A model generated the notes under the pieces. It did not search any database. It saw only the letters and a list, made by a program, of their open reading frames with translations, and had not been told where the DNA came from. Position numbers and translations under genes: made by a program. Below, piece by piece: positions 1-64,000 of a stretch of 64,000 nucleotides of DNA (the stretch's first letter is position 1; every line of letters starts with the position of its first letter). This DNA is from Salarchaeum japonicum (lineage in GTDB: Archaea; Halobacteriota; Halobacteria; Halobacteriales; Halobacteriaceae): contig NZ_CP085324.1 in NCBI RefSeq assembly GCF_020614395.1, forward strand, positions 1,121,564 to 1,185,563, given 5' to 3'.

Positions 1-299
1 AGACCACGGGCGAGATTCACGACGAGAAGGTCGTGGAGACGGGCGAACCCGTCATCACCATCGGCGTCGGCCCCGACTTCGCCGTCCTCCGCTCCGACGG
101 CGTGCGCCTCGACATCCCCCAGATGGTGTCCGACCTGAACGACGAACTCCCCGGCGCGGGCGTCTCCGGCGGCGGCCACCTCGTCGTCGGCTCTATTCGG
201 TTCGTGCCCGGGATGCGCGAGCAAGTGCTGGACGCTCTCATCGAGAAGATGGCGGACGCGGAGCTCGACGAGGAACTCCGTTCCGCCCCGACCCGGTGA
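1..299 (+). CDS. DHH/RecJ-like phosphoesterase, C-terminal fragment (5' end outside window)
   Basis: The open frame enters from the left edge (codons begin at base 3) and stops at 297-299, leaving about 98 residues. The motif GGGH followed by a GS-x3-VPGM-type segment is the glycine-rich nucleotide-binding signature of a DHHA1 domain, the C-terminal half of DHH-family phosphoesterases and RecJ-like nucleases. The catalytic DHH half would lie upstream of the window, so substrate (ssDNA/RNA or a dinucleotide) cannot be judged. The 3' end overlaps the convergent phospholipase-D-like gene by about 60 bp, a longer overlap than usual here. The family call is good; the precise function is open. Confidence 0.7.
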   Translation, partial: TTGEIHDEKVVETGEPVITIGVGPDFAVLRSDGVRLDIPQMVSDLNDELPGAGVSGGGHLVVGSIRFVPGMREQVLDALIEKMADAELDEELRSAPTR

Positions 300-1815
300 A
301 CGACACCCGACGCCACAGCACGCCCATCGCTCCGAGCACGACGATGAGGGTGACCGCGAGCAATTCGAGCGGGAGTCGCCACACGCCGCCCCGCCAGTCC
401 GCGCGGAACACGCCGGCGTAGTAGTCCGCCACCCGCTCGCCACGGAGGACGACCATCACTTCTCTGTTGTTCGTGACGGACTCGTGGTTCCAGTTCAGAC
501 TCCCGACGAGCGCCGCGTCCTCGGTGACGACGCCCTTCACGTGGAGGTGGTCGAAGCGCGAGCGCGGGTCGACGACGCGCGCACGCAACGACAGTCCCTC
601 CTCGCGCGCCGTCTCTCGGAGTCGCTCCGCGAGCGCCCGGTTCTCCTCGCGGACGTACCACGCGCCGCCGAGCAGAACGTGGGTGCGGACGCCGCGCCGG
701 GCGGCGTCGAGCGTCGCGTTCAGGAAGCGGTCGTCGTCGATGCGCACCTGCTGGACGAGCAGGCGGTCGGACGCGTTCCGCACCACGCCGAGCGTCGTGG
801 CGTGGCCGTCCTCGGGCGTGACGAACACCGACGCGTCTGCGATGCCGTTCCACGCGTCGAAGTCGCTCCGATAGCTGGCGGTCGCGGGCGCGCCGTCCTG
901 GAACGTCGCGTTCGCGCGGTACTCGCGCCACGGAATCCCGTCCCGCCACGTGCTGTCCGCGCGATGAACGGCGGCCAGGCGGTCGGCGAGCCCGGGGTCG
1001 CGGAGGACGACGCCCCAGCCGCGGGTGGCGTGCCCGCCGACGCCGCCGGGTTTCCAGTTCTCGGAGGTGACGAGCGCGCGGTCGTCCGCGACGGCGTACT
1101 TCGCGTGGTGGTAGGCGTACCGCGACCGCGGGCCGTCGAGCACCCGAACCCCGACCCCCGAAGCGGCGAGCCGGTCGAGCACGCGCGCCGACGCGTCGGT
1201 GACGCCGCCGACCGGCCCGCCCTCCACGAGCACGCGGACGGTGACGCCGCGGTCGGCGGCGGCCGCGAGCACGCGAGCGACCCGCGGGGAGGAGAACGTG
1301 TAGCCCGCGAGGAGCACGCGCTCTTCCGCGCCCCGGAGCGCCGCCAGCACGCGCTCCGGGGCGTCCGGGAGCGCGAACGCCGACACCGGCACGTCGCTCG
1401 CGCTCGCCGTCGCGAAGGCCGTCGCGCCGAGCGGCCGCCAGCCGCCGTCCGCGAACACCTCGCTCTCCGGCGCGTTCTCGTACGTCAGCCTGTCCACCAC
1501 CGTCCCGTTCCGTCGGAGAACGAGGGGCTCCCCGCCGTTCGCCAACCGCGGGAACCCCGGCACTCGAACGACGGGGGCGTCCGTGAGGTTCCGGGCGAGC
1601 GCGGGGTCGCCCGCGAGCGCGACCCGCCCCGAGACGGTTCTCCCTGGGAGTCTGACGGTGTCTTCGCCGTCCGAGAGCGTGTACGCTCCCAGTCGGGTGT
1701 TCTCGGGGACGGTGAGCGTGACGTACTCGCCGCGGTCGCCGTCCGTCGCCGGGTTCGGGACGACGCCCGCGAACGACACCGAGAGCACGAGGGCGAGGGC
1801 GAGCGCGCGGAACAC
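238..1815 (-). CDS. Secreted/membrane-anchored phospholipase D-like protein with two HKD motifs
   Basis: About 525 residues if the GTG at 1815 is the start, which puts a hydrophobic signal segment (FRALALALVLSVSFAG) at the very N-terminus; the frame stays open to 1914 but that would run into the divergent gene. Two PLD half-sites are visible, HHAKYAVADD with a following SENW and HLHVKGVVTED with SLNW, so both catalytic H-x-K-x4-D elements are intact. An N-terminal lamin-tail-like beta region precedes them and one transmembrane helix (LELLAVTLIVVLGAMGVLW) lies near the C-terminus, followed by a basic tail. It is probably an outside-facing membrane-tethered phosphodiesterase or endonuclease. 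Substrate (lipid or nucleic acid) cannot be told from sequence. Confidence 0.85.
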   Translation of the reverse strand: MFRALALALVLSVSFAGVVPNPATDGDRGEYVTLTVPENTRLGAYTLSDGEDTVRLPGRTVSGRVALAGDPALARNLTDAPVVRVPGFPRLANGGEPLVLRRNGTVVDRLTYENAPESEVFADGGWRPLGATAFATASASDVPVSAFALPDAPERVLAALRGAEERVLLAGYTFSSPRVARVLAAAADRGVTVRVLVEGGPVGGVTDASARVLDRLAASGVGVRVLDGPRSRYAYHHAKYAVADDRALVTSENWKPGGVGGHATRGWGVVLRDPGLADRLAAVHRADSTWRDGIPWREYRANATFQDGAPATASYRSDFDAWNGIADASVFVTPEDGHATTLGVVRNASDRLLVQQVRIDDDRFLNATLDAARRGVRTHVLLGGAWYVREENRALAERLRETAREEGLSLRARVVDPRSRFDHLHVKGVVTEDAALVGSLNWNHESVTNNREVMVVLRGERVADYYAGVFRADWRGGVWRLPLELLAVTLIVVLGAMGVLWRRVSFTGSGRNGVPRRAPRPPSSR

Positions 1816-1849
1816 GACCCGTCTGGCCGCGGCTTCCGGTATGAACCCT

Positions 1850-1863
1850 CGGGGTTTTTGCGG
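1850..1863. promoter_or_regulatory. Shared TATA-like patch between divergent genes
   Basis: The T-rich run GGGGTTTTTGCGG lies about 25-30 bp before the ATG at 1884 and, read on the other strand, about 40 bp before the GTG at 1815. In a G+C-rich haloarchaeal background it is the only promoter-like element between the two divergent genes. Assignment is by spacing only. Confidence 0.4.
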
Positions 1864-1883
1864 TCGCGTTCGTCGAACCCCGC

Positions 1884-2120
1884 ATGGACCTCGTAGAGAC
1901 GCTTCGTCTCGCAAGCTACGCCGCCGGCGCGCTCGGCGGCGCGTTGCTGTTCGTCGAAACGTTCCAGCTCCCGAGCTACGTCGAGTACGACACGGACTTC
2001 GGGTCGTACAGCGTGCAACTCAATCCGCAGGAGGCGAGCGAGTACACGTGGGTCGGCAGAATCGGCTTCCTCGCCGTCGCGCTCGCGTTCGTCGGGCTGT
2101 TCGTCGCGACCTTCCTCTAG
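1884..2120 (+). CDS. Small two-helix membrane protein
   Basis: A 78-residue protein with an N-terminal hydrophobic segment (roughly residues 8-24), a polar loop of about 30 residues rich in Tyr and acidic residues, and a C-terminal hydrophobic helix (roughly 57-78). No catalytic motif is visible. It is divergent from the phospholipase-D-like gene and shares its last four bases (CTAG) with the convergent HEAT-repeat gene. I do not recognise a named family; the ATG is well placed for a leaderless transcript from the T-rich patch at 1853-1859. Confidence 0.75.
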   Translation: MDLVETLRLASYAAGALGGALLFVETFQLPSYVEYDTDFGSYSVQLNPQEASEYTWVGRIGFLAVALAFVGLFVATFL

Positions 2121-3424
2121 GCGTCCAGCGCCGCCACCGCTTTCTGCGCTTCCTGCTGGATGATGAAACTCCGCTCGTCCGCGTACTCGGCGGCGGCGTC
2201 GAGGGCGCGCTCAGTGCCGATTTGGACGAGCGCCCACGCCGCGCTCGCGCGAACGCTCTCGGATTCGTCCTCGTCGCCGAGTACGCCGGCGAGCGGGTCG
2301 ATGGCGCGCGTATCGCCGATGAGTCCGAGGGAACGCGCGGCGACGCTGCGCACGCTCTCGTTCTCGGCGACGAGCTGATTCGCCACGTCCTGCGTCGCCT
2401 CTTCTGCCCCGATTTCCGCGACCGCGCGCAGGCCCGCCTTCTGGAGTTCGGGGTTCGACTCGGACGCCGTGTACTCCTGGACGGCGTCGAGGCCGTCCTC
2501 GCTCCCTATCTTCCCGATGGCCTCGATAGCCGGAATCTCGCGGCGGTTCGCGAGTTCGCTCAGTTTGTCGAGCGCGTTCTCGTTCCCCATGTGCTTCAGC
2601 GCGTCGAGCGCGTGCCGCTTCATGTACTCCGAGTCCCCCATCTTCTCGATGAGCAGGAGCACCATCTCGGCGTCGTCGCGCTTCTGCCACTCCTTGAGCG
2701 CGCTCCACTCCGGGGGGAAGTCCTTGAACTTCCCGCCGAGCGCCTCGTAGTAGCCGTCCCGGCGCAGTTGCTCGCGCACGGAGAGATCCGTCCACTCCTC
2801 CGCGTCCTCGACGCCCGCTTCGAGCGTGTCGGTCGCGTCGAGTAGGGCCGCGATTTCGTCGGCGTCCTCGTCAGCGTCTAGGCCGGCGTCCTCGACGGCC
2901 GCCACGAGGTCGTCGAACGCGCTCACGTCGAGGTCGTCCGGCGCGCTCACGTCGGCGTCGAGCGTGTCGTTCACGGTCGCCGCGAACGCCTGCACCGCCT
3001 CGACCACGGCGTCGCGTCCGTCCGCCGTCCACCGCGTCCCCTCGACGGTCGTCTTCACGCCGTTCACGTCGCTCACCACGTCCTCGGCGTACGGGCCGCG
3101 CTGGTCTTCGACGCCGCTCCGAACGTCCGAAAGACGGCTCTCAAGTTCCTCGCGGGGGTCGTCCGCGTCCTCCTCGTCCTCGTCTGGTTCGGGGAGGTCG
3201 GCGTCGTCGAGGTCGGCCTCGATGTCGTCCAAGAGTTCGTCGACATCGTCGAGGTCGGCCTCGGTTTCGGCGTCGTCGAGCGCCGCCTCGGCGTCGTCGA
3301 GTCGTTCTTCGAACGCCGCGACGGTTCCCGGTTCGGGTTCCGCGGCGTCGGTCTCCGCCTCCGCCTCGGCGTCCGCGTCGTTCTCGGCCGGTTGGTCGGC
3401 CGAATCCGCGTCCTCGTCGCTCAT
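2117..3424 (-). CDS. HEAT-repeat protein with long acidic N-terminal region
   Basis: 435 residues. The first ~115 residues are extremely acidic (Asp/Glu/Ala) and predicted to be extended or helical; residues ~115-210 remain acidic and helical; from about residue 235 the sequence breaks into repeating units of ~30 residues with the pattern of HEAT/PBS-lyase-type repeats (e.g. DALKHMGNENALDKL, AIGKIGSEDGLDAV, SLGLIGDTRAIDPL). Such proteins act as scaffolds, not enzymes, and no catalytic residues are seen. The gene stands alone, convergent with the small membrane protein (4-bp stop overlap) and upstream of pssA-like on the same strand with a 26-bp gap, so co-transcription with that gene is possible. 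Confidence 0.85.
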   Translation of the reverse strand: MSDEDADSADQPAENDADAEAEAETDAAEPEPGTVAAFEERLDDAEAALDDAETEADLDDVDELLDDIEADLDDADLPEPDEDEEDADDPREELESRLSDVRSGVEDQRGPYAEDVVSDVNGVKTTVEGTRWTADGRDAVVEAVQAFAATVNDTLDADVSAPDDLDVSAFDDLVAAVEDAGLDADEDADEIAALLDATDTLEAGVEDAEEWTDLSVREQLRRDGYYEALGGKFKDFPPEWSALKEWQKRDDAEMVLLLIEKMGDSEYMKRHALDALKHMGNENALDKLSELANRREIPAIEAIGKIGSEDGLDAVQEYTASESNPELQKAGLRAVAEIGAEEATQDVANQLVAENESVRSVAARSLGLIGDTRAIDPLAGVLGDEDESESVRASAAWALVQIGTERALDAAAEYADERSFIIQQEAQKAVAALDA

Positions 3425-3450
3425 ACAGAGTGCTTCCGCCAGTACGCCTA

Positions 3451-4140
3451 TCAGGGTTTCCCTTCGGTGCGGGGGTAAAAGCGGGGGGCGAGGAGGAGGT
3501 AGGTGAGCGCGAACGCCAAGAGGAGGCGGGGGAGCGCGTGCCCGGCGACGTTCGGCGCGAGGAGCGCGAGCGCCTGCACGACGCCCATCGCGAGCGCGTG
3601 CGCCGGCCGGAGGTCGGGGTAGGGAATCCGGCTCACCATCAGGGCGACGAACGCGGCGAGCGCGACGAGCAACGCGAGCGGCGTCGCGCCCGCGAGCAGG
3701 CCGGCGGCGAGAATCGTCCCGGCGAGCGTCGTCTGCACGCCCCGGGTCTCCGCGCGCCCGGTGTCGTACGCCGTGTACAGTCCCAGTCGTACGACGGCCG
3801 CCGCGACGAACAGCGCGCCCGCCACCACGGACGCGAGCACGAGCGGTGACTTCGCGGGGTTGGCGTCCGCGACCGCGGCGAACACGAGCGCGGCGGGCGC
3901 GACGCCGAACGACGCCACGTCCGCGAGCGAGTCGAGGTACTCGCCGACCGGCGTCCCGCCGTACCGCCGCGCGAGCAAGCCGTCGATTGCGTCCACGATG
4001 GCCGCGAGCAGGAGGACGCGCGCGGCGAGCGCGACGCTCACCGTCGCCGCCGCCACCGCAGCGAACCCGAGGCCGGCGTTCACGCTGGTCGCGACGTCCG
4101 CCGCTCCCAGCCGTCCCGCGAACCGTGGACGCGGTCGCAT
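3451..4140 (-). CDS. CDP-alcohol phosphatidyltransferase (archaetidylserine synthase-like)
   Basis: 229 residues from the ATG at 4140 (a GTG two codons upstream at 4146 is an alternative). The diagnostic CDP-alcohol motif D-G-x2-A-R-x7-G-x3-D-x3-D is complete (DGLLAR, then G, D and D within the first 75 residues), and the rest is five to six hydrophobic helices. These enzymes transfer a phospho-head group from CDP-archaeol or a related CDP-lipid to an alcohol. Haloarchaeal members of similar length serve as archaetidylserine synthases linked to lipid-anchored protein sorting, which is the most likely role here but not provable without comparison to characterised homologues. Confidence 0.8.
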   Translation of the reverse strand: MRPRPRFAGRLGAADVATSVNAGLGFAAVAAATVSVALAARVLLLAAIVDAIDGLLARRYGGTPVGEYLDSLADVASFGVAPAALVFAAVADANPAKSPLVLASVVAGALFVAAAVVRLGLYTAYDTGRAETRGVQTTLAGTILAAGLLAGATPLALLVALAAFVALMVSRIPYPDLRPAHALAMGVVQALALLAPNVAGHALPRLLLAFALTYLLLAPRFYPRTEGKP

Positions 4141-4228
4141 ATCCACTCGTCCGCCAGCGGCGTCCTTACGTGTTTATATCGGACGACGGGACCGGGTCGC
4201 CTATTAGGTCGGCCGCGAAAGGTCGTGT

Positions 4229-4717
4229 ATGGATCGTCGTTCGTTCCTCGCGGCAGTCGGCGCGGTCGGCGCGACGGGCGTGCTCGCGGGCGCGGCGAGC
4301 GTGCTCGCGGACTCGACCGACTACGACGTGGCGATGCGGTCGAACGCGTTCGCGCCCGTCGAATCGAAAGCCATCGACGTGCCCGCGGACGCACCCGGCT
4401 ACATCCCCGACGACGTGCCGACCATCGAAGTCGCAGTCGGCGAACCCGTCACGTGGCTGAACACGGGCACCCGCTACCACACCGTCACCGGCGTCGCCGC
4501 CGCGATGCCGGACGGCGCGGACTACTTCGCGTCCGGCGGCTACGACACCGAATCCGCGGCGCTCGAAAGCTTCGAGCGAGAGGTCGGCGGCGGCGGCGCT
4601 ATCGCGCCGAGCGAGTCGTACACGCACGTCTTCGACACGCCGGGCTGGTACTACTACTACTGCATTCCCCACGAGCCCGCGAATATGGTCGGAAACGTGA
4701 GAGTCGTCGAAAAGTAG
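4229..4717 (+). CDS. Tat-exported blue copper protein (halocyanin/plastocyanin-like)
   Basis: 162 residues. The N-terminus carries a twin-arginine signal (DRRSFL followed by an Ala/Gly-rich hydrophobic stretch). The cupredoxin fold is marked by the four type-1 copper ligands: His84 in RYHTVTG and C145-x2-H148-x4-M153 near the C-terminus (CIPHEPANM). No lipobox cysteine is present, so the mature protein is probably soluble outside the cell or held by its uncleaved signal. Such proteins carry electrons in the membrane respiratory chain. It stands alone, with its stop adjacent to the convergent rps3ae gene. A TATA-like element is not obvious beyond the short AT patch around 4199-4206. Confidence 0.9.
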   Translation: MDRRSFLAAVGAVGATGVLAGAASVLADSTDYDVAMRSNAFAPVESKAIDVPADAPGYIPDDVPTIEVAVGEPVTWLNTGTRYHTVTGVAAAMPDGADYFASGGYDTESAALESFEREVGGGGAIAPSESYTHVFDTPGWYYYYCIPHEPANMVGNVRVVEK

Positions 4718-5350
4718 TTAGGCTTCGTCTTCGTCCTCGACGGCGACCGAGGTCTCCTCCTCCTCGTAGACCTCCTCGGGGTGCGCTTCGAGCGTCGTCT
4801 TCCCGATTTCGACCCGGCGGAGCGGGTAGATGGTCTTCGCGTCGTTGTAGATGGCGGAGGAGAGGCGGCCCTCGACGATGGAGTCGATGACGTCCTCGAA
4901 CGCGCGTTCGGTGGCGGCCGTCTCGACGATGTCGATCATCGTGCGACGGATGGCCTTGCGCTGGGACTCGTCGGCCTGCTTCGTCGTGTACGCTTCGGGC
5001 TGAATCTTGATGCGGTAGTCGTCCGCGGTGCGGGCGACGACGACAGCGTGAATCTTCGAGGAGCCGCGGCGGACGAGACTGCGCTTGTAGTCCCGGGAGA
5101 GCTCGTGCTTCACGAAGCTCGTGTACGCGGTGTCGCTCCCGACGTCGTCCACCTGGAAGGTGAGTTTGACGTTGTTCTCGCCGCTCTGGTCGGTGATTTC
5201 GCCGAGCGTCGTTTCGATGGTTCGGTCGATGACCTGTTCGGGTTCGGAAGCGAGGGTTTCACCGAGTTCCGCGCGGTCGAACTGTTCGGGCGCGAGGACG
5301 GTGTACCACCGCTTCTGCTGGTTCTTCTTGGAGACGGATCGTTCGCTCAT
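4718..5350 (-). CDS. rps3ae: Small ribosomal subunit protein eS1 (S3Ae)
   Basis: 210 residues, full length for archaeal S3Ae/eS1 including the conserved basic N-terminus (KKNQQKRWY) and the central SLVRRGSSKI and RIKIQPEAYTT segments, with an acidic haloarchaeal tail. It binds the platform of the 30S subunit near the mRNA exit. It is the last gene of a four-gene minus-strand operon; its ATG overlaps the stop of pcc1 by four bases (ATGA), implying translational coupling. Confidence 0.97.
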   Translation of the reverse strand: MSERSVSKKNQQKRWYTVLAPEQFDRAELGETLASEPEQVIDRTIETTLGEITDQSGENNVKLTFQVDDVGSDTAYTSFVKHELSRDYKRSLVRRGSSKIHAVVVARTADDYRIKIQPEAYTTKQADESQRKAIRRTMIDIVETAATERAFEDVIDSIVEGRLSSAIYNDAKTIYPLRRVEIGKTTLEAHPEEVYEEEETSVAVEDEDEA

Positions 5351-5586
5351 TGTTGTGTAGTGTTGAATCGGTGTGCGTGCTGTGCGACTTCGACTGCGAC
5401 GGTGACGTTGACCGTGTAGTCGTCCAGGGTCGTGCGGAGGCCGCCCACGCTGGGGCGTTCGATGCGCGTGACGACCGACTCGTCACGGGCCTCCGTGTGC
5501 ATCTGGTCGGTGTTGTCGGGGCGAACCGCGTTCGCGACCAGTTCGGGGTACTCGACGCGGGTGCGCACGGTCGCGCTCCGCGTCAT
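5347..5586 (-). CDS. pcc1: KEOPS complex subunit Pcc1
   Basis: 79 residues from the ATG at 5586. The size, the N-terminal strand (ATVRTRVEYP), the central VRPDN element and the C-terminal helix match Pcc1, the small dimerising subunit of the KEOPS complex that makes N6-threonylcarbamoyladenosine in tRNA. It lies between the RecJ-like gene and rps3ae with ATGA overlaps on both sides, an arrangement known from other haloarchaea. A longer frame upstream of 5586 is just the antisense-like extension within the RecJ gene. Confidence 0.9.
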   Translation of the reverse strand: MTRSATVRTRVEYPELVANAVRPDNTDQMHTEARDESVVTRIERPSVGGLRTTLDDYTVNVTVAVEVAQHAHRFNTTQQ

Positions 5587-6692
5587 AGTTCCCCCCGAAC
5601 GGTCTCCGCGAGGTCGTCCGTGAGACGGGTGCTCGATGCGAGGTCGTCGCGGCCGCCGACGTTGTCTGCGCCGACGGCGGCCGCGAGAACGCGGCGGGCG
5701 TCGGCGTCGGTCGTCGCGAGGGCGGCCGACTCGTCGGTCGTGGCGAGCGCGGCGGGTTCCTCGCCGTGGAAGTCCCGCGCGAGGCGCGCGACCAGCCACG
5801 GGTCGGCGTCGCCCGCGTCCACGGTGACGAGGCCGCTGTACCGCTTCACCTCGCCGGCCGCGAGCGCGGCGTGAACGCTCGTTGCGGCGTCCCGCCACGC
5901 GTCGAGCGTGTCCGCGCGGTCGCCGCGACCGAGCGCGAACGCCGCGCCGACGCCGGGCGCGGTGCGCGCGACCGCGTCGAGCACGTCCGCGTACCCCTCG
6001 ATAGTCTCGAAGGAGCCGTCGTCGACGACGTGCGGGCGGAGGACTCGGGCGAGCGCGTCCGCGGCGCTCGCGGGCGCGCCGTCCGTGACGTCGAGCGCGA
6101 CCCGCGAGGCGAGTCGGCGGTGCGCGTCCGCGTCGAGTTCCGCGGGCAGACCGAGTTCGGCGAGCAGCGCGCCCGCCATCCCCTCGTCGCCCGAGAACGC
6201 GCCCGAGAGACGCGTCGAGTGCGCGAGGCCGTCCGCGAGGTCGGCGACCGGAATACCGACACCGGGCCGCCGCGAGACGGCCGCCGCGTCGAGCACGTCA
6301 CCCTGCGGCGTCCAGCCCGCGGAGACAGCGCCCGCGAGCGCCAGCTCGGCGTCGGCGGCCTCCGGCGCGAGCCGGTCAGCGACCGCGTACGCCGCGAGCG
6401 CGCTCGGGCCGTCCGCGTCGAGCGGCTGCGCGTCCTCGCCCGCGTCCACGCCGACGGCGAGCGCCGTGTCCGACGCCGCCACCGACGCGACCCGCGACCG
6501 CGCGCTCGAACGCGACCGCGCGAGCGACACCTGGTACGGCGTCCCAAGCGCGTCACACGCACGAGCAAGCTGGCCCGCGGCAGCGAGGCTATCGCCGTCC
6601 GCGTGCGCGACGGCGTACACGAACGCCGCGTCACGCACGCGCTCGGCGAGCGCCGCCGACTCGAACGATGCAGTCCGCCCCGTCGCAGCCAT
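5583..6692 (-). CDS. RecJ/Cdc45-like protein with degenerate DHH motifs
   Basis: 369 residues. The N-terminal motif VAHADGDSLAA corresponds to the first metal-binding motif of the DHH superfamily but with changed spacing, and the DHH tripeptide itself is not present (the equivalent strand reads AVGVDAGED). Toward the C-terminus a DHHA1-like glycine motif is also not recognisable. Archaea encode several RecJ-like proteins, some active nucleases and some catalytically dead Cdc45-like partners of GINS; this one looks like the inactive class. It sits between rps15 (adjacent, no gap) and pcc1 (ATGA overlap), so it is expressed with translation genes. Haloarchaeal annotations usually call it exonuclease RecJ; activity is doubtful. 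Confidence 0.8.
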   Translation of the reverse strand: MAATGRTASFESAALAERVRDAAFVYAVAHADGDSLAAAGQLARACDALGTPYQVSLARSRSSARSRVASVAASDTALAVGVDAGEDAQPLDADGPSALAAYAVADRLAPEAADAELALAGAVSAGWTPQGDVLDAAAVSRRPGVGIPVADLADGLAHSTRLSGAFSGDEGMAGALLAELGLPAELDADAHRRLASRVALDVTDGAPASAADALARVLRPHVVDDGSFETIEGYADVLDAVARTAPGVGAAFALGRGDRADTLDAWRDAATSVHAALAAGEVKRYSGLVTVDAGDADPWLVARLARDFHGEEPAALATTDESAALATTDADARRVLAAAVGADNVGGRDDLASSTRLTDDLAETVRGEL

Positions 6693-7157
6693 CTATTCGA
6701 GGAGGTCGACCGCGGCGTCGTACGAGTACGTGAAGTCCTCGTCCAACTCGTCGCCCCGGTAGTAGTCCACGAGGCGGCGAATCTTCGACTCCGTGTTCTG
6801 GAGCGCGCGACGGTTCTGGTGGTCCTGGCCGTTCTCGTCCACGTGCTCGCGGAGTCGAATCGCCTTCTCCATCAGGTTCCGGAGGTCTTCCGGAATGTCG
6901 GCGCGCGCGTCGTTCTCGTCGAGGATTTCCGTGACGCTCTTCCCCGTCGCCAGGGAGACGTCCGGAACCGGCGTGCCCTGCACGCCCTCGTCACGGAGCT
7001 TCAACCCGATCTGGCTCGGGTCGAAGCCCTGTTCTGCGAGTTCGACGACGCGCTCTTCGATGGCGTCCTCGTCAACGTCACTCCACTCCGGCGGCTCGTC
7101 TGCCACGGGCTTCTCCGAACCGGATTGCCCGCGGCGTCGCGTATGCATTCGTGCCAT
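6693..7157 (-). CDS. rps15: Small ribosomal subunit protein uS15
   Basis: 154 residues from the ATG at 7157 (MARMHTRRRG), the usual archaeal S15 start; the longer frame back to 7229 has no family support. The archaeal N-terminal extension (PPEWSDVDEDAIEERVVELA, GFDPSQIGLKLRDEGVQG) and the RNA-binding C-terminal helices (HQNRRALQNTESKIRRL) are complete. It binds 16S rRNA helices 20-22 early in 30S assembly. It heads the rps15-RecJ-pcc1-rps3ae operon. About 200 bp separate it from the divergent tRNA-Ala; I see no other gene there. Confidence 0.97.
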   Translation of the reverse strand: MARMHTRRRGQSGSEKPVADEPPEWSDVDEDAIEERVVELAEQGFDPSQIGLKLRDEGVQGTPVPDVSLATGKSVTEILDENDARADIPEDLRNLMEKAIRLREHVDENGQDHQNRRALQNTESKIRRLVDYYRGDELDEDFTYSYDAAVDLLE

Positions 7158-7335
7158 TGTTGATGATTGGAACCGCACGAACCGCAAGCGGCACGCTGGC
7201 GTGCCGGCACTACCGCATTCCCAAGCCACCCAATCGGATGGCGAGTCAGAATTACGGCCGTGCTGTTCCCTACACAGTAGGACTGGGCCGAGCCTCTAAA
7301 GCGTTTCACTTCCCCCCTGATTCCGAACCGAGGGT

Positions 7336-7344
7336 CTTATATGG
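7336..7344 (+). promoter_or_regulatory. TATA box of tRNA-Ala
   Basis: The sequence CTTATATGG lies about 27-35 bp before the first base of the tRNA, the standard archaeal box A distance. Confidence 0.6.
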
Positions 7345-7370
7345 AAACCCCGGCCAACAAATGAACGCGA

Positions 7371-7442
7371 GGGCTCGTAGATCAGTGGTAGATCATCCCC
7401 CTGGCACGGGGAAGGCCTCGGGTTCAAATCCCGACGAGTCCA
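7371..7442 (+). tRNA. tRNA-Ala(GGC)
   Basis: A 72-nt cloverleaf: acceptor arms GGGCTCG and CGAGTCC pair fully (one G-U), the anticodon loop is CTGGCAC giving anticodon GGC, and the T loop reads GGTTCAAATCC. The discriminator is A and CCA is not encoded. No intron. Confidence 0.95.
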
Positions 7443-7496
7443 CTCCCAATCGCACTTGTTTTCGCCCTGTGTCGCTGATTTGTCCGGTTCGTGTGG

Positions 7497-7893
7497 TTAT
7501 ACGATGTCGTCGCGGAGGTTAGTAACGTTCATCAGGTCGGTGAGTAGGCGGGTTTCGAAGTCGTCGTCGGCGACGACGAGTTCCGCGCCCGTGGAGCGCG
7601 CTGTCGCGGCGATCAGTAGATCGCGAGTCGCCATTCGTTCCCCGTCGTCGAGGAGTTGATCCTGTATTCGCGCGGCTTCGAGGGCGATATTCTCGTTCAA
7701 GTCGAGTGCTTGCACGCCCCCGAAGTCCTGGCTGACTTCGACGACATCGGTTGAGCCGACACCCAACAACAGCGCATCGCGATCGCTCGATAGTCTCCCT
7801 GGTATCCGCTAGCGCCCCCTCGTTCGTTCCGCTGGTGGCGGTCAGTTCGGGTGTTCTCTCGTACGCGACTAGCACGAGCCCTGCCCACAACAC
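7497..7893 (-). pseudogene. Broken PIN-domain (VapC-like) toxin gene
   Basis: The frame closing at 7497 encodes about 90-100 residues ending with a typical PIN C-terminal half (RMATRDLLIAATARSTGAELVVADDDFE), where the acidic residues of the metal site are kept. Its N-terminal half is missing in that frame because of an upstream TAG, but the overlapping minus frame reading from about 7893 ends in ADTRETIERS, which fits the preceding PIN helix. Joining the two needs a one-base shift near 7790. The very N-terminal catalytic Asp is not recognisable either. No antitoxin gene accompanies it. It lies between tRNA-Ala and the iron island, as expected for debris at an integration-prone site. Confidence 0.6.
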
Positions 7894-7946
7894 GGGACTT
7901 CTGATCCGACACAGAGTCGTGGGTTCGCGAGCTCGCCCACACTCTC

Positions 7947-7997
7947 TTTAGGTAGGCCTAAAATCCGTAGCGCTTATACTCTCTTAGGTTCGCCTAA
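7947..7997 (+). promoter_or_regulatory. Permease operon promoter with two iron-type operators
   Basis: Two palindromes, TTTAGGTAGGCCTAAA (7947-7962) and TTAGGTTCGCCTAA (7984-7997), flank the TATA-like CGCTTATAC (7971-7979). The second sits between the TATA box and the GTG at 8003, the classic position for repression. Half-sites TTAGG/CCTAA match the core of the bacterial DtxR consensus, and the same half-sites recur at 10337, 12511 and 15033. Confidence 0.75.
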
Positions 7998-8002
7998 AAC
8001 TC

Positions 8003-8146
8003 GTGATTCGGAACGACCACGCGGCCCGACCGCTCCCCCGCCGGAACGCGCCGGCGAGCGCGCCCGCTCCTGCGCGCCGGGTAGCGTCGGCCGAGACGAC
8101 GGACGAACCGACCAGCCCCGACGACCCGGAGGTGACGCCGACGTGA
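8003..8146 (+). CDS. Possible 47-aa leader ORF coupled to the permease
   Basis: A GTG at 8003 lies about 24-32 bp after the TATA-like element at 7971-7979, so a leaderless transcript would begin at or near it. The frame runs 47 codons, rich in Ala, Pro and Arg, then ends with a Ser/Thr/Asp-rich tail, and its TGA (8144-8146) overlaps the permease GTG (8143). The composition is not clearly protein-like, so this may be a coupling/leader peptide, not a functional product, or the permease may start inside a leadered transcript. Confidence 0.4.
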   Translation: MIRNDHAARPLPRRNAPASAPAPARRVASAETTDEPTSPDDPEVTPT

Positions 8147-9321
8147 GTTCGCGCGTCTCCGACCGGAACAGACAGCGTTCCCGGCGCGCCGAAGAGGGAC
8201 GCTTCGCCTGGATACACGACCGGAAACTCATCGGCCTCTGCGCCGCGAGCGCCGCGCTCGTCGTCGCGTTCGGCCTCATCCAGGTGACGTTCGGCTCCTA
8301 CTCCATGACGGTTCCCGCCGCCTGGGGAGCCGTCTTCGACCCTGCCGTCCTGCTCGACGAACGCTACCTCCTCGACTACTTCCTCGGCGAAGGCCTGATG
8401 CGCACCATCACGGGCTTCCAGGGCGAAGAACTCCCGCAACTCGCCACCGAGACGCTCATCGTCTGGAACATCCGGCTCCCCCGCGTGTTCGTCGCGGCGT
8501 TCGTCGGCATGAACCTCGCCGTCTCCGGCGCTATCTTCCAGGCCGTCACGCGGAACGAACTCGCCAGCCCGTTCATCCTCGGCGTCTCCTCCGGCGCGGG
8601 CCTGATGATTCTGCTCTCGCTCGTCGTGTTCAGCAGTCTCACCGCCTTCCTCCCCATCGTCGCCGCGCTCGGCGGTTCCATCGCCTTCCTCATCGTGTAC
8701 GCCATCGCGTGGAAAAACGGCACCAGCCCCGTCCGCCTCGTCCTCGCGGGCGTCATCGTCGGCACCGTCTTCAGCTCCCTCCAGACGGCGATGTTCTTCT
8801 TCGCGGACGACATCGGCGTCGTCCAGACCGCCATCTCGTGGACGACCGGCTCCCTCACGGGCGTCGGCTGGGAGCAGGTGCGAATCATCCTCCCCTGGAC
8901 GATTCTCTCGATGCTCCTCGCCGTCCTGAGCGCCCGCCAACTCAACGTCCTCCTGCTCGGCGAGCAGACCGCGCGCGCCCTCGGCGTCTCCGTGGAGAAG
9001 GTCCGGTTCGCGCTCTCCGGCGTCGCCGTCCTCGCCGCCGCCGCGAGCATCGCCGTCGCCGGCATCGTGAGCTTCGTCGGCCTCATCGTCCCCCACCTCG
9101 TGCGCACCGTCGTCGGAAGCGACTACAAGAAACTCGTCATCGGCTGCCTGTTCGCCGGCCCCGCGCTCATGGTCGCCGCCGACGTCGGCGCGCGCCTCGG
9201 CATGATGGTCGTCACGGGCGCGACCAGCGGCCAACTCCCCGTCGGCATCGTCACCGGCCTCATCGGCGGCCCGTACTTCCTCTACCTCATGCGGCGCAAA
9301 CAGAACCTCGGTGAAATCTGA
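8143..9321 (+). CDS. FecCD-family ABC transporter permease (iron-siderophore/cobalamin type)
   Basis: 392 residues starting at GTG 8143. After a basic ~40-residue N-terminus there are about ten hydrophobic helices. Family signatures are clear: IRLPRVFVAAFVGMNLAVSG, the NELASPFILGVSSGAG segment, and near the C-terminus GIVSFVGLIVPHLVR, which contacts the ATPase. It would form the membrane channel that moves an iron-chelate (or cobamide) into the cytoplasm. The stop overlaps the ATPase ATG (TGATG), and the ligand proteins follow immediately. Iron-type operators at its promoter favour a ferric-siderophore or heme-like substrate over B12, but specificity is not visible in sequence. Confidence 0.93.
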   Translation: MSSRVSDRNRQRSRRAEEGRFAWIHDRKLIGLCAASAALVVAFGLIQVTFGSYSMTVPAAWGAVFDPAVLLDERYLLDYFLGEGLMRTITGFQGEELPQLATETLIVWNIRLPRVFVAAFVGMNLAVSGAIFQAVTRNELASPFILGVSSGAGLMILLSLVVFSSLTAFLPIVAALGGSIAFLIVYAIAWKNGTSPVRLVLAGVIVGTVFSSLQTAMFFFADDIGVVQTAISWTTGSLTGVGWEQVRIILPWTILSMLLAVLSARQLNVLLLGEQTARALGVSVEKVRFALSGVAVLAAAASIAVAGIVSFVGLIVPHLVRTVVGSDYKKLVIGCLFAGPALMVAADVGARLGMMVVTGATSGQLPVGIVTGLIGGPYFLYLMRRKQNLGEI

Positions 9322-10292
9322 TGTCCGGCTTCCCATCCATCTTCACGGCACGCACGGACGCGACGACCGACGCATCGACCGACGACGCACCCCGCGACGA
9401 CCTGAACGCGGAACTACTGCCCAGCGACACGGACGCCGGGTCGCTCTCCGGGACGGAACTCGTCGTCGGCTACCCGGGAACCGAGGAACCCGTCATCGAC
9501 GGCGAGACCATCGAGGTCGCCGCGGGCGAGGTGACGGCGCTCATCGGCCCGAACGGGAGCGGGAAGAGCACCCTCCTGAAGACGCTCGCGAAGCAACTCG
9601 ACCACGACGCGGGGTCGGTGCTGGTGGACGGCCAGGACATCCACTCGCTCGACGCGAAGGCGCTCGCGAAACGCCTCGGCCTGCTCTCCCAGCAGAGCGC
9701 GTCCCCGAACAGCCTCACGGTCGAAGACCTCGTCTACCACGGCCGCTACCCCCACCGCGGGTTCTTCGAGGAGGTGACGATGGACGACCAGGACGCCGTG
9801 AACCGCGCGATGGAACTCGCGGGCGTCACCCACCTCTACGACCGCGAACTCGGGAGTCTGAGCGGCGGCCAGAAACAGCTCGCGTGGATTGCGATGGTGC
9901 TCGCACAGGAGACGGACATCCTCCTGCTGGACGAGCCGACGACGTTCCTCGACCCCCACCACCAGCTGGAAGTCCTCGAAATCGTCGAGCGCCTCCACGA
10001 CGAGAGCGACATCACGGTCGTGCTCGTCCTGCACGACATCGAACAGGCCGCTCGGTACGCAGACCGCGTGGTCGCGCTCCGGGACGGCGAGATTCAGGCG
10101 CGCGGCGCGCCGGACGAGGTGGTGACCGAGGAGTTGCTCGCGGACGTGTTCCGCATCGAGGCGGAGGTCGCGCACGGCCCGAACGGCCCGTCGGTGACGA
10201 TGGTGCGTCCGCTCCACGCCGACGCGGACGGCGACGCGGACGACGAAAAACCGCCCGGAAGAACCGACTCGGCGTCGAAGCCGGCGGAGTAG
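9321..10292 (+). CDS. ABC transporter ATPase (FepC/BtuD type)
   Basis: 323 residues. Walker A GPNGSGKST (~residue 76), Q-loop region LLSQQS, ABC signature LSGGQKQ (~180), Walker B LLLDEPTTFLD (~201) and H-loop LVLHD (~237) are all intact, so it should hydrolyse ATP. The N-terminus has an extra ~45 residues, acidic and probably disordered, and there is a ~30-residue acidic C-terminal tail. It energises the FecCD permease with which it overlaps. No second ATPase is present nearby, so the three downstream binding proteins presumably share this one. Confidence 0.93.
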   Translation: MSGFPSIFTARTDATTDASTDDAPRDDLNAELLPSDTDAGSLSGTELVVGYPGTEEPVIDGETIEVAAGEVTALIGPNGSGKSTLLKTLAKQLDHDAGSVLVDGQDIHSLDAKALAKRLGLLSQQSASPNSLTVEDLVYHGRYPHRGFFEEVTMDDQDAVNRAMELAGVTHLYDRELGSLSGGQKQLAWIAMVLAQETDILLLDEPTTFLDPHHQLEVLEIVERLHDESDITVVLVLHDIEQAARYADRVVALRDGEIQARGAPDEVVTEELLADVFRIEAEVAHGPNGPSVTMVRPLHADADGDADDEKPPGRTDSASKPAE

Positions 10293-10327
10293 TTTCGTTT
10301 CCACGGTTTCTCCCGGATTCAGTAACG

Positions 10328-10354
10328 CCTATATACTTTTAGGCTAGCCTAAAA
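10328..10354 (+). promoter_or_regulatory. TATA box and perfect 18-bp operator before solute-binding protein 1
   Basis: The TATA-like CCTATATAC (10328-10336) is followed directly by the perfect palindrome TTTTAGGCTAGCCTAAAA (10337-10354), two bases before the ATG at 10357. A repressor bound here would cover the transcription start of a leaderless mRNA. Confidence 0.8.
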
Positions 10355-10356
10355 AT

Positions 10357-11580
10357 ATGGCACGCGACTTCGACGCGCGCACCGACGCGACGCGCAGAGA
10401 CTACCTCAAGACCGGTACCGGCCTCCTCGCCGCCGGCCTCGTCGCCGGCTGTTCGAGCGACAGCGGCGACGACACGACCGCAACGACCACCACCGAGGGA
10501 ACGACGGGCACGACCACCGAGAACACCACCGCCTCGGAGTTCCCGTACACCGTCTCGATGGCTCCGATGGGCGACGTGGAGTTCGAGGCGGTTCCGGAGA
10601 CCATCTTCACCCGCCTCACTCACCTCGCGGGGATGGCGTTCGCGCTCGGCCGCGGGAACGACGTGAACGCGATGCACGCCCCCGCCTACTACGACGCGCT
10701 CTGGAACCAGTTCACGCCCCGCCTCCCCGGCGTCGAACTCGACTGGACTGGTCTCTACTCGTCGTGGAACGTCACCAAGGAGAAGCTCTACAGCCTCGAC
10801 AGCGACGTCCACCTCGCCGACCCCGCCAGCGTCCTCGCCCTCGATTCGTGGGACATGGCGGACATCGAGGAGATAGCGACCAACATCAGCCCGTGGTTCG
10901 GGAATCACTACAGCCACCGCCACACCGAGCCGCCCGCGGCGTACGCCGACAGCTACGAGTACTACACGCTCTGGGAGCAGTTCGAGAAGGTCTCCCAGGT
11001 ATTCCGGGACGAAGCGAAGTACGAAGCGCTCGCGGAAATCCACGCCGACGTGCTCGACCGCATCGAGACCGACCTCCCCGACGGCGACCGACCGAGCGTC
11101 GTCATGGGCGGGTTCAGCGACCCGAGCGCGCCCTACGTCTACAACGTCGATACGCCCGGCTTCCTCACCGCACACATCCGTCCGCTCGACCCCGTGGACG
11201 CGTTCGGGGACGACGTGGCGTCCGGCTCCCGCGTGGACATGGAGGCGCTCGCGGAAGCCGACCCCGACGTCATCCTCGTCTTCGGCGGCCTCCACCCCAG
11301 CTACAGCATGGGCGACATCCGCGCCGCGCTCGAAGACGACCCGGTCGCCCAGACCATCACCGCCGTGCAGGACGGCCGCATCTACCCGCAGGGCGGCCGC
11401 TACCAGGGCCCGATTCTGAACCTCTTCCAGCTCGAAATGACGGCGAAACAGCTCTATCCCGACGCGTACGGCGCGTGGCCCGAGTACACCGAGGGCCCGT
11501 ACCCCGACCTCCCCAGCGAGGAGCAGTTCTTCGACCGCCAGCGCGTCGCGGACATCATCAACGGAGACTTCGAGGCGTGA
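10357..11580 (+). CDS. ABC transporter solute-binding lipoprotein 1 (TroA/FecB-type fold)
   Basis: 407 residues. Twin-arginine motif TRRDYLK and lipobox with Cys32 (GLVAGC) mark a Tat-exported lipoprotein; a Thr-rich linker follows. The mature part has the two-lobed organisation of the siderophore-binding class (DPDVILVFGG hinge-like segment, then DDPVAQTITAVQDGRIY). A C-terminal signature shared by the three paralogues is MNLFQLEM/LNLFQLEM...AKQLYP and a closing FDR-x2-VA-x-II. It should capture the chelate outside the cell and deliver it to the FecCD permease. It has its own iron-type operator and promoter, separate from permease-ATPase. Confidence 0.9.
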   Translation: MARDFDARTDATRRDYLKTGTGLLAAGLVAGCSSDSGDDTTATTTTEGTTGTTTENTTASEFPYTVSMAPMGDVEFEAVPETIFTRLTHLAGMAFALGRGNDVNAMHAPAYYDALWNQFTPRLPGVELDWTGLYSSWNVTKEKLYSLDSDVHLADPASVLALDSWDMADIEEIATNISPWFGNHYSHRHTEPPAAYADSYEYYTLWEQFEKVSQVFRDEAKYEALAEIHADVLDRIETDLPDGDRPSVVMGGFSDPSAPYVYNVDTPGFLTAHIRPLDPVDAFGDDVASGSRVDMEALAEADPDVILVFGGLHPSYSMGDIRAALEDDPVAQTITAVQDGRIYPQGGRYQGPILNLFQLEMTAKQLYPDAYGAWPEYTEGPYPDLPSEEQFFDRQRVADIINGDFEA

Positions 11581-12482
11581 GCGACCCCGAGACGGCACCA
11601 CCGAGAGACGTCGTCGTGGTCGGCGGCGGGCCCGCGGGCTGTTCAGCGGCGGTGTTCACCGCGCGGTACGGCCTCAGCACGATCGTGTTCGACCGGGGAC
11701 GGTCGTCGCTCCAGCGGTGTGCGTACCTCGAAAACTACCCCGGTTTCCCCGCGGGAATCGACGTCGGGACGTTCTACGACCTCATTCACGACCACGTCGA
11801 GGAAGCGGGCGCAGACCTCGTCTCGGATATGGTGGTGTCGGTCGACCGCGCCGCCGATGGCGAGTTCGTCGTCGAGCGACAGGAGGGAGACGCCGTTCGC
11901 GCGCGCCGCGTCGTCGCCGCGACCAGGTCCGACGCGGACTACCTTCGGTCGCTCACGGGAGACGGGGCGTTCGTGGAGCACACGCACGACGGCGAGACCC
12001 ACGAGCACTTCGACCCCGAGTACGCCGACCCGGACGGGCGCACCCCAGTCGAGGGCCTGTACGTCGCGTCGCCCGCGGGCGAGCAGGACGTGCAGGTCGT
12101 CGTGGCGGCCGGCCAGGGAGCGCACGTCGCCCGCACAGTTCTCGGGGACGTGCGTCGCGAACGCGGCTATCCCGAGATGGTCGCGTCCCACTACGACTGG
12201 CGGCGCCGCGACGCCGAACTAACCGGGGAGTGGCGAGAGCGCGACCGCTGGCGCGAACTGTTCGCCGAGCGCGCGCCGGACGACCTCGACCTCGCGGACG
12301 ACCGCGTCGTCGAACTGCGAGAGCGCGAAATCGATCGCCGGCTCGACGCCTACCTCGACGATGAAGAAGTCACGGCCCGAACCGAACGCGGACAGGACCG
12401 CCTGCTGGAGCACATCGACGACGAGCGCATTCTCGCCGCCGCCCGCGAAATCGAGGCCGAGCGCGCGGACGAGACGCCCTGA
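11577..12482 (+). CDS. Single-domain FAD-dependent oxidoreductase, thioredoxin-reductase-like but shortened
   Basis: 301 residues from GTG 11577, which overlaps the TGA of solute-binding protein 1. The N-terminal FAD motif VVVVGGGPAGCSAA and the ENYPGFPAGI segment are those of thioredoxin-reductase-like flavoproteins, and LYVASPAGEQDVQVVVAAGQG corresponds to the C-terminal FAD-binding part. Between them I see no second Rossmann motif for NAD(P)H and no C-x2-C redox pair; after residue ~210 comes a charged helical extension instead. It may take electrons from ferredoxin or flavin, for example to reduce a ferric chelate once imported; that role is inferred from context only. Confidence 0.8.
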   Translation: MSDPETAPPRDVVVVGGGPAGCSAAVFTARYGLSTIVFDRGRSSLQRCAYLENYPGFPAGIDVGTFYDLIHDHVEEAGADLVSDMVVSVDRAADGEFVVERQEGDAVRARRVVAATRSDADYLRSLTGDGAFVEHTHDGETHEHFDPEYADPDGRTPVEGLYVASPAGEQDVQVVVAAGQGAHVARTVLGDVRRERGYPEMVASHYDWRRRDAELTGEWRERDRWRELFAERAPDDLDLADDRVVELREREIDRRLDAYLDDEEVTARTERGQDRLLEHIDDERILAAAREIEAERADETP

Positions 12483-12501
12483 CACCGCGACGACCGAAGA
12501 A

Positions 12502-12528
12502 CCTATAGTGTTTTAGGCTAGCCTAAAA
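12502..12528 (+). promoter_or_regulatory. TATA box and perfect 18-bp operator before solute-binding proteins 2 and 3
   Basis: The element CCTATAGTG (12502-12510) followed by the same perfect palindrome TTTTAGGCTAGCCTAAAA (12511-12528) ends two bases before the ATG at 12531. Spacing and sequence copy the promoter at 10328 nearly base for base. Confidence 0.8.
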
Positions 12529-12530
12529 CT

Positions 12531-13751
12531 ATGTCCGGCGACGACATACACACCGAACGAACCCGGCGAGACTACTTGAAGTACGGCGGCGCGATTGTCG
12601 GTGGCGGCCTGCTCGCCGGCTGTAGCGGGCAGTCGGATTCGGAGTCCCCGTCGACACACACGACCACCGACGACCCGGTAACTGCGACGGATACCACCAC
12701 GTCGGAAGACGAGCGCTACTCGGTGACGATGGCACCGGCGGGAGAGGTAGCGTTCGAGCAACCGCCGGAGAGTGTGTTCACCATTCTCGTCCATCACACG
12801 GACATGGTCGTCGCGCTCGGGCACGGCGACGCGCTCAACGCCATGTACAGCCCGTCGAACTTCGAGGGGAACTACGAGAAGATTCTCGAACGGCTCGACG
12901 GCGTGTCAGTCGACTGGTCGGGTCTCTACAACTCCTGGAACCCGGACAAGGAAACCCTCTACGAGCTCGATAGCGACATCCACCTGGCTGACCCGGCGTA
13001 CGTCTCGACGATGGACGCCTGGGATACCGCGGACGTCGAGGAAGTCCGGACGGAGATCGCGCCGTGGTTCGGAAACGCGCTCAGTCGGAACCACACCCAG
13101 CCACCGGACGACTGGGCGGATCGGTATCAGTACTACACGCTCTGGGAGATATTCAACAACGTAGCGCGGGTCTTCCAGGAGGAGGAACGATACAGCGCGC
13201 TCGCTGACGTTAAATCCGGGCTCGATTCGACGATCAGTTCCAGCATCCCGGCCAGCGGTGAGCGGCCGCGAACGGCGCGGATTATGACGGCCCCGGAGCT
13301 GGATACTATCTGGACGTTCCACATGAACGGCCCGGGGTTCATCCGGTCGCACACGCGTCCGTTCGGGGTCACGGACGTCTTCTCCGATATCCCGGAGGCG
13401 ACCACAATCGACCTGGAGGCGCTCCTGGAAGCCGACCCGGACGTCATTCTCGTCGAGAACGCTTTCGCGCGGAGCGAGGAGTGGCGGACAGTGAAGGAAA
13501 CCTTCCACAGCGACCCGGTCGCACGGGAGATTCAAGCGGTGACAAACGACCGCGTCTATCCGCTCAGCGCCCGATACGGCGGGCCGATCATGAACCTCTT
13601 CCAGTTGGAGATGGTCGCGAAAGAACTCTATCCCGAGCAGTTCGGGGAGTGGCCGGACTACGACGGGGGCCCGTATCCCGACTTCGATACGTCTGAACAG
13701 CTGTTCGACCGCCAGCGCGTTGCGGACATCATCAACGGAGACTTCGAATAA
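12531..13751 (+). CDS. ABC transporter solute-binding lipoprotein 2, paralogue of 1
   Basis: 406 residues, with Tat motif TRRDYLK and lipobox Cys31 (GLLAGC). It aligns with paralogue 1 along its whole length (for example LDSDIHLADPA, PWFGN, QYYTLWE, MNLFQLEM, FDRQRVADIINGDFE). The last ~46 nt are almost identical in DNA to the end of paralogue 1, as is the promoter, so this looks like a cassette duplication with later divergence or conversion. The body uses more A/T-ending codons than neighbouring genes. It presumably feeds the same permease with a different or overlapping ligand range. Confidence 0.9.
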   Translation: MSGDDIHTERTRRDYLKYGGAIVGGGLLAGCSGQSDSESPSTHTTTDDPVTATDTTTSEDERYSVTMAPAGEVAFEQPPESVFTILVHHTDMVVALGHGDALNAMYSPSNFEGNYEKILERLDGVSVDWSGLYNSWNPDKETLYELDSDIHLADPAYVSTMDAWDTADVEEVRTEIAPWFGNALSRNHTQPPDDWADRYQYYTLWEIFNNVARVFQEEERYSALADVKSGLDSTISSSIPASGERPRTARIMTAPELDTIWTFHMNGPGFIRSHTRPFGVTDVFSDIPEATTIDLEALLEADPDVILVENAFARSEEWRTVKETFHSDPVAREIQAVTNDRVYPLSARYGGPIMNLFQLEMVAKELYPEQFGEWPDYDGGPYPDFDTSEQLFDRQRVADIINGDFE

Positions 13752-15004
13752 TGACTGACACGAGCGACACGACGCGATACGACGCACCGACCCGGCGGGA
13801 CTACGTGAAGTACGGCGGCGCGCTCGCGACCGGCGGCCTGCTCGCCGGCTGTTCGAGCGACGACGCGACACCTGAACCGACGACCGGAACGACCGACGGG
13901 ACGACCGACGACACGGAGACGACGACGGCGGATTCGTCGTACTCGGTGACGATGGCTCCCGTGGGCGAGGTCGAGTTCGACGCGGTGCCTGAGCGCGTCC
14001 TCCCCTACTATCCGATATCGGCGGGTGCGACCATCGCGCTCGGGCACGGGGACGCTATCACCGGCATCGGGTACGACAAACAGCTGTTCGGGAACACCGT
14101 GGACTACTACTACGACGCCCTCGACGGCGTCTCCTTCGAGTGGGAGTCCCTCGGGCGGGTGACGCCGAGCGGCGAACCCGGGACGCTCGACACCGAGCTG
14201 TTCTACGAGCTCGACAACGACGTGCACTTCTTCGACCCGTGTCTCCTCCGCAGTAGCTCCTTCGGGTGGAGCGAGGCCGACATCGAGGCGATCGCGACCG
14301 ACGTCGGCCCCTGGTTCGGGAACTACTACAGCCGGACGAACGCGACCCCGCCGGCGTGCGAGGGCGACTACGAGCACTACACGCTCTGGGAGTACATCGG
14401 GAAACTCGCGGACGTCCTCCAGGAACGCGAGCGGTACGCGGCGCTCAAGGCCGTTCGGGACGACCTCGTCGCGACCATCGAGCGCGGGCTTCCGCCCGCC
14501 GAGGAGCGGCCGTCGCTCGCCATCGTCGCGTACTCCGGCGGGACGTTCTGGCCGTACGACTTCACGCAGGACGGCTACCTGTGGAATCACGTCCGGCCGT
14601 TCGGCGCGACGAACGCGTTCACGACCACCGAGGGCGGCCCCGGGTCGGACGGCGCGTACGACTACGAGGGACTCATCGAGGCCGAACCCGCTGTCGTCCT
14701 CCGGTACTGGGGGACGGCGCTCGGGGACACCTTCATTCAGGCCCGGGAGGAGGTGTTGAACGACCCGCTCGCGGCGGAGGTGCCGGCGTTCCGCGACGGC
14801 CGCTACTACCCGTCCGGGCACGGCATGCAGGGGCCCGTGATGAACCTCTTCCAGTTGGAGATGACCGCCAAGCAACTCTATCCCGACCAGTTCGGCGCGT
14901 GGCCGGGCTACGGCGACGGCGAGCGCTATCCCGAGATTCCCGAAGACGAGCGGTTGTTCGACCGCGACGAGGTCGCGGCCATCGTCACGGGCGACGCCGC
15001 GTAG
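13751..15004 (+). CDS. ABC transporter solute-binding lipoprotein 3, more diverged paralogue
   Basis: 417 residues. Tat motif TRRDYVK, lipobox Cys34 (GLLAGC), Thr-rich linker, then the same architecture as paralogues 1 and 2, with shared landmarks PWFGNYYS, HYTLWEYIGKLADVLQE, MNLFQLEMTAKQLYP and a C-terminal FDRDEVAAIVTGD. It differs most in the region following the first lobe (residues ~85-160), where ligand contacts are expected. The ATG shares the A of the preceding TAA (TAATG), so it is co-transcribed with paralogue 2 from the 12502 promoter. Confidence 0.9.
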   Translation: MTDTSDTTRYDAPTRRDYVKYGGALATGGLLAGCSSDDATPEPTTGTTDGTTDDTETTTADSSYSVTMAPVGEVEFDAVPERVLPYYPISAGATIALGHGDAITGIGYDKQLFGNTVDYYYDALDGVSFEWESLGRVTPSGEPGTLDTELFYELDNDVHFFDPCLLRSSSFGWSEADIEAIATDVGPWFGNYYSRTNATPPACEGDYEHYTLWEYIGKLADVLQERERYAALKAVRDDLVATIERGLPPAEERPSLAIVAYSGGTFWPYDFTQDGYLWNHVRPFGATNAFTTTEGGPGSDGAYDYEGLIEAEPAVVLRYWGTALGDTFIQAREEVLNDPLAAEVPAFRDGRYYPSGHGMQGPVMNLFQLEMTAKQLYPDQFGAWPGYGDGERYPEIPEDERLFDRDEVAAIVTGDAA

Positions 15005-15024
15005 GGTCGGCGGAAACCCGAACG

Positions 15025-15048
15025 CTTTTTGCTTTAGGGTTGCCTAAA
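15025..15048 (+). promoter_or_regulatory. T-rich promoter and iron-type operator before the 63-aa gene
   Basis: TTTTTTGC (15026-15032) followed by TTTAGGGTTGCCTAAA (15033-15048), nine bases before the ATG at 15057. The half-sites match the other operators of the island; only the four central bases differ. Confidence 0.7.
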
Positions 15049-15056
15049 CCGGGGTA

Positions 15057-15248
15057 ATGCCTGACACACGCCGCGCGACGCAGAACCGCGCCGACGCCCG
15101 CGCCGACCCCGTGGAGGGTGACGCGGACGCGCGGCCGACCCTGAACTGTCGCGAAATCAGCGCCGGCCGCCGCGTGTTCGTCGAACCCGGGAACGGCGAC
15201 CGCTGGCTCGCCACCGACAGTGCCGTCGAACTCAGCGACTACCGCTAA
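15057..15248 (+). CDS. 63-aa protein under iron-type control, unknown function
   Basis: A short protein with a polar Arg/Asp/Ala-rich N-terminal half and a more folded-looking C-terminal half (ISAGRRVFVEPGNGDRWLAT ending in ELSDYR). One cysteine, no signal peptide or membrane helix. I do not recognise the family. Its own operator and promoter make it part of the iron regulon; it ends eight bases before the convergent Dps cluster. Confidence 0.7.
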   Translation: MPDTRRATQNRADARADPVEGDADARPTLNCREISAGRRVFVEPGNGDRWLATDSAVELSDYR

Positions 15249-15256
15249 AAACCGGG

Positions 15257-15814
15257 TTACGGCTGGCGGACGAGCGTGTCGTCCGCGAGGAACTTCTCGA
15301 TGTCGTGCGCGTCCGCCTCGATAGTCTCGATGTGGTCGCGCAACACGTCCGACGTCGCTTCGTCACCCAGGTCGTCCGCGAGCGTGATGTGGTCGCGGAA
15401 CTGCACCGCGAGCGTCGCGTACCCGTCGAGGTCGTTCGAGAGCGACGACCGGAGGTCGTACACGTCGCCCGCCTCGATGCGGAGCGGCGCGTGCTCCCGG
15501 ATACCCTTCGGGCCGTTCACGGGCACGCCGCCGAGCGCGACGACGCGGATGGCGAGTTCGTCCGTCAGTTCCGCGAGCCGGTCGGCCGCGTCTTCGAGGA
15601 ACTCCACGACCTGGCCGACATCCCGGCCGCGGAGCGTCCAGTACTGCTTGCGGAGTTGGTTGAACAGGATGTACAGCCCGGAGAGGTCGTCGTTCAGGGC
15701 GTCCACCAGCCGCTCGGTCGCGGCGGTGTCGAGGCGGAGCGCGTTCTCCCCGACCGTCCCCCACTCCTGGCGGAGCGCGTCCTCGCCGGGGTGCCGGAGG
15801 TGGGGCGCGCTCAT
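15257..15814 (-). CDS. Dps-like ferritin-fold protein, ferroxidase residues lost (copy A)
   Basis: 185 residues, collinear with archaeal DpsA (four-helix Dps fold). Compared with copy C and canonical Dps, the site is badly eroded: the KHHWNVEG histidine is Tyr (KQYWTLRG), the LHEFL histidine is Val (VVEFL), and the Glu of DELAER is Ile (DELAIR). It is therefore unlikely to oxidise iron by itself. It may co-assemble with an active subunit or bind DNA or another ligand. The ATG overlaps the stop of copy B (ATGA). Confidence 0.85.
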   Translation of the reverse strand: MSAPHLRHPGEDALRQEWGTVGENALRLDTAATERLVDALNDDLSGLYILFNQLRKQYWTLRGRDVGQVVEFLEDAADRLAELTDELAIRVVALGGVPVNGPKGIREHAPLRIEAGDVYDLRSSLSNDLDGYATLAVQFRDHITLADDLGDEATSDVLRDHIETIEADAHDIEKFLADDTLVRQP

Positions 15815-16383
15815 CGCGACACCTCCACGAGCGTGTCGTCCGCGAGCAGTTCCTCGACCTCGTGCGCCTCCGCTTCGAGGGCTTCCAGTTCGTCCTGCAG
15901 GAGTTCGACGGTCGCCTCGTCGCCCACGTCCTTCGCGAGCGTCACGTGGTCGCGCATGCTCGCGGCGAGCGTCGCGTACGCCTCCAGGTCGCCGTCGAGG
16001 GACGCGCGGAGGTCGAAGCGGTGTTCGGCCTCCAGGTGCACGGGCGAGCACTCCTGAATCTGGGGCGGTGTGCTCGCCGGGACGCCGCCGAGTTCGGTGA
16101 TGCGTTCCGCGAGGGCGTCGTTCAGGTCGCGCGCCCGCTCGTAGCCGTCTTCGAGCACGTCCGCGACCTGTTCGTGTTCCGCGCCGGCGGCCATCCAGTA
16201 GTGCTTGCGCAGGAGGTAGAAGAGGTTGAACGCGCCGGCGTGGTCGGCGTTCAACGCTTCCACGACGTGCGCCGCGTCGTCGCGGTCGAGGCGGAGCGGG
16301 TTCTCCTCGACCGTCCCCCACTCCTGCTGGACGGTCGCGCCGTCGAGCGGCTGGACGAGACGACCCGTTTGCGGGTTCGACAT
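15811..16383 (-). CDS. Dps-like ferritin-fold protein, ferroxidase histidines lost (copy B)
   Basis: 190 residues, same fold and length class as copies A and C. The two ferroxidase histidines are replaced (KHYWMAAG with Tyr before Trp; QVADVL with Ala for His), while the DALAER Asp and Glu remain. Its N-terminus is longer by about 12 residues and reads TVQQEWGTVEENPLRL, echoing copy A (RQEWGTVGENALRL), so A and B are sister duplicates. Coupled to copy A by ATGA and two bases downstream of copy C, it must be co-expressed with both. Confidence 0.85.
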   Translation of the reverse strand: MSNPQTGRLVQPLDGATVQQEWGTVEENPLRLDRDDAAHVVEALNADHAGAFNLFYLLRKHYWMAAGAEHEQVADVLEDGYERARDLNDALAERITELGGVPASTPPQIQECSPVHLEAEHRFDLRASLDGDLEAYATLAASMRDHVTLAKDVGDEATVELLQDELEALEAEAHEVEELLADDTLVEVSR

Positions 16384-16385
16384 CG

Positions 16386-16922
16386 TTAGTTCGTGCGGAC
16401 GAGCGTGTCGTCTTCGAGGTAGTGGTCGACCTCGTGCGCGGCGTCTTCGAGGTCTTCGAGGATGCCACGGAGGAGTTCGCTGGTCGCGTAGTCCTCCAGG
16501 TCTTCCGCGAGGCCGACGTGTTCGCGCACGGTCTCGATGATGTCGCCGTACATCTCGCGGTCGTGTTCGAGCGAGGTGCGGATGTCGTAGACGTCCTCGC
16601 CCTCGAACTCGACGGGCGCGTGGGCTTCGAGGTTCGCGGGGCCGCTGACGGGGACGCCGCCGAGCGCCTGCGCGCGTTCGGCGAGTTCGTCCGCGGCGTC
16701 CTCCGCTTCCTCCGCGCGCTCGCCGAGGAACTCGTGGAGGTCGTTGAACTCCGCGCCCTCGACGTTCCAGTGGTGCTTGCGGAGCTGGTGGTAGAGGACG
16801 TACGTCGCGGCGAGGTCGACGTTCAGCGCTTCGATTATCTGCTCGGCCTTCGCGGTCTCGATGCGGACGGCGTTCTCCTCGACGGTTCCGGCTGCTCGAC
16901 GAACGGTTTCCTGAGTGCTCAT
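16386..16922 (-). CDS. dpsA: DNA-protecting ferritin DpsA (copy C, intact ferroxidase site)
   Basis: 178 residues from the ATG at 16922, the usual haloarchaeal DpsA start. Ferroxidase ligands of the intersubunit site are all visible: KHHWNVEG, LHEFL, and D/E in AADELAER. DpsA forms a dodecameric shell that oxidises Fe(II), stores iron and shields DNA from hydroxyl radicals. It is first in the three-gene operon. A TATA-like GTTAAG (minus strand, around 16949-16955) sits about 27-32 bp before the ATG, and two palindromes lie further upstream. Confidence 0.93.
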   Translation of the reverse strand: MSTQETVRRAAGTVEENAVRIETAKAEQIIEALNVDLAATYVLYHQLRKHHWNVEGAEFNDLHEFLGERAEEAEDAADELAERAQALGGVPVSGPANLEAHAPVEFEGEDVYDIRTSLEHDREMYGDIIETVREHVGLAEDLEDYATSELLRGILEDLEDAAHEVDHYLEDDTLVRTN

Positions 16923-16947
16923 TGCGTTCGTACACACGTGCGGAACC

Positions 16948-17010
16948 GACTTAACTGTTTTCCCCAAGAAGAACTATTTTTTCGGCACACCGAATTTAGG
17001 TTTCCCGAAA
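16948..17010 (-). promoter_or_regulatory. Dps operon promoter with two adjacent palindromes
   Basis: Upstream of the TATA-like CAGTTAAGTC (minus strand, 16948-16957) are TTCGGCACACCGAA (16981-16994, perfect) and, directly abutting, TTTAGGTTTCCCGAAA (16995-17010). The second combines one TTAGG half-site of the uptake operators with one CCGAA half-site of its neighbour, so both could be variants of one TTMGG-N4-CCKAA operator. They lie upstream of the TATA box, not over the start as in the uptake genes. Confidence 0.6.
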
Positions 17011-17093
17011 ATGTAAAATCGGGGGCGTGCCGTGAACTACCAGACAGAGAGAGAACACGTCTCACGGAGTCGGGTTTCGACGCGGAGAACGGA

Positions 17094-17381
17094 CTACCGC
17101 TGGATGCAGTAGTGGCAGGCGGCCGGCGTGGTGAGACAGATCTTGTACTCGGTCTCGACCGGACCGGAGCCGTCGTCGCTCTCGACGATGGAGTCCCACT
17201 TCGGAAAGAGGAGGTCGGCGGGTTCGTCGCACGCGAAACAGGTCGCCATCGACGTGACCGTCTCCGGGGTCAGCCACTCGTCCTCGCAGTCGAGGCAGAG
17301 ACTCCCCGCCACCGTCCCGGATCGCCGCCCCACGGCGATCCGGTCGTAGTCGGCTGCGCGTCCGCAGCGATAACACTCCAT
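17094..17381 (-). CDS. Small cysteine-rich (zinc-ribbon-like) protein
   Basis: 95 residues with four paired-cysteine motifs: C-x2-C at the N-terminus (CYRCG), C-x2-C (CLDCE), C-x2-C (CFACD) and, near the C-terminus, C-x8-C-x2-C (CLTTPAACHYC). This is enough for two or more zinc sites. No enzyme motif is seen. Similar small multi-CxxC proteins are frequent in haloarchaea and mostly uncharacterised. It is isolated between the Dps promoter and the methyltransferase, same strand as both. Confidence 0.75.
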   Translation of the reverse strand: MECYRCGRAADYDRIAVGRRSGTVAGSLCLDCEDEWLTPETVTSMATCFACDEPADLLFPKWDSIVESDDGSGPVETEYKICLTTPAACHYCIQR

Positions 17382-17486
17382 GGTGATAGCGCACTCTCGT
17401 GCGACTCCGGTCTAGGCCATCACGGACACCCGTATTAGTATTTGGTCAGAAATAGAACTATTCCGCTGGGGCGTCGGTACGGTCGT

Positions 17487-18098
17487 TCAGAGGGCGCGAA
17501 ACACGCGAATCGTGTCGCGGGACGTCGGTTCGCAGAGGAGTTGCGCCGCCCCGCGGTCGGAGAACACGCGCTTCCAGTCGCGGTGGTAGAGCGGGAAGTC
17601 GTCGTTCACGTAACTCACGTCCTGGTCGCCCGCGGTCGGGTTGTTCCCCTCGTTCTCGGCGGTGGCGAGCAGGTCGTCCGTCACGCGCACGACCTCCTCG
17701 AACACCCAGTCGTCCTCGGGGTGGACGTGCTGGAGGGTCTCCACGCTGTACACCGCGTCGAACTCGCCATCCTCGAACTCGGGGAGGACGTCTTCGAGCG
17801 CGCCCGCGTGGAACGTTCCGGCGTCGTGGAGGCGCGGGAAGTGCTCGGCCATCACGTCGAACGACTCGGCGTTGATGTCGATGCCGTGGAGGTTCTCGAA
17901 CCCCTGCTCGCGGAGGTGCGCGAGGTGGCGGCCCGACCCGCAACCGAGTTCGAGAATCGCGGCGTCGTCCGCCAGGTAGTGACTGAACGCGTCGGCGAGC
18001 GTCTCGCTCACGTCGTTCGGGCCGAGGTGCGCGTAGTACTCCGGCGAGAACTCCCCGGAGCGCTCCGCCCAGTCCTCGCGAACGTCGTCCGGGTGCAT
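17487..18098 (-). CDS. Class I SAM-dependent methyltransferase
   Basis: 203 residues. Motif I LELGCGSGRHL, motif II acidic GIDINAES, and motif IV-like FDAVYSVETLQHV define a Rossmann-fold methyltransferase of the small-molecule/unknown-substrate class. The region after it (HPEDDWVFEEVVRVT) is typical of UbiE/Coq5-like enzymes, but the substrate cannot be inferred. It is monocistronic with a TATA-like GGTATAAACG (minus strand, near 18121-18130) about 25 bp before the start. Confidence 0.85.
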   Translation of the reverse strand: MHPDDVREDWAERSGEFSPEYYAHLGPNDVSETLADAFSHYLADDAAILELGCGSGRHLAHLREQGFENLHGIDINAESFDVMAEHFPRLHDAGTFHAGALEDVLPEFEDGEFDAVYSVETLQHVHPEDDWVFEEVVRVTDDLLATAENEGNNPTAGDQDVSYVNDDFPLYHRDWKRVFSDRGAAQLLCEPTSRDTIRVFRAL

Positions 18099-18169
18099 AC
18101 ACCGGTAGACGGCCGTCCGTCGTTTATACCCCGCGACTCGGCTCCCAGTCGGGTTCTATCGGCTTGCGG

Positions 18170-18206
18170 GCACTTTTCGCAGGGGATGCGAAGAGAAAAG
18201 TTACGT
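18170..18206. promoter_or_regulatory. Nested dyad before the 124-aa gene
   Basis: Arms ACTTTTC and GAAAAGT (about 18171-18178 and 18194-18201) enclose a second dyad, TTCGC/GCGAA (18176-18180, 18188-18192). The element ends just where a TATA-like AAGTTACGTA begins, some 25 bp before the ATG at 18225. It could be an operator; no regulator is encoded next to it. Confidence 0.35.
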
Positions 18207-18224
18207 ATCGACGTACGCTGGGTT

Positions 18225-18599
18225 ATGTCCGAACCTCGGCACGCAAAACTCGACAGGTACCTCCGCGACCGGGCGGGCGACGCCTACCGCACGGCGTTCC
18301 GGTACGACGCCGACGGGTGGGAGCCGATTCACGTCCGCGAGGACTTGGCGACGCGCGAGCTACACACGCTCCTCCCGGAGCTCGTGGAGCGAGTGCGGGG
18401 GACGCGAGCGTGGGTGTCCGAGGAGGAGTACGAGCGGTTCGGTGGGACGACGGCGACGATGGAAATCCACGAGGAGGGCGTGCTCCTCCACGTCCCGGAC
18501 GGCGAGAACGCGGGCGTGCTGGTGTCGCTCGACGTGGACGCCGCGCGGAGCCTCGTCGGGTTCGTCGCGGAGTGCGAGGCGAAACTCCACGAGCGATGA
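18225..18599 (+). CDS. Conserved-looking 124-aa haloarchaeal protein of unknown function
   Basis: Starts at ATG 18225 (MSEPRHAKLDRYL); the longer frame upstream crosses the methyltransferase in antisense and is not credible. The sequence has an N-terminal basic helix, a central acidic region and a C-terminal beta-strand pattern (TATMEIHEEGVLLHVP, NAGVLVSLDVDAA) ending in a helix. No cysteines, membrane helices or known catalytic motif. It is 33 bases ahead of the HAD gene on the same strand and could be co-transcribed with it. Confidence 0.75.
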   Translation: MSEPRHAKLDRYLRDRAGDAYRTAFRYDADGWEPIHVREDLATRELHTLLPELVERVRGTRAWVSEEEYERFGGTTATMEIHEEGVLLHVPDGENAGVLVSLDVDAARSLVGFVAECEAKLHER

Positions 18600-18632
18600 A
18601 ACCCTTATACGCGCTGAGTCCCAAGCCCTGAT

Positions 18633-19292
18633 ATGAGCTACGACGCCGTCGTGTTCGACAACGACGGGGTTCTCGTCGGTCGGACGAGTTACAACGTGCT
18701 GCGCGAAGCCGCGGAAACCACCTTCAAGCAGTTCGGTGTGACCGACCCCGACCCCGAACACATCGAGACGATGGCCGCGGGCGTCGACCCCTCGGACATC
18801 GATGAGATCTGTAACGCGTACGACCTGAACCCCCACCAACTCTGGGAGATTCGCGACCGGGCGGGAACGCTCGCGCAACGCACCGAAGTCCACGAGGGCC
18901 GCAAGACCCTCTACGACGACCTGCACGTGTTGGACGACCTCGACCTCGATTACGGGGTCGTGAGTTCGAACCAGCAGGCGACCGTCGAGTTCGTGCTCGA
19001 CCACTACGGCGTCTCCGACCGGTTCGGCGCGGTGTACGGCCGCGAGCCGACGCTGGAGAGCCTGCGTCGCCGGAAGCCGAACCCCTACTACCTGCATCGC
19101 GCGCTGGAGGACTTGGGGACGACGAACGCGCTGTTCGTCGGGGACAATGAGTCCGACATCCACGCGGCGAACAACGCCGGCATCGACTCGGCGTTCATCC
19201 GGCGGCCGCACCGCGAGGACTGGTACCTGAACGTGGAGCCGACCCACGACATCGACGGGCTGGACGACCTGCACGACATCTGCGCGCCCTGA
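18633..19292 (+). CDS. HAD-family hydrolase (phosphoglycolate-phosphatase-like)
   Basis: 219 residues with HAD motif I FDNDGVL (nucleophile Asp9 and acid/base Asp11), motif II VVSSNQQ, the motif III Lys in RRKPNPYY, and motif IV VGDNESDIHAA. The cap between motifs I and II is alpha-helical, as in the phosphoglycolate phosphatase/beta-phosphoglucomutase subgroup. It most likely removes phosphate from a small metabolite. The substrate is not determinable here. Confidence 0.88.
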   Translation: MSYDAVVFDNDGVLVGRTSYNVLREAAETTFKQFGVTDPDPEHIETMAAGVDPSDIDEICNAYDLNPHQLWEIRDRAGTLAQRTEVHEGRKTLYDDLHVLDDLDLDYGVVSSNQQATVEFVLDHYGVSDRFGAVYGREPTLESLRRRKPNPYYLHRALEDLGTTNALFVGDNESDIHAANNAGIDSAFIRRPHREDWYLNVEPTHDIDGLDDLHDICAP

Positions 19293-19392
19293 CGGTCGCC
19301 CCCCTTTTTCGCCCCCGTTGTGCTAATAGTTACCACGCGCCAAAGATATATGGTGGTGGGGACGAATGTCAGGAACGTTCGGGTGAGAAACC

Positions 19393-19635
19393 GTGTCTGT
19401 AACACAACGCGCCGGCCGCTGGACGCTCGGGGAGAAGACGGATGGAGTATTCATCGTGAAGAAGGGCGGACAGTACGAGGCGAAGATACTCACTGATCGC
19501 TACGACCCCGAGCCCGAAGAAGACGAACGCAGCGTCCTCAGCACGCTCATTGAGGTTCAGGACTCGCGGGCGGCGCGGGAGGCGTTCCACGAATACGTCC
19601 GCACGGAGTCGCGGTTAGTGCCGAGTCGCGAGTAA
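19393..19635 (+). CDS. Small 80-aa protein of unknown function
   Basis: Starts at GTG 19393 and encodes a compact basic/acidic protein (GRWTLGEKTDGVFIVKKGGQYEAKILTD...) with an N-terminal beta-rich half and C-terminal helix. No cysteines and no membrane helix. A TATA-like AAGATATATGG lies at about 19343-19353, roughly 40 bp upstream, so a short leader is possible. Not recognised as a named family. Confidence 0.7.
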   Translation: MSVTQRAGRWTLGEKTDGVFIVKKGGQYEAKILTDRYDPEPEEDERSVLSTLIEVQDSRAAREAFHEYVRTESRLVPSRE

Positions 19636-19675
19636 CGCCACAACGGTTTTTTGACTCGCGGCGATACCCCGGGAT

Positions 19676-19789
19676 ATGTCGGACTTCGATACCTACGAGT
19701 GCGACACGTGTGGTGGCGAGTTCAAAGCGTACCCGGACTCGAACGCCGCGAACGCAGGGTTCTGCAGTCCGCGCTGTCAGACGAGTTAG
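19676..19789 (+). CDS. 37-aa zinc-finger microprotein
   Basis: An ATG at 19676 opens a 37-codon frame reading MSDFDTYECDTCGGEFKAY and then C-x3-C (FCSPRCQ) near the end, ending in a TAG shared with guaB. The C-x2-C ... C-x3-C layout is that of a single treble-clef or TRASH-like zinc finger, a class of very small proteins widespread in haloarchaea. It follows the 80-aa gene by 40 bp. Confidence 0.75.
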   Translation: MSDFDTYECDTCGGEFKAYPDSNAANAGFCSPRCQTS

Positions 19790-21279
19790 TTCTGCGGGCT
19801 GTAGTTCGGCGCTTCGTCCGTAATCATCACGTCGTGCGGGTGGCCCTCGGTCTGTCCGGCCTGGGAGACCCGCACGAACTCCGCGCGCTCCTTGTAAGCC
19901 GGGATGGTCTCCGCGCCGACGTACCCCATGCCGGACTGGATACCGCCGACGAGCTGGTGGAGTTCGGACGCGACACTGCCCTTGTAGGGCGTGGCGGCCT
20001 CGACGCCCTCGGGGACGAACTCCTCGTCCTCCTGTTCTTCCTTGAGGTAGCGCTCGCCGCCGCCGGACTGCATCGCGCCGACCGACCCCATTCCGCGGTA
20101 CTGCTTGTACTTCTTGCCGTCCACGGTGATGACGCGACCGGGGGCTTCGTCCGTGCCGGCGAAGTAGGAGCCGAGCATCACCGCATCCGCGCCCGCGGCG
20201 ATGGCCTTCGCGGCGTCGCCGGAGTACCGGATGCCGCCGTCCGCGATGACGGGCACGTCGTACTCGGCGGCCACGTCCGCGACCTCCGCGACGGCGGTAA
20301 TCTGGGGCATTCCCGCGCCCGTGACGACGCGCGTCGTACAGATGGAACCGGGGCCGATACCGACCTTGATGCCGTCCGCGAAGTCCACGACTTCCTCGGC
20401 GGCCTCCTTCGTCCCGACGTTTCCGACGACCACGTCCGCGTCGATGGTCTCGCGAATCTCGCGGGCAGAGTCGATGACGTTGAGGTTGTGCGCGTGCGCG
20501 CAGTCGATGAAGACGACGTCCGCGCCAGCCTCGTCGGCGGTTTCCGCGCGCTCCACGTCGAACGGTCCGACGGCGACGCCGACGACGAGTTCGCCGTTCT
20601 CGTCGCGCGCGGCGTCGTCGTGCTCGCGGCGTTCGAGGATGCTCTGCATCGTGACGAGCCCGTCGAGTTTGCCGTCCTCGACGATGGGGATGCGTTCGAC
20701 CTTGTGGTCGTACATCAGGTCGAGCGCCTCGCGCGCCTCGACGTCGGGACCGGCGGTGATGACTTCGTCGGTCATCGCCTCCTCCACGAGGTCGTCCTCG
20801 TTCACGCCGAGGTAGGGCCGGATGTCCGTGTTCGAGATGATGCCGAGGACTTCGTCGTCGTCGTCCACGACGGGTGCGCCGCTCACGCCCTCGTGCGCCA
20901 TCATCGCGTCCACGTCACTGATGGTCTGTTCGGGGCGCGCGGTGACCACGTCCTCGCGGCGGATGACGAGTTCGTCCGCGCGCTTCACGCGCTCGATTTC
21001 GGCCGCCATCTCCTCCGCGTCCATGTTCTGGTGGAGGACGCCGAGGCCGCCCTCGCGGGCGAGCGCGATGGCGAGGTCGCTCTCGGTGACGGTGTCCATC
21101 GCCGCGGAGAGCACGGGCGCGTTGAGTTCCACGTTCTTGGAGACGCGCGTGGAGACGTCGGCCTCATCGGGTTCGACGCGGCTCTCCTTCGGGCGGAGAA
21201 GGACGTCGTCGAAGGTCAGCGCTTCCGGTACCTGGAGTTTCTCGGAGAAATGTCCGTCGCTGGAATCGTCTCGCGCCAT
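19786..21279 (-). CDS. guaB: Inosine-5'-monophosphate dehydrogenase
   Basis: 497 residues from the ATG at 21279. TIM-barrel halves flank a complete CBS pair (about residues 95-215: PEQTISDVDAMMAHEGVSGAPVVDDD and VEAREALDLMYDHKVERIPIVEDG). The catalytic loop GPGSICTTR contains the nucleophilic Cys, and the flap ends with the usual PYKGSV and SGMGYVGA segments. It oxidises IMP to XMP with NAD+, the committed step to GMP. The longer frame upstream of 21279 has no family support. It stands alone on the minus strand. Confidence 0.97.
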   Translation of the reverse strand: MARDDSSDGHFSEKLQVPEALTFDDVLLRPKESRVEPDEADVSTRVSKNVELNAPVLSAAMDTVTESDLAIALAREGGLGVLHQNMDAEEMAAEIERVKRADELVIRREDVVTARPEQTISDVDAMMAHEGVSGAPVVDDDDEVLGIISNTDIRPYLGVNEDDLVEEAMTDEVITAGPDVEAREALDLMYDHKVERIPIVEDGKLDGLVTMQSILERREHDDAARDENGELVVGVAVGPFDVERAETADEAGADVVFIDCAHAHNLNVIDSAREIRETIDADVVVGNVGTKEAAEEVVDFADGIKVGIGPGSICTTRVVTGAGMPQITAVAEVADVAAEYDVPVIADGGIRYSGDAAKAIAAGADAVMLGSYFAGTDEAPGRVITVDGKKYKQYRGMGSVGAMQSGGGERYLKEEQEDEEFVPEGVEAATPYKGSVASELHQLVGGIQSGMGYVGAETIPAYKERAEFVRVSQAGQTEGHPHDVMITDEAPNYSPQN

Positions 21280-21433
21280 GTAAATCGCACACGTTCGTGG
21301 GGGAAAAGCGTTCCGAGACGCCCGACGATGTGCACCACAGTGCCACACGCCCGGTCGGCGTTGACGCGCCCGCAACAGCCGCGAGAGTGAACGATTGTCG
21401 GAATATGGGATTTCCGGCCCACGAACCCACGCC

Positions 21434-21496
21434 ATAGTTTAAAAAAGCGCGAAACTATCATCGGCGCGTGTCGGCGTTTCTCACACAATACTTATG
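21434..21496. promoter_or_regulatory. Dyad and TATA box before the DUF5794 unit
   Basis: The 7-bp arms ATAGTTT (21434-21440) and AAACTAT (21452-21458) are separated by 11 bp, and ATACTTATG (21488-21496) is a good TATA box about 25-33 bp before the ATG at 21521. The rest of the 241-bp gap between guaB and 21521 shows no gene. Confidence 0.45.
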
Positions 21497-21520
21497 CGTT
21501 CGTCTCGAATACCCGGACGT

Positions 21521-21718
21521 ATGGACTCCCACAGTCCCAGCATCGCGCGCACCGCCGGCAACCACGCCCTCCCCTCCGGCATCCAGACACTCGTGTGCGC
21601 GAAATTCGGGACAACGGGATCGAAATTCGACTGGCAGCCCGCCGGTCGAGACGGCGCGTCGCGGTCGTCGCGTCCCCGCTACCACCGGACGGCCCCCGGT
21701 CACGGCCATCATCCCTGA
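21521..21718 (+). CDS. 65-aa ORF coupled to the DUF5794 gene
   Basis: The ATG sits at the right distance from a strong TATA box for a leaderless transcript, and the TGA overlaps the next ATG (TGATG at 21716-21720). The product begins MDSHSPSIARTAGNHALPSG and becomes Arg/Pro/His-rich, with no evident fold beyond a short IQTLVCAKFG segment. It might be a real small protein or a coupling leader; the position argues for translation, the composition does not. Confidence 0.45.
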   Translation: MDSHSPSIARTAGNHALPSGIQTLVCAKFGTTGSKFDWQPAGRDGASRSSRPRYHRTAPGHGHHP

Positions 21719-22578
21719 TGAGTAGCTCACGCCACCCAATCGCGCTCCGCCTGGAGCGGCAGGTCGGCGGCGCGACCCGCCTCCTCGCGACTGTGATGCT
21801 CCTCCCGCTCGTCGACGGCATCTTCCCCGCGCTCGTGCTCGCGGGCGCGCTCGACACGTGGACGGGCGTCCTCCAGGTCGGCCTGCTCGTCTTCGGCGGG
21901 AGCGCCACCGTCGCCGTCATCCTCGCCGAACTCGAAACCGACGTTCGGAAGCAAGCGCGCGCCGTTCTCACCGTCGGCGTCCCGCTCGTCGCGCTCGCCG
22001 TCGTCGAAGCCGCGCTCGCACCGACCATCGAGAGCCTGCTCAACATCCACGTCTTCGAGCGGTTCGCCGGCCTCGTCATCCTCGCCATCGCCGCGAAGAC
22101 CGCGAGCGCCACCATCGGCGAGTACCTCCCCAGCCCCGGCGTCATCGTCGGCCTCGGATTCGTCGCCGCCGTCAGCCTCGGCGACGTGACGCTCTCCGTC
22201 CAAACGAACCCCACGCTCATGCTGCACGCCGCCGCCGCCGGACTGGTCGCCGTCCTGTTCGCGCTCGGCGTCGTGTTCGCCCAGCCCTACCTCTACCGCC
22301 TCATCGACATCGACCGCTTCCGGTTCGGCTCCGCGGTCGCGCTCGCGACGCTCGCGCTCAGCCTGTTCGTCCCCGCGACCATCCCCCCGGAAGCCCCAAT
22401 CGTCGTCTTCGCCGTCGCCGGCGTGCTCGCCATCGACCCCGACGCCGCCGACGAACTCGCGCACGGCGACGCGTCCGCGAGCCAGCCCGCCGCCACGGAC
22501 GGCGGCGACGACGACGAGGAGTCCGGCCGCGCCTACCCCGGAGAAGACGCCGGCGAGGAACGCGCGCCCTGGCTGTAA
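21718..22578 (+). CDS. DUF5794-family membrane protein
   Basis: 286 residues from the ATG at 21718 (MSSSRHPIALRLERQVGG), which is the usual start of this haloarchaeal family. About seven hydrophobic helices run to residue ~240, followed by a strongly acidic soluble tail. No transporter signature is visible; function is unknown. The gene is followed 37 bp later by a DUF5795 gene, a pairing I recall from other haloarchaea. Confidence 0.8.
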   Translation: MSSSRHPIALRLERQVGGATRLLATVMLLPLVDGIFPALVLAGALDTWTGVLQVGLLVFGGSATVAVILAELETDVRKQARAVLTVGVPLVALAVVEAALAPTIESLLNIHVFERFAGLVILAIAAKTASATIGEYLPSPGVIVGLGFVAAVSLGDVTLSVQTNPTLMLHAAAAGLVAVLFALGVVFAQPYLYRLIDIDRFRFGSAVALATLALSLFVPATIPPEAPIVVFAVAGVLAIDPDAADELAHGDASASQPAATDGGDDDEESGRAYPGEDAGEERAPWL

Positions 22579-22615
22579 CGGAGGCCTTAGGGCGCTCCGC
22601 GCGCTCCCCCCGAGT

Positions 22616-22843
22616 ATGTCCGAGAACCGCGTCGTCCAAGGCCGCATGGTCACCCCGAAGAAACTCGCCGAACTCGTCGAAGGCGACTCCGTGATGGAAG
22701 CCGAAGCCATCGAAGACGCCGACCGCGACTGCCCCGACTGCGGCGGCGACGTCATCTCCGTCACCTACATGCCCTCCGTCACCGAGCTCGTCACCGGCTA
22801 CAAGTGCCAGGACTGCGACTGGCGCGAACGCACCGACGCGTGA
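22616..22843 (+). CDS. DUF5795-family small zinc-ribbon protein
   Basis: 75 residues. Basic N-terminus (MSENRVVQGRMVTPKKLAELVEG), then C-x2-C (DCPDCGG) and C-x2-C (YKCQDCDW), a complete zinc ribbon. The haloarchaeal DUF5795 family has this layout. Its TGA overlaps the GTG start of dph6 (GTGA), so the two are translationally coupled. Role unknown; ribbons of this kind often bind nucleic acid. Confidence 0.82.
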   Translation: MSENRVVQGRMVTPKKLAELVEGDSVMEAEAIEDADRDCPDCGGDVISVTYMPSVTELVTGYKCQDCDWRERTDA

Positions 22844-23499
22844 CCGGGGTGCTCGCGTGGAGCGGCGGCAAGGACGCGACGCTCGCCCTCCACCGACTCA
22901 TCGAAGCCGGCGACCCGCCGGTCGAACTCTACACCACCGGCAGCCGGGAGACCGACCGCACCAGCATGCACGGCGTCCGCTGGCGACTGATTCGCGACCA
23001 AGCCGACGCGCTCGGCTTCGACCTCCGCCGCGTCGACATCCCCACGGACGCCGACAACGACACCTACGAAGCCACCATTCGCGACCTCCTCGACGACTAC
23101 GCGGAACGCGGCGTCACCGAAGTCGCGTACGCCGACCTCTACCTCGAAGACATCCGCGACTACCGCGAACGCCTCCTCGCCAGCACACCGCTCGCCGGCC
23201 GCTGGCCGCTCTGGGGCGAACCCACGAACGCCCTCGCCCGCGAATTCATCGACCTCGGCTACCGCGCCACCGTCGTCTGCGTCACCGACGACCTCGGCCC
23301 CGACTTCCTCGGCCGCACCTACGACCACAGCCTCCTCGACGACCTCCCAGATGGCGTCGACCCCTGCGGCGAAAACGGCGAATTCCACACCTTCGTCCAC
23401 GACGGCCCCCACTTCCAGCACGCCCTCGACATCGCCCACGGCGACACCGTCACCCGCACCCTCGACGACACCACCCACCACTACCTCGACCTCACCTGA
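22840..23499 (+). CDS. dph6: Diphthine--ammonia ligase
   Basis: 219 residues from GTG 22840. The N-terminal PP-loop VLAWSGGKDATLAL activates the substrate with ATP, and the C-terminal GENGEFHTFVHDGP is the diagnostic Dph6 motif. It catalyses the last step of diphthamide formation on elongation factor aEF2. DphB (diphthine synthase) is encoded at 44238-45035, so two of the pathway enzymes lie in this window. The only supported start is the GTG inside the DUF5795 stop. Confidence 0.92.
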   Translation: MTGVLAWSGGKDATLALHRLIEAGDPPVELYTTGSRETDRTSMHGVRWRLIRDQADALGFDLRRVDIPTDADNDTYEATIRDLLDDYAERGVTEVAYADLYLEDIRDYRERLLASTPLAGRWPLWGEPTNALAREFIDLGYRATVVCVTDDLGPDFLGRTYDHSLLDDLPDGVDPCGENGEFHTFVHDGPHFQHALDIAHGDTVTRTLDDTTHHYLDLT

Positions 23500-23542
23500 A
23501 TCGAAACCCATTTACTTAGAATCCTCCAACGAACGAGTGCAC

Positions 23543-23719
23543 GGGGCTGTGGCCAAGCCAGGCATGGCGACTGACTCCAGAGGCCACGCGCCCGGGACGA
23601 AATTCCAGACTGGTATACCGAGCGACCGACTGATCATCGGCTCGCGACGACGACCCTCTGGAGTTCCGAGGCGCACCGGAGATATCAGTCGATCGGGGGT
23701 TCAAATCCCTCCGGCCCCA
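23543..23719 (+). tRNA. tRNA-Trp(CCA) with 103-nt intron
   Basis: Acceptor arms GGGGCTG (23543-23549) and CGGCCCC (23712-23718) pair, and the T arm GGGGGTTCAAATCCC is intact. The anticodon CCA follows U33, and exon 1 ends at G37 (23580). Exon 2 starts at 23684 (ATCAGTC). A bulge-helix-bulge is visible: outer stem ACTGA/TCAGT, four-base helix CTCC/GGAG, and 3-nt bulges AGA and ATA, as required by the archaeal splicing endonuclease. The mature length is 74 nt. A TATA-like TTTACTTAG lies at about 23511-23519. Confidence 0.93.
23581..23683 (+). ncRNA. tRNA-Trp intron with box C/D guide RNA
   Basis: Within the intron, CCTCTGGAG (23655-23663) is fully complementary to CTCCAGAGG spanning the anticodon, and GACTGGTAT (23608-23616) pairs with ATATCAGTC at the 3' splice side with one G-U. 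Degenerate box C/C' (GACGA) and D/D' (CCGA, CTGA) elements flank them. In haloarchaea the tRNA-Trp intron guides 2'-O-methylation of C34 and U39, and this sequence fits that model. Confidence 0.8.
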
Positions 23720-23836
23720 TTCTTCCAATTCACTGATAACTTCTCAGAGTAGTGGCGACGCCGCTCCGTCGTAGGTGGGCGGATTCGATACTTCCGCGAG
23801 TTTTGCGTCGAGACTGGTTCGGTGTCGTTCGCGAGT

Positions 23837-24712
23837 TCAGTAGTCGGCGGGCCCGGTTTTGTCGCCGTTCTCGTCGTATTCGTAGAAGCCGGTGCCGGTC
23901 TTCTTGCCGAGGTCGCCGGCCCGGACTTTGCGTTTGAGTATCTGCGGGGGTTTGAAGCGTTCGCCGAGTTCGTCGCGGAGGCTTTCGGCGATGTCGAGGC
24001 GGACGTCGAGGCCGACGAGGTCGGTGAGTTCGAGGGGGCCCATGGGGTGGTTGTAGCCCTCGCGCATGCCGGCGTCGATGTCGCCGGGGCTGGCGACGCC
24101 TTCTTCGACCATGCGGGCGGCTTCGAGGCCGAGCGCGACGCCGAGGCGGGAGGTGGCGAACCCGGGGGTGTCGCGGACGACGACGGCTTCCTTCCCGATG
24201 TCCTCGACGTAGTCGGTGGCGAACGCCTCGATGTCCTCGCTTGTCTGCTCCGCGACGACGACTTCCACGAGGTTCATCAGGTGTGGGGGGTTGAAGAAGT
24301 GGAGGCCGATGGCGCGGCTGGGGTCGTCGAGGGCGCTCGCGAGTTCGGTGACGGGGAGGCTGGACGTGTTGGAGCCGAGGACGGCGTCCGCGGGCGCGGC
24401 GGACTCGATGTCCGTGAACACGTCCTGCTTGAGTTCCATGTCCTCCGGGACGGCTTCGACGACGAGGTCGGCGTCCGCGACGGCGTCGTCGAGGTCGACG
24501 ATGCCGTCGATGCGGGCGAGCGCGGCGTCCCGCTCGCTCTCGCTGACTTTCCCGCGTTCGACGCCCTCCGCGAGCGTGTCCTCGATGCCGTCGATGCCGG
24601 CTTCGACGCGGTCTGCGTCGATGTCGCGGACGACCACGTCGTGGCCCGCCATCGCCGATACCTGTGCGATTCCGCTCCCCATCTGTCCCGCGCCGACGAC
24701 CGTTACGTGCAT
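23837..24712 (-). CDS. 3-hydroxyacyl-CoA dehydrogenase
   Basis: 291 residues. NAD-binding motif VVGAGQMGSGIAQ at the N-terminus, catalytic region GLHFFNPPHLMNLVEVV with the active-site His, and the C-terminal helical domain with NHPMGPLELTDLVGLD. It is the stand-alone dehydrogenase without a hydratase domain, oxidising 3-hydroxyacyl-CoA to 3-ketoacyl-CoA in fatty-acid or related acyl-CoA breakdown. It is convergent with tRNA-Trp, with 117 bp of sequence between them in which I see nothing. Confidence 0.95.
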   Translation of the reverse strand: MHVTVVGAGQMGSGIAQVSAMAGHDVVVRDIDADRVEAGIDGIEDTLAEGVERGKVSESERDAALARIDGIVDLDDAVADADLVVEAVPEDMELKQDVFTDIESAAPADAVLGSNTSSLPVTELASALDDPSRAIGLHFFNPPHLMNLVEVVVAEQTSEDIEAFATDYVEDIGKEAVVVRDTPGFATSRLGVALGLEAARMVEEGVASPGDIDAGMREGYNHPMGPLELTDLVGLDVRLDIAESLRDELGERFKPPQILKRKVRAGDLGKKTGTGFYEYDENGDKTGPADY

Positions 24713-24799
24713 GGCGTGGAGTGCGGGCGACGGTCACGAAAGCCGTTCGGTTCCGGGGAGAGCGAGATTTTATACGTCGCGGCTTCCTCGCTCTCGTGT

Positions 24800-26938
24800 A
24801 TGGATTCACGTACGGTCGAGCGCGTGCGGTCGTGGGAGTCGGTGTCCGTCACCGACGGCTACCGCGGCCTGCACGGGCTCGCTGACCGAGAGTTCTCGGG
24901 TGCCGTCGTGGCGGACGACACGTGGCTGTTCATGTTGAACGGCCGCGTCGTGGGGGTGTTCGAGGGGAGTATCGAGGACGTCGAGGACGCCTCGCTGGAC
25001 GTCTACGAGGCACCGCATCTCTCGCTGCCGCTGTTGTTCGCGATGCAGGAACGCGGCGGGGAGACGCAGGCGACCTACTACACGAACGACACGCCGCTCT
25101 CGGAGACGGACGCGACGCTCGCGGACGCGGGGTTCACGGGCTACGTCGAACTCTCCGAGAACGTGCTCTCCGGCGACTACTACACGGCCTACTACGGCGG
25201 CCGGTCGCTGAGCGCGGCGTTCGTCGGGTCGAGCGAGGAGCTCGTCACCGGCGACGAGGCGTTCGAGCGCGCGGACGACGAGGTCGGGCTCTACGAGGTC
25301 GTGAAGGTCGATATCGACGTGACCGACGTGCCCGAACCCGCGGAACCCGAACCGGAAGACGAGTCTGACGTCGCGGTCGCCGGCGGAGCGGCGGACGAGA
25401 CGGAGACCGCCGAGCCGACGCCCGACGCCGCGGCGGACGTGGACGCCGCGGACGAACCCGAGAACCCAGTCCAGGACGCCGATACGGACGACGCGGCGGT
25501 CGAGCCTGACGCGTCCGCGGAGCGCGCGGTGAAGACGCCGGAGGAACCGACTGCGGACGCGACCGCCGACGAGCCGACCGCCGACGAACCGGCGATTTCG
25601 GAGGCTGAAGCGGACGCGAGCGCGGAGGCGTCGGCCGACGCGGACGCGGCGTCCGAGCCCGAGCAGACCGCGGACAGGGAGCGCGACCCGCCGGCGGAGC
25701 GGCCGTCACCGGAGCGCCCGGAGTCCGAGGGCGTGGCGGAGTCGCCGTCGGCGCGCGCGGTGGACGACACCGCCGCGGAGGACGGCGTGTTCTCGGAGGA
25801 GGCCGAGTGGCGGGAGACGACGACCGTTCCCTCCCTCGACCCGGAGAAAGCGGCGTCACGGCCGAGTTCGGGCGCGTCGTCGGGCGCGACCGCGTCCCAG
25901 CGCACCGAGCGGAAGGCGGCACAGCAGACGGTCGCGCGGCGCTCCCAGTCGAACCGGCAGTCCGCGTCGGCGTCGTCCGAGCAGGTGGCGACGCTGAAGG
26001 AGGCGGTCGCGGCGCGCGAGGAACGCATCGAGGAACTCGAATCGCGCGCGGCGGACGCCGAGAGCGAGGCGGAGGAACTCCGGACGGAAGTCGCGGAACT
26101 CCGCGACGAACGCGACGCGCTCCGGAACGAAATCGAGGAACTGCGCGCCGACCTCGAAACCGCGCGCGAACGCGCCGAAACCGCGAACGCGAGCGCGACC
26201 GAGGACGCCGCGCCGTCCGACCGGACGCCCGCGGAGGCGCTCGCCGGCACGAACCTCTTCGTCCGATACGGGTCGAAGGCCGACCCGACCCTGGACGCCG
26301 TCGCGAACGGCGACGCGAGCGCGGAGGCCGTGAACGCGAACCTGCGGCTCGAACACCACACGCAGTTCGACGCCAGCGAGACGACCGTGAACGGCGACCC
26401 CTTCGACGACTTCCTCGAAGGCACGGCCGCCTACCGGTTCGTCTCCTGGGTCGTCCGCGACCTCCCCTACGAACTCCTCGACACCGGCCGAACGAATGGC
26501 CTGGCGGACGTGTTCGACGCGCTTCCCGACATCGACCGCGCCGAACTCGACGGCACCATCTCCGTCCGGGACGAGGAGGGCGAGGAACTGCGCTCGACGT
26601 TCGACGTGGTGCTCCGCGACCGCATGGGCAACCCCCTGCTGGTCGCCGAACTCAACCCCGAACGCGACCCCGTGACGGGCGACGAGATGACCGGTCTCGT
26701 GGAGAACGCAGAAGTCGTCGCGGACGCGCAGGACACGCTCGGCGGCGCGTTCTACGTCACCGCGTCCTTCTTCGAACCGGACGCCCTGGAGGCGGCGAAG
26801 GACGCGACGGACGGCGGCGGGTTCCTCTCACGCAGTGACAAGGAGAGTTACGTCAAAGTCGCTCGGAAGTCGGGCTTCCACCTCTGTCTGGTCGAGGACA
26901 GAAACGAGACGTTCCACGTGACGGTTCCCGAACTCTAA
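24800..26938 (+). CDS. Large acidic coiled-coil protein of unknown function
   Basis: 712 residues from ATG 24800 (MDSRTVERVRSWESV). Regions: a globular N-domain (~1-170, with TWLFMLNGRVVGVFEG and YTAYYGG), an extremely acidic Ala/Asp/Glu/Pro linker (~176-330), a Ser/Gln/Arg-rich stretch, a strong heptad coiled coil (~394-463, AREERIEELESRA...), and a globular C-domain (~480-712, with TNLFVRYGSKADPT and FYVTASFFEPDALEAAK). The C-domain has hints of a restriction-endonuclease-like or regulator fold (FDVVLRDRMGNPLLVAEL) but no confirmed active site. Longer upstream frame is antisense to the dehydrogenase. Possibly a haloarchaeal-specific scaffold. Confidence 0.8.
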   Translation: MDSRTVERVRSWESVSVTDGYRGLHGLADREFSGAVVADDTWLFMLNGRVVGVFEGSIEDVEDASLDVYEAPHLSLPLLFAMQERGGETQATYYTNDTPLSETDATLADAGFTGYVELSENVLSGDYYTAYYGGRSLSAAFVGSSEELVTGDEAFERADDEVGLYEVVKVDIDVTDVPEPAEPEPEDESDVAVAGGAADETETAEPTPDAAADVDAADEPENPVQDADTDDAAVEPDASAERAVKTPEEPTADATADEPTADEPAISEAEADASAEASADADAASEPEQTADRERDPPAERPSPERPESEGVAESPSARAVDDTAAEDGVFSEEAEWRETTTVPSLDPEKAASRPSSGASSGATASQRTERKAAQQTVARRSQSNRQSASASSEQVATLKEAVAAREERIEELESRAADAESEAEELRTEVAELRDERDALRNEIEELRADLETARERAETANASATEDAAPSDRTPAEALAGTNLFVRYGSKADPTLDAVANGDASAEAVNANLRLEHHTQFDASETTVNGDPFDDFLEGTAAYRFVSWVVRDLPYELLDTGRTNGLADVFDALPDIDRAELDGTISVRDEEGEELRSTFDVVLRDRMGNPLLVAELNPERDPVTGDEMTGLVENAEVVADAQDTLGGAFYVTASFFEPDALEAAKDATDGGGFLSRSDKESYVKVARKSGFHLCLVEDRNETFHVTVPEL

Positions 26939-27237
26939 ACTTCGGCTTCCTCGGTGTCGATTTTCATCGATTCGAGCTTCCCGATGATTTCGTCCACTTT
27001 GTCGTCGAGTTCCTCGACGAACTCCTCCGTCCGCTCGGTGGTAATCGCGCCCTGGCTGGACGCCTCGATGAGGTCTTCCTCTTCGAGCACGCGAAGGCTG
27101 TACCGCACCTTGTGGTGGGGGTAGCCGGTCTCGTTCGACATCTTCACGATGCCGATGGGTTCGCGTTCGAGAACCATCCGGAGGACTTGGAGGTGGCGTT
27201 CGAGCATGTCGACTTCCTTCTCAAGGCGGTCTATCAT
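26935..27237 (-). CDS. Winged-helix transcriptional regulator, ArsR/MarR-like
   Basis: 100 residues starting at ATG 27237 (MIDRLEKEVDML). Helix 1 is amphipathic and probably dimerises; the wHTH follows (IGIVKMSNETGYPHHKVRYSLRVLEEEDLIEASSQGAIT), with a C-terminal coiled helix. No ligand-binding domain. It ends with a 4-bp interlocked stop against the large coiled-coil gene. A dyad around its promoter (27259-27283) could be its own operator. It is divergent from purA, so regulation of purA is conceivable but unproven. Confidence 0.85.
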   Translation of the reverse strand: MIDRLEKEVDMLERHLQVLRMVLEREPIGIVKMSNETGYPHHKVRYSLRVLEEEDLIEASSQGAITTERTEEFVEELDDKVDEIIGKLESMKIDTEEAEV

Positions 27238-27258
27238 GGCATTTGTTAACTTGTCTTT

Positions 27259-27283
27259 GCGGAGTTTAAAGGTTACTCTCCGC
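27259..27283 (-). promoter_or_regulatory. Dyad GCGGAG...CTCCGC overlapping the regulator's TATA region
   Basis: Six-base arms GCGGAG (27259-27264) and CTCCGC (27278-27283) flank TTTAAAGGTTA; the TTTAAA is a plausible TATA box for the winged-helix gene starting at 27237. Suits autoregulation; not proven. Confidence 0.4.
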
Positions 27284-27468
27284 GAACGCCCGCCCTCTCT
27301 CAATTCGAACGCTTCGATACGCCCCAGTATAACCGTTTTGGGCGCTCCGCGTGGCGTTGGTAGGACGTGCGCACAACTACGCCGTCACGGATTCAGTCCG
27401 GCACGAACGTGCGCATTTTCGGCGTCGAATCCGTAATCTGTTTACCCGGGGCGCGGAACTGTTCGACC

Positions 27469-28848
27469 ATGACCGTCACCATCGTCGGCGCCCAACTGGG
27501 CGACGAAGGGAAGGGCGGCGTCGTCGACATCTTCGGCGACGCCGTCGACGTCGTCGCGCGCTACCAGGGCGGCGACAACGCAGGCCACACCGTCGTCCAC
27601 GAGGGCGACGAGTACAAGCTCTCGCTCGTCCCGTCCGGTGCCGTCCGCGGGAAGACCGGCGTCCTCGGGAACGGCTGCGTCGTCAACCCCCGCACGCTGT
27701 TCGACGAACTCGACGCGCTCCGCGAGCGCGGCCTCGACCCCGACGTTCGCGTCGCCAAGCGCGCGCACGTCATCCTCCCCTACCACCGCGTCCTCGACGG
27801 CATCGAGGAGGAAGCGAAGAGCGAGGACGACCAGGAAGTCGGCACCACGGGCCGCGGCATCGGCCCGACCTACGAGGACAAGGCCGGCCGCCGCGGCGTC
27901 CGCGTCGGCGACCTCCTCGACCCCGACGTGCTCCGCGACCGCCTCGAATACGTCGTCCCCCAGAAGCGCGCCATCGTCGAGAACGTCTACGGCCTCGACG
28001 TAACCGACCTCGACGACCCCGACGCGTTCGACGTGGACGCGCTCCACGACGAGTACACCGCGGTCGGCGAGCGCCTCGCGGAGAACGACATGGCCGTGAA
28101 CGCGGGCGAGTTCCTCGCGAGCGCCATCGACGACGGCGAGAACGTGATGATGGAGGGCGCGCAGGGCACCATCATCGACATCGACCACGGCAACTACCCC
28201 TACGTCACGTCCTCCAACCCCACCGCGGGCGGCGCGGCGACCGGCACCGGCCTCAGCCCCGGCGTCGTCGGGACAGGCGAAGTCGTGGGCATCGTCAAGA
28301 GCTACCTCACCCGGGTCGGGAGCGGCCCGATGCCCACCGAACTCGGCGGCGTCGAGGGCGACACGCCCGGCTACGACGAACAGGGCGCGGGCGAAAACGA
28401 GGAACTCGCGACCTACATCCGCGAGGAGGGCGGCGAGTACGGCACCGTCACCGGCCGCCCGCGCCGCGTCGCCTGGCTCGACATGCCGATGCTCCGGCAC
28501 GCCGCGCGCGCGAACGGCTTCACGGGCTTCGTCCTCAACCACCTCGACGTGCTCGCCGGCCTGGACGAAGTCGCGGTCGGGCACGCCTACGAACTCGACG
28601 GCGACGTGCTGGAGACGATGCCCGCCACGACCGAGGAGTGGGCGCGCTGCGAGCCCGTCTACGAGACGTTCGACGGCTGGCCCGAGGTCGACTGGGAGAC
28701 CGTCGCGAGCGAGGGCTACGACGCCCTTCCCGCGAACGCTCAGACCTACGTCGAGTACGTCGAGGAGGAACTCGGCGCGCCCGCGTACGCCATCGGCGTC
28801 GGCCCCGGCCGCGAGGAAACCGTCGTCCGCCACGACCCCTTCCAGTAG
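27469..28848 (+). CDS. purA: Adenylosuccinate synthetase
   Basis: 459 residues from ATG 27469, the canonical start: MTVTIVGAQLGDEGKGGVVD carries the GDEGKG P-loop and catalytic Asp. Further signatures are QGGDNAGHTVV, the TTGRGIGPTYEDKAGR loop and TSSNPTAGGAATGTGLSP. It condenses IMP with aspartate using GTP, the first step from IMP to AMP. It complements guaB in this window at the IMP branch point, but the two are not linked in an operon. An AT-rich CTGTTTACC box lies ~27-30 bp upstream. Confidence 0.97.
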   Translation: MTVTIVGAQLGDEGKGGVVDIFGDAVDVVARYQGGDNAGHTVVHEGDEYKLSLVPSGAVRGKTGVLGNGCVVNPRTLFDELDALRERGLDPDVRVAKRAHVILPYHRVLDGIEEEAKSEDDQEVGTTGRGIGPTYEDKAGRRGVRVGDLLDPDVLRDRLEYVVPQKRAIVENVYGLDVTDLDDPDAFDVDALHDEYTAVGERLAENDMAVNAGEFLASAIDDGENVMMEGAQGTIIDIDHGNYPYVTSSNPTAGGAATGTGLSPGVVGTGEVVGIVKSYLTRVGSGPMPTELGGVEGDTPGYDEQGAGENEELATYIREEGGEYGTVTGRPRRVAWLDMPMLRHAARANGFTGFVLNHLDVLAGLDEVAVGHAYELDGDVLETMPATTEEWARCEPVYETFDGWPEVDWETVASEGYDALPANAQTYVEYVEEELGAPAYAIGVGPGREETVVRHDPFQ

Positions 28849-28890
28849 TCGGCCCATACTTTTCTGAACCCCCGACCCCACGCCTCGTGT

Positions 28891-29937
28891 ATGCGACGGG
28901 GGGTCAGGGCCGCGCTCGGAATCAGCATCGCAGTCGCAACGCTCGCGTTACTCGTGAACGCAGTCGGCTGGAACGCGTTCGCGAACGGGCTCGAACGAGC
29001 GAACAAACCGCTGTACGCGCTCGCCGTCGTCGCGTCCGTCGGGTCGCTCCTCGCGTGGGCGCAAGTCGCGCGCCGCCTGTTCGACACCGTCGGCGGCCGC
29101 CTCGACGGCGTCGGGTTCCACACCGCCTACTTCTCCGGGTTGTTCGGGCGCGCCGTCCTCCCCGGCGGCCACGTCGGCGGCATCGGCATCGTCTCCTACG
29201 TCCTCTCCCGGTACGGCTCCGGCGAGTTCGAACGCCCGCTCGTCGCCATCTCCACCACCGAGTTCGCGAACAACGTCGCGTCCGCCACGCTCGCCACGTT
29301 CGGCCTCGCGTTCGTCCTCACCGTCGGCCACAGCAGCCTGCACGGCGTCGGGTTCGTCGCCGTCGTCGCCATCGCCGGCATGCTCGCCGCGCTCGTCGCC
29401 GCCTACGTCCTCATCGTTCGATTCGACGCCATCGGCCCCGTCGCGCACGCCCTCGCACGCGCCGTGCGCGCCACCGTCGGCCGCGTCTCCAGTCGTGTCC
29501 GTGACGCCGCCTCCGCCGAACGCGTCGCGGAGCGCGTCGAGCGCGCGAACGAGGTCGCACACACCCTCCGCGAGAACCCGCGCACGCTCGCGTCGGCGCT
29601 CGCGTTCAGCCACCTCGGCTGGGCGCTCTACGTCCTCCCGCTCTACCTCTGCCTGCGCGCGGTCGGCGTCCCCGTCGCCTACCCCACGCTCCTCTTCGTC
29701 GTTCCCATCGCCGGCCTCACCGCCGTCATCGGCACCCCGGGAGGCATCGGCGTCGTGGACTCCGCCATCACCGCACTCATCCTCGCGCTCACCCCGCACC
29801 CGGCGGGCCCCGTCGTCGTCGCCGCCCTCCTCTTCCGCGCCGCCGACTACGGCACCACCGTCCTCGTCGGCGGCCTCTCCGCGCTCTACCTCACCACGCT
29901 CGACGCCCCCAGCCCCGTCAGCGTCCTCCGCGAATAG
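28891..29937 (+). CDS. UPF0104/LPG-synthase-TM-like flippase-type membrane protein
   Basis: 348 residues with about eight membrane helices. The motif pattern (LPGGHVGGIGIVSYVLSRYG early, AGLTAVIGTPGGIGVVDSAITAL near the end) is that of the lysylphosphatidylglycerol synthase transmembrane family (AglD/UPF0104), whose members include lipid flippases and archaeal glycosylation-associated proteins. No cytosolic synthase domain is attached, so a lipid- or dolichol-translocation role is more likely than aminoacyl-lipid synthesis. Stands 42 bp after purA and may be read through from it. Confidence 0.82.
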   Translation: MRRGVRAALGISIAVATLALLVNAVGWNAFANGLERANKPLYALAVVASVGSLLAWAQVARRLFDTVGGRLDGVGFHTAYFSGLFGRAVLPGGHVGGIGIVSYVLSRYGSGEFERPLVAISTTEFANNVASATLATFGLAFVLTVGHSSLHGVGFVAVVAIAGMLAALVAAYVLIVRFDAIGPVAHALARAVRATVGRVSSRVRDAASAERVAERVERANEVAHTLRENPRTLASALAFSHLGWALYVLPLYLCLRAVGVPVAYPTLLFVVPIAGLTAVIGTPGGIGVVDSAITALILALTPHPAGPVVVAALLFRAADYGTTVLVGGLSALYLTTLDAPSPVSVLRE

Positions 29938-29979
29938 GGAACCCGCACGCTTTTGCCGGGCGCTCCCCACCACTCGCGT

Positions 29980-30168
29980 ATGAAGGAAGACCTCCTGGAC
30001 ATCGTCTGCTGTCCGCTCGACAAACACGACCTCGAACTCGACATCGACGAGGAGGAGGACGACGACATCGTCTCGGGCACGCTCACGTGCACCGAGTGCG
30101 GCGAAGCCTACCCCATCGAGGACGGCATCCCGAACCTCCTCCCGCCGGACATGCGGGAAGCAGCCTAG
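29980..30168 (+). CDS. Trm112-like methyltransferase activator
   Basis: 62 residues from ATG 29980. KEDLLDIVCCPLDKHDLEL then TCTECGEAYPIEDGIPNLLP are the two halves of a Trm112 zinc-knuckle fold. Archaeal Trm112 binds and stabilises several methyltransferases acting on tRNA, rRNA and release factors. The protein is full length. A -30 TTTTGCC patch precedes the ATG. Confidence 0.9.
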   Translation: MKEDLLDIVCCPLDKHDLELDIDEEEDDDIVSGTLTCTECGEAYPIEDGIPNLLPPDMREAA

Positions 30169-30199
30169 AGCTTTTTCCCTCGGGCCACGAAGCGAGCGT

Positions 30200-30751
30200 G
30201 TGGCCGACACTCTCACGGTACGCGTGAACGCCGACGGCCCGCACTCCGTGAGCGCCGACGCAAGCGACTTCGAGACCACGGGGTCGTTCTCGCTCGTGCT
30301 CGACAACGACGGGTCGCCCGCGCACGTCCACGTCCGCCTGGACGACGCCCTCCGCCGGGTCGCCGCGCTCGACGACACCAACCACTACGTCGACCGGAAC
30401 GCCACGACCATCGTGGACATCGAGATTCTCGACGGCCCGCGGCCCGTCTCCGGCACGCTCACCGTCTTCACTGGCTACGGCTCCGAGTCCGTCGAGGTGC
30501 CCGTCAGAATCGAGGAACCGTCGGAGACGAGCGAGGGCGTCGCCGTCGGCGAAGACCTCGCGCACAAACCGAGCCGGGAGCCGGACGCGTCCCCCGAAAC
30601 GCTCGTCGTTCCCGGCGTCGTCGCCGCGACGGGCGTGCTGTCCGCCGCGCTCGCGCTCGTCTTCCTCACCGGCGTCGTCGCGCTGTTCGTCGCGGGCGTC
30701 GCGCTCGTCGGCGGCCTCGCGATGGCGGGCTTCCTCCTGCGCGCCACCTAG
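30200..30751 (+). CDS. Membrane-anchored protein with beta-rich extracellular-type domain (haloarchaeal, unknown)
   Basis: 183 residues from GTG 30200. Residues 1-110 are a beta-sandwich-like region (NADGPHSVSADASDFETTGSFSLVLDND...), and residues ~132-183 form two hydrophobic helices. No signal peptide is visible, so the first domain would be cytoplasmic or exported by another route. Looks like the haloarchaeal DUF7524-type small membrane proteins, but I am not certain of that family. Interlocks its stop by 4 bp with the DR2241-like gene. Confidence 0.7.
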   Translation: MADTLTVRVNADGPHSVSADASDFETTGSFSLVLDNDGSPAHVHVRLDDALRRVAALDDTNHYVDRNATTIVDIEILDGPRPVSGTLTVFTGYGSESVEVPVRIEEPSETSEGVAVGEDLAHKPSREPDASPETLVVPGVVAATGVLSAALALVFLTGVVALFVAGVALVGGLAMAGFLLRAT

Positions 30752-31818
30752 TCGTCGTACGTCGGCGTTCCCGACAGGCCGCGGTCGTCCATCTGCTTCG
30801 CGCGGAGGTAGCGCGCCCGATACCGGTTCGCGCCGTCGTTCACGTCCGCCTCCCGTATCTCGTCCGTGCGGACGTCCGCGACCGCGCCGATGATGTCCTC
30901 GACCTGTTCTTTCTCCGTCGGCGTGAGTTCGAACGTGTACTCGCGCTCCTCGTCGCGTTCGAGCGTGACGAACTTCCGCGCCGCCGCGACGAACAGCGAA
31001 CACGGCTCCCGGCACGGGAACGCGCCCTCACCCCCGGGAGTGTCGATTTCGGTGTCCTCGTCGTACTCCCACTCCCGGCGCTTCAGGCACTGCGAGTCCA
31101 CGCAACACGCCTCGGTCGCCCACTCCAGCTGTTCGGGCGTGAGCTGGCTCACAATCTCGTAGATGCCGGACTGGCGCTCCGCGGCCTCCCGGTAGTGCGT
31201 CACGTCCAACTCGCCCTCCCGTTCGCGGTGCCAGTTCGCCACCGTCGCCGGGTAGACGAAGTCCACCGTCCGCACCAACTCCTCGCCGCTGAGGCCCGTG
31301 AACACCCAGCCGTGCGGCAGGCTCGGCGCGGTCGAGAGCGGGCGGTACTTCCCGTCGTCGTCGTGCTTCACGAGCTGTCGGGCGTCCAGCGGGTCGGTGT
31401 AGGATTCGAGGTCGTCCTCCCCCGCGTCCTCGTGATGGCAGACCTCGTAGACGTGCTCGCCGTCGCGGATGCGCGCGGTGACGAGGAGTTCGCCCCACTC
31501 CCGAGTGAGGCCCTCAGTGCGGAGCGCGTCGAGGCGCTCGGGCACGGTGTCGTCGCCGTTCGCGTGCTCCACCCACCGGAGGAACGCCCGGCGGGGCGTG
31601 CCGTCGCCCGCGACCTCGTGCTGCCAGTAGTACCAGTTCGCGACGTACTCGTTGCCCGTCGCGGCGTCGCCGAGTTCGTCCGTCGAGAGGCCGCGGTGGC
31701 TCTCCGCGGGCGTCTCGAACCGATAGCCGTACGTCGTGTCCTCGACGTGGAGACCGTCGAATTCGACGCCGTCGGTGGCGGCGTCGATGAGCGCCGCGAC
31801 CTGCACGGTCTCGCTCAC
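30748..31818 (-). CDS. DR2241-family Fe-S protein, partner of CbiX
   Basis: 356 residues from GTG 31818. Cysteines cluster in C-C-x4-C (ACCVDSQC) and, 29 residues later, C-x3-C (FPCREPC), which fits the 4Fe-4S site of the DR2241 fold. The N-terminal half (~1-200) is the stabilising domain of that family. DR2241 genes are found next to or fused with CbiX, the cobalt chelatase of anaerobic cobalamin synthesis. Here the start overlaps the cbiX stop, so the two are coupled. The enzymatic role is not established. Confidence 0.8.
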   Translation of the reverse strand: MSETVQVAALIDAATDGVEFDGLHVEDTTYGYRFETPAESHRGLSTDELGDAATGNEYVANWYYWQHEVAGDGTPRRAFLRWVEHANGDDTVPERLDALRTEGLTREWGELLVTARIRDGEHVYEVCHHEDAGEDDLESYTDPLDARQLVKHDDDGKYRPLSTAPSLPHGWVFTGLSGEELVRTVDFVYPATVANWHREREGELDVTHYREAAERQSGIYEIVSQLTPEQLEWATEACCVDSQCLKRREWEYDEDTEIDTPGGEGAFPCREPCSLFVAAARKFVTLERDEEREYTFELTPTEKEQVEDIIGAVADVRTDEIREADVNDGANRYRARYLRAKQMDDRGLSGTPTYDD

Positions 31819-32696
31819 TAGTCGCTCACCGCGTTCACGCCGCCGGTCTCCTCGCGAACCTCCGCGATGGCCTGCTCGACGGCCGCGCCCGCGTCGCCCG
31901 CGCGCTCCAGAATCACGTCAGCGACCAGGGGTTCCGTGCCGACCGCGCCCGCGTACCAGATGCGGTGGCCGTCCACGGTCTCCGGAACCTCCCAGCCGGT
32001 TCGGTAGTCCTCGGTGATGCCCATGTCCTCCGGGATGTCCTCCTGCGTGTGGAAGCCGTCAGCGACGAACAGCGGGACGACGACGATGTCGGGCGCGTCG
32101 AAGAACTCCGTCACGTCGTCCACCTCGGGGTCTTCGTCCATGAACACCGCCTGCACCTCGTCGAACCGCCCGCGCTCGCGGATTCGGTCGGCGTGATAGT
32201 AGATGGCCTTCGCCGAGTTCTCGTTACGCTCCGTGCCGTGCCCGACGACCGCGAGACCGAACCCCTCGCCCACGTCGTCGTCGCCCGTGACCGACTTCGC
32301 GCGCTGAACGATGACGTCGCTCATCGAATCGTGCGTCCCGACCGGCCCGCAGTAGTGAATCGTCTTCCCCACGTCCGTCGCGTCGAGCGTGACGTGGTCG
32401 GCGTCCGTCCCGTCGGACTCCCAGTCCTCCACGCTCCACTCCTCCAGGCGGAGCTCGCGCGGAATCACTTGCTCCGTGAAGTAGCCCTCGCTCACGAACA
32501 GCGGCACGACGAACACCTCCTCTGATTCGAGCGTCCGCAACACCTCCCGGAACGAGGGTTCCTCCTTCCAGAACGCCTCCCTGACCTCGTCGAACGCTCC
32601 GGTCGCGCGAATCGTGTCCGCGTGCGTGAACGCGGGTTCGCTCGACCCCGGGTTCAGGTGCGAGCCGTGACCGACGATGACGAGCGCCTGACTCAT
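31818..32696 (-). CDS. cbiX: Sirohydrochlorin cobaltochelatase, two-domain CbiX
   Basis: 292 residues built of two CbiX/chelatase repeats: VIVGHGSHLNPGSS at the N-terminus (metal-binding His) and VVGHGTERNENS in the second half. It inserts Co(II) into sirohydrochlorin, an early step of cobamide synthesis. Related chelatases can insert Fe or Ni instead; specificity is not visible from sequence. It is the first gene of a two-gene minus operon. Confidence 0.87.
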   Translation of the reverse strand: MSQALVIVGHGSHLNPGSSEPAFTHADTIRATGAFDEVREAFWKEEPSFREVLRTLESEEVFVVPLFVSEGYFTEQVIPRELRLEEWSVEDWESDGTDADHVTLDATDVGKTIHYCGPVGTHDSMSDVIVQRAKSVTGDDDVGEGFGLAVVGHGTERNENSAKAIYYHADRIRERGRFDEVQAVFMDEDPEVDDVTEFFDAPDIVVVPLFVADGFHTQEDIPEDMGITEDYRTGWEVPETVDGHRIWYAGAVGTEPLVADVILERAGDAGAAVEQAIAEVREETGGVNAVSD

Positions 32697-32796
32697 GTGT
32701 GGATGAAGGAACGCGTCGGTCTTAGTGACTTCGCAACCATCGAGCGTTCCCGGAACACGGGAAGGCTTTTCGTCGCGCCGTGACTCCCCTCGGGCG

Positions 32797-33285
32797 ATGC
32801 CTTCGCTCGCGGAACGAACCCGGACTGCGGTGGACGCCCGTCCGTTCCTCCGGACGGCGCTCGCGGCGGGCGTGGTGAACTACGCCGCCGCCGCCCGCCT
32901 GCTCGACATCGAGGGGGAACAGGACGCGGTGGCGACCGCGCTCCGCCGGTACGCCGCCGACCTCACGCACACGACCGAGGCGGCGGACGCGACGGTGCGG
33001 ATGGAGAGCGGCCTCGGCGAGAGCGACACCGGGATGCTCGCGGTGAACGACACCGCGTACGCGTCCGGCGCGGGGTCGCTGACGGGCGTCGTCGCGACCG
33101 GCGGCGGCGTGGATGCGCGAGCGACGGCGACAGTACTCGCCCGCCTCGACGCCGCCGGTATCGCGCCCGAGGCCGCCGGGTACGCCGACGGCTCGCTCGT
33201 CGTCGTGGTCGAACGTCGGGACGGCGCGACCGCCTTGCGGGCGGTGGAAGACGCGCTCGCCGCCCTCGAACGCGTGGACTCCTGA
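32797..33285 (+). CDS. 162-aa haloarchaeal protein of unknown function
   Basis: From ATG 32797 (MPSLAERTRTAVDARPFLR). N-terminal half is helical (ALAAGVVNYAAAARLLDIEGEQDAVATALRRYAADL), resembling a helix-turn-helix; the C-terminal half (TGVVATGGGVDARATATVLARLDAAGIAPEAAGYADGSLVVVVERRD) has a beta-alpha-beta pattern like an ACT domain. This would suit an amino-acid- or ligand-sensing regulator, but there is no close named family that I recognise. It lies 54 bp before cysS on the same strand. Confidence 0.72.
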   Translation: MPSLAERTRTAVDARPFLRTALAAGVVNYAAAARLLDIEGEQDAVATALRRYAADLTHTTEAADATVRMESGLGESDTGMLAVNDTAYASGAGSLTGVVATGGGVDARATATVLARLDAAGIAPEAAGYADGSLVVVVERRDGATALRAVEDALAALERVDS

Positions 33286-33339
33286 CAACGCCTGACGCGT
33301 ATTCGGTGATTTAAGAACGGGGGCGGCGTACGGCCCCCT

Positions 33340-34815
33340 ATGACGCTCCACGTGACGAACACGCTCTCCGGGGAGAAAGAGCCGTTCGAACCCCAAGACC
33401 CCGAGCGCGTGCTCCTCTACTACTGCGGACTCACCACGTCCGACCCGCCCCACCTCGGGCACGCGCGCTCGTGGGTGCACGTCGACGTGATGCATCGCTG
33501 GCTCGAATTCATCGGGTACGACGTGCGACACGTCGAGAACTTCACGGACGTGAACGAGAAGATCGTCGCCCGGGTCGGCGAGCAGGGCGACGACGAGGAC
33601 GACGTGGCGAAACACTACATCCGGGAGATCATCGAGGCGATGCGCGGCCTGAACCTCAAGCGCGCCGAAGTCTACCCCCGGGTGTCAGAGCACGTCCCCG
33701 AAATCATCGACCTCGTGGAGACGCTCGTCGAGAAGGGGTACGCGTACGAGTCCAACGGCTCCGTCTACTTCGACGTGACCGCGTTCGAGGAGTACGGGAA
33801 ACTCTCGAACCAGCGCCTCGACGACATCGAAGAACAGGGCCAGGAGGACGAACGCTCGGAGAAACGGAACCCGGCGGACTTCGCGCTCTGGAAGGCGGAC
33901 GGCGTCTCCGCGGACGCCGTCGAGGAACACCGCGGCCCCGACCACCCGGGGACGCCCGCGCACCCCGAGGGACAGACGTGGGAGTCCCCGTGGGGCGAGG
34001 GACGCCCGGGCTGGCACATCGAGTGCTCGGCGATGAGCATGACCCATCTCGGGGAGACGCTCGACATCCACGTCGGCGGCCGCGACCTCGTGTTCCCCCA
34101 CCACGAGAACGAGATAGCGCAGAGCGAGGCGGCGACGGGCGAGACGTTCGCGAACTACTGGCTGCACTGCGCGCTCTTCGAAATCGGCGACGAGAAGATG
34201 AGTTCGAGCCTCCGGAACTTCATCACCGCCGAGGAGGCCATCGAGCGCTTCGGCCCGAACGTCGTGCGCACCTTCCTCGTCTCCGGCACGTACAACAGTC
34301 GACAGACGTACAGTGAGGCCGCCATCGAGGAAGCCGAGGAGCGCTGGGAGCGCCTGTCGCGGGCGTACGACCGCGCCGCCGACGCCGCGGACAGCCCGGA
34401 CGCCTACGCGAAACGCGCGGACGACGACCTCCGCACGGCCGTCGAGACTGCGCGCGAGGACTTCGCGGCGGCGATGAACGACGACTTCAACACCCGGGAA
34501 GCGCTGAGCGCGCTCGGCGACGTGGCGTCCGCCGTGAACGCGCACGTGGACGCCAGCGACGAGTACGACTACGCCGGCCTCCGCGAGGCCATCGAGGCGT
34601 TCACCGACCTCGGCGGCGTGCTCGGCCTCCAGTTCGAGACCGTCACCGACGGGAACGCCGACCTCGCGGGCGACCTCGTGGAACTCGTCCTCGACCTCCG
34701 CGAGGACGCGCGGGACGCGGGCGAGTACGAGCGCGCGGACGACCTCCGGGACGGCCTCGAAGCCCTCGGCGTCACGGTCGAGGACACCGACGACGGCCCC
34801 ACGTACCGTCTCTGA
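33340..34815 (+). CDS. cysS: Cysteinyl-tRNA synthetase
   Basis: 491 residues. Zinc ligands begin with Cys29; signature 1 HLGHARSW (~38-41) and signature 2 KMSSS (~286) are intact, with GWHIECSAMSM and HVGGRDLVFPHHENEIAQSEA between. The anticodon-binding C-terminus is full length. It charges tRNA-Cys directly, so this organism does not rely on the SepRS/SepCysS route. Monocistronic with an ATTTAAG TATA-like box at about 33309-33315. Confidence 0.97.
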   Translation: MTLHVTNTLSGEKEPFEPQDPERVLLYYCGLTTSDPPHLGHARSWVHVDVMHRWLEFIGYDVRHVENFTDVNEKIVARVGEQGDDEDDVAKHYIREIIEAMRGLNLKRAEVYPRVSEHVPEIIDLVETLVEKGYAYESNGSVYFDVTAFEEYGKLSNQRLDDIEEQGQEDERSEKRNPADFALWKADGVSADAVEEHRGPDHPGTPAHPEGQTWESPWGEGRPGWHIECSAMSMTHLGETLDIHVGGRDLVFPHHENEIAQSEAATGETFANYWLHCALFEIGDEKMSSSLRNFITAEEAIERFGPNVVRTFLVSGTYNSRQTYSEAAIEEAEERWERLSRAYDRAADAADSPDAYAKRADDDLRTAVETAREDFAAAMNDDFNTREALSALGDVASAVNAHVDASDEYDYAGLREAIEAFTDLGGVLGLQFETVTDGNADLAGDLVELVLDLREDARDAGEYERADDLRDGLEALGVTVEDTDDGPTYRL

Positions 34816-34860
34816 CAGGTAGCCGTCGTCTTTATCCCGGCTTCGAGCCAACAGAACGCC

Positions 34861-35493
34861 ATGTCACGACGAACAGCGGTCGCAGCCGCGCTCGCCGCGC
34901 TCGTGCTCGCGAGCGGCTGTCTCGGGTTCCTCAGCGGGCCCGTGACGTTCTCCGCGAGCCAGGTCACCGTCCAGGACTCGGCGCTCGAATCCGCCGGGTA
35001 CGAGGAGGTCGCCGTCGAGGAGATGCAGGTCAACCGCACGTTCGAGGCGGCCGGGCAGTCGAAGACCGTGGAGATAACGAACTGGGTCGCCCAGTACGAA
35101 AAACAGGTGAGCGTGCTCGGCGTCGAACGCCGCGCCGCCGTCTTCGGGACGTTCTCCTCGCCCGAGGTGAGCGTGCTTGGCCAGAGCTTCAACCCCCTCA
35201 ACGAGTACGACGACCGCGAAATCGCCGAACTCATCCAGCAACAGTACGGCACCATCAGCGACCTCACCGCGGTGTCGAACACCACGATGACCGTGCTCGG
35301 CCACAGCACGACCGTGACGAAGTTCTCCGGCACGGCGAACTTCGACGGGCAGAGCATCGACGTGTTCGTCCACGTCACGAAGGTGAACGACGGCGGTGAC
35401 ATCGTCGCCGCGGTCGGCGTCTACCCCCAGCAGTTGGACGGCGAGGAGGAACACGTCGTCACGCTCCTCCAGAACCTCCAGCACGCGTCCTAA
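34861..35493 (+). CDS. Secreted lipoprotein-like protein (DUF6517-type)
   Basis: 210 residues. A signal peptide with lipobox LASGC (Cys20) is followed by a beta-rich domain (TFSASQVTVQDSALESAGY, then QVSVLGVERRAAVFGTFSSPEVSVLGQSFNP). The layout matches haloarchaeal DUF6517 proteins; function unknown. Export appears to be Sec-type: RR precedes the hydrophobic stretch, but the full Tat motif is not present. Confidence 0.75.
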   Translation: MSRRTAVAAALAALVLASGCLGFLSGPVTFSASQVTVQDSALESAGYEEVAVEEMQVNRTFEAAGQSKTVEITNWVAQYEKQVSVLGVERRAAVFGTFSSPEVSVLGQSFNPLNEYDDREIAELIQQQYGTISDLTAVSNTTMTVLGHSTTVTKFSGTANFDGQSIDVFVHVTKVNDGGDIVAAVGVYPQQLDGEEEHVVTLLQNLQHAS

Positions 35494-35530
35494 CGCGAAG
35501 GCTTTTTTCGGCGTCCCGTGAGGAGTCGGT

Positions 35531-35698
35531 ATGGATAGCGTTCGCGCGGCCGGCGGCCTGTTGACCGCGCTCTCCCTCCTCGCGTACGCGGCCGGCGTCC
35601 TCCAGCCGTATCCGGGGCGCGCGTTCTCCGTGACGGGCGTGATGGTCGGCGTGACGCTCGCCGCCGTCGGCCGCCCGACCCGGGGTGATGGCGCGTGA
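35531..35698 (+). CDS. 55-aa membrane microprotein upstream of corA
   Basis: ATG 35531 opens 55 codons: a first hydrophobic helix (AAGGLLTALSLLAYAAGVL) and a second (FSVTGVMVGVTLAAVG) with a short PYPGRA turn. Its TGA (35696-35698) overlaps the GTG of corA (35695), so the two are translationally coupled. A TTTTTTCGG patch lies ~27 bp before the ATG. It may be a CorA-associated small subunit. Confidence 0.7.
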   Translation: MDSVRAAGGLLTALSLLAYAAGVLQPYPGRAFSVTGVMVGVTLAAVGRPTRGDGA

Positions 35699-36663
35699 CG
35701 GTGACCGCCATCGTCTACACGGACGCGGGCATTACGACCTACGACGACCTCGCCGCGGCGAAAGCCGCGCGCGGGACGACGTGGATTCGCGCCGACGACC
35801 CCACGCCCGACGAACTCGCCGCGGTGCGGGACGCCTGCGGCATCCACCCGCTCGCCGTCGAGGACGTGGAGAACGGCGTCCGCCCGAAGACCGAGGAGTT
35901 CGACACCCACACGTTCCTCCTCGTCACCGACGCCCGCTTTCGCTCCGGGGAGACGACGTTCGACCAGGAACTCGACACGCGACCCGTCGGCCTGTTCGTC
36001 GGCGAGGACTGGCTGGTCTCGCTCACCTACGACGACGTGCACGCCATCGGCGCGGTGCGCGAGGCCATCGACCGCGAGGACGCCCGCATCCTCGGCCGCG
36101 GCCCCGACTTCACCGCGTACCGCGTGCTCGACCGCATCGTGGACGACTACTTCGCCCTGCTGGACGACATCGAAGACCGCATCGAAGCCATCGAGGGCGA
36201 AATCGTGGACGCCGCCCGAAGCGACCTCCTCGACGACATCAACGACGTGCGCCGCGAACTCCTCGCCGTCCGCAAACTCCTCTGGCCGACCCGGGACGCC
36301 GTCAGCGGGTTCGCGCGCGGCGACCCGCCCGAGGTTCGCGCGGAGACCGAGAAGTACTACCGGGACGTGTACGACCACGTCGTCCAGCAAGTAGACCTGG
36401 TGGAGACCTACCGCGACCTCGCGTCCAGTTCGCGCGACATCTACCTGAACGCGCTCAGCCAGTCCACGAACGAGGTGATGAAACGCCTCACCGTCGTCGC
36501 CACCATCGTCCTCCCCCTGACGTTCGTCGTCGGCGTGTACGGCATGAACTTCGAGACGATGCCCGAACTCGGCTGGCCGTACGCCTACCACGCCACCCTC
36601 CTCGGCATGGGATTGCTCTCCCTCATCCTCGTGTGGTACTTCCGCGAGCAGGACTGGCTATAG
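35695..36663 (+). CDS. corA: CorA-family magnesium/cobalt transporter
   Basis: 322 residues from GTG 35695. Large acidic soluble N-domain, long helix (residues ~150-270), then two membrane helices with the signature YGMNF between them (VVGVYGMNFETMPE). Full length for archaeal CorA. Forms a pentameric channel importing Mg2+ and some Co2+ or Ni2+. Ends with a 6-bp overlap against the TctA-like gene. Confidence 0.93.
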   Translation: MTVTAIVYTDAGITTYDDLAAAKAARGTTWIRADDPTPDELAAVRDACGIHPLAVEDVENGVRPKTEEFDTHTFLLVTDARFRSGETTFDQELDTRPVGLFVGEDWLVSLTYDDVHAIGAVREAIDREDARILGRGPDFTAYRVLDRIVDDYFALLDDIEDRIEAIEGEIVDAARSDLLDDINDVRRELLAVRKLLWPTRDAVSGFARGDPPEVRAETEKYYRDVYDHVVQQVDLVETYRDLASSSRDIYLNALSQSTNEVMKRLTVVATIVLPLTFVVGVYGMNFETMPELGWPYAYHATLLGMGLLSLILVWYFREQDWL

Positions 36664-37893
36664 CGCGAGCGGCACCAGGAGGACGCCCATCAGGCACGTG
36701 CGGCGCGCGCCGAACCACACGGGCAGGTGTCCGAGCGCGCTCGCCGCGACCAGGACGCCGACGCCGCCCGTTCCGGAGAGCACGTACGTGAGCGACGCGA
36801 CGAGCGCGAGCACGGCGACGACGACGCGCCGATGGTCGATGTTCCCGACGACCCGGAGGTAGGTGTCGCCGACGGTGACGACGAGACAGACCGCGACCGC
36901 ACCGGCGAGCGCGACCGCGAGCAAGAAGACGGGGAGGTCGAGGGGCGCGCCCGACCGGTCGAGCGCCACCAGCACGCCCGTGTGCGGCGCGCCGAGCGAG
37001 ACGAACGCGTAGAGCGCGAAAATCGTATTGGAGGTGTTGACGCCGCTGGTGGCGACGACGTACGCGCGGTCGGGGTCGCCCCTGCGCGGGAGGACGCCGA
37101 GCGCGGCGGTGGCGGCGACGGCGCTCGACACCCCGGAGACGTACGCGACGGCCGCGCCCGCGGCCGACCCCGCGAGCGCGGACACGCCGACGCTCCGCGG
37201 ACTCGACTCGACGACCGCGTCGCCCTGTTCGGGGACGCCCGCGCCGCGGAGCGCGGCCAGCAACACCGGTACGCCGAACAGGCCGGCGAAGAGCGGGAGG
37301 AGCACGTCGCCGTCGCCGAGGGGCGCGTTGAGTGTCGCGTCGAGCACCGCGAGACCGAGCACGCCGGAGAGCGCGACGCCGAGCGCCGCGCCGACGCGGG
37401 CGCGGGGCGTGCGTTCGCTCGCGACGAGCGCGCACGCCACCCCGGCGAGAACCAGCGGCAGGTGCGCGTCCAGCCACGGACTGACGTACCGCATCCCCAT
37501 CGTCACCGGCACGCCGAGCACGAACGCAAGCACGACGGCGCTCGCGCTCCCCAGCGCGGACAGCCGCAGGGCTTCGCGGCCGCGACCGGCGAGCACGAGC
37601 CGGTGGCCGGGGAGGGCGGTGACGGCCATCGCGGCGTCAGGTACGCCGAGCGCGAGCGCCGGCACGATATCGAGAAAGGAGTGCGTTACGCCCGCTGTGA
37701 GCACGACGACCCCGACGAGCACGGGGTCGCCGGGGAACTCACCGGCGAGCGCCGCCAACAGGACGGCGAGCGTGTTCACGTGCAACCCCGGCGTCAACCC
37801 CGAGAGCGTGCCGAGCAGAACGCCGCAGAGCGCGGCGGCGAGCACGCTCCCAGCCAACGCGGGGTCGAGGAGCACGCGCAACCCTTCCAGCAT
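36658..37893 (-). CDS. TctA/DUF112-family membrane permease
   Basis: 411 residues from ATG 37893 (a GTG precedes it by one codon). About ten to twelve hydrophobic helices. The repeated family motif is seen in GTLSGLTPGLHVNTLAVLLA at the N-terminus and weakly again in YVSGVSSAVAATAALG. Archaeal DUF112 proteins resemble the large subunit of tripartite tricarboxylate transporters, but no TctB or TctC gene is nearby, so it acts alone or with distant partners. Confidence 0.82.
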   Translation of the reverse strand: MLEGLRVLLDPALAGSVLAAALCGVLLGTLSGLTPGLHVNTLAVLLAALAGEFPGDPVLVGVVVLTAGVTHSFLDIVPALALGVPDAAMAVTALPGHRLVLAGRGREALRLSALGSASAVVLAFVLGVPVTMGMRYVSPWLDAHLPLVLAGVACALVASERTPRARVGAALGVALSGVLGLAVLDATLNAPLGDGDVLLPLFAGLFGVPVLLAALRGAGVPEQGDAVVESSPRSVGVSALAGSAAGAAVAYVSGVSSAVAATAALGVLPRRGDPDRAYVVATSGVNTSNTIFALYAFVSLGAPHTGVLVALDRSGAPLDLPVFLLAVALAGAVAVCLVVTVGDTYLRVVGNIDHRRVVVAVLALVASLTYVLSGTGGVGVLVAASALGHLPVWFGARRTCLMGVLLVPLAL

Positions 37894-37983
37894 CACCCAC
37901 CGCTGGCCGCCCCCTCCTATTTGAACCTACGCGCGGCTACCCGGGTTGCGTCGAAAGAAAGAACGGTGAGTTACGGGACGGAA

Positions 37984-38322
37984 TTAACCGAAGAGGTCGC
38001 CGAGACCCTCGCCGCTGGCCTCTTCTTCCTCTTCTTCGCCTTCGTCTTCCTCGGCCTCGGCCTCCTCGGCCTCTTCCTCGGAATCGTCCTCGTCCGCGCT
38101 ACCCTCAGCGGAGCCACCGGCGGACGCGCCGCCCGCGGCGGGCGCTGCGGCAGCCGTCTCGATGGCTTCCTCGATGTCGACGTCCTCCAGCGCGGCGACG
38201 AGCGCCTTAACGCGGGATTCCTCGACGTCGACGCCGGCCGCGTCGAGGACCGACGTGAGGTTGTCTTCGTTGATCTCCTCGCCCGATTCGTTCAGGATGA
38301 GTGCTGCGTAAACGTACTCCAT
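37984..38322 (-). CDS. rpl12: Large-subunit ribosomal stalk protein P1 (L12)
   Basis: 112 residues: helical N-domain ([42 protein letters not shown]), Ala-rich hinge and acidic C-terminal tail ending in EGLGDLFG, the conserved archaeal/eukaryotic stalk tail that recruits elongation factors. It follows uL10 by two bases in the uL1-uL10-P1 operon, as in other haloarchaea. Confidence 0.97.
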
Positions 38323-38324
38323 TA

Positions 38325-39362
38325 TTAGTCACCAAACATGTTTCCGAGACCTTCGGCGCCGGACTCGTCGTCCTCGTCCTCGCTGGACTCGCCTTCCTCG
38401 GATTCCGCTTCTTCAGTAGCCTGTTCGTCCTCGTCCTCGGTCTCCTCGACCGTGGACTGCTCGACTTCGACGCCGCGGAGTTCCTCCGGGAGCGCCTCGT
38501 CGTCGTCGATCTGCGCCGCGAGCGCACGCACCTGCGCGTCCGCCTTCGCGACGAGGTCGTCCGCGAGCTCGGGGCTCTCGACGGCCGCGTGGATGCCGAG
38601 GCTCTTCGCCTCGCCGGCGGCCTTCGCGAGCATCGTCGGCACGGTCTGCGCCGTCGGGTACTCCGCGTTGATGGAGAGGTTCCGAGCGGCGGCCGCGGCG
38701 GACTGGATGTCCGCGCGGTACTCGTCCACGTCGATGGCGAGCTCGTCGGGCATGAACAGCACGCCCTCGGAGTACACCGCGCGGAGGTCGAGACCGACTT
38801 CCTTCGGCTCGATACCGAGTTCGGAGAGGACGTTGGCGACGTCGTCACCGACGACGTCGCCTTCCTCCACGACCACGGAGTCGGAGAGCACCTGAATGGA
38901 ACCCTCCTGAATCCGCGCGTCGGCACCGATCTGCTGGAGTTCGCCGACGAACGGACCCGGGTCGACGCCCGTGTCGCCCTCGGGGATGACGATGTCGTTC
39001 GGCGCGACTTCGCCAGCGTTGATGGGCGCAGGGGTCTTCGACGCTTCGAGCTGCTTGTACAGCCCGAACGGGTTGTCGTTCGTTCCGACGAGTCCGACCT
39101 GATTGCTCACGTACTCCGTGAGGTCTTCGAGGCCGCTGTCCACTTCTTCGAGCGCACGCACGAGCAGGGTGTTCCGACTCATGCGGAGTTCGGCGCTCCC
39201 GTGGAGCGCGCGACGCATGTCCTGGAGCTGTCGGCTCGGGATACCGGCGACGTTCACGACGCCGATACTGTCGTAGGACTCGATGAGCTCGACGAGCTCG
39301 TCGACTTCCTCCTGCTTCCACTCGGGAATGTGGTCGGTGGTGCGCTCAGTTTCTGCGGACAT
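38325..39362 (-). CDS. rpl10: Large-subunit ribosomal protein uL10 (P0)
   Basis: 345 residues. N-terminal RNA-binding region ([36 protein letters not shown]...RMSRNTLL), a central P0-specific insertion, spine helices for P1 dimers, and a tail ending in GLGNMFGD like P1. It anchors the stalk to 23S rRNA. One base separates it from uL1. Confidence 0.97.
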
Positions 39363-39363
39363 C

Positions 39364-39999
39364 TCAGGCCACCTCGACGGACGGCCCCATCGTGGTCTTC
39401 ACGTAGATGGAGTCCACGTTCAACGGGCCTTTTTCGAGCGTTGCGTGCAGTCGACGCACGATAACGTCGATGTTGTCCGCGATGTCTTCCGGCGTCATGT
39501 CCTCCGCACCCACGCGGGTGTGGAAGGTGCGCCGGTCGCGCGAGCGAAGCTGCACGGTGTTCTTCATGCGGTTTACGGTCTCGACAACGTCGTCGTCGGG
39601 CTGGAGCGGGGTCGGCATCTTCCCGCGCGGACCGAGCACAGTACCGAGGTAGCGACCGATGTCCTGCATCATGGACGCTTCGGCGACGAAGAAGTCGGTT
39701 TCGTCGGCGAGGTCTTTTGCAGCGTCATCGTCGTCCCCGAGGTCGGACAGCTCGTCCCCGTCGAGCACGTCGTCAGCGACGTCCTCGGCGCGAACGGCGG
39801 TCTCGCCCTCGGCGAACACCACGATCTGTGTCTCCTGTCCGGTTCCCGACGGCAGCACGACGCTCTCGTCGACACGATTCGACGGGTCGTTGAGGTCGAG
39901 GTCTCGCAGGTTCACGGCGAGGTCCACCGTCTCGCGGAAGTTCCGCTCAGGGGCCTCGTCGAGCGCTTGAGAGACTGCCTCGTCTATGTCATCTGCCAT
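39364..39999 (-). CDS. rpl1: Large-subunit ribosomal protein uL1
   Basis: 211 residues, two-domain L1 ([27 protein letters not shown]...GKMPTPLQP...). It forms the mobile L1 stalk at the E site, and in archaea it also represses translation of its own mRNA. Start ATG at 39999 is set by a strong Shine-Dalgarno GGAGGTGA four bases upstream, which is unusual in this largely leaderless genome. Confidence 0.97.
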
Positions 40000-40002
40000 C
40001 TT

Positions 40003-40105
40003 TCACCTCCGTAGTGTACTTGCCCCCTCTCGGGGAGCTCCTACGGGTCAGTGAAACAGGCTACGCCTGTCTCGTCTCGAAAAACGACCATGCCGCACTT
40101 AAGGC
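40003..40105 (-). promoter_or_regulatory. uL1 leader: TATA box, two hairpins, SD overlapping a putative L1-binding site
   Basis: On the minus strand a TATA-like CCTTAAGTGC (~40096-40105) gives a leader of about 75 nt. It contains a hairpin ACAGGC-GTA-GCCTGT (40056-40070), then a second structure: outer stem CCGTAG/CTACGG (40041-40046 with 40009-40014), inner stem CCCC-GAGA-GGGG (40024-40035), and an asymmetric internal loop between. The outer stem shares its last two bases with the SD (40003-40010), so binding of uL1 would block it. Confidence 0.65.
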
Positions 40106-40162
40106 CGTCGTTACGCGAGAAGCGGGCGGAGGATTCACCCGTGCGGAGCGCCGAGGGCGGTC

Positions 40163-41002
40163 GTGAGCGAGTTTCCCACGGAGCGCGTCGAGGCCGCGAC
40201 CGACGCCATCGTCGTCCGCCTCAGCGAACTCTCGGGCGGCGAAATCGGCCGGGTGTGGCGCGCCGGCCTGGACTCCGGTCGGTCGGTCGCGGTGAAGACA
40301 GGCCCCGCCCCGCTCGACGTCGAAGCCCGGAGCCTCCGCGTGCTCGCAGACCACGGCGCGCCCGTCCCCGGCGTCGTCTGCGCCACCGAGGACGTACTCG
40401 TGCTCGACTACGTCCCCGGCGAGGAGTGGACGCCCGCAATCGAGCGCGCGCTCGGCCGCCGGGTCGCCCGCCTCCACGACCACACCCACGACACCTACGG
40501 CTGGCCCGAACCCACGTGGAAGGGCCGCTTCGAACAACCGAATCCCCGCCTCCGGGACTGGCCGACGTTCTTCGGTGACTACCGTCTCCGCCCGGTCGCG
40601 GACGCCGCCCACCGCCGCGACGCCGTCACCGACGACCTTCACGCGCGCGTCCACGCGCTTGCGGACGACACTCACACACTTCTCCCCGACCGTCCCGCGC
40701 CCCGCCTCCTCCACGGCGACCTCTGGCGGAACAACGCCGTCCCCGGAACCGACGACGTGCGCGCGCTCCTCGACCCCGCGCCCTGGTACGGCCACCACGA
40801 GGTCGAACTCGCGTACGCCGACTGGAGCGGTCTCGGCGACCCCTTCAGAGCCGGCTACGAGGCGGTTCGCGACATCGACCCCGAATTCGAGACCCGCCGC
40901 CCGCTCTACGAACTCTACTTCGCGCTCGACCACGCCTACCACTTCCCCGGCGAGGACTACGCCCGGTGGGCCGCGGACAGACTCGACAGGCTCGGCTACT
41001 GA
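40163..41002 (+). CDS. Fructosamine-kinase-like (aminoglycoside-phosphotransferase fold) protein
   Basis: 279 residues from GTG 40163. Kinase-like fold: nucleotide-binding lysine in SVAVKTG, catalytic loop LLHGDLWRNNAV (Asp and Asn), metal Asp in LLDPAPWYGHHEVELAY. The last motif is typical of fructosamine-3-kinases, which phosphorylate sugar adducts on proteins for deglycation. It lies on the opposite strand, exactly between uL11 and uL1, splitting the usual ribosomal cluster. Confidence 0.88.
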   Translation: MSEFPTERVEAATDAIVVRLSELSGGEIGRVWRAGLDSGRSVAVKTGPAPLDVEARSLRVLADHGAPVPGVVCATEDVLVLDYVPGEEWTPAIERALGRRVARLHDHTHDTYGWPEPTWKGRFEQPNPRLRDWPTFFGDYRLRPVADAAHRRDAVTDDLHARVHALADDTHTLLPDRPAPRLLHGDLWRNNAVPGTDDVRALLDPAPWYGHHEVELAYADWSGLGDPFRAGYEAVRDIDPEFETRRPLYELYFALDHAYHFPGEDYARWAADRLDRLGY

Positions 41003-41038
41003 CGGAGAGAACGGAAGAACGGGAACCGCGGATTCGAA

Positions 41039-41518
41039 TTACGCTTCGGCCAGCGTGTCGTCGAACTCGCCGTCGTCGACGCGGGCCTTGAAGCTACGGG
41101 CGTCCTCGCCCTCGATGGTGACACCGAGGCTGACGCACGTGCCGGCGACTTCCTTCGCGGCGTTCTTCGTGTCGTACGCGAGGAGGTCGGGCTTCTTCTG
41201 CTCCGCGATGCTCTTGAGCTGGTCGATGGAGAGGTCGGCGACGAAGTCCTCCTGGGGCACGCCGCTCCCGGTGTCGAAGCCGGCCTCGTCCTTGATGAGT
41301 TCCGCCGTCGGCGGGACGCCGACTTCGATGCTGAAGGAGCCGTCCTCCTCGTACTCGACGGTGACGGGGACTTCCGTGCCGTCGAACGCGGCGGTCTGGT
41401 CGTTGATCTCTTCGACGACTGCCTGCACGTCCACGGGCGTCGGTCCGAGCTCGGGACCGAGCGGCGGGCCGGGGTTGGCCTGACCGCCGGGTACGAGCAC
41501 TTCGATAGTCTCAGCCAT
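41039..41518 (-). CDS. rpl11: Large-subunit ribosomal protein uL11
   Basis: 159 residues. N-terminal MAETIEVLVPGGQANPGPPLGPELGPT with the Pro-rich switch, and C-domain 23S-binding region (KNAAKEVAGTCVSLGVTIEG). Forms the base of the GTPase-associated center with uL10. Its own TATA-like CCTTAAAA (minus strand, 41543-41550) lies ~27-32 bp before the ATG, so transcription is separate from uL1. Confidence 0.97.
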   Translation of the reverse strand: MAETIEVLVPGGQANPGPPLGPELGPTPVDVQAVVEEINDQTAAFDGTEVPVTVEYEEDGSFSIEVGVPPTAELIKDEAGFDTGSGVPQEDFVADLSIDQLKSIAEQKKPDLLAYDTKNAAKEVAGTCVSLGVTIEGEDARSFKARVDDGEFDDTLAEA

Positions 41519-41557
41519 ACCTATCCGAACTGTCGCCGCGGTTTTAAGGATTACCTT

Positions 41558-41758
41558 TCAGGGGAGGCTGATTCCCTGCCGGGTGAGGTAGTCGTTGACA
41601 GCCTTGATTTCGACGGGACTCCCGATGATGCGGGCGAGGCCGCCTTCGTCCACGACCGTGACGACGAACCGGTCGTCGATGTCCGCGCGGTGCTCCCGGA
41701 GGTCGTCCGCGGGGAGGACGATCTGGGTGCTGTCGCGCAGACTCTCGGGGTCGGGCAT
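41558..41758 (-). CDS. Small conserved-looking 66-aa haloarchaeal protein
   Basis: From ATG 41758 (a GTG precedes by one codon): MPDPESLRDSTQIVLPADDLREH..., a compact alpha/beta protein ending VEIKAVNDYLTRQGISLP. No motif is recognised. It is immediately upstream of uL11 on the same strand and has been seen near ribosomal genes in other haloarchaea in my recollection; function is unknown. Confidence 0.72.
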   Translation of the reverse strand: MPDPESLRDSTQIVLPADDLREHRADIDDRFVVTVVDEGGLARIIGSPVEIKAVNDYLTRQGISLP

Positions 41759-41866
41759 CACGCGGACATGCAGGAGTTGGGCGCTTTAACGTGTCGAAAC
41801 CGCGCGAGGTCGGCGGTGCGGGCCTGATGAACAGGAATAAAGGCGGGACAGGCGTAGGGCGGCGTA

Positions 41867-42979
41867 ATGGGACTGGAGGAGGAGATCGAGGAGTTGGAGG
41901 AGGAAATAGCCAACACTCCGTACAACAAGTCCACTGAAGCCCACATCGGCCGCCTGAAGTCGAAGCTCGCGGACAAGAAGGAGAAGCTGGAAGCCCAGCA
42001 GTCCGGGTCGGGCGGCGGTGGCGGGTACTCCGTGAAGCAGCACGGGGACGCGACGGTGGCGCTCGTCGGTTTCCCCTCCGTCGGGAAGTCAACGCTCGTG
42101 AACGCGCTGACGAACGCGGACAGCGAGGTCGGCGCGTACGAGTTCACCACGCTCGACGTGAACCCCGGGATGCTCGAATACCGGGGGGCGGACATCCAGA
42201 TTCTGGACGTGCCGGGCCTCATCGAGGGCGCGGCGGGCGGGCGCGGCGGCGGGAAGGAAGTCCTCTCTGTCGTCCGCTCCGCCGACCTCATCGTGTTCGT
42301 GCTGTCCGCGTTCGAAATCGAACAGTACGACCGGCTCGACGACGAGCTCTACAACACGAAGATTCGACTCGACCAGGAGCCGCCCGCCGTCCGCGTGACC
42401 CGGAAGGGGAAGGGCGGTATCGACGTGAACACGTCCGGCGACATGGAACTCGACCCGGATACGGTTCGCGAAATCCTCCGCGAGCAGGGGTTCGTGAACG
42501 CGGACGTCGCCATCCGCGGGAACCCGGACGTCGACCAGCTCGTGGACGGCGTGATGGACAACCGCGTCTACCTGCCGTCGATGGTCGCGGTGAACAAGGT
42601 CGACCTCATCGAGCCGTCGTACGTCGAGACGGTGAACGAGAAGCTCGAAGCGCGCGACATCGACCCGGACGATGCGGTGTTCATCAGCGCGCACGAGGAG
42701 AAGGGCTTGGACGCGTTCAAGGAGCGGATGTGGGAGGAACTCGGCCTCATCCGCGTCTACATGGACAAGCCGGGCCGCGGCATCGACTGGGAGGAACCGC
42801 TCGTGGTCGAACGCGGCGCGACCGTGGACGACGCCCTCCACAAGCTCGGCGGGACGCTCGACGAGCGCTTCCGGTTCGCGCGCGTCACCGGCCCGAGCGC
42901 CCAGCACGACGACCAGCAGGTCGGCCGCGACCACGTCCTCGAAGACGAGGACGTGCTCCGCGTCGTCGCCCGGCGATGA
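41867..42979 (+). CDS. drg: DRG-family GTPase with TGS domain
   Basis: 370 residues. N-terminal helical/basic region, then G1 GFPSVGKST, G3 DVPGLIEGAAGGRGGG, G4 NKVD (VAVNKVDLI) and G5-like ISAHEEKG; a TGS domain closes the protein (RVYMDKPGRGIDWEEPLVVERGATVDDALHKLGGTL). Eukaryotic and archaeal DRG associates with ribosomes and translation. TATA-like AATAAAGG at ~41833-41840. ATGA-coupled to the downstream membrane gene. Confidence 0.95.
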   Translation: MGLEEEIEELEEEIANTPYNKSTEAHIGRLKSKLADKKEKLEAQQSGSGGGGGYSVKQHGDATVALVGFPSVGKSTLVNALTNADSEVGAYEFTTLDVNPGMLEYRGADIQILDVPGLIEGAAGGRGGGKEVLSVVRSADLIVFVLSAFEIEQYDRLDDELYNTKIRLDQEPPAVRVTRKGKGGIDVNTSGDMELDPDTVREILREQGFVNADVAIRGNPDVDQLVDGVMDNRVYLPSMVAVNKVDLIEPSYVETVNEKLEARDIDPDDAVFISAHEEKGLDAFKERMWEELGLIRVYMDKPGRGIDWEEPLVVERGATVDDALHKLGGTLDERFRFARVTGPSAQHDDQQVGRDHVLEDEDVLRVVARR

Positions 42980-43410
42980 CCGACCGAAGACGCGTTCTCG
43001 CCGTTCTCCTCGCGGGCGTCGTTCCGTGGACGGTGTATTTCTACGACGGGGGCGCGGGCGGGTTCGCCGCTTACGGCCTCCTCAGTTTCACGCCCTCGTT
43101 CCGCGTCACCGACCTCGCCGCCTACCTCGACAGCGCCGTCGTCCCCGGCGGCTGGTTCAGCGCGTGGCTCACCGGCGTCCTCCTCTACGCGCTCGCCCTC
43201 CTCAGCCTCGCCCTCGGTGCGCTCGGCCTCGAAGACCACCGCGTGACCGACGGCCTCCTCGCGCTCGCGGGCCTGAACGAACTCTACTTCGCCGTCGGCT
43301 TCTACACCAACCGCGACTACCTCACGCTCCCGCTCGGCGCGCTCTGCCTGCTCGCGGTCGCCGTCTGGGACTACCGCCGCGTTCGCGGCAGGGCGTTCCG
43401 ACCCCAGTAG
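42976..43410 (+). CDS. Four-helix membrane protein (TIGR04206-like), unknown function
   Basis: 144 residues from ATG 42976, which overlaps the TGA of drg. Four hydrophobic segments with short loops (VLAVLLAGVVPWTVYF, WLTGVLLYALALLSLALGALG, and two more near residues 95-130), Arg-rich C-terminus. It resembles the halobacterial TIGR04206 family; no catalytic motif. Confidence 0.72.
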   Translation: MTDRRRVLAVLLAGVVPWTVYFYDGGAGGFAAYGLLSFTPSFRVTDLAAYLDSAVVPGGWFSAWLTGVLLYALALLSLALGALGLEDHRVTDGLLALAGLNELYFAVGFYTNRDYLTLPLGALCLLAVAVWDYRRVRGRAFRPQ

Positions 43411-43441
43411 GTTTACGCCGCCCCCGTCCCAGCACTCGACC

Positions 43442-44221
43442 ATGAGCGACTTCGTGCTCGACCATACGATGATTCGCGTGAGCGACCTGGAGGAGTCCAT
43501 GGACTGGTATCAGTCCCACCTCGACTACGAGGAGAAGGGTCGCTGGGACGGCGACGGCTTCACCATCGTCTACCTCGGCCCCGAGGACGTCCACGAGGAC
43601 GGCGCGCTCCTCGAACTCACCCACAACGAGGGCGAGGAGGACTACGACCTCGGTGACGCCTGGGGCCACATCGCGGTGCGCGTCGAGGACGTCCACGACG
43701 CCTACTACGACCTGATGGACGAGGGCGTCGAGGACTACCGACGCCCCGAGGACAACCCGGGCTACGCGTTCGTGAAAGACCCCGACGGGCACGAAATCGA
43801 AATCGTCGAGCGCGACCACGGCGCGAAGTGGAGTCTCGACCACACGATGATTCGCGTCGAGGACGCCGACGAACACCTCGGCTATTGGACGCGGAAGTTC
43901 GAGTACGAACACGCCGGGCGCTGGGAGGCAGACACGTTCGCGAACTACTTCCTCAAGCCCGCGGACGCCCCCGAGGAGGCGATGACCGTCGAACTCACGT
44001 ACAACTACGACGGCCGGAGCTACGACCTCGGTGACGCCTGGGGCCACCTCGCCGTGCGTACGAGCGACCTCCACGACGACTGGGACACCCTCATGACCCG
44101 CGAGGCCGAGGACTACCGCGACCCCGAGTCTTGCGACGACATGTACGCGTTCACGAAAGACCCGGACGGCCACGAAATCGAGATTCTCGACCCCCACGAC
44201 TCGCCCGTCGACCGCTCCTAA
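43442..44221 (+). CDS. Double-domain glyoxalase/VOC-family protein
   Basis: 259 residues made of two similar halves (~1-128, ~133-259), each starting DHTMIRV and carrying the VOC pattern (FTIVYLG/FANYFLK, DLGDAWGHIAV, FVKDPDGHEIEI, FTKDPDGHEIEI). Each half contributes His and Glu residues suitable for a metal site as in lactoylglutathione lyase (His in the first strand, Glu in LELTHN/VELTYN, Glu at the end of the domain). Archaea lack glutathione, so another thiol or a different reaction is likely. Tandem domain duplication is clear. Confidence 0.87.
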   Translation: MSDFVLDHTMIRVSDLEESMDWYQSHLDYEEKGRWDGDGFTIVYLGPEDVHEDGALLELTHNEGEEDYDLGDAWGHIAVRVEDVHDAYYDLMDEGVEDYRRPEDNPGYAFVKDPDGHEIEIVERDHGAKWSLDHTMIRVEDADEHLGYWTRKFEYEHAGRWEADTFANYFLKPADAPEEAMTVELTYNYDGRSYDLGDAWGHLAVRTSDLHDDWDTLMTREAEDYRDPESCDDMYAFTKDPDGHEIEILDPHDSPVDRS

Positions 44222-44237
44222 ACCGTCCGGTCGTCGC

Positions 44238-45035
44238 CTACACAGTTCGTTCCTCGACTACTTTTTCCGGCGCGCCCGCGAGTCCGGTGAGCGCGTCCGC
44301 TTCGACGTGATGGAGGTCGCCGGGAATCACGAGCAAGTGGAGCGGGTCGCCGAAGTCCCGCCCGGCGAGCGCTCCCAGGGTATCGGCGGCGACGAGCGCG
44401 TCCGGCGCGCCGGCGCGCGCGACGACGACGCCGAGCGCGTCCGGGTTCCAGTGGTCCGCGAGCAGGCCGGCGGCGTGGCTCGCGGTCATGTAGTCGTCGC
44501 CCTCCCGATACGGATTATCGACCTTGATGTCGAGGTAGCAGAGCGTGTGCAGGCCGCGCTCGCGGTTGTCCTCGATGGTGTCGACGACGGAGCCGGGGAC
44601 GCCGTCCGCGCCGTGCACCCACTCGAACGGGAGCGTCGTCGCCTTCCCGAACCGGTAGTTCTGGAGGCCCGTGAGGGAGGACGCCGCGGACTCCGCGGTG
44701 GGCGCGTGAATCACGCGGGTGTCGATGCCGCGGTCGTGCGCGCGCAGTCGGAGGTCGACGTGCGTCGTCGAAATCATCGTATCGCCGGCGGTGAGGAACA
44801 CTACGTCCTCGGACTCGGCGGCGTCGAGAATCGGGTCGGGGGTCTGTTCGACGCCCTCGCGGTCGCGAACCTCGATGGTGGTGTCGTGGTAGGCTTCGAG
44901 GTCGGCGACCGTCGCGCCGACGAGGTGGCTGGTGTAGAACTCCGCGAACGCGCGGTCGGCCTCCCGGACGGCCTCGCGGCCCTCGACGGTGATGGATTCC
45001 TCGTCGTAGAGCCCGAGACCGACGAACGTGAGCAT
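44238..45035 (-). CDS. dphB: Diphthine synthase
   Basis: 265 residues from ATG 45035. Tetrapyrrole-methylase-like fold with MLTFVGLGLYDEESITV at the N-terminus, FLTAGDTMISTTHVDLRLRA, the characteristic NYRFGKATTLPF and IVDTIEDNRERGLHTLCYLDIK. Trimethylates the 3-amino-3-carboxypropyl histidine of aEF2 using SAM. Longer frame upstream of 45035 is not supported. Dph6 is 21 kb away in this window. Confidence 0.95.
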   Translation of the reverse strand: MLTFVGLGLYDEESITVEGREAVREADRAFAEFYTSHLVGATVADLEAYHDTTIEVRDREGVEQTPDPILDAAESEDVVFLTAGDTMISTTHVDLRLRAHDRGIDTRVIHAPTAESAASSLTGLQNYRFGKATTLPFEWVHGADGVPGSVVDTIEDNRERGLHTLCYLDIKVDNPYREGDDYMTASHAAGLLADHWNPDALGVVVARAGAPDALVAADTLGALAGRDFGDPLHLLVIPGDLHHVEADALTGLAGAPEKVVEERTV

Positions 45036-45116
45036 ACCCGCCTTCGGGTACGCGGGCGCTTTTCGGTTTCGGGTCGAGTCCGAAGCCGGTAAACCCCGGC
45101 GTCGCCGAGAGCGAGT

Positions 45117-46097
45117 ATGGAAGTCCCGTGCGTGCGCGTCCCCGTCGCGGAGGGCGAAGCGACCCGACAGCGGCTCGCGGACGCCGACCTCGTCGACCCC
45201 GACTTCGACATCGTGGTCGAGGACGACACCCTCTACATTCCCGTCACCGACCCGGACGCCGTCGAGGCGTTCGAGGTGACGACGCACGACGCGCCCGAGC
45301 GCCGGACGCCGACGACGCCCGCCGACCGCCTCGGGTTCGAACCGACGTACGAGCGCCTCGGCGACATCGTCATCGTGGACGAGGACGACCCGGAGCGCGC
45401 CCGCCGGATTGCGGACGCCATCCTGGAGTCTGACGTGCGCGCGAAAACCGTCGTCAATCGCGCGTCGAAGGTGAAGGGCGAGACGCGCGTCCGCGACTGG
45501 GACGTGCTCGCCGGCACCGAAACCGAGACCGTCCACCGCGAGTACGGCCACGAGTTCGCGCTCGACATCACCCAGGTGTACTTCTCGCCGCGCCTCGCCA
45601 CCGAACGCCACCGCGTCGTCGAACAGGTCGAACCGGGCGAACGCGCGTTCGACATGTTCGCGGGCGTCGGCCCGTACGCGGTTCCGATGGCTGACGCGGG
45701 TGCCGAGGTCGTCGCCGCCGACATCAACGAGGCCGCCATCGACTACCTCCGGGAGAACGCCCGCCGGAACGGCGTCGAAGACCGAATCACCGCACACGCG
45801 GGCGACGTTCGCGAACTCGCCGCCGACTACGAGGACTGGGCCGACCGCCTCGTGATGAACCTCCCGCACAGCGCGGGCGACTTCCTGGACGCCGCCGTCC
45901 GCCTCGCGGGCGACGACTGCACCATCCACTACTACGACATCCAACACGAGGACGACAAGTACGGGCCGGGCGAGCGCGCCATCCGGGACGCCGCCGAACC
46001 CGACTACGCGGTCGAAATCGAGACCCGGCACACCGTCCGGTCGTACGCGCCCCACGAGTACAACGTCTGCCTCGACGCCCGCCTCACCCGAGCCTAA
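45117..46097 (+). CDS. trm5: tRNA (guanine-N1)-methyltransferase Trm5
   Basis: 326 residues. N-domain, then Class I MTase: DITQVYFSPRLATERHRVV, motif I FDMFAGVGPYAVP, acidic DINEAAIDYLRENARRNG, and the catalytic RLVMNLPHSAGDFL (NLP motif). It methylates G37 next to the anticodon and prevents frameshifting. Only 82 bp separate it from dphB, divergent. Confidence 0.93.
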   Translation: MEVPCVRVPVAEGEATRQRLADADLVDPDFDIVVEDDTLYIPVTDPDAVEAFEVTTHDAPERRTPTTPADRLGFEPTYERLGDIVIVDEDDPERARRIADAILESDVRAKTVVNRASKVKGETRVRDWDVLAGTETETVHREYGHEFALDITQVYFSPRLATERHRVVEQVEPGERAFDMFAGVGPYAVPMADAGAEVVAADINEAAIDYLRENARRNGVEDRITAHAGDVRELAADYEDWADRLVMNLPHSAGDFLDAAVRLAGDDCTIHYYDIQHEDDKYGPGERAIRDAAEPDYAVEIETRHTVRSYAPHEYNVCLDARLTRA

Positions 46098-46129
46098 CGC
46101 TTATTCACTCGCCGTCGATACAGTCGTCT

Positions 46130-46795
46130 ATGCCCGCCCTCCTCGAAAACGACCACGCGCGCGAACTCGGTGGCGTGGTCGCGCTCGCCGTCCTCCTCGC
46201 GGCGTTCACGGACATGGACGCGTCCACCGCCGCGCTCATGGTCGGCCTCCTCGGTGGTGTCACCGCCACGAACTGGCTCATCGACGCCTACGACCTCCCC
46301 GGCGAGACCTCGCGGGGCGCGTACGGACTGCTCGTCGTCCTCGCCGCCGCGTTCGTCGCAATCACTACCGTTCCGCGAACTCCCGCCGTGGTCGCGTTCG
46401 CCGGCCTGCTCGCCGCGTTCGGCGCGTGGAGCGTCCTCGACGCCTACACCGCCTTCCGATACGAGGACGACGCCGACACCCACGCGTTCCTCCGCGGCGT
46501 GGACGACGACGGAACCGAAGTCATGCTCCGCATGCAGACCATGAACGCCATCAATCGGGAACTCAAGAACGCCGACGGCACCCGAACCCCCAGTGAACTC
46601 GCGGACGCCCTCGCCCTCACCGAAACTCGCGTCGAACCCGCGCTCTCCTACCTCGCCAGCAAAGGCCACGCCGAACGCGTCGAGGACGGCTACCGCGCCA
46701 CCCCGCCCCGCTGGGGCCGCCTCCACCCCGTCGTCGCGTTCGCGCGCTGGCTCCCCCGCCGCATCCTCGCGCCAGCCCGCCGACTCCGAGGGTGA
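46130..46795 (+). CDS. Membrane-bound winged-helix protein
   Basis: 221 residues. Four hydrophobic segments occupy residues ~12-105; the cytoplasmic C-half contains a winged helix (MNAINRELKNADGTRTPSELADALALTETRVEPALSYLASKGHAERVEDGYRATP). This arrangement of N-terminal membrane domain and C-terminal wHTH is common in haloarchaeal putative transcriptional sensors. The basic C-terminus could contact DNA. Ligand unknown. Confidence 0.77.
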   Translation: MPALLENDHARELGGVVALAVLLAAFTDMDASTAALMVGLLGGVTATNWLIDAYDLPGETSRGAYGLLVVLAAAFVAITTVPRTPAVVAFAGLLAAFGAWSVLDAYTAFRYEDDADTHAFLRGVDDDGTEVMLRMQTMNAINRELKNADGTRTPSELADALALTETRVEPALSYLASKGHAERVEDGYRATPPRWGRLHPVVAFARWLPRRILAPARRLRG

Positions 46796-46844
46796 TTCGA
46801 CAGCCTTATTTCTATCATCCGGCTACGGTGGAATGCGAAGGCGC

Positions 46845-46918
46845 GCCGGTATAGCTCAGACTGGTAGAGCGATTCCTTCGTAAGGAATAGGCCAAGGGTT
46901 CAAATCCCTTTACCGGCT
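46845..46918 (+). tRNA. tRNA-Thr(CGT)
   Basis: 74-nt cloverleaf: acceptor GCCGGTA/TACCGGC, anticodon stem ATTCC/GGAAT with loop TTCGTAA giving anticodon CGT, T arm AGGGTTCAAATCCCT, discriminator T as typical for archaeal tRNA-Thr. TATA-like CTTATTTCT at ~46804-46812. No intron. Confidence 0.93.
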
Positions 46919-46968
46919 CTCCTCGGGTTCTCGGTCGTTTTTTATCCGATAGCTGTGAGTCTCCGGGT

Positions 46969-47547
46969 ATGGTTCGAAATCGGTCGCACGCGTTAGCCGG
47001 GAGTCTGGTGCTCGCGGTGGGCGTGTTGTTGGCGTTGGCGTTCACGACGGCGGAGGCGTTCTATCCGGGGTACAGCACGTCGTCGCTGACGATTAGCGCT
47101 CTCGGGTCGGACACGGGCACGCCGGAGTCGCGGCTGGTGTTCAACGGGGCGATGGTGGTCTCCGGGGGGTTGATGGCGGCCGCGGCGTACTTCCTCCGGG
47201 ACGTGTACGACTCGATGGTGGTGCCGGCGCTAGCTGGGGTCACCGGCGTGGTCGGGTTCGCGGGCGTGGGGTTGTTCCCGTCGCAGACGGGTGCGCCGCA
47301 CGCGCTCGCGGCGATGGTGTCGTTCGGCGGGAGCGGTCTCGTCGCGCTCGCCGTCGCCCGCGCGGAGTCGGCGGCGTTCAAGTACGCGTCGGCGGTGCTC
47401 GGCGTCGCCATCCTCGTCACGCTCGCGGGGTTCGTCGGCCTCCGGGACGGCACCGCGCTCGGCATCGGCGGACTGGAGCGCTGGGTCGCCTACCTCGGGA
47501 TTCTCTGGGCGGCGAGCTACGGCGGGTTCCTGCTCGCGCGCGAGTGA
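46969..47547 (+). CDS. DUF998-family membrane protein
   Basis: 192 residues, five to six hydrophobic helices, with TSSLTISALGS (short loop motif) and SLGLFPSQTG-like VGLFPSQTGAPHALAA typical of DUF998. Function unknown. Starts at ATG 46969, 50 bp after tRNA-Thr, with a TTTTTATCC TATA box at ~46937-46945. Confidence 0.82.
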   Translation: MVRNRSHALAGSLVLAVGVLLALAFTTAEAFYPGYSTSSLTISALGSDTGTPESRLVFNGAMVVSGGLMAAAAYFLRDVYDSMVVPALAGVTGVVGFAGVGLFPSQTGAPHALAAMVSFGGSGLVALAVARAESAAFKYASAVLGVAILVTLAGFVGLRDGTALGIGGLERWVAYLGILWAASYGGFLLARE

Positions 47548-47613
47548 TCAGTCCACGACGGCCGGGGTCGCTCGGGCCAACTATCCGAGCTACTTCCGTC
47601 CCGCCTTGTCTGG

Positions 47614-49773
47614 CTACACGCCGAGGTGGTCGGCGAGCCGGCCGTACACGTCCGCACAGCTCTCTCCCGGCGTCCGGTGGGCCGCGGTGGTGCCGAGCGT
47701 CGTCCAGTCGCCGACGAGAACGAGGCGTTTGCGGGCGCGGGTGAGCGCGACGTTCAGGCGTCGCGGGCCCTCGTCGGGGAGTTCGAGGAACCCGCTCGCA
47801 TGCGCGTCGTTGCTCCGAACGAAGGAGACGACGACGCCCTCGCGCTCGCCGCCCTGGAAGGAGTCGATGGTGTCCACGGTCACGTCGGAGAACCCGGCGT
47901 CCCCGAGTCGCTGGCGGAGCAGTCGAACCTGGCCGGTGTAGGCGGCGATGACGCCCACGTCCGCCGCTCCGAGTCCGTGGTCGCGGAGGCGTTCGACTTC
48001 CGTGACGACGGCGTCGGCCTCCGCGGGGTTCGCGTACGAGTTCCCCGCCACGTCCTGGTGTTCCGGCCCGGTCACGTCCACGCCCTCCAGCGCCGGGAGG
48101 TCGCCTATCGTCCACGACTCCTCTCGCTCGGTGGTTTCGAGGAGGTCGTCGTAGAACTCCTCGTTCGGGAACGCCGCGATGTCCTCGTGCATCCGGTACT
48201 GCTCGCGGAGCGGGACGGCGAGGCCGTCGCCGTAGCGCTCCAGGAGGGACTCGAAGAGCGACGCGTGGGAGTCCGCGTCGGTGTCGTGTTCGCTCGCGCT
48301 GTACGGCGGGAGCTGTTTGTGGTCGCCGGCGAGCACGAGTTTACGCGCGCAGTCGAGGACGATGGCGGTCGCGGGCCGGCTCGCCTGCGTCGCCTCGTCC
48401 AGGACGCCCACGTCGAAGCGGTTCCGGTCGAACGCCGCGGCCGCGCTCGTCGTCGCCGCGACCACGTCCGCGCCTTCGAGCGGTTCGTTCGCGTACTCCG
48501 CCGCGACCACGTCGTTCGCCGTGTTCCCGCCGGCGCGCGCCAGGGAGATGCCGGCGTCGTCCGCGAGCCCGTGCAGCGAGTCGGGGTCGGGGCTGTCGGG
48601 CGTGCTGTCCCCGACGAGGAGGTTGTCCACGGCCTGATTCGAGTGCGCGGCGACGAGCACGCGCTGGCCCTGCGTCGCGGCGTACCGAACGTACGCGGTG
48701 AGCGTCCGCGTCTTCCCGGTTCCGGGCGGCCCGTGGATGCAGACGGCGTCCTCGGCGGCGTCCGCCCAGACGAGCGCGCGCCGCTGGTAGTCGTTCAAGC
48801 TCGGCGTTGGAGTATAGTCCGAGTGCTCGTTCACCGTGAACCCGAGCGGTCGAGTGCCCGCGAGCAGGGCGCGCTTCGCGTCGTCCGCGCCCACGGCGTC
48901 GATGGCGTCCAGACGTCGCTGGAACGGCACGGGGTTCAGGAGGCTGGTGAGCCAGGCGTCCGCCTCGTTCAGCGCGCGTTCGAGCGTCTCGTCATCGATT
49001 CCGGGGTCGAGCGGACGGAACGTCGCGTGCGGGGTCTCCACCGAGACGAGTTCCACGTCCAGGGGCAGCCACGACGGCCCGCCGCGCGCGTCCAGGAGAC
49101 ACCGATTCCCGGGGAACAGGCCCTCGTCCCGGCGCAACGAGGCGTCGTCGCCGACGTGCTGGAGGACGAACGCGACGTCCCCCATCTCGTCCCGGGTCGT
49201 CCCGACGAACGCGAACGGGCCCGCGGCCTCCCCGCGCCGAATCGACTCGCCCAACCCCAGCTCGCAGTACGCGCGTCGCGCCCCCGAGCGCTCCGCGTCC
49301 TTCTCCGTCCGCACGAACTCGCGGAGGTCGCCCAGCACCGCGGCCTCGTCCACCGCGTGCGGTTCCGCGGGCGCGAGTTCGCTCGGCGGCCGGTCGTCGT
49401 CGGAGAGCCCCGCGTCCGACGGCGTGATGTCGTCGCGCAACCAGAACTGGACGCGGTGCCCGATTTCCGTGCCGGCGGCGTCCGCGCAGTCCACGAACCG
49501 CTCCCGGCCGCTGATGCCGAACGACGTGTCGTGCCACCCGACCTGCTCTTTCTCCGGCCGGAACAACACGTACTCGTCAGTCAACACGGGGTCGTCGCCG
49601 TCGAACAGCGGAACGACGTACGCGTCCCCGCTCGGCGCGCGAATCCCCAGCGCCTCCATCGCGTTCCGCGCCGCGAGCGCCACGTCTATCGGCCGATACT
49701 CCTCCCGGAGCGTGCCCTGGAACAGCGTGGCGTCCGTCACCCGCCACTCGTCGAACGCCGGCGTCACCGCCAC
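47614..49773 (-). CDS. UPF1/Dna2-like superfamily 1 helicase
   Basis: 719 residues. N-terminal ~320 residues are a beta-rich nucleic-acid-binding region; helicase motifs follow: I CIHGPPGTGKTRTL (~344), II GVLDEATQA (~457), III AGDHKQLPPY, IV region LREQYRMHEDIA, V VDTIDSFQGGEREGVV, VI LNVALTRARKRLV. All are intact, so it should be an active ATP-driven helicase or translocase. No nuclease domain is evident. Its N-terminus is 104 bp from the inverted repeat next to the recombinase. Confidence 0.92.
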   Translation of the reverse strand: MAVTPAFDEWRVTDATLFQGTLREEYRPIDVALAARNAMEALGIRAPSGDAYVVPLFDGDDPVLTDEYVLFRPEKEQVGWHDTSFGISGRERFVDCADAAGTEIGHRVQFWLRDDITPSDAGLSDDDRPPSELAPAEPHAVDEAAVLGDLREFVRTEKDAERSGARRAYCELGLGESIRRGEAAGPFAFVGTTRDEMGDVAFVLQHVGDDASLRRDEGLFPGNRCLLDARGGPSWLPLDVELVSVETPHATFRPLDPGIDDETLERALNEADAWLTSLLNPVPFQRRLDAIDAVGADDAKRALLAGTRPLGFTVNEHSDYTPTPSLNDYQRRALVWADAAEDAVCIHGPPGTGKTRTLTAYVRYAATQGQRVLVAAHSNQAVDNLLVGDSTPDSPDPDSLHGLADDAGISLARAGGNTANDVVAAEYANEPLEGADVVAATTSAAAAFDRNRFDVGVLDEATQASRPATAIVLDCARKLVLAGDHKQLPPYSASEHDTDADSHASLFESLLERYGDGLAVPLREQYRMHEDIAAFPNEEFYDDLLETTEREESWTIGDLPALEGVDVTGPEHQDVAGNSYANPAEADAVVTEVERLRDHGLGAADVGVIAAYTGQVRLLRQRLGDAGFSDVTVDTIDSFQGGEREGVVVSFVRSNDAHASGFLELPDEGPRRLNVALTRARKRLVLVGDWTTLGTTAAHRTPGESCADVYGRLADHLGV

Positions 49774-49877
49774 CCACCTCCACTACGACTTCCGAACACG
49801 GCCCTACTGGGGGATTCGAATTCCTGAACGTTCCGAAACGATGGAGGCGACGAGGCGAAACACGGGCGTCGAGACCG

Positions 49878-49929
49878 CCCACACCAATCATTCAATATAG
49901 CGATATTCAGTTTACGAGTTTGGTGTGGG
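49878..49929. repeat. Perfect inverted repeat with nested dyad beside the recombinase
   Basis: Ten-base arms CCCACACCAA (49878-49887) and TTGGTGTGGG (49920-49929) flank a 32-bp A+T-rich core containing AATAT-AGCG-ATATT. The right arm ends one base before the recombinase stop complement. It could be a recombination target, or a hairpin terminator for the recombinase gene. Confidence 0.6.
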
Positions 49930-50940
49930 TCACGTCGTGAGCGAGTAAATCGAGTCGAGGTAGACCTCGCGGACGCGGTCGCCCCAGTTGTGGGTGTACG
50001 TGTCGATGATGTCGTCGGCCACGTCGCCGCGGAGGTACTTGACGACGCCGCGGTCGCCGGTGCGGTCGCGGAGATGCGTGGTGAAGAAGTGCCGGAAGTA
50101 GTGGGGTGTGACGTTCTCGGTGGCGTCCGCGCCGGGTTCGTACCAGCCGGCGTCGGTCGCGTGCCGCGTAACGACGTTCCGCACCATCTCGGGCGTCAGG
50201 CGTTCGCCCCAGGCGTCGCTCGTGCTCACGAACAGGGGGTCTGCGGGCGACGGCGCGTCCGGGCGAATCGCGAGCCAGCGGAGGAGTGCGCGCTTCAGTT
50301 CGCCGTCGATGGGCACCAGCGTCACGCGTTTTCGCTTGTTCGACGCCGTGCGCTCCTCGCCGTTCACGGTCGCGCCGCGCACGGTATCCGGGTCGACGAA
50401 CAGCGTGTCCGTCCGGCCGTCGAGGTGCGCGCGCCCGCCCAGCTCGTAGGCGTCCCCGAGTTCGGGCGCGTCGAGCGTGACGTCGCGGAGGTCGAGGTTG
50501 CAGAGCTCTCCCACCCGAACCCCGGTCTTCAGGAGCGTCATCACGAGCGCGCGCTCCAGCGGATGGCGGATATCTGCGACGAACGACCGCATGCGCGGAA
50601 TCGATATCTCGCGGCGCGCCGGGTCGGTGTCGATGGACTCGTCCATCTCCTCGACCACGAGCGACATCGGGTTCGCCTCCAGTTCCCCGACCTGGGACAT
50701 GTACGCGTAGAACCGATGGACGTAGGACGCGTACGTCGCGACCGTGCTGTCCGCGCGACCGTCCCGAATCGACGACACCCACGCGAGGCAGTCCCGGCGG
50801 TCGGCGTCCGCGGGCGACACCCCGCGCTGGTCGAGAAACGCCGCGTACTCGCCGAGAACGCGCTCGTACGCCGCTCTCGTTCGCTCGCTTTTCCCATGGA
50901 ACCCCATGTCCTCCAGGAAGTACTCGACGCGCTCGCTCAT
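49930..50940 (-). CDS. Tyrosine recombinase (XerC/D-like)
   Basis: 336 residues from ATG 50940. N-terminal SAM-like core-binding domain (~1-105), then catalytic domain with Arg142 (TGVRVGEL), Lys in NKRKRVTLV, H-x2-R at His280/Arg283 (HYFRHFF), His317 (THNWG) and nucleophile Tyr327 (VREVYLD). All residues are present, so it is probably active. Coupled by ATGA to the DUF5805 gene upstream. Could be a resident chromosomal recombinase or a remnant of an element; no other phage or plasmid genes adjoin it. Confidence 0.9.
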   Translation of the reverse strand: MSERVEYFLEDMGFHGKSERTRAAYERVLGEYAAFLDQRGVSPADADRRDCLAWVSSIRDGRADSTVATYASYVHRFYAYMSQVGELEANPMSLVVEEMDESIDTDPARREISIPRMRSFVADIRHPLERALVMTLLKTGVRVGELCNLDLRDVTLDAPELGDAYELGGRAHLDGRTDTLFVDPDTVRGATVNGEERTASNKRKRVTLVPIDGELKRALLRWLAIRPDAPSPADPLFVSTSDAWGERLTPEMVRNVVTRHATDAGWYEPGADATENVTPHYFRHFFTTHLRDRTGDRGVVKYLRGDVADDIIDTYTHNWGDRVREVYLDSIYSLTT

Positions 50941-51326
50941 TCGTCCACCAGCGTGTACCCGCCCTCGCGCGGCCGATACCGAACCGCGCCCTCGTCTTCG
51001 AGCGACTGGATCGCGGCCTCGACCTGGTCTTCCACGTCGTCGGTCACCGCCGCGAGCAACTCCTCCCAGTCCAGCGTCCCCTCGGACTCCAGACACGACC
51101 GAACGTCCTCTTCCAACCCCGTTTCACCGCCGTTACCCCCAGGGTCTACGCCCCCAGAACCACCCTCCTCGACACCGATATCGATGTTCCGCCGGCCCGC
51201 CTGCACCATCGCCCGCACGAACTCGCTCTGCGTCATATCCAACTCCTCGGCGTCCGCGACCCACTCCTCCTTCTGCCACCGCGGCACGTACGCCTTCACC
51301 GACGTGCGCTCTGCATTCTCGCTCAT
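50937..51326 (-). CDS. DUF5805-family protein, partner of the recombinase
   Basis: 129 residues from ATG 51326. Positive N-terminal region (TSVKAYVPRWQKEEWVADAEELDMTQSEFVRAMVQAGR) has the pattern of a ribbon-helix-helix protein; then a Gly-rich linker; C-terminal winged-helix-like region (WEELLAAVTDDVEDQVEAAIQSLEDEGAVRYRPREGGYTL). Two DNA-binding modules suit an accessory factor for, or regulator of, the coupled recombinase. The upstream GATAA-ATACAC-TTATC dyad (~51372-51387) lies over its TATA region. Confidence 0.8.
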   Translation of the reverse strand: MSENAERTSVKAYVPRWQKEEWVADAEELDMTQSEFVRAMVQAGRRNIDIGVEEGGSGGVDPGGNGGETGLEEDVRSCLESEGTLDWEELLAAVTDDVEDQVEAAIQSLEDEGAVRYRPREGGYTLVDE

Positions 51327-52319
51327 ACACCACGCCTCACACCCCGCCACCATCAAAGTTCCCACTGCGGTGGATAAATACACTTATCAGCAATAGTGTG
51401 CCTGGCTAAGTAGTGAATTGTAGTGCTACTCTGATTGATTCCTGCTTCTAGGCCCCATTTAGATTGATTACTATTGGAGTTGTGTAGTCCCATGTGGATT
51501 TCTTACTAACTTGGGTTCGAGAGGCGATTTGATTCACCGATGCGCCGGAGCGGCGTGGTCACCCGGCCCGCGCGCGAGACGCCCGCCCGAGGGAGTCAGT
51601 TTCGTCGAAGCAACTTCCTGATTGCGTCCGCCGACTGTCCCTCGGTGGCTGGCGGCGCGCGTTCTCGAAACGCTCGCGAAACGGAAACGTCGAGGACTGG
51701 CGATTCGCACAAGACATGATACTGATGGCCCGCGCTATAGTCGTGTCGTCGCCTGTCGTCCATCGAGCGCGAGCTTCGGTGACGGACTGTCCGTGCCGAC
51801 GAGGCGTACCGAGCGGGTAGCTGGTAAACGAACCCGCTCAGACTGCGCGTGCGCTCGATTGCGCGCCGTCAACTATCCACAGGGTGCATCTGGGGTGTGG
51901 GGAGCATCGTATGCACTATCGCGGCGGAACGGCCGTGCCACGATGAGATACCGCGTGGCTTCCGACCGCTGTCCAGAAACGCGCCGCCGTTCGAGTCTCC
52001 CACGCCGTCGAACACGCATAGGCGCGCTCGTCTCCTGCGTCGGTCGTCCGGCGTGGTCGCGGCTCCGTACCCACCGTCGGTTCGGTGCTCCCGCATCGAT
52101 GATCTGTCGCGATTTAGGCCGTTCAGATTCGTTGGATAGAATATGTCGTATTATTGACTTCCGTCCCGTGTCCGATAGGCCCCTCATAAATTGTATGTCG
52201 CTATATCTAATCGTGGTGGTCGTGTGGGTGTCGCAGGTATCGAGTGCTCCGGACGGGTACCGAGTGCTTCGGGTGGTTCATAGCAAGGCTTTCCGTCGCT
52301 TTCGCGCGATTCGAGGGTG
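51327..52319. other. Gene-poor stretch
   Basis: About 990 bp without a convincing gene. A 233-codon plus-strand frame at 51622-52320 and several shorter frames are open, but composition is Arg/Ser/Cys-rich without fold-like patterning, and codon usage lacks the third-position G+C of the neighbours. A+T content is higher at both ends (51390-51500, 52120-52230). I see no tRNA, rRNA or convincing transposase remnant; it may be a decayed insertion beside the recombinase. Confidence 0.5.
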
Positions 52320-52949
52320 ATGGAGGCAGCCGGTGTGACCGACGACCGTATCGAGGAGCTGAGCGAGACGTACCTCGAAGAGGTGACGGAGTGCGTGAGC
52401 GCGCTGGACGGCGTGTTCGACGGCACCGAGTCCGGCGTCGAGCGCGTCGAATCCCTGGAGTCGCGGTGCGACGAGACGGGGCGCGCGCTCCGGTCGGCGC
52501 TCGGCGCGGCCGCCCCGACGTTCCGCGGCGTCTACCTGCAGGCGGGCGACCTCGCGGAGTTCTACACGCGCACGGACGAGGTCGCGAACCACGCTGAGGC
52601 CGTCGCGCTCGACTACCGCGCGACCGGCGCGTACCTCGGGCCCGTCCGCCCGCACCTCCGGGAGATGGTGGCGGACGCGGTGGTGGCGAGCGCGCACCTC
52701 GAAACCGCGACCGCCGCCTACCTCGCGGACGGCGAGGACGACACGGTCTCCGAGGCGGTGTCCCGCATCCGGGAACTGGAGCGCGCGTGCGACGACCGCC
52801 GGCACGACGCCGTCCGCGTCGCGTTCGAACAGCGGGACGCGGCGGACGCGCTCGTCGTGCGCGAACTCGTGCGGGGCGTCGACGCGGTCGTGGACGCCGT
52901 CGAGGACGCCGCCGACCACATCGAGTTCATGGTGTCGCTCTCGCCCTAG
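52320..52949 (+). CDS. DUF47/PhoU-like helical protein
   Basis: 209 residues from ATG 52320. Nearly all helical, with the PhoU/DUF47 spacing of acidic and His residues. Such proteins regulate phosphate uptake or act with Pit-type transporters; no transporter gene is next to it here. The final four bases interlock with the stop of the orphan solute-binding protein. A TATA-like CTATATCTAA is ~110 bp upstream. Confidence 0.75.
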   Translation: MEAAGVTDDRIEELSETYLEEVTECVSALDGVFDGTESGVERVESLESRCDETGRALRSALGAAAPTFRGVYLQAGDLAEFYTRTDEVANHAEAVALDYRATGAYLGPVRPHLREMVADAVVASAHLETATAAYLADGEDDTVSEAVSRIRELERACDDRRHDAVRVAFEQRDAADALVVRELVRGVDAVVDAVEDAADHIEFMVSLSP

Positions 52950-54082
52950 GGGAGAATCCCGACCTCCTGGAGCAGGGACTCGGTTCGCGCCACGTCACCG
53001 AGCGTGGCGAGCGAGAGCGCGGGCGGGGAGAGCGCGTCCATCGGCGGGAGCGCCGCTATCGGCGCGACGCCGTCGGTGACCGGGTAGGCGAGCGCGTCGG
53101 TGGCGACGAACTCCTGGGCCTCGGCGCTGAGGAGGTGGCGGACGAACTCGCGTGCGAGCGTCGCGGCGCTGCTCGCGCGGAGGACGGCGGCGGCGGTGGC
53201 GTTGACGAGCGCGCCCGCGTCACCCTCGGTGAACGCGAGGCCGAGGTCGGGCGCGTCCTCGCCGGCGCGAACACGGAGCACGTCCTGGTGGGAGGCGAGC
53301 GCGAGCGACGCGTCTCCGTGCGCGACGGCGTTCACGGCGAAGAACTCGCCGTCCACGGTCTCGGTGTCGGCGGCGAGCACGGAACGCAACCACTCGCGGG
53401 CGGTGTCCCGGCCGGCGAGCGCGCGGAGCGCGGTGACGAACGTCCGGAAGCCGTAGGAGCGCGGCGCCCACGCAATCGACCCCGGGACGTCGTCCGGGAG
53501 CGCGTGGACGCTCGTCGGCATCGCGTCCGCGTCGAACGCCGCGGCGTCGTAGGCGAGCGCGCGGGAGTGCGCGCCGACGCCCACCCAGGTGTCGGTCGGA
53601 CGGAACCGCCGGGGGACGCGCGCCGTCACGTCGTCCGGGAGCGGCGCGGTGAGGTCGTCGTCCGCGAGCGTGTCCACGGCGGCGGCGTCCGTCGCCAGCA
53701 GGACGTCCGCGCGGACGTTCCCGGCCTCCGCCTGCTCGCGGAGCGCGGCGACGAGCACCTCCGCGGGTTCGACGCGGAGCGTCGGGTCGAACCCGGGGTA
53801 CGTGCGCTCGAAGAGGCCGACGAGGCGTTCGTAGCGCTCGCTCGCGCTCCCCGCGACGTAGACGGTGAGGCGGCCGTCGAGTTCGGGGAGGTCGGCGATG
53901 CGCGGCCCGTCCGGTACGGGGCGTTCGCCCACGAGACCGGTGTCGCCGCGGAAGTCGTCGAGCGTCGGTTTCGGGGTGTCGTCGCCGTCGCTGAGCACGG
54001 TCGCACAGCCGGCGAGCGACCCGAGGAGGGCGGTGCCGCCGGCGAGGACGCCGCGGCGCGTGTGGAACGACCGCTCGGTCAT
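52946..54082 (-). CDS. Orphan ABC solute-binding lipoprotein (iron/thiamine class)
   Basis: 378 residues. Tat-like RRGVLAGGTALLGSLAGC with lipobox Cys, then a Fe3+/thiamine-type binding protein (RLTVYVAGSASERYERLVGLFERTYPGFDP; LLATDAAAVDTLADDDL; SIAWAPRSYGFRTFVTAL). Binding class 1-like fold with the domain order usual for these. No permease or ATPase gene is nearby, so it is an orphan or its partners lie outside the window. Confidence 0.85.
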   Translation of the reverse strand: MTERSFHTRRGVLAGGTALLGSLAGCATVLSDGDDTPKPTLDDFRGDTGLVGERPVPDGPRIADLPELDGRLTVYVAGSASERYERLVGLFERTYPGFDPTLRVEPAEVLVAALREQAEAGNVRADVLLATDAAAVDTLADDDLTAPLPDDVTARVPRRFRPTDTWVGVGAHSRALAYDAAAFDADAMPTSVHALPDDVPGSIAWAPRSYGFRTFVTALRALAGRDTAREWLRSVLAADTETVDGEFFAVNAVAHGDASLALASHQDVLRVRAGEDAPDLGLAFTEGDAGALVNATAAAVLRASSAATLAREFVRHLLSAEAQEFVATDALAYPVTDGVAPIAALPPMDALSPPALSLATLGDVARTESLLQEVGILP

Positions 54083-54171
54083 CGTCCCCCACCTGTTTGC
54101 CCCGACAGTATCAGCCTACTGTTTTCCGCGTCACCCAAACCGTGAAGGCGTTCGCTCGCGCTCGCCCGAGT

Positions 54172-55323
54172 ATGGACAGGGTAGCCGTAATCGGTGCGTC
54201 GATGACGCGGTTCGGCGAGCGCGACGACTGGGTGCGCGACCTGCTCGCGGAGGCCGGGGACGCCTGCCTCCGGGACGCGGGCGTACCGTCGGACGCGGTC
54301 AAACACGTCTACGTCTCGAACATGGCGAGCGGCGAGTTCGAGGGGCAGACGGGCGTCTCGAACATGCTCGCGCACGACCTCGGCATGGTCGGCGCGTACA
54401 CCCAGCGCGTCGACCAGACGAGCGCGTCCGGCGGCGCGGGAATCTACGCCGCCTGGCAGTCCGTCGCGTCCGGCGCGAGCGACATGACGTTGCTCGTCGG
54501 CGGCGAGAAGATGACGCACCGAACCACGGGGGAGGCGACCGACGTCATCGCGAGCCTCACGCATCCCGTGGAGTACAAGCACGGCGTCACGCTCCCGAGC
54601 TTCGCGGGCCTCACGGCCCGGCTCTACCTCGACGAGTACGACGCGCCCCGGGAGTCGCTCGCGGCGGTCGCGGCGAAGAACCACCGGAACGGCGTGGACA
54701 ACCCCCACGCCCAGTTCCGCAAGGAGGTCAGCGAACAGGAGATTCTGGACTCCCCAATCGTCGCCGACCCACTCCGGCTGTACGACTTCTGCCCCATCAC
54801 GGACGGGTCGGCCGCCCTCCTGTTCTGTCCGGAGTCCGTCGCGCGCGAGTACACGGACGACTACACCGTCGTCTCCGGGGTCGCGGGCGCGAGCGACACG
54901 CACGTCGTCCACGAGCGCGACGACCCGACCACGATGAAGGGCGTCGCGGACTCCGCGGACGCCGCGTTCGAGATGGCGGGTCGGAGGCCCGACGACGTGG
55001 ACGTGGCGGAACTTCACGACATGTTCACCATCCTCGAAGTCCTCCAGCTCGAAGCCCTCGGGTTCGCGGAGGAGGGCGAGGGCTGGCGGCTCGCCCCCGA
55101 CGGCGTCACCGAACGCGACGGCCGCCTCCCCGTCAACACTTCGGGCGGCCTGAAGTCGAAGGGCCACCCGCTCGGCGCGAGCGGCGTCGCACAGGCCTAC
55201 GAACTCCACCGGCAACTCACCGACGACGCGGGCGACCGCCAGGTCGATGCGGCGGTCGGCCTCGCCTGCAACGTCGGCGGGTTCGGGAACTGCGTCACCA
55301 CCACCATCCTCGAAACGCCATGA
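54172..55323 (+). CDS. Thiolase-like acyltransferase with serine at the nucleophile position
   Basis: 383 residues from ATG 54172. The thiolase fold is clear (VAVIGASMTRFGER..., GGLKSKGHPLGASG, CNVGGFGNC), but where classical thiolases have the catalytic Cys in ACASG, this protein reads QTSASGG (Ser84). His in LHDMF and GHP and the second Cys are present. Many archaeal thiolases work in a complex with a DUF35 OB-fold protein; one is encoded immediately downstream (4-base coupling). The substitution suggests either a specialised chemistry (for example decarboxylation or chaperoning of HMG-CoA synthase) or a non-catalytic role. Confidence 0.87.
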   Translation: MDRVAVIGASMTRFGERDDWVRDLLAEAGDACLRDAGVPSDAVKHVYVSNMASGEFEGQTGVSNMLAHDLGMVGAYTQRVDQTSASGGAGIYAAWQSVASGASDMTLLVGGEKMTHRTTGEATDVIASLTHPVEYKHGVTLPSFAGLTARLYLDEYDAPRESLAAVAAKNHRNGVDNPHAQFRKEVSEQEILDSPIVADPLRLYDFCPITDGSAALLFCPESVAREYTDDYTVVSGVAGASDTHVVHERDDPTTMKGVADSADAAFEMAGRRPDDVDVAELHDMFTILEVLQLEALGFAEEGEGWRLAPDGVTERDGRLPVNTSGGLKSKGHPLGASGVAQAYELHRQLTDDAGDRQVDAAVGLACNVGGFGNCVTTTILETP

Positions 55324-55676
55324 ACGCCCATCGCTGTCCGAACGACCACCTCACGTATCCCGGTCACGCCCGCTGTCCCGACTGCGGCGAACCACAGGAA
55401 GACACCGTCTCGCTCGCCGACCGCACGGCTGAGGTCGTCACGTGGACGACGAGCACCGCCACCCCGCCGGGCGTCCGCCAGCCCAACCACCTCGCCGTCG
55501 TCGAGTTCGACGTGGACGGCCAACCGGTGCGTGCGCTCGGCCAACTCACCACCGACGACATCGAAATCGGCGACACCGTCACACCCGTGCACGTCGAGGA
55601 ACTCCGCGACCCCGACGCCGGCATCCGCGAACCCGAGAGCCAGAACTGGGACGGCTACCGGTTCGAACCCGCGTAG
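55320..55676 (+). CDS. DUF35 zinc-ribbon/OB-fold partner of the thiolase
   Basis: 118 residues from ATG 55320. N-terminal zinc ribbon with Cys6 and C-x2-C (ARCPDCG) plus C-terminal OB-like strands. DUF35 proteins bridge thiolase and HMG-CoA synthase in archaeal mevalonate synthesis or assist other acyl-transfer enzymes. The ATGA coupling fixes the pair. Confidence 0.85.
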   Translation: MNAHRCPNDHLTYPGHARCPDCGEPQEDTVSLADRTAEVVTWTTSTATPPGVRQPNHLAVVEFDVDGQPVRALGQLTTDDIEIGDTVTPVHVEELRDPDAGIREPESQNWDGYRFEPA

Positions 55677-55728
55677 GAGGGGGCGGCCGGCCGTTCCGAA
55701 AATAGCCGTTACCCGAACACTTTCACTG

Positions 55729-55746
55729 ACTGACCAGATAGTCAGT
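55729..55746. promoter_or_regulatory. Palindromic operator before the SDR gene
   Basis: ACTGAC-CAGATA-GTCAGT is a perfect 6+6 palindrome three bases before the ATG at 55750. Position over the transcription start and TGAC-type half-sites suit a TetR/AcrR-family repressor, not encoded nearby. Confidence 0.6.
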
Positions 55747-55749
55747 ATC

Positions 55750-56466
55750 ATGTCTCATACGACAGCGAGCCTCGACGGGGAGGTCGCGATAGTCACCGGC
55801 GCGTCCTCGGGAATCGGTGAAGCGACGGCGAACGCGCTCGCCGACGCGGGCGCGAGCGTCGTACTGGCGGCGCGCCGCGAAGACGAACTGAACGCGGTCG
55901 CGGCCGACATCGAGGACGACGGCGGCGACGCGCTCGTCGTCCCGACCGACGTCACGGCCGAGGACGCAATCCAGAACCTCATCGACACGACGACCGCCGA
56001 GTACGGCGGACTCGACATTCTCGTGAACAACGCTGGCGTGATGCGTCTCGGCCCCGCACAGGTCGTCGACACCGACGAGTGGCGGCAGATGATCGAGGTT
56101 AACCTCCTCGGACTGATGTCGCTCACGCACGCCGCGCTCCCGGCGCTCACCGACGGGGCCGGGCACGTCGTCAACATCTCGTCAGTCGCCGGTATCGAAG
56201 CGATGCCGGGTGGAACCGGCTACAACGCTAGCAAGTTCGGCGTGAACGGATTCACGGACGCGCTCCGCCAGGAGGTCAACGACGACGACGTCCGCGTGAC
56301 CCTCGTCGAACCCGGACTGGTCGACACCGAACTCAGCGACGAGATGCCGCCCGAACCCGAACCGCTCGACCCCGCAGACATCGCGCACTCCATCCGCCAC
56401 GCCGTCACCCTCCCGCAGAACGTCAGCATCAACGAACTCCTCATCCGACCGACCGGCCAGGACTGA
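55750..56466 (+). CDS. SDR-family oxidoreductase
   Basis: 238 residues. NAD(P)-binding TGASSGIGEA, NNAG motif (ILVNNAGVMRLG), catalytic Ser in VNISSVAG and Tyr-x3-Lys (YNASK). Classical short-chain dehydrogenase; cofactor preference leans to NADP (ARR after strand 2). Substrate unknown. Controlled by its own operator. Confidence 0.93.
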   Translation: MSHTTASLDGEVAIVTGASSGIGEATANALADAGASVVLAARREDELNAVAADIEDDGGDALVVPTDVTAEDAIQNLIDTTTAEYGGLDILVNNAGVMRLGPAQVVDTDEWRQMIEVNLLGLMSLTHAALPALTDGAGHVVNISSVAGIEAMPGGTGYNASKFGVNGFTDALRQEVNDDDVRVTLVEPGLVDTELSDEMPPEPEPLDPADIAHSIRHAVTLPQNVSINELLIRPTGQD

Positions 56467-56476
56467 ACGCCACAGC

Positions 56477-57286
56477 CTACAGGCGGACGGGCACGCCGTG
56501 CTCGTCGAGGTACTCCTTGACTTCGTCCACGCCGTACTCGTCGAAGTGGAAGATGGAGGCGGCCAACGCAGCGTCCGCGCCCGCGTCGAACGCGTCCTTC
56601 ATGTGCTGGGGGCCGCCGCAGCCGGACGAGGCGATGACGGGCGTCGACACCGAATCGCAGACGGCGCTCGTGAGCGGGAGGTCGTAGCCGTCCTTGGTGC
56701 CGTCGGCGTCGATGGAGTTCACGAACAGTTCGCCCGCGCCGCGGTCTTCGGCCTCCTGCACCCACTCCACCACGTCCCGGCCGGTGCCCTCGCGACCGCC
56801 CTTCACCGTGGCTTCGAACCAGCAGGACTCGCCGTCCACCTGCTCGTAGTGCTCGCCGTCTTCGTCGAAGCGACGTTTGGCGTCCACGCTGACGACCATG
56901 CACTGACTGCCGAACGCGCGCGCGCCCTCCGTGATGAGTTCGGGGCGCTGGATGGCGGCGGTGTTGATTGAGACCTTGTCCGCGCCGGCGCGAAGCGTCT
57001 CCTTCACGTCCTCCCTGGTGCGGATGCCGCCGCCGACGGTGAGCGGGATGAAGATTTCGTCCGCGACCCGGGAGACGGTGTCGAGCATCGTCTCTCTCCC
57101 CTCCGCGCTCGCGGTGATGTCGAGGAAGACGAACTCGTCCGCGCCCGCCTCGTTGTACTTCTTCGCGAGCTCGACGGGGTCGCCCGTGTACTGGAGGTCT
57201 TCGAACTGAACGCCCGTGTAGACCGCCGCGTCCCCGCTCTCATCGAGATCCACGTCGATGCACGGGATGACGCGTTTCGTCAACAT
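56477..57286 (-). CDS. hisF: Imidazole glycerol phosphate synthase cyclase subunit HisF
   Basis: 269 residues from ATG 57286. TIM barrel with catalytic Asp11 (CIDVD) and Asp in VVSVDAKRR, phosphate-binding loops TVGGGIRT and ASSGCGG. Makes imidazole glycerol phosphate and AICAR with HisH-supplied ammonia, linking histidine to purine synthesis. hisH is not adjacent. Confidence 0.97.
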
Positions 57287-57367
57287 ACCCGTTCGTTCAC
57301 TCGGACGGCGTTTCACGGTTTCGCCTCGATACGTCACGCTGATAGTGGAACCCGGCCTACGTCGAGT

Positions 57368-57796
57368 ATGACGTTTCTCGTCGCCTACGACGACTCGGAA
57401 CTCTCGCGAACCGCGCTCGACCGCGCCGTGGAGTTCGCGGGGGAGCGGGAGGTCGTCGCCGTCACCGCGATACCGCGCAGTCCGGCCTACGCCCGCGCGA
57501 ACGACTGGCTCGACGCCGACGAAGCGTTCGACATGGACGCAATCGAGGAACGACTCCGCGACCGCGTCCACGAACGCCAGCCGGACGTGTCGTTCGAACC
57601 GGTTCGGTTGGAGTCCGCGCCGCCGCTCGCGACCATCGGTCTCGCGGTGCGGAAGGCCGCCCGCCGGTTCGACGCCGACGTCGTGTTCGTCGGCAGTCGG
57701 AGCGCGGGTCGTCTCGTCACGAACCTCGTGAGCGTCGGGCAGAACGTCGCGACCGACGCGGGCTACGACGTGCACATCGTCCGGCATCCGTCATAG
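57368..57796 (+). CDS. Universal stress protein (UspA family)
   Basis: 142 residues. N-terminal strand TFLVAYDDSELSRTAL with Asp for nucleotide contacts, and C-terminal G-x2-G-x-R-type loop partly kept (VGSRSAGRLVTN). Many haloarchaeal UspA proteins bind ATP; the ATP-loop here is degenerate, so binding is uncertain. Divergent from hisF. Confidence 0.9.
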   Translation: MTFLVAYDDSELSRTALDRAVEFAGEREVVAVTAIPRSPAYARANDWLDADEAFDMDAIEERLRDRVHERQPDVSFEPVRLESAPPLATIGLAVRKAARRFDADVVFVGSRSAGRLVTNLVSVGQNVATDAGYDVHIVRHPS

Positions 57797-57825
57797 CGAA
57801 GTACGCGGCCGCAGAACCCCCGGGT

Positions 57826-57999
57826 ATGAGTGACACCACCGATACCGACGAACCAGCCGACGAACAGGACGGGGCGTCCCGTCACGACTCCCGCGTCACG
57901 TCGCCGATGCAGGCGTACGGCGGGCGCGCCGTCCTCACCGGTTTTCTCGTTCTCCTCCTCGGGCTCGCCGTCGTCGTCGCCCCCGCCCTCCTAGTCTAG
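57826..57999 (+). CDS. 57-aa single-helix membrane protein
   Basis: ATG 57826 opens a 57-codon frame: acidic, Thr/Asp-rich first 24 residues, then [15 protein letters not shown] and a single hydrophobic helix to the end. Too short for the ORF cutoff. Ends overlapping purL by nine bases. Function unknown; 29 bases after uspA, possibly one transcript. Confidence 0.75.
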
Positions 58000-60090
58000 T
58001 TCGGCGGCGAGCGTGTCGCGGGCGTCCGCGACCGCTTCGAACTCGTACGCGAGTTCGGTTCCGTTCACGTCGAGCGAGAGCGCGCCCGACCCGTCGCTGT
58101 GTCCGAGTTCGACCGCATCCACGCGGGTGCGGACGGCGTCGGGGTCGGTGGTTTCGACGACGGCGCGGCCCGGCGCTTCCGAGAACAGTTCGGGGAGACC
58201 GGGGACGCTCGCGTCGAGGCCGGCGTCCGCGGTGAGCATCTCGGCGAGCGTGACGGCGAGGCCGCCGTCGCTCACGTCGTGCACCGCGAGCGTGGAGTCG
58301 AGGTCTGCCACGGAGGCGAGGCCGGCGACGCGGTCGGCCGGGTCGTCGGGGAGCGCGGGGAAGCGGTCGCTTCCGTCGAACTGCGCGAGGTACTCGCTCC
58401 CGCCGAGACCGCTCGCGTGCCCGCCGACGAGCAACAGCGTTCCCTCGCCGCTGAGACCGGTGCCGGGCGCGTCGTAGCCCGATTTCGTGCCGAGCATCGC
58501 GAGCGTCGGCGTCGGCGGAATCGGCCCCGTCGCGGAATCGTTGTAGAGGCTGACGTTCCCGCCGACGACGGGGACGGAGAGGTCGCGACAGCCGTCCGCG
58601 AGGCCCTCGACGATGTTCGTGAACCCGCCGTACACGCCGGGTTTCTCGGGGTTCCCGCCGTTGAGGCAGTCCACGGCCGCGAGCGGGGTCGCGCCGACCG
58701 CGGCGAGATTGGTGGCGTTTTCGACGGCGGTGGCGTACGCGCCCTCGTAGGGCGCGGCGCTCGTCCAGTTCGGGTTCGCGCCCGCGGACAGCGCGACGCC
58801 CTGTTCGGCGCGCCGCACCGCGAGCAGTGCGGCGTCGTCGCCGGGGCGGACGCTCGTGCGCGCGCCGACCTCGTGGTCGTACTGGCGGTACACCCAGCGT
58901 TTGGAGGCCGTGTTCGGACTCGCCAGCACGGCGTCGAACGCGGACGCGACGCTCGTATCAGGAATGGAAACGGTCGGTTCGGGCGGCGCTTCCGTCGGGA
59001 GGTCGTTGAGCGGCGCGCCGTCCGCGAGGTACTCCGCGGGCGCGTCCACGACGGTTTCCCCTTCGAACTCGCAGACGAAGTTCCCGGAGTCGGTCACGTC
59101 CCCGATGACGGAACAGCCGAGGTCGTACTTGTCGGCGATGTCGCGGACTGCGTCGACGTTCTCCGGTGCGACCTCGTAACACATCCGCTCCTGGGACTCC
59201 GCGAGCAGGATTTCGGTCGCGTTCATGTTCGGCTCGCGCTGGTGGACGTCTTCGAGCGCGATGACGCAGCCGAGACCGCCCTTCGCGACCATCTCGCAGG
59301 ACGCGCCGCCGAGTCCGGCCGCGCCGAGGTCGCGCGCGGACTCCACGAGGTTCGCGGAGACGAGGTCTTCGCTCGCCTCGATGAGGAGCTTTTCAGTGTA
59401 GGGGTCGCCGACCTGCACCGCGGGCCGGTCTTCGGTTTCGGCGTCCTCCGCGAGGTCTTCGCTCGCGAAACTCGCGCCGCCCAATCCGTCCCGGCCAGTG
59501 CTGTTCCCGACGAGCACGAGTTTGTTCCCGGGTTCCTGGGCCGTCGCGGTGACGAGGCGGTCGGCGTCGAGCAGTCCGACGCACGCGACGTTCACGAGCG
59601 GGTTCCCCTCGTAGTCGCCGTGGAACTGCGTGCTCCCGCCGACGGTCGGGACGCCGATGGCGTTCCCGTAGTCGCTGATGCCTTCGACGACGCCGTCGAG
59701 GAGGTACTGGGAGTGTTCGGCGTCGAAGTCCCCGAAGTAGAGCGAGTCCGCGAGCGCGATGGGGTACGCGCCCATCGAGAGCGTGTCGCGGACGATGCCG
59801 CCGACGCCGGTCGCCGCGCCGTCGTAGGGGTCGACGTAGCTCGGGTGGTTGTGGGACTCCACGCCGAACGTCAGGTAGGTGTCCTCGTCCAGCGCGACGA
59901 CGGCGGCGTCGTCACCGGGGCCGACGACGACGCGGTCGCCCTCGCTCTCGAACGCGGAGAGGAGCATGCGCGAGGAGCGGTACGCGCAGTGTTCGCTCCA
60001 GAGGTTCTCGAAGAGCGCGGCCTCGGTCGTCGTGGGGTCGCGGCCGAGTTCCGCTTCCACGAGTTCGCGGTCCGAATCGGCGAGACTCAT
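57991..60090 (-). CDS. purL: Phosphoribosylformylglycinamidine synthase subunit II
   Basis: 699 residues, small-type PurL. N-domain with [13 protein letters not shown] and [32 protein letters not shown], and the second ATP-grasp-like half ([27 protein letters not shown]). Forms FGAM with PurQ and PurS, not encoded here. Terminates at 57991, overlapping the 57-aa gene. Confidence 0.96.
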
Positions 60091-60147
60091 TCAACTACGT
60101 GTACCGACACCCGCCATTAATGCGTTTCCATGTGCACGTTCGTGCAC

Positions 60148-60675
60148 CTAGAGTTCGACGCGGTGGGAGGTCACGCCCCGCAACTGCGAGTAGGCCTCCG
60201 ACTGCATCACGCCCGACGCGACCACGTACACGCCGGTCGCGCCCGCGTCCCCCGTCGCGCGGGTGAGCGTCGAAACGAGCCGGTAGAGCCGCTCGGCGTC
60301 CGCGTACATGTAGAGCGTGCTGAGGTTGTCGAACACCACCCAGCCGCCCTCTCGGACGTACTGGAGGGCGTTCGAGTACTGGATGCTCAACCCCGTGAGG
60401 TCGCTCGGACTCACGCGCTCGGACACCCAGAGCGGGCCGTCGTAGCTCACGGACGACCCCGTGACGGGGATGACGCCGACCCGGGAGGGGTCGACGCCGC
60501 GCTCCCGGAGGTCGCGTTCCGTCCGCGTCGGCGACGCGCTCGTCCGCACCAGCAGGAGGTTGTCGAACGCGCGCTCGGGGAGCGCGTCCAGCACCGACCT
60601 GTGCGGCGGCGCTTCCGCGAGCACCTGCGTCCCCGCCGGAAGGTCGTTCAACTGCCCCGTCGCGCTCTCAGGCAT
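60148..60675 (-). CDS. RecA/RAD55-like protein lacking Walker A (haloarchaeal DUF7504-type)
   Basis: 175 residues. The sheet pattern (NLLLVRTSASPTRTERDL, VGVIPVTGSS, GGWVVFDNLSTLYMYAD, TGVYVVASGVM) is that of a RecA-fold ATPase core, but no GxxGxGKT is present. Possibly a degenerate KaiC/RAD55-like partner. It ends the three-gene minus-strand cluster with two membrane proteins. Confidence 0.7.
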   Translation of the reverse strand: MPESATGQLNDLPAGTQVLAEAPPHRSVLDALPERAFDNLLLVRTSASPTRTERDLRERGVDPSRVGVIPVTGSSVSYDGPLWVSERVSPSDLTGLSIQYSNALQYVREGGWVVFDNLSTLYMYADAERLYRLVSTLTRATGDAGATGVYVVASGVMQSEAYSQLRGVTSHRVEL

Positions 60676-61033
60676 CCTCGAACCCCCCGGTGTCCGCGCT
60701 CGCGTCCTCGGCGACCGTGCGGTCGCGCGTCGTCTCCACGAAGTCCCGCGCGAAGTACGCCGCCGCCGCGACGATACAGGCGCTCGCCGCGACGTAGAAC
60801 ACGTACGAGACGAGCACGACGAGTCGCGACTCCACGAGGTCGAAGTCGTACGCGAAGTTCGCGCTCGCCCCGGCGCTCAACAGGCCGAGCGTCACGGCGA
60901 ACAACAGCACGCCCTCCCGGTAGAGCACGGCGTCCGCCCGCCGCACGAGCACGTTCACCACCACGAGCATACAGGCGAACAGAACGCACGTCTGCGCCGC
61001 GAACACCGCGAGCGCCGCGGACTCGACGCTCAC
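60668..61033 (-). CDS. Four-helix membrane protein (first of pair)
   Basis: 121 residues from GTG 61033. Four hydrophobic helices (AALAVFAAQTCVLFACMLVV; VLLFAVTLGLLSAGASANF; VVLVSYVFYVAASACIVAAAAYF), acidic C-terminus. Overlaps both neighbours (GTGA with the gene at 61030; 8 bp with the RecA-like gene). Small sensory-type membrane pairs like these are common in haloarchaea (DUF7521-type). Confidence 0.72.
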   Translation of the reverse strand: MSVESAALAVFAAQTCVLFACMLVVVNVLVRRADAVLYREGVLLFAVTLGLLSAGASANFAYDFDLVESRLVVLVSYVFYVAASACIVAAAAYFARDFVETTRDRTVAEDASADTGGFEDA

Positions 61034-61320
61034 GGCGCGACACCCCGCGTCATCCGGTTCAGCCGCACCGTCGCCACCACCATCGCCGCGACGCTCACCG
61101 TCCAGAACGCCGACGACACCACGAGGTACCACGCGCCCGGGAGCGGGAGCTGGGCCGCCATCGTCGTCCCGAGGAACCCGACGATAGCGACCGTGATGGG
61201 TTGCAGGACGCCGCCCCACGTCGTCCCCGCGTACCCCCGCGCGGCGATACCCATCACGACCACCGCGACCGTCAACAGCGTGCTCTGCGCGACGATGAGC
61301 GCGTCGAGCACCACGTCCAT
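61030..61320 (-). CDS. Four-helix membrane protein (second of pair)
   Basis: 96 residues from ATG 61320 (a GTG at 61329 is an alternative). Hydrophobic helices LIVAQSTLLTVAVVVMGIAA, VLQPITVAIVGFLGTTMAA, AWYLVVSSAFWTVSVAAMVV. It heads the cluster with the other membrane protein and the RecA-like protein. Function unknown. Confidence 0.7.
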   Translation of the reverse strand: MDVVLDALIVAQSTLLTVAVVVMGIAARGYAGTTWGGVLQPITVAIVGFLGTTMAAQLPLPGAWYLVVSSAFWTVSVAAMVVATVRLNRMTRGVAP

Positions 61321-61440
61321 CGTGCTCACGGCTCCAGTCCCTCCCGTCGGTCTCGCATCGTCCGACGCCACACGTTCGCGCTACCTAACGTCTTCGCCCG
61401 TACCGGGGGGCTTTTGCCGGCGGCCCGCGAACGCCGATTC

Positions 61441-62124
61441 GTGCTGTCCGTCGAACTGCACTCGCACTCCGCGCTCTCCTACGACGGCCGCGACCCCGTC
61501 GAGATGCTCCTGGAGCAGGCGCGCGCGGTCGGCCTGGACGCGCTCGCGGTCACCGACCACGACGAGATAGACGCGAGCCTCGACGCCGCCGAGAAAGCCG
61601 GCGAGTACGGCCTCGTGGGGATTCCAGGGATGGAGGTCACGTCCGCCGCGGGGCACGTGCTCGCCATCGGCGTCCGCGAGGCCGTGCCGACCGGCCTGCC
61701 GTTCGACGAGACACTGAGCGAAATCCGCGCCCGCGGCGGCATCGCGGTCGTCCCGCACCCGTTCCAGGAGTCCCGGAGCGGCGTCGCGGCGAACGTCTCG
61801 CGGCGCGACCTCGCGTCCGCGGACGCCATCGAAATCTACAACTCCAGGCTCCTCACCGGCCGCGCGAACCGGCAGGCCGAGCGGTTCGCGGAGGAACACG
61901 ACCTCCCGATGACCGCGGGGAGCGACGCCCACATCGCGGAGATGGTGGGGCAGGCCGTCACGCGCGTCGATACCGACGAGCGCTCGCTCGACGCGATTCT
62001 GGACGCCATCCGCGACGGCCGTACCTCCGTGGAGGGGACGCGAACGCCGTGGCGCGTGAGCTTCCGACAGGCCGCCGGGGGCGCGAAACGCCGCGTGAAA
62101 AACCGGCTCCGAGAGTTCTTCTGA
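61441..62124 (+). CDS. PHP-domain metal-dependent phosphoesterase
   Basis: 227 residues from GTG 61441. PHP motifs: VELHSHSALSYDG (H-x-H), VTDHDEIDASLDA (D-H), IPGMEVTSAAG (E), AVVPHPFQ (H), and TAGSDAHIAEMVG (D-x-H). The full set of metal ligands is present, suggesting an active phosphatase related to histidinol phosphatase or 5'-3' exonuclease PHP proteins. Couples to the next gene by TGATG. Confidence 0.9.
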   Translation: MLSVELHSHSALSYDGRDPVEMLLEQARAVGLDALAVTDHDEIDASLDAAEKAGEYGLVGIPGMEVTSAAGHVLAIGVREAVPTGLPFDETLSEIRARGGIAVVPHPFQESRSGVAANVSRRDLASADAIEIYNSRLLTGRANRQAERFAEEHDLPMTAGSDAHIAEMVGQAVTRVDTDERSLDAILDAIRDGRTSVEGTRTPWRVSFRQAAGGAKRRVKNRLREFF

Positions 62125-63164
62125 TGCTCCCCCAGTCCGTCCTCGACGCCGTCGCGTCCGGCGACCCGCTCCCCGGAACCACGGGGTTCGCGGGCGAACT
62201 CCCGGACGGACGGCTCGCGCGCGACGTGCTCGGCCGCGAACTCCTCTACACCGATTCCGGGGACTGGAGCCACACCCCCAGCGACCTCGACCAGCCCACC
62301 CCCTTCCCGGCGGGCCACGTCGGCACGCCCGACGACCACGAGCGCGTCTGGCGGCTCCCCGACTCCACCACCGACGGCGGCCTCGACGCCCTCGAATCGG
62401 CGCTCGACACCGCCCTCGACGACGCAAGCGCCGGCGACGGGGACGCGGCGGTCGCGTTCTCGGGCGGCGTGGACTCGGCGCTCGTCGCGGACGCGGTGGA
62501 CGCGCCCCTGCACGTCGTCGGCTTCCCCGACAGCGCCGACATCGCGGCGGCGCGGGAGTCCGCGAGCCTCCTCGGACGCGACGTGACCGTCCACGAACTC
62601 GCCATCGACGACGTGGAGGACGCGGTTCCCGGCGTGGCGCGCGCCATCGGCCGGACGAACGCGATGGACGTCTCCATCGCGCTCCCCCTGTTCTTCGTCG
62701 CGGAGCGCGCGAACGCCGACCGCCTCCTGCTCGGACAGGGCGCGGACGAACTGTTCGGCGGGTACGCGAAGGTCGAGAAGGCCGAGACCGACCCCCGCAC
62801 CGACGCCGACACCGTCCGCGGCGCGCGCGACGAGGTCGTGAGAACGCTCCCCGACCAGCTCGAACGCGACGTTCGCGCGGTGCGCGCGACCGGGACGGAG
62901 CCCGTGACGCCGCTCCTGCACGATGCCGTCGTCCGCGAGGCGCTCCGGCTCTCCGACGACCTGCTCGTCGCGGACGGCACGCGGAAGCGCGCGCTCCGCG
63001 AACTCGCCGCCGACCGCCTCCCCGACCCGGTGGCGTACCGCGAGAAGAAGGCCGTGCAGTACGGCAGTCTCGTCGCGCGCGAACTCGACCGGCTCGCCCG
63101 CCAGGCCGGGTTCAAGCGCCGGATGGACGACCACGTCACGAAGTACGTCGAATCCGTCGTCTAG
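62124..63164 (+). CDS. Asparagine-synthase-like PP-loop protein without glutaminase domain
   Basis: 346 residues. Asn-synthase-type ATP pyrophosphatase AVAFSGGVDSALVAD, GQGADELFGGY and a C-terminal helical region with REKKAVQYGS. The N-terminal glutaminase domain (Cys2) is missing, so free ammonia or a partner is needed, or the product is not asparagine. It lies in one coupled unit with the PHP gene. Confidence 0.88.
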   Translation: MLPQSVLDAVASGDPLPGTTGFAGELPDGRLARDVLGRELLYTDSGDWSHTPSDLDQPTPFPAGHVGTPDDHERVWRLPDSTTDGGLDALESALDTALDDASAGDGDAAVAFSGGVDSALVADAVDAPLHVVGFPDSADIAAARESASLLGRDVTVHELAIDDVEDAVPGVARAIGRTNAMDVSIALPLFFVAERANADRLLLGQGADELFGGYAKVEKAETDPRTDADTVRGARDEVVRTLPDQLERDVRAVRATGTEPVTPLLHDAVVREALRLSDDLLVADGTRKRALRELAADRLPDPVAYREKKAVQYGSLVARELDRLARQAGFKRRMDDHVTKYVESVV

Positions 63165-63257
63165 CCCGCGAGCGAACGATTCGCGGCGTCGGGTGTGAGT
63201 GAGTACCAATCTGTTTTGGCAGAAACGCTATCCCGGAGTAGCGGAAATATTTGCGTG

Positions 63258-64000
63258 ATGTCGGAACCACTACTCGACGGGAAGACGGCGGTCATCACGG
63301 GCGCATCGAGCGGGAACGGCCGCAGCATGGCGCGGACGTTCGCCGAGGAGGGCGCGGACATCGTCGTCGCGGACATCCGCGACGAACCCCGCGAGGGTGG
63401 GACGCCGACGCACGAACTCGTCCCCGACGAGACGGACGCGGACGCCGCGTTCGTCGAGTGCGACGTGACGAACCGGAGCGACCTCGTGGACGCCGTAGAC
63501 GCCGCCGAGGAGTTCGGCGGCATCGACGTGATGGTGAACAACGCCGGTATCTTCCGGAGCGAGGACTTCACCGAGGTGTCCGAGGACGAGTTCGACCAGC
63601 TCATGGACATCAACGTAAAGGGGACGTTCTTCGGCGCGCAGATCGCGGGCGAGCGCATGGCGGCGAACGGCGGCGGGAGCATCATCAACCTCTCCAGCGT
63701 CGCCGGTCTCAGCGGGTCGCCCGACCACGTCACGTACTGCACGTCGAAGGGCGCGGTACGACTCCTCACGTACGCGGTCGCCGCCGCGCTCGGCCCCGAC
63801 GGCGTGCGGACGAACGCCATCCACCCCGGTCTCATCGAGACGGCGATGACGACGGAGGACGTGCCCATCATCGGGACGGACGCCGGCGACCAGTACCTTC
63901 AGGGGATTCCCTCCCGGCGCTGGGGTCAGCCGGACGACGTGGCGGACGCCGCGCTGTTCCTCGCGAGCGACCTCGCGAGTTACGTCAACGGCGAGTCGCT
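63258..64000 (+). CDS. SDR-family oxidoreductase, 3' end outside window
   Basis: The frame opens at ATG 63258 and runs off the right edge (~247 codons seen). Motifs TGASSGNG (G-x3-G-x-G), DVTNRSD, MVNNAG, SSVAG and Tyr-x3-Lys (YCTSK), then HPGLIETAM. Classical SDR with an Asp after strand 2 (VVADIR), favouring NAD. TATA-like AAATATTTG at ~63245-63253 is very close to the ATG. Confidence 0.9.
   Translation, partial: MSEPLLDGKTAVITGASSGNGRSMARTFAEEGADIVVADIRDEPREGGTPTHELVPDETDADAAFVECDVTNRSDLVDAVDAAEEFGGIDVMVNNAGIFRSEDFTEVSEDEFDQLMDINVKGTFFGAQIAGERMAANGGGSIINLSSVAGLSGSPDHVTYCTSKGAVRLLTYAVAAALGPDGVRTNAIHPGLIETAMTTEDVPIIGTDAGDQYLQGIPSRRWGQPDDVADAALFLASDLASYVNGES

Follow-up and report, generated by a model that had tools for sequence, protein, structure and literature searches.

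The 64,000-nucleotide stretch of the Salarchaeum japonicum genome analysed here (the window) contains an operon of three Dps genes, the first of which (C) encodes a canonical haloarchaeal DpsA, while the two that follow (B and A) encode paralogues without the canonical ferroxidase centre. B and A form a pair found side by side, without exception, in 37 haloarchaeal genomes. Tentatively, and with somewhat less than even confidence, we propose that the genes constitute a hetero-Dps system, an iron-controlled three-gene operon whose shell would combine an active subunit with two others devoted to non-catalytic roles.

Organisation of the Dps operon

The features of the operon and its surroundings are listed in Table 1. 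The initial annotation gave the right coordinates and reading frames for the three genes, which lie on the minus strand, and had described B and A as translated in a row behind the active-type copy; the 2-nt gap after C and the ATGA overlap bear this out. A, B and C all match Pfam Ferritin (PF00210), and the nearest solved structure for each is DpsA of Halobacterium salinarum (1moj). Pairwise identity is 51% between A and B and 45% for both A-C and B-C. All three also score above the cut-off (170 bits) of the NCBIfam DpsA equivalog NF041388 (C 286, A 199 and B 181 bits), and the 2.34-Mb genome holds no further Dps of this kind. Database naming misleads in this case, since all three score as equivalog DpsA, yet two have no catalytic centre. 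On their sequences A and B are Dps-family proteins that should not be named 'ferroxidase DpsA', as both fall short of the full ligand set.

Table 1. Dps operon, putative control elements and adjoining gene, in positions of the window
Feature	Position	Strand	Remarks
Copy C, canonical haloarchaeal DpsA, 178 aa	16386..16922	-	H51, H63, D78 and E82 present
Copy B, Dps paralogue, 190 aa	15811..16383	-	Y51 and A63 instead of both His; D78 and E82 retained
Copy A, Dps paralogue, 185 aa	15257..15814	-	Y51, V63 and I82 instead of three ligands; D78 alone retained
ATGA stop/start overlap of B and A	15811..15814	-	Translational coupling
2-nt gap, C stop to B ATG	16384..16385	-	Read from sequence
DtxR-type box TTTCGGGAAACCTAAA	16995..17010	-	-88 to -73 from C ATG
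Second DtxR-type box, overlapping, one mismatch	16980..16995	-	-73 to -58 from C ATG
TATA-like TTAAGT	16949..16954	-	-32 to -27 from C ATG; similar place in relatives
Perfect DtxR-type box of DUF7331-like gene	15033..15048	+	24 nt upstream of gene
Small DUF7331-like gene, 63 aa	15057..15248	+	Below Pfam cut-off; convergent with A

Ferroxidase ligands and fold

The ferroxidase site of Dps proteins lies between subunits, two His being supplied by one subunit and Asp and Glu by the other. Judged by these inter-subunit ligands, C is a DpsA with the complete set, and A and B both fall short of it. The C motifs HHW, LHEF and DELAER provide H51, H63, D78 and E82, and the four positions (51, 63, 78 and 82 in C numbering) were followed through alignments of C (80 sequences), B (35) and A (36). 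Each ligand is retained in 80/80 C. Among the B proteins H51 is kept in 2, H63 in 0, D78 in 34 and E82 in 9, with the window's B one of the E82 keepers; the corresponding counts for A are 2, 0, 36 and 0. The space of the former centre is taken up mostly by Tyr, a small residue and Ile/Val, and at position 45, where His is invariant in C, the B proteins always carry Tyr and the A proteins Asn. The first reading of these ligands, with a full set in C, Tyr, Val and Ile in A and Tyr and Ala in B, was exact, and the occurrence of two copies without a canonical centre recurs across the relatives beyond chance. From this residue pattern A and B would have no ferroxidase activity, and a conserved replacement diiron site in them is unlikely.

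A and B are nevertheless predicted to keep the four-helix Dps fold. Their AlphaFold models (mean pLDDT 79 for A and 84 for B) find Dps proteins as best structure matches, with Z scores to 1moj of 20.7 (A) and 23.3 (B), and both have 40-43% identity to H. salinarum DpsA in the structural alignment. Conservation in A and B peaks in the segment joining helix B to helix C, which has a mean entropy of 0.62 in A and 0.55 in B against 0.98 in C and contains fixed A-versus-B differences. This segment, which in Dps proteins lies near the two-fold interface, is compatible with specific pairing, of which it is no proof. A and B also have N-terminal extensions specific to them; these are not Lys-rich, and DNA binding through basic tails finds no support. 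Altered DNA binding had been among the initial suggestions.

Distribution of the B-A pair

Of 392 genomes sampled from the order, 37, counting that of the window, have an A-type protein matched at a threshold of at least 58% identity, and these genomes span 18 genera and five families. B directly precedes A in every one of the 37 loci inspected (the window and 36 in relatives), in 35 of which the spacing lies between -4 and +2 nt, and neither B nor A was found singly among the matches listed. C lies directly upstream of B in 24 loci. The remaining 13 have B-A with no adjacent C and an active-type C elsewhere in the genome, so that an active-type C is present in every B-A genome. This co-occurrence is weakly informative because nearly all haloarchaea carry DpsA, which was matched in 369 of the 392 genomes.

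A search with a single B sequence against genome contigs returned no match, and one with the alignment of B proteins returned 28 loci. That scan, made with B patterns over one genome per species (84,980 species), found haloarchaeal loci exclusively, among them those of Halarchaeum, Halolamina, Haloarcula, Natronococcus and Halogranum. The distribution is patchy: another Salarchaeum species yielded nothing. One Halarchaeum replicon filed as a plasmid bears an A-type gene, and its record has Dps matches at two other places.

Evolution of the pair and of the C slot

A and B are under purifying selection. The median dN/dS comes to about 0.35 in each of A, B and C, a rough figure as synonymous sites are partly saturated; pairs including the A protein of locus L092, in which a misplaced start produced artefacts, were left out. 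In the loci with C the pairwise distances of A and B are correlated at r 0.97, and those of A and B with C at only 0.77 and 0.78. In the tree A and B each form one clade, and a branch at 99.8 SH-aLRT separates the two together from all else. The description of A and B as sister duplicates is plausible on this branch, although trees that place A or B alone beside C are not rejected (AU p ~0.6), the outgroup being very distant.

The tree of 80 C proteins distinguishes two kinds of operon C, and a single clade for all of them is rejected (p 0.0235). Fifteen operon C, from four families, may form one clade (AU p 0.79). The other nine all belong to family f8 and join its solitary DpsA in the tree (98). 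They lie 12-13 nt from B, as does the C of the first kind in another f8 operon (L083), and because of this equal distance the C of the nine operons has likely been replaced in place, perhaps by gene conversion. The slot before B-A is therefore likely to have been re-filled by the native DpsA lineage in one family. That an active C was kept or restored ahead of B-A suggests a functional link between them, although gene conversion could also account for the exchange.

Probable iron control and gene neighbourhood

The window contains 7 copies, at no more than one mismatch, of the palindrome TTTNGG-N4-CCNAAA (expected number 0.34), each of them located at 7.9 to 17.0 kb; we take this TTTAGG-N4-CCTAAA-like sequence to be a DtxR-type site. 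Genome-wide there are 22 exact boxes, 0 for the reversed control pattern, and three genes for DtxR-type regulators over the cut-off. A box precedes 25/37 Dps operons, compared with 0.6% of random windows, and is divided between 21/24 trios and 4/13 B-A loci. A related palindrome is also frequent near -70 in the promoters of solitary dpsA genes, and the box is thus no exclusive mark of the trio.

Boxes at 7947-7998, 10338-10353, 12512-12527 and 15033-15048 show the palindrome to be common to iron-uptake genes and the Dps operon. By Pfam the uptake genes include a FecCD permease, an ABC ATPase and two solute-binding proteins; a third similar lipoprotein among them has no Pfam match. At the two solute-binding-protein genes (10357 and 12531) 3 nt separate the box from the ATG, and in the trio the boxes (-58 to -88) lie upstream of the TATA-like element. 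Such positions would suit a regulator that represses uptake and activates storage: sitting ahead of the TATA box, a DtxR-family protein could activate the trio, and at the same type of box over the start of the uptake genes it would repress. We infer the sign of both effects from box position. Expression of the trio is probably iron-dependent through a DtxR-family regulator, and uptake genes and Dps operon together are predicted to form one compact iron regulon. For H. salinarum, a decrease of DpsA under iron deficiency is reported (review PMC3600143).

The location of a Dps cluster beside an iron-uptake island, which had been called unusual, holds for this genome only; the uptake neighbours are not conserved in relatives, although the DtxR-type box is. 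No functional neighbour is common to most of the 37 loci. The DUF7331-like gene adjoins A in 7 loci from two families, and each of its seven relatives has a perfect box, 6 of them at -24, making its product a candidate small iron-regulated protein. Upstream of the Dps operon, 17094-17381 (-) encodes a Cys-rich protein of 95 aa with the look of a zinc ribbon and no Pfam match. A CopA-like copper-type P-ATPase with CxxC repeats is encoded within ~8 kb of the Dps genes in 7/37 loci (L059, L061, L070, L071, L081, L085 and L089).

Possible roles of A and B

We put at an even chance the proposal that A and B are Dps subunits dedicated to a non-catalytic role, which assemble together and, where C shares the operon, also with C. 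Mixed shells were one of several options in the initial annotation and are now the best reading, preferred because, throughout 18 genera, the dead pair is kept and never split; co-assembly and stoichiometry are what we infer from the sequences. In such a system C would be an ordinary DpsA, oxidising iron at its intact ferroxidase centre, and A and B an old inseparable pair that retained the Dps fold and lost the catalytic centre. Coupled translation would ensure that A and B are produced together, and the two would most likely assemble mutually, and probably with C, into mixed shells of 12 subunits. Full catalytic half-sites in a mixed shell would come from C only, so that A and B could set the number of active sites per shell and tune its inner or outer surface for iron nucleation, storage or release. 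In this genome pairing C with B could leave one hybrid site intact, His coming from C and Asp and Glu from B, and pairing C with A could leave none. Co-occurrence and coupling fit any joint function and do not specifically require one shell. Since 18 genera conserve this dead pair and co-translate it, the question lends itself to direct tests in genetically tractable haloarchaea.

It is unlikely, though a serious proposition, that A and B build a shell of their own, as an A-B hetero-oligomer or two homo-oligomers, without C and without ferroxidase activity. Such a shell might serve for passive storage of iron or iron chelates, for mineral binding at its surface, or for protection of nucleoid or proteins. 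In 13/37 loci no C is adjacent, so the shell may be able to do without it; the distances of A and B agree better with one another than with those of C, and the N-terminal extensions are peculiar to A and B. Against this, C is directly upstream in 24/37 loci, its slot was apparently re-filled by native DpsA in one family, and a Dps shell without oxidase has no known route for iron loading.

It seems improbable that A and B replaced the diiron centre by a different metal or cofactor, such as copper or haem. In most relatives Cys, Met and His are well conserved in the loop that follows helix B of A (GVPVCGPMGIRQHAP), and the copper-type P-ATPase is close by in some loci; but the Cys and Met are gone from the window's own A (VPVNGPKGIREHAP), and no neighbour is common to most loci. 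The suggestion of another cofactor, made at the outset, also fares poorly at the old centre itself, where Tyr, Ile/Val and small residues fill the space, position 63 of A is among the most variable of that protein, and no substitute ligand set is conserved.

Continued ferroxidase activity of A and B, through other residues or hybrid sites, is very improbable. D78 persists in 34/35 B and 36/36 A, and E82 in 9/35 B including the window's, whose D78 and E82 could complete the one hybrid site of a C-B dimer; but neither His position holds a conserved His in A or B, and E82 is absent from most B, so this cannot be a function of the whole family.

Finally, that A and B are decaying duplicates is scarcely credible, for despite a frameshifted B in one locus (L059) and a disrupted A in another (L092) the dN/dS is ~0.35, the genes are intact in 35/37 genomes of five families, and each subfamily has its own fixed motifs; local decay is likewise ruled out by dN/dS and distribution. 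The frameshift is in B of L059 (7453-8011 +). In L092 (genome G281, 8099-8672 +) 355 nt separate B from A, and a TGA interrupts the N-terminal part of A. Of the in-frame stops in the A of some relatives, those in genomes of the Halolamina type mark the regular end of a shorter A, and the TGA of L092 is a genuine interruption.

Comparison with known systems

C is the same protein as haloarchaeal DpsA (H. salinarum, PDB 1moj/1tjo). A and B share its fold and differ from it in lacking the His ligands (A also the Glu) and in forming separate, always paired groups. They resemble DpsA and DpsB of Lactococcus lactis in being Dps proteins without the canonical centre, as those proteins were reportedly described by Stillman in 2005. 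We know of no case, in L. lactis or among other atypical Dps proteins, of an obligate pair within the operon of an active DpsA. PMC9103930 cites Stillman 2005 solely for the N-terminal tail/helix. Heteromeric or heterododecameric Dps proteins were not reported in the literature searched, most subscription papers being outside its scope.

The H/L ferritins of animals are 24-mers, and involve no operon of Dps-type subunits. Their L chain has no catalytic site and co-assembles with H (PMC7762939). Closer in gene arrangement are the hetero-bacterioferritins, with tandem genes in one operon as here: Magnetospirillum Bfr1/Bfr2 is bicistronic, with one subunit mutated in its ferroxidase centre and the pair required for full function (PMC6529640), and SoBfr12 of Shewanella is a hetero-bacterioferritin (PMC12120770). 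These are haem-bearing 24-mers of the Bfr branch, whereas the trio is of the Dps type, an expected 12-mer with two dead subunits and one active. The trio shares with hetero-ferritin systems the co-encoding of paralogous subunits of which at least one is catalytically dead by ligand loss; the assembly of these subunits in one shell, the other mark of such systems, is predicted. Hetero-oligomers with dead subunits are already known in ferritin and bacterioferritin, and a Dps case would be new if true. In the proposed reading the trio would be the Dps counterpart of H/L ferritin and hetero-bacterioferritin.
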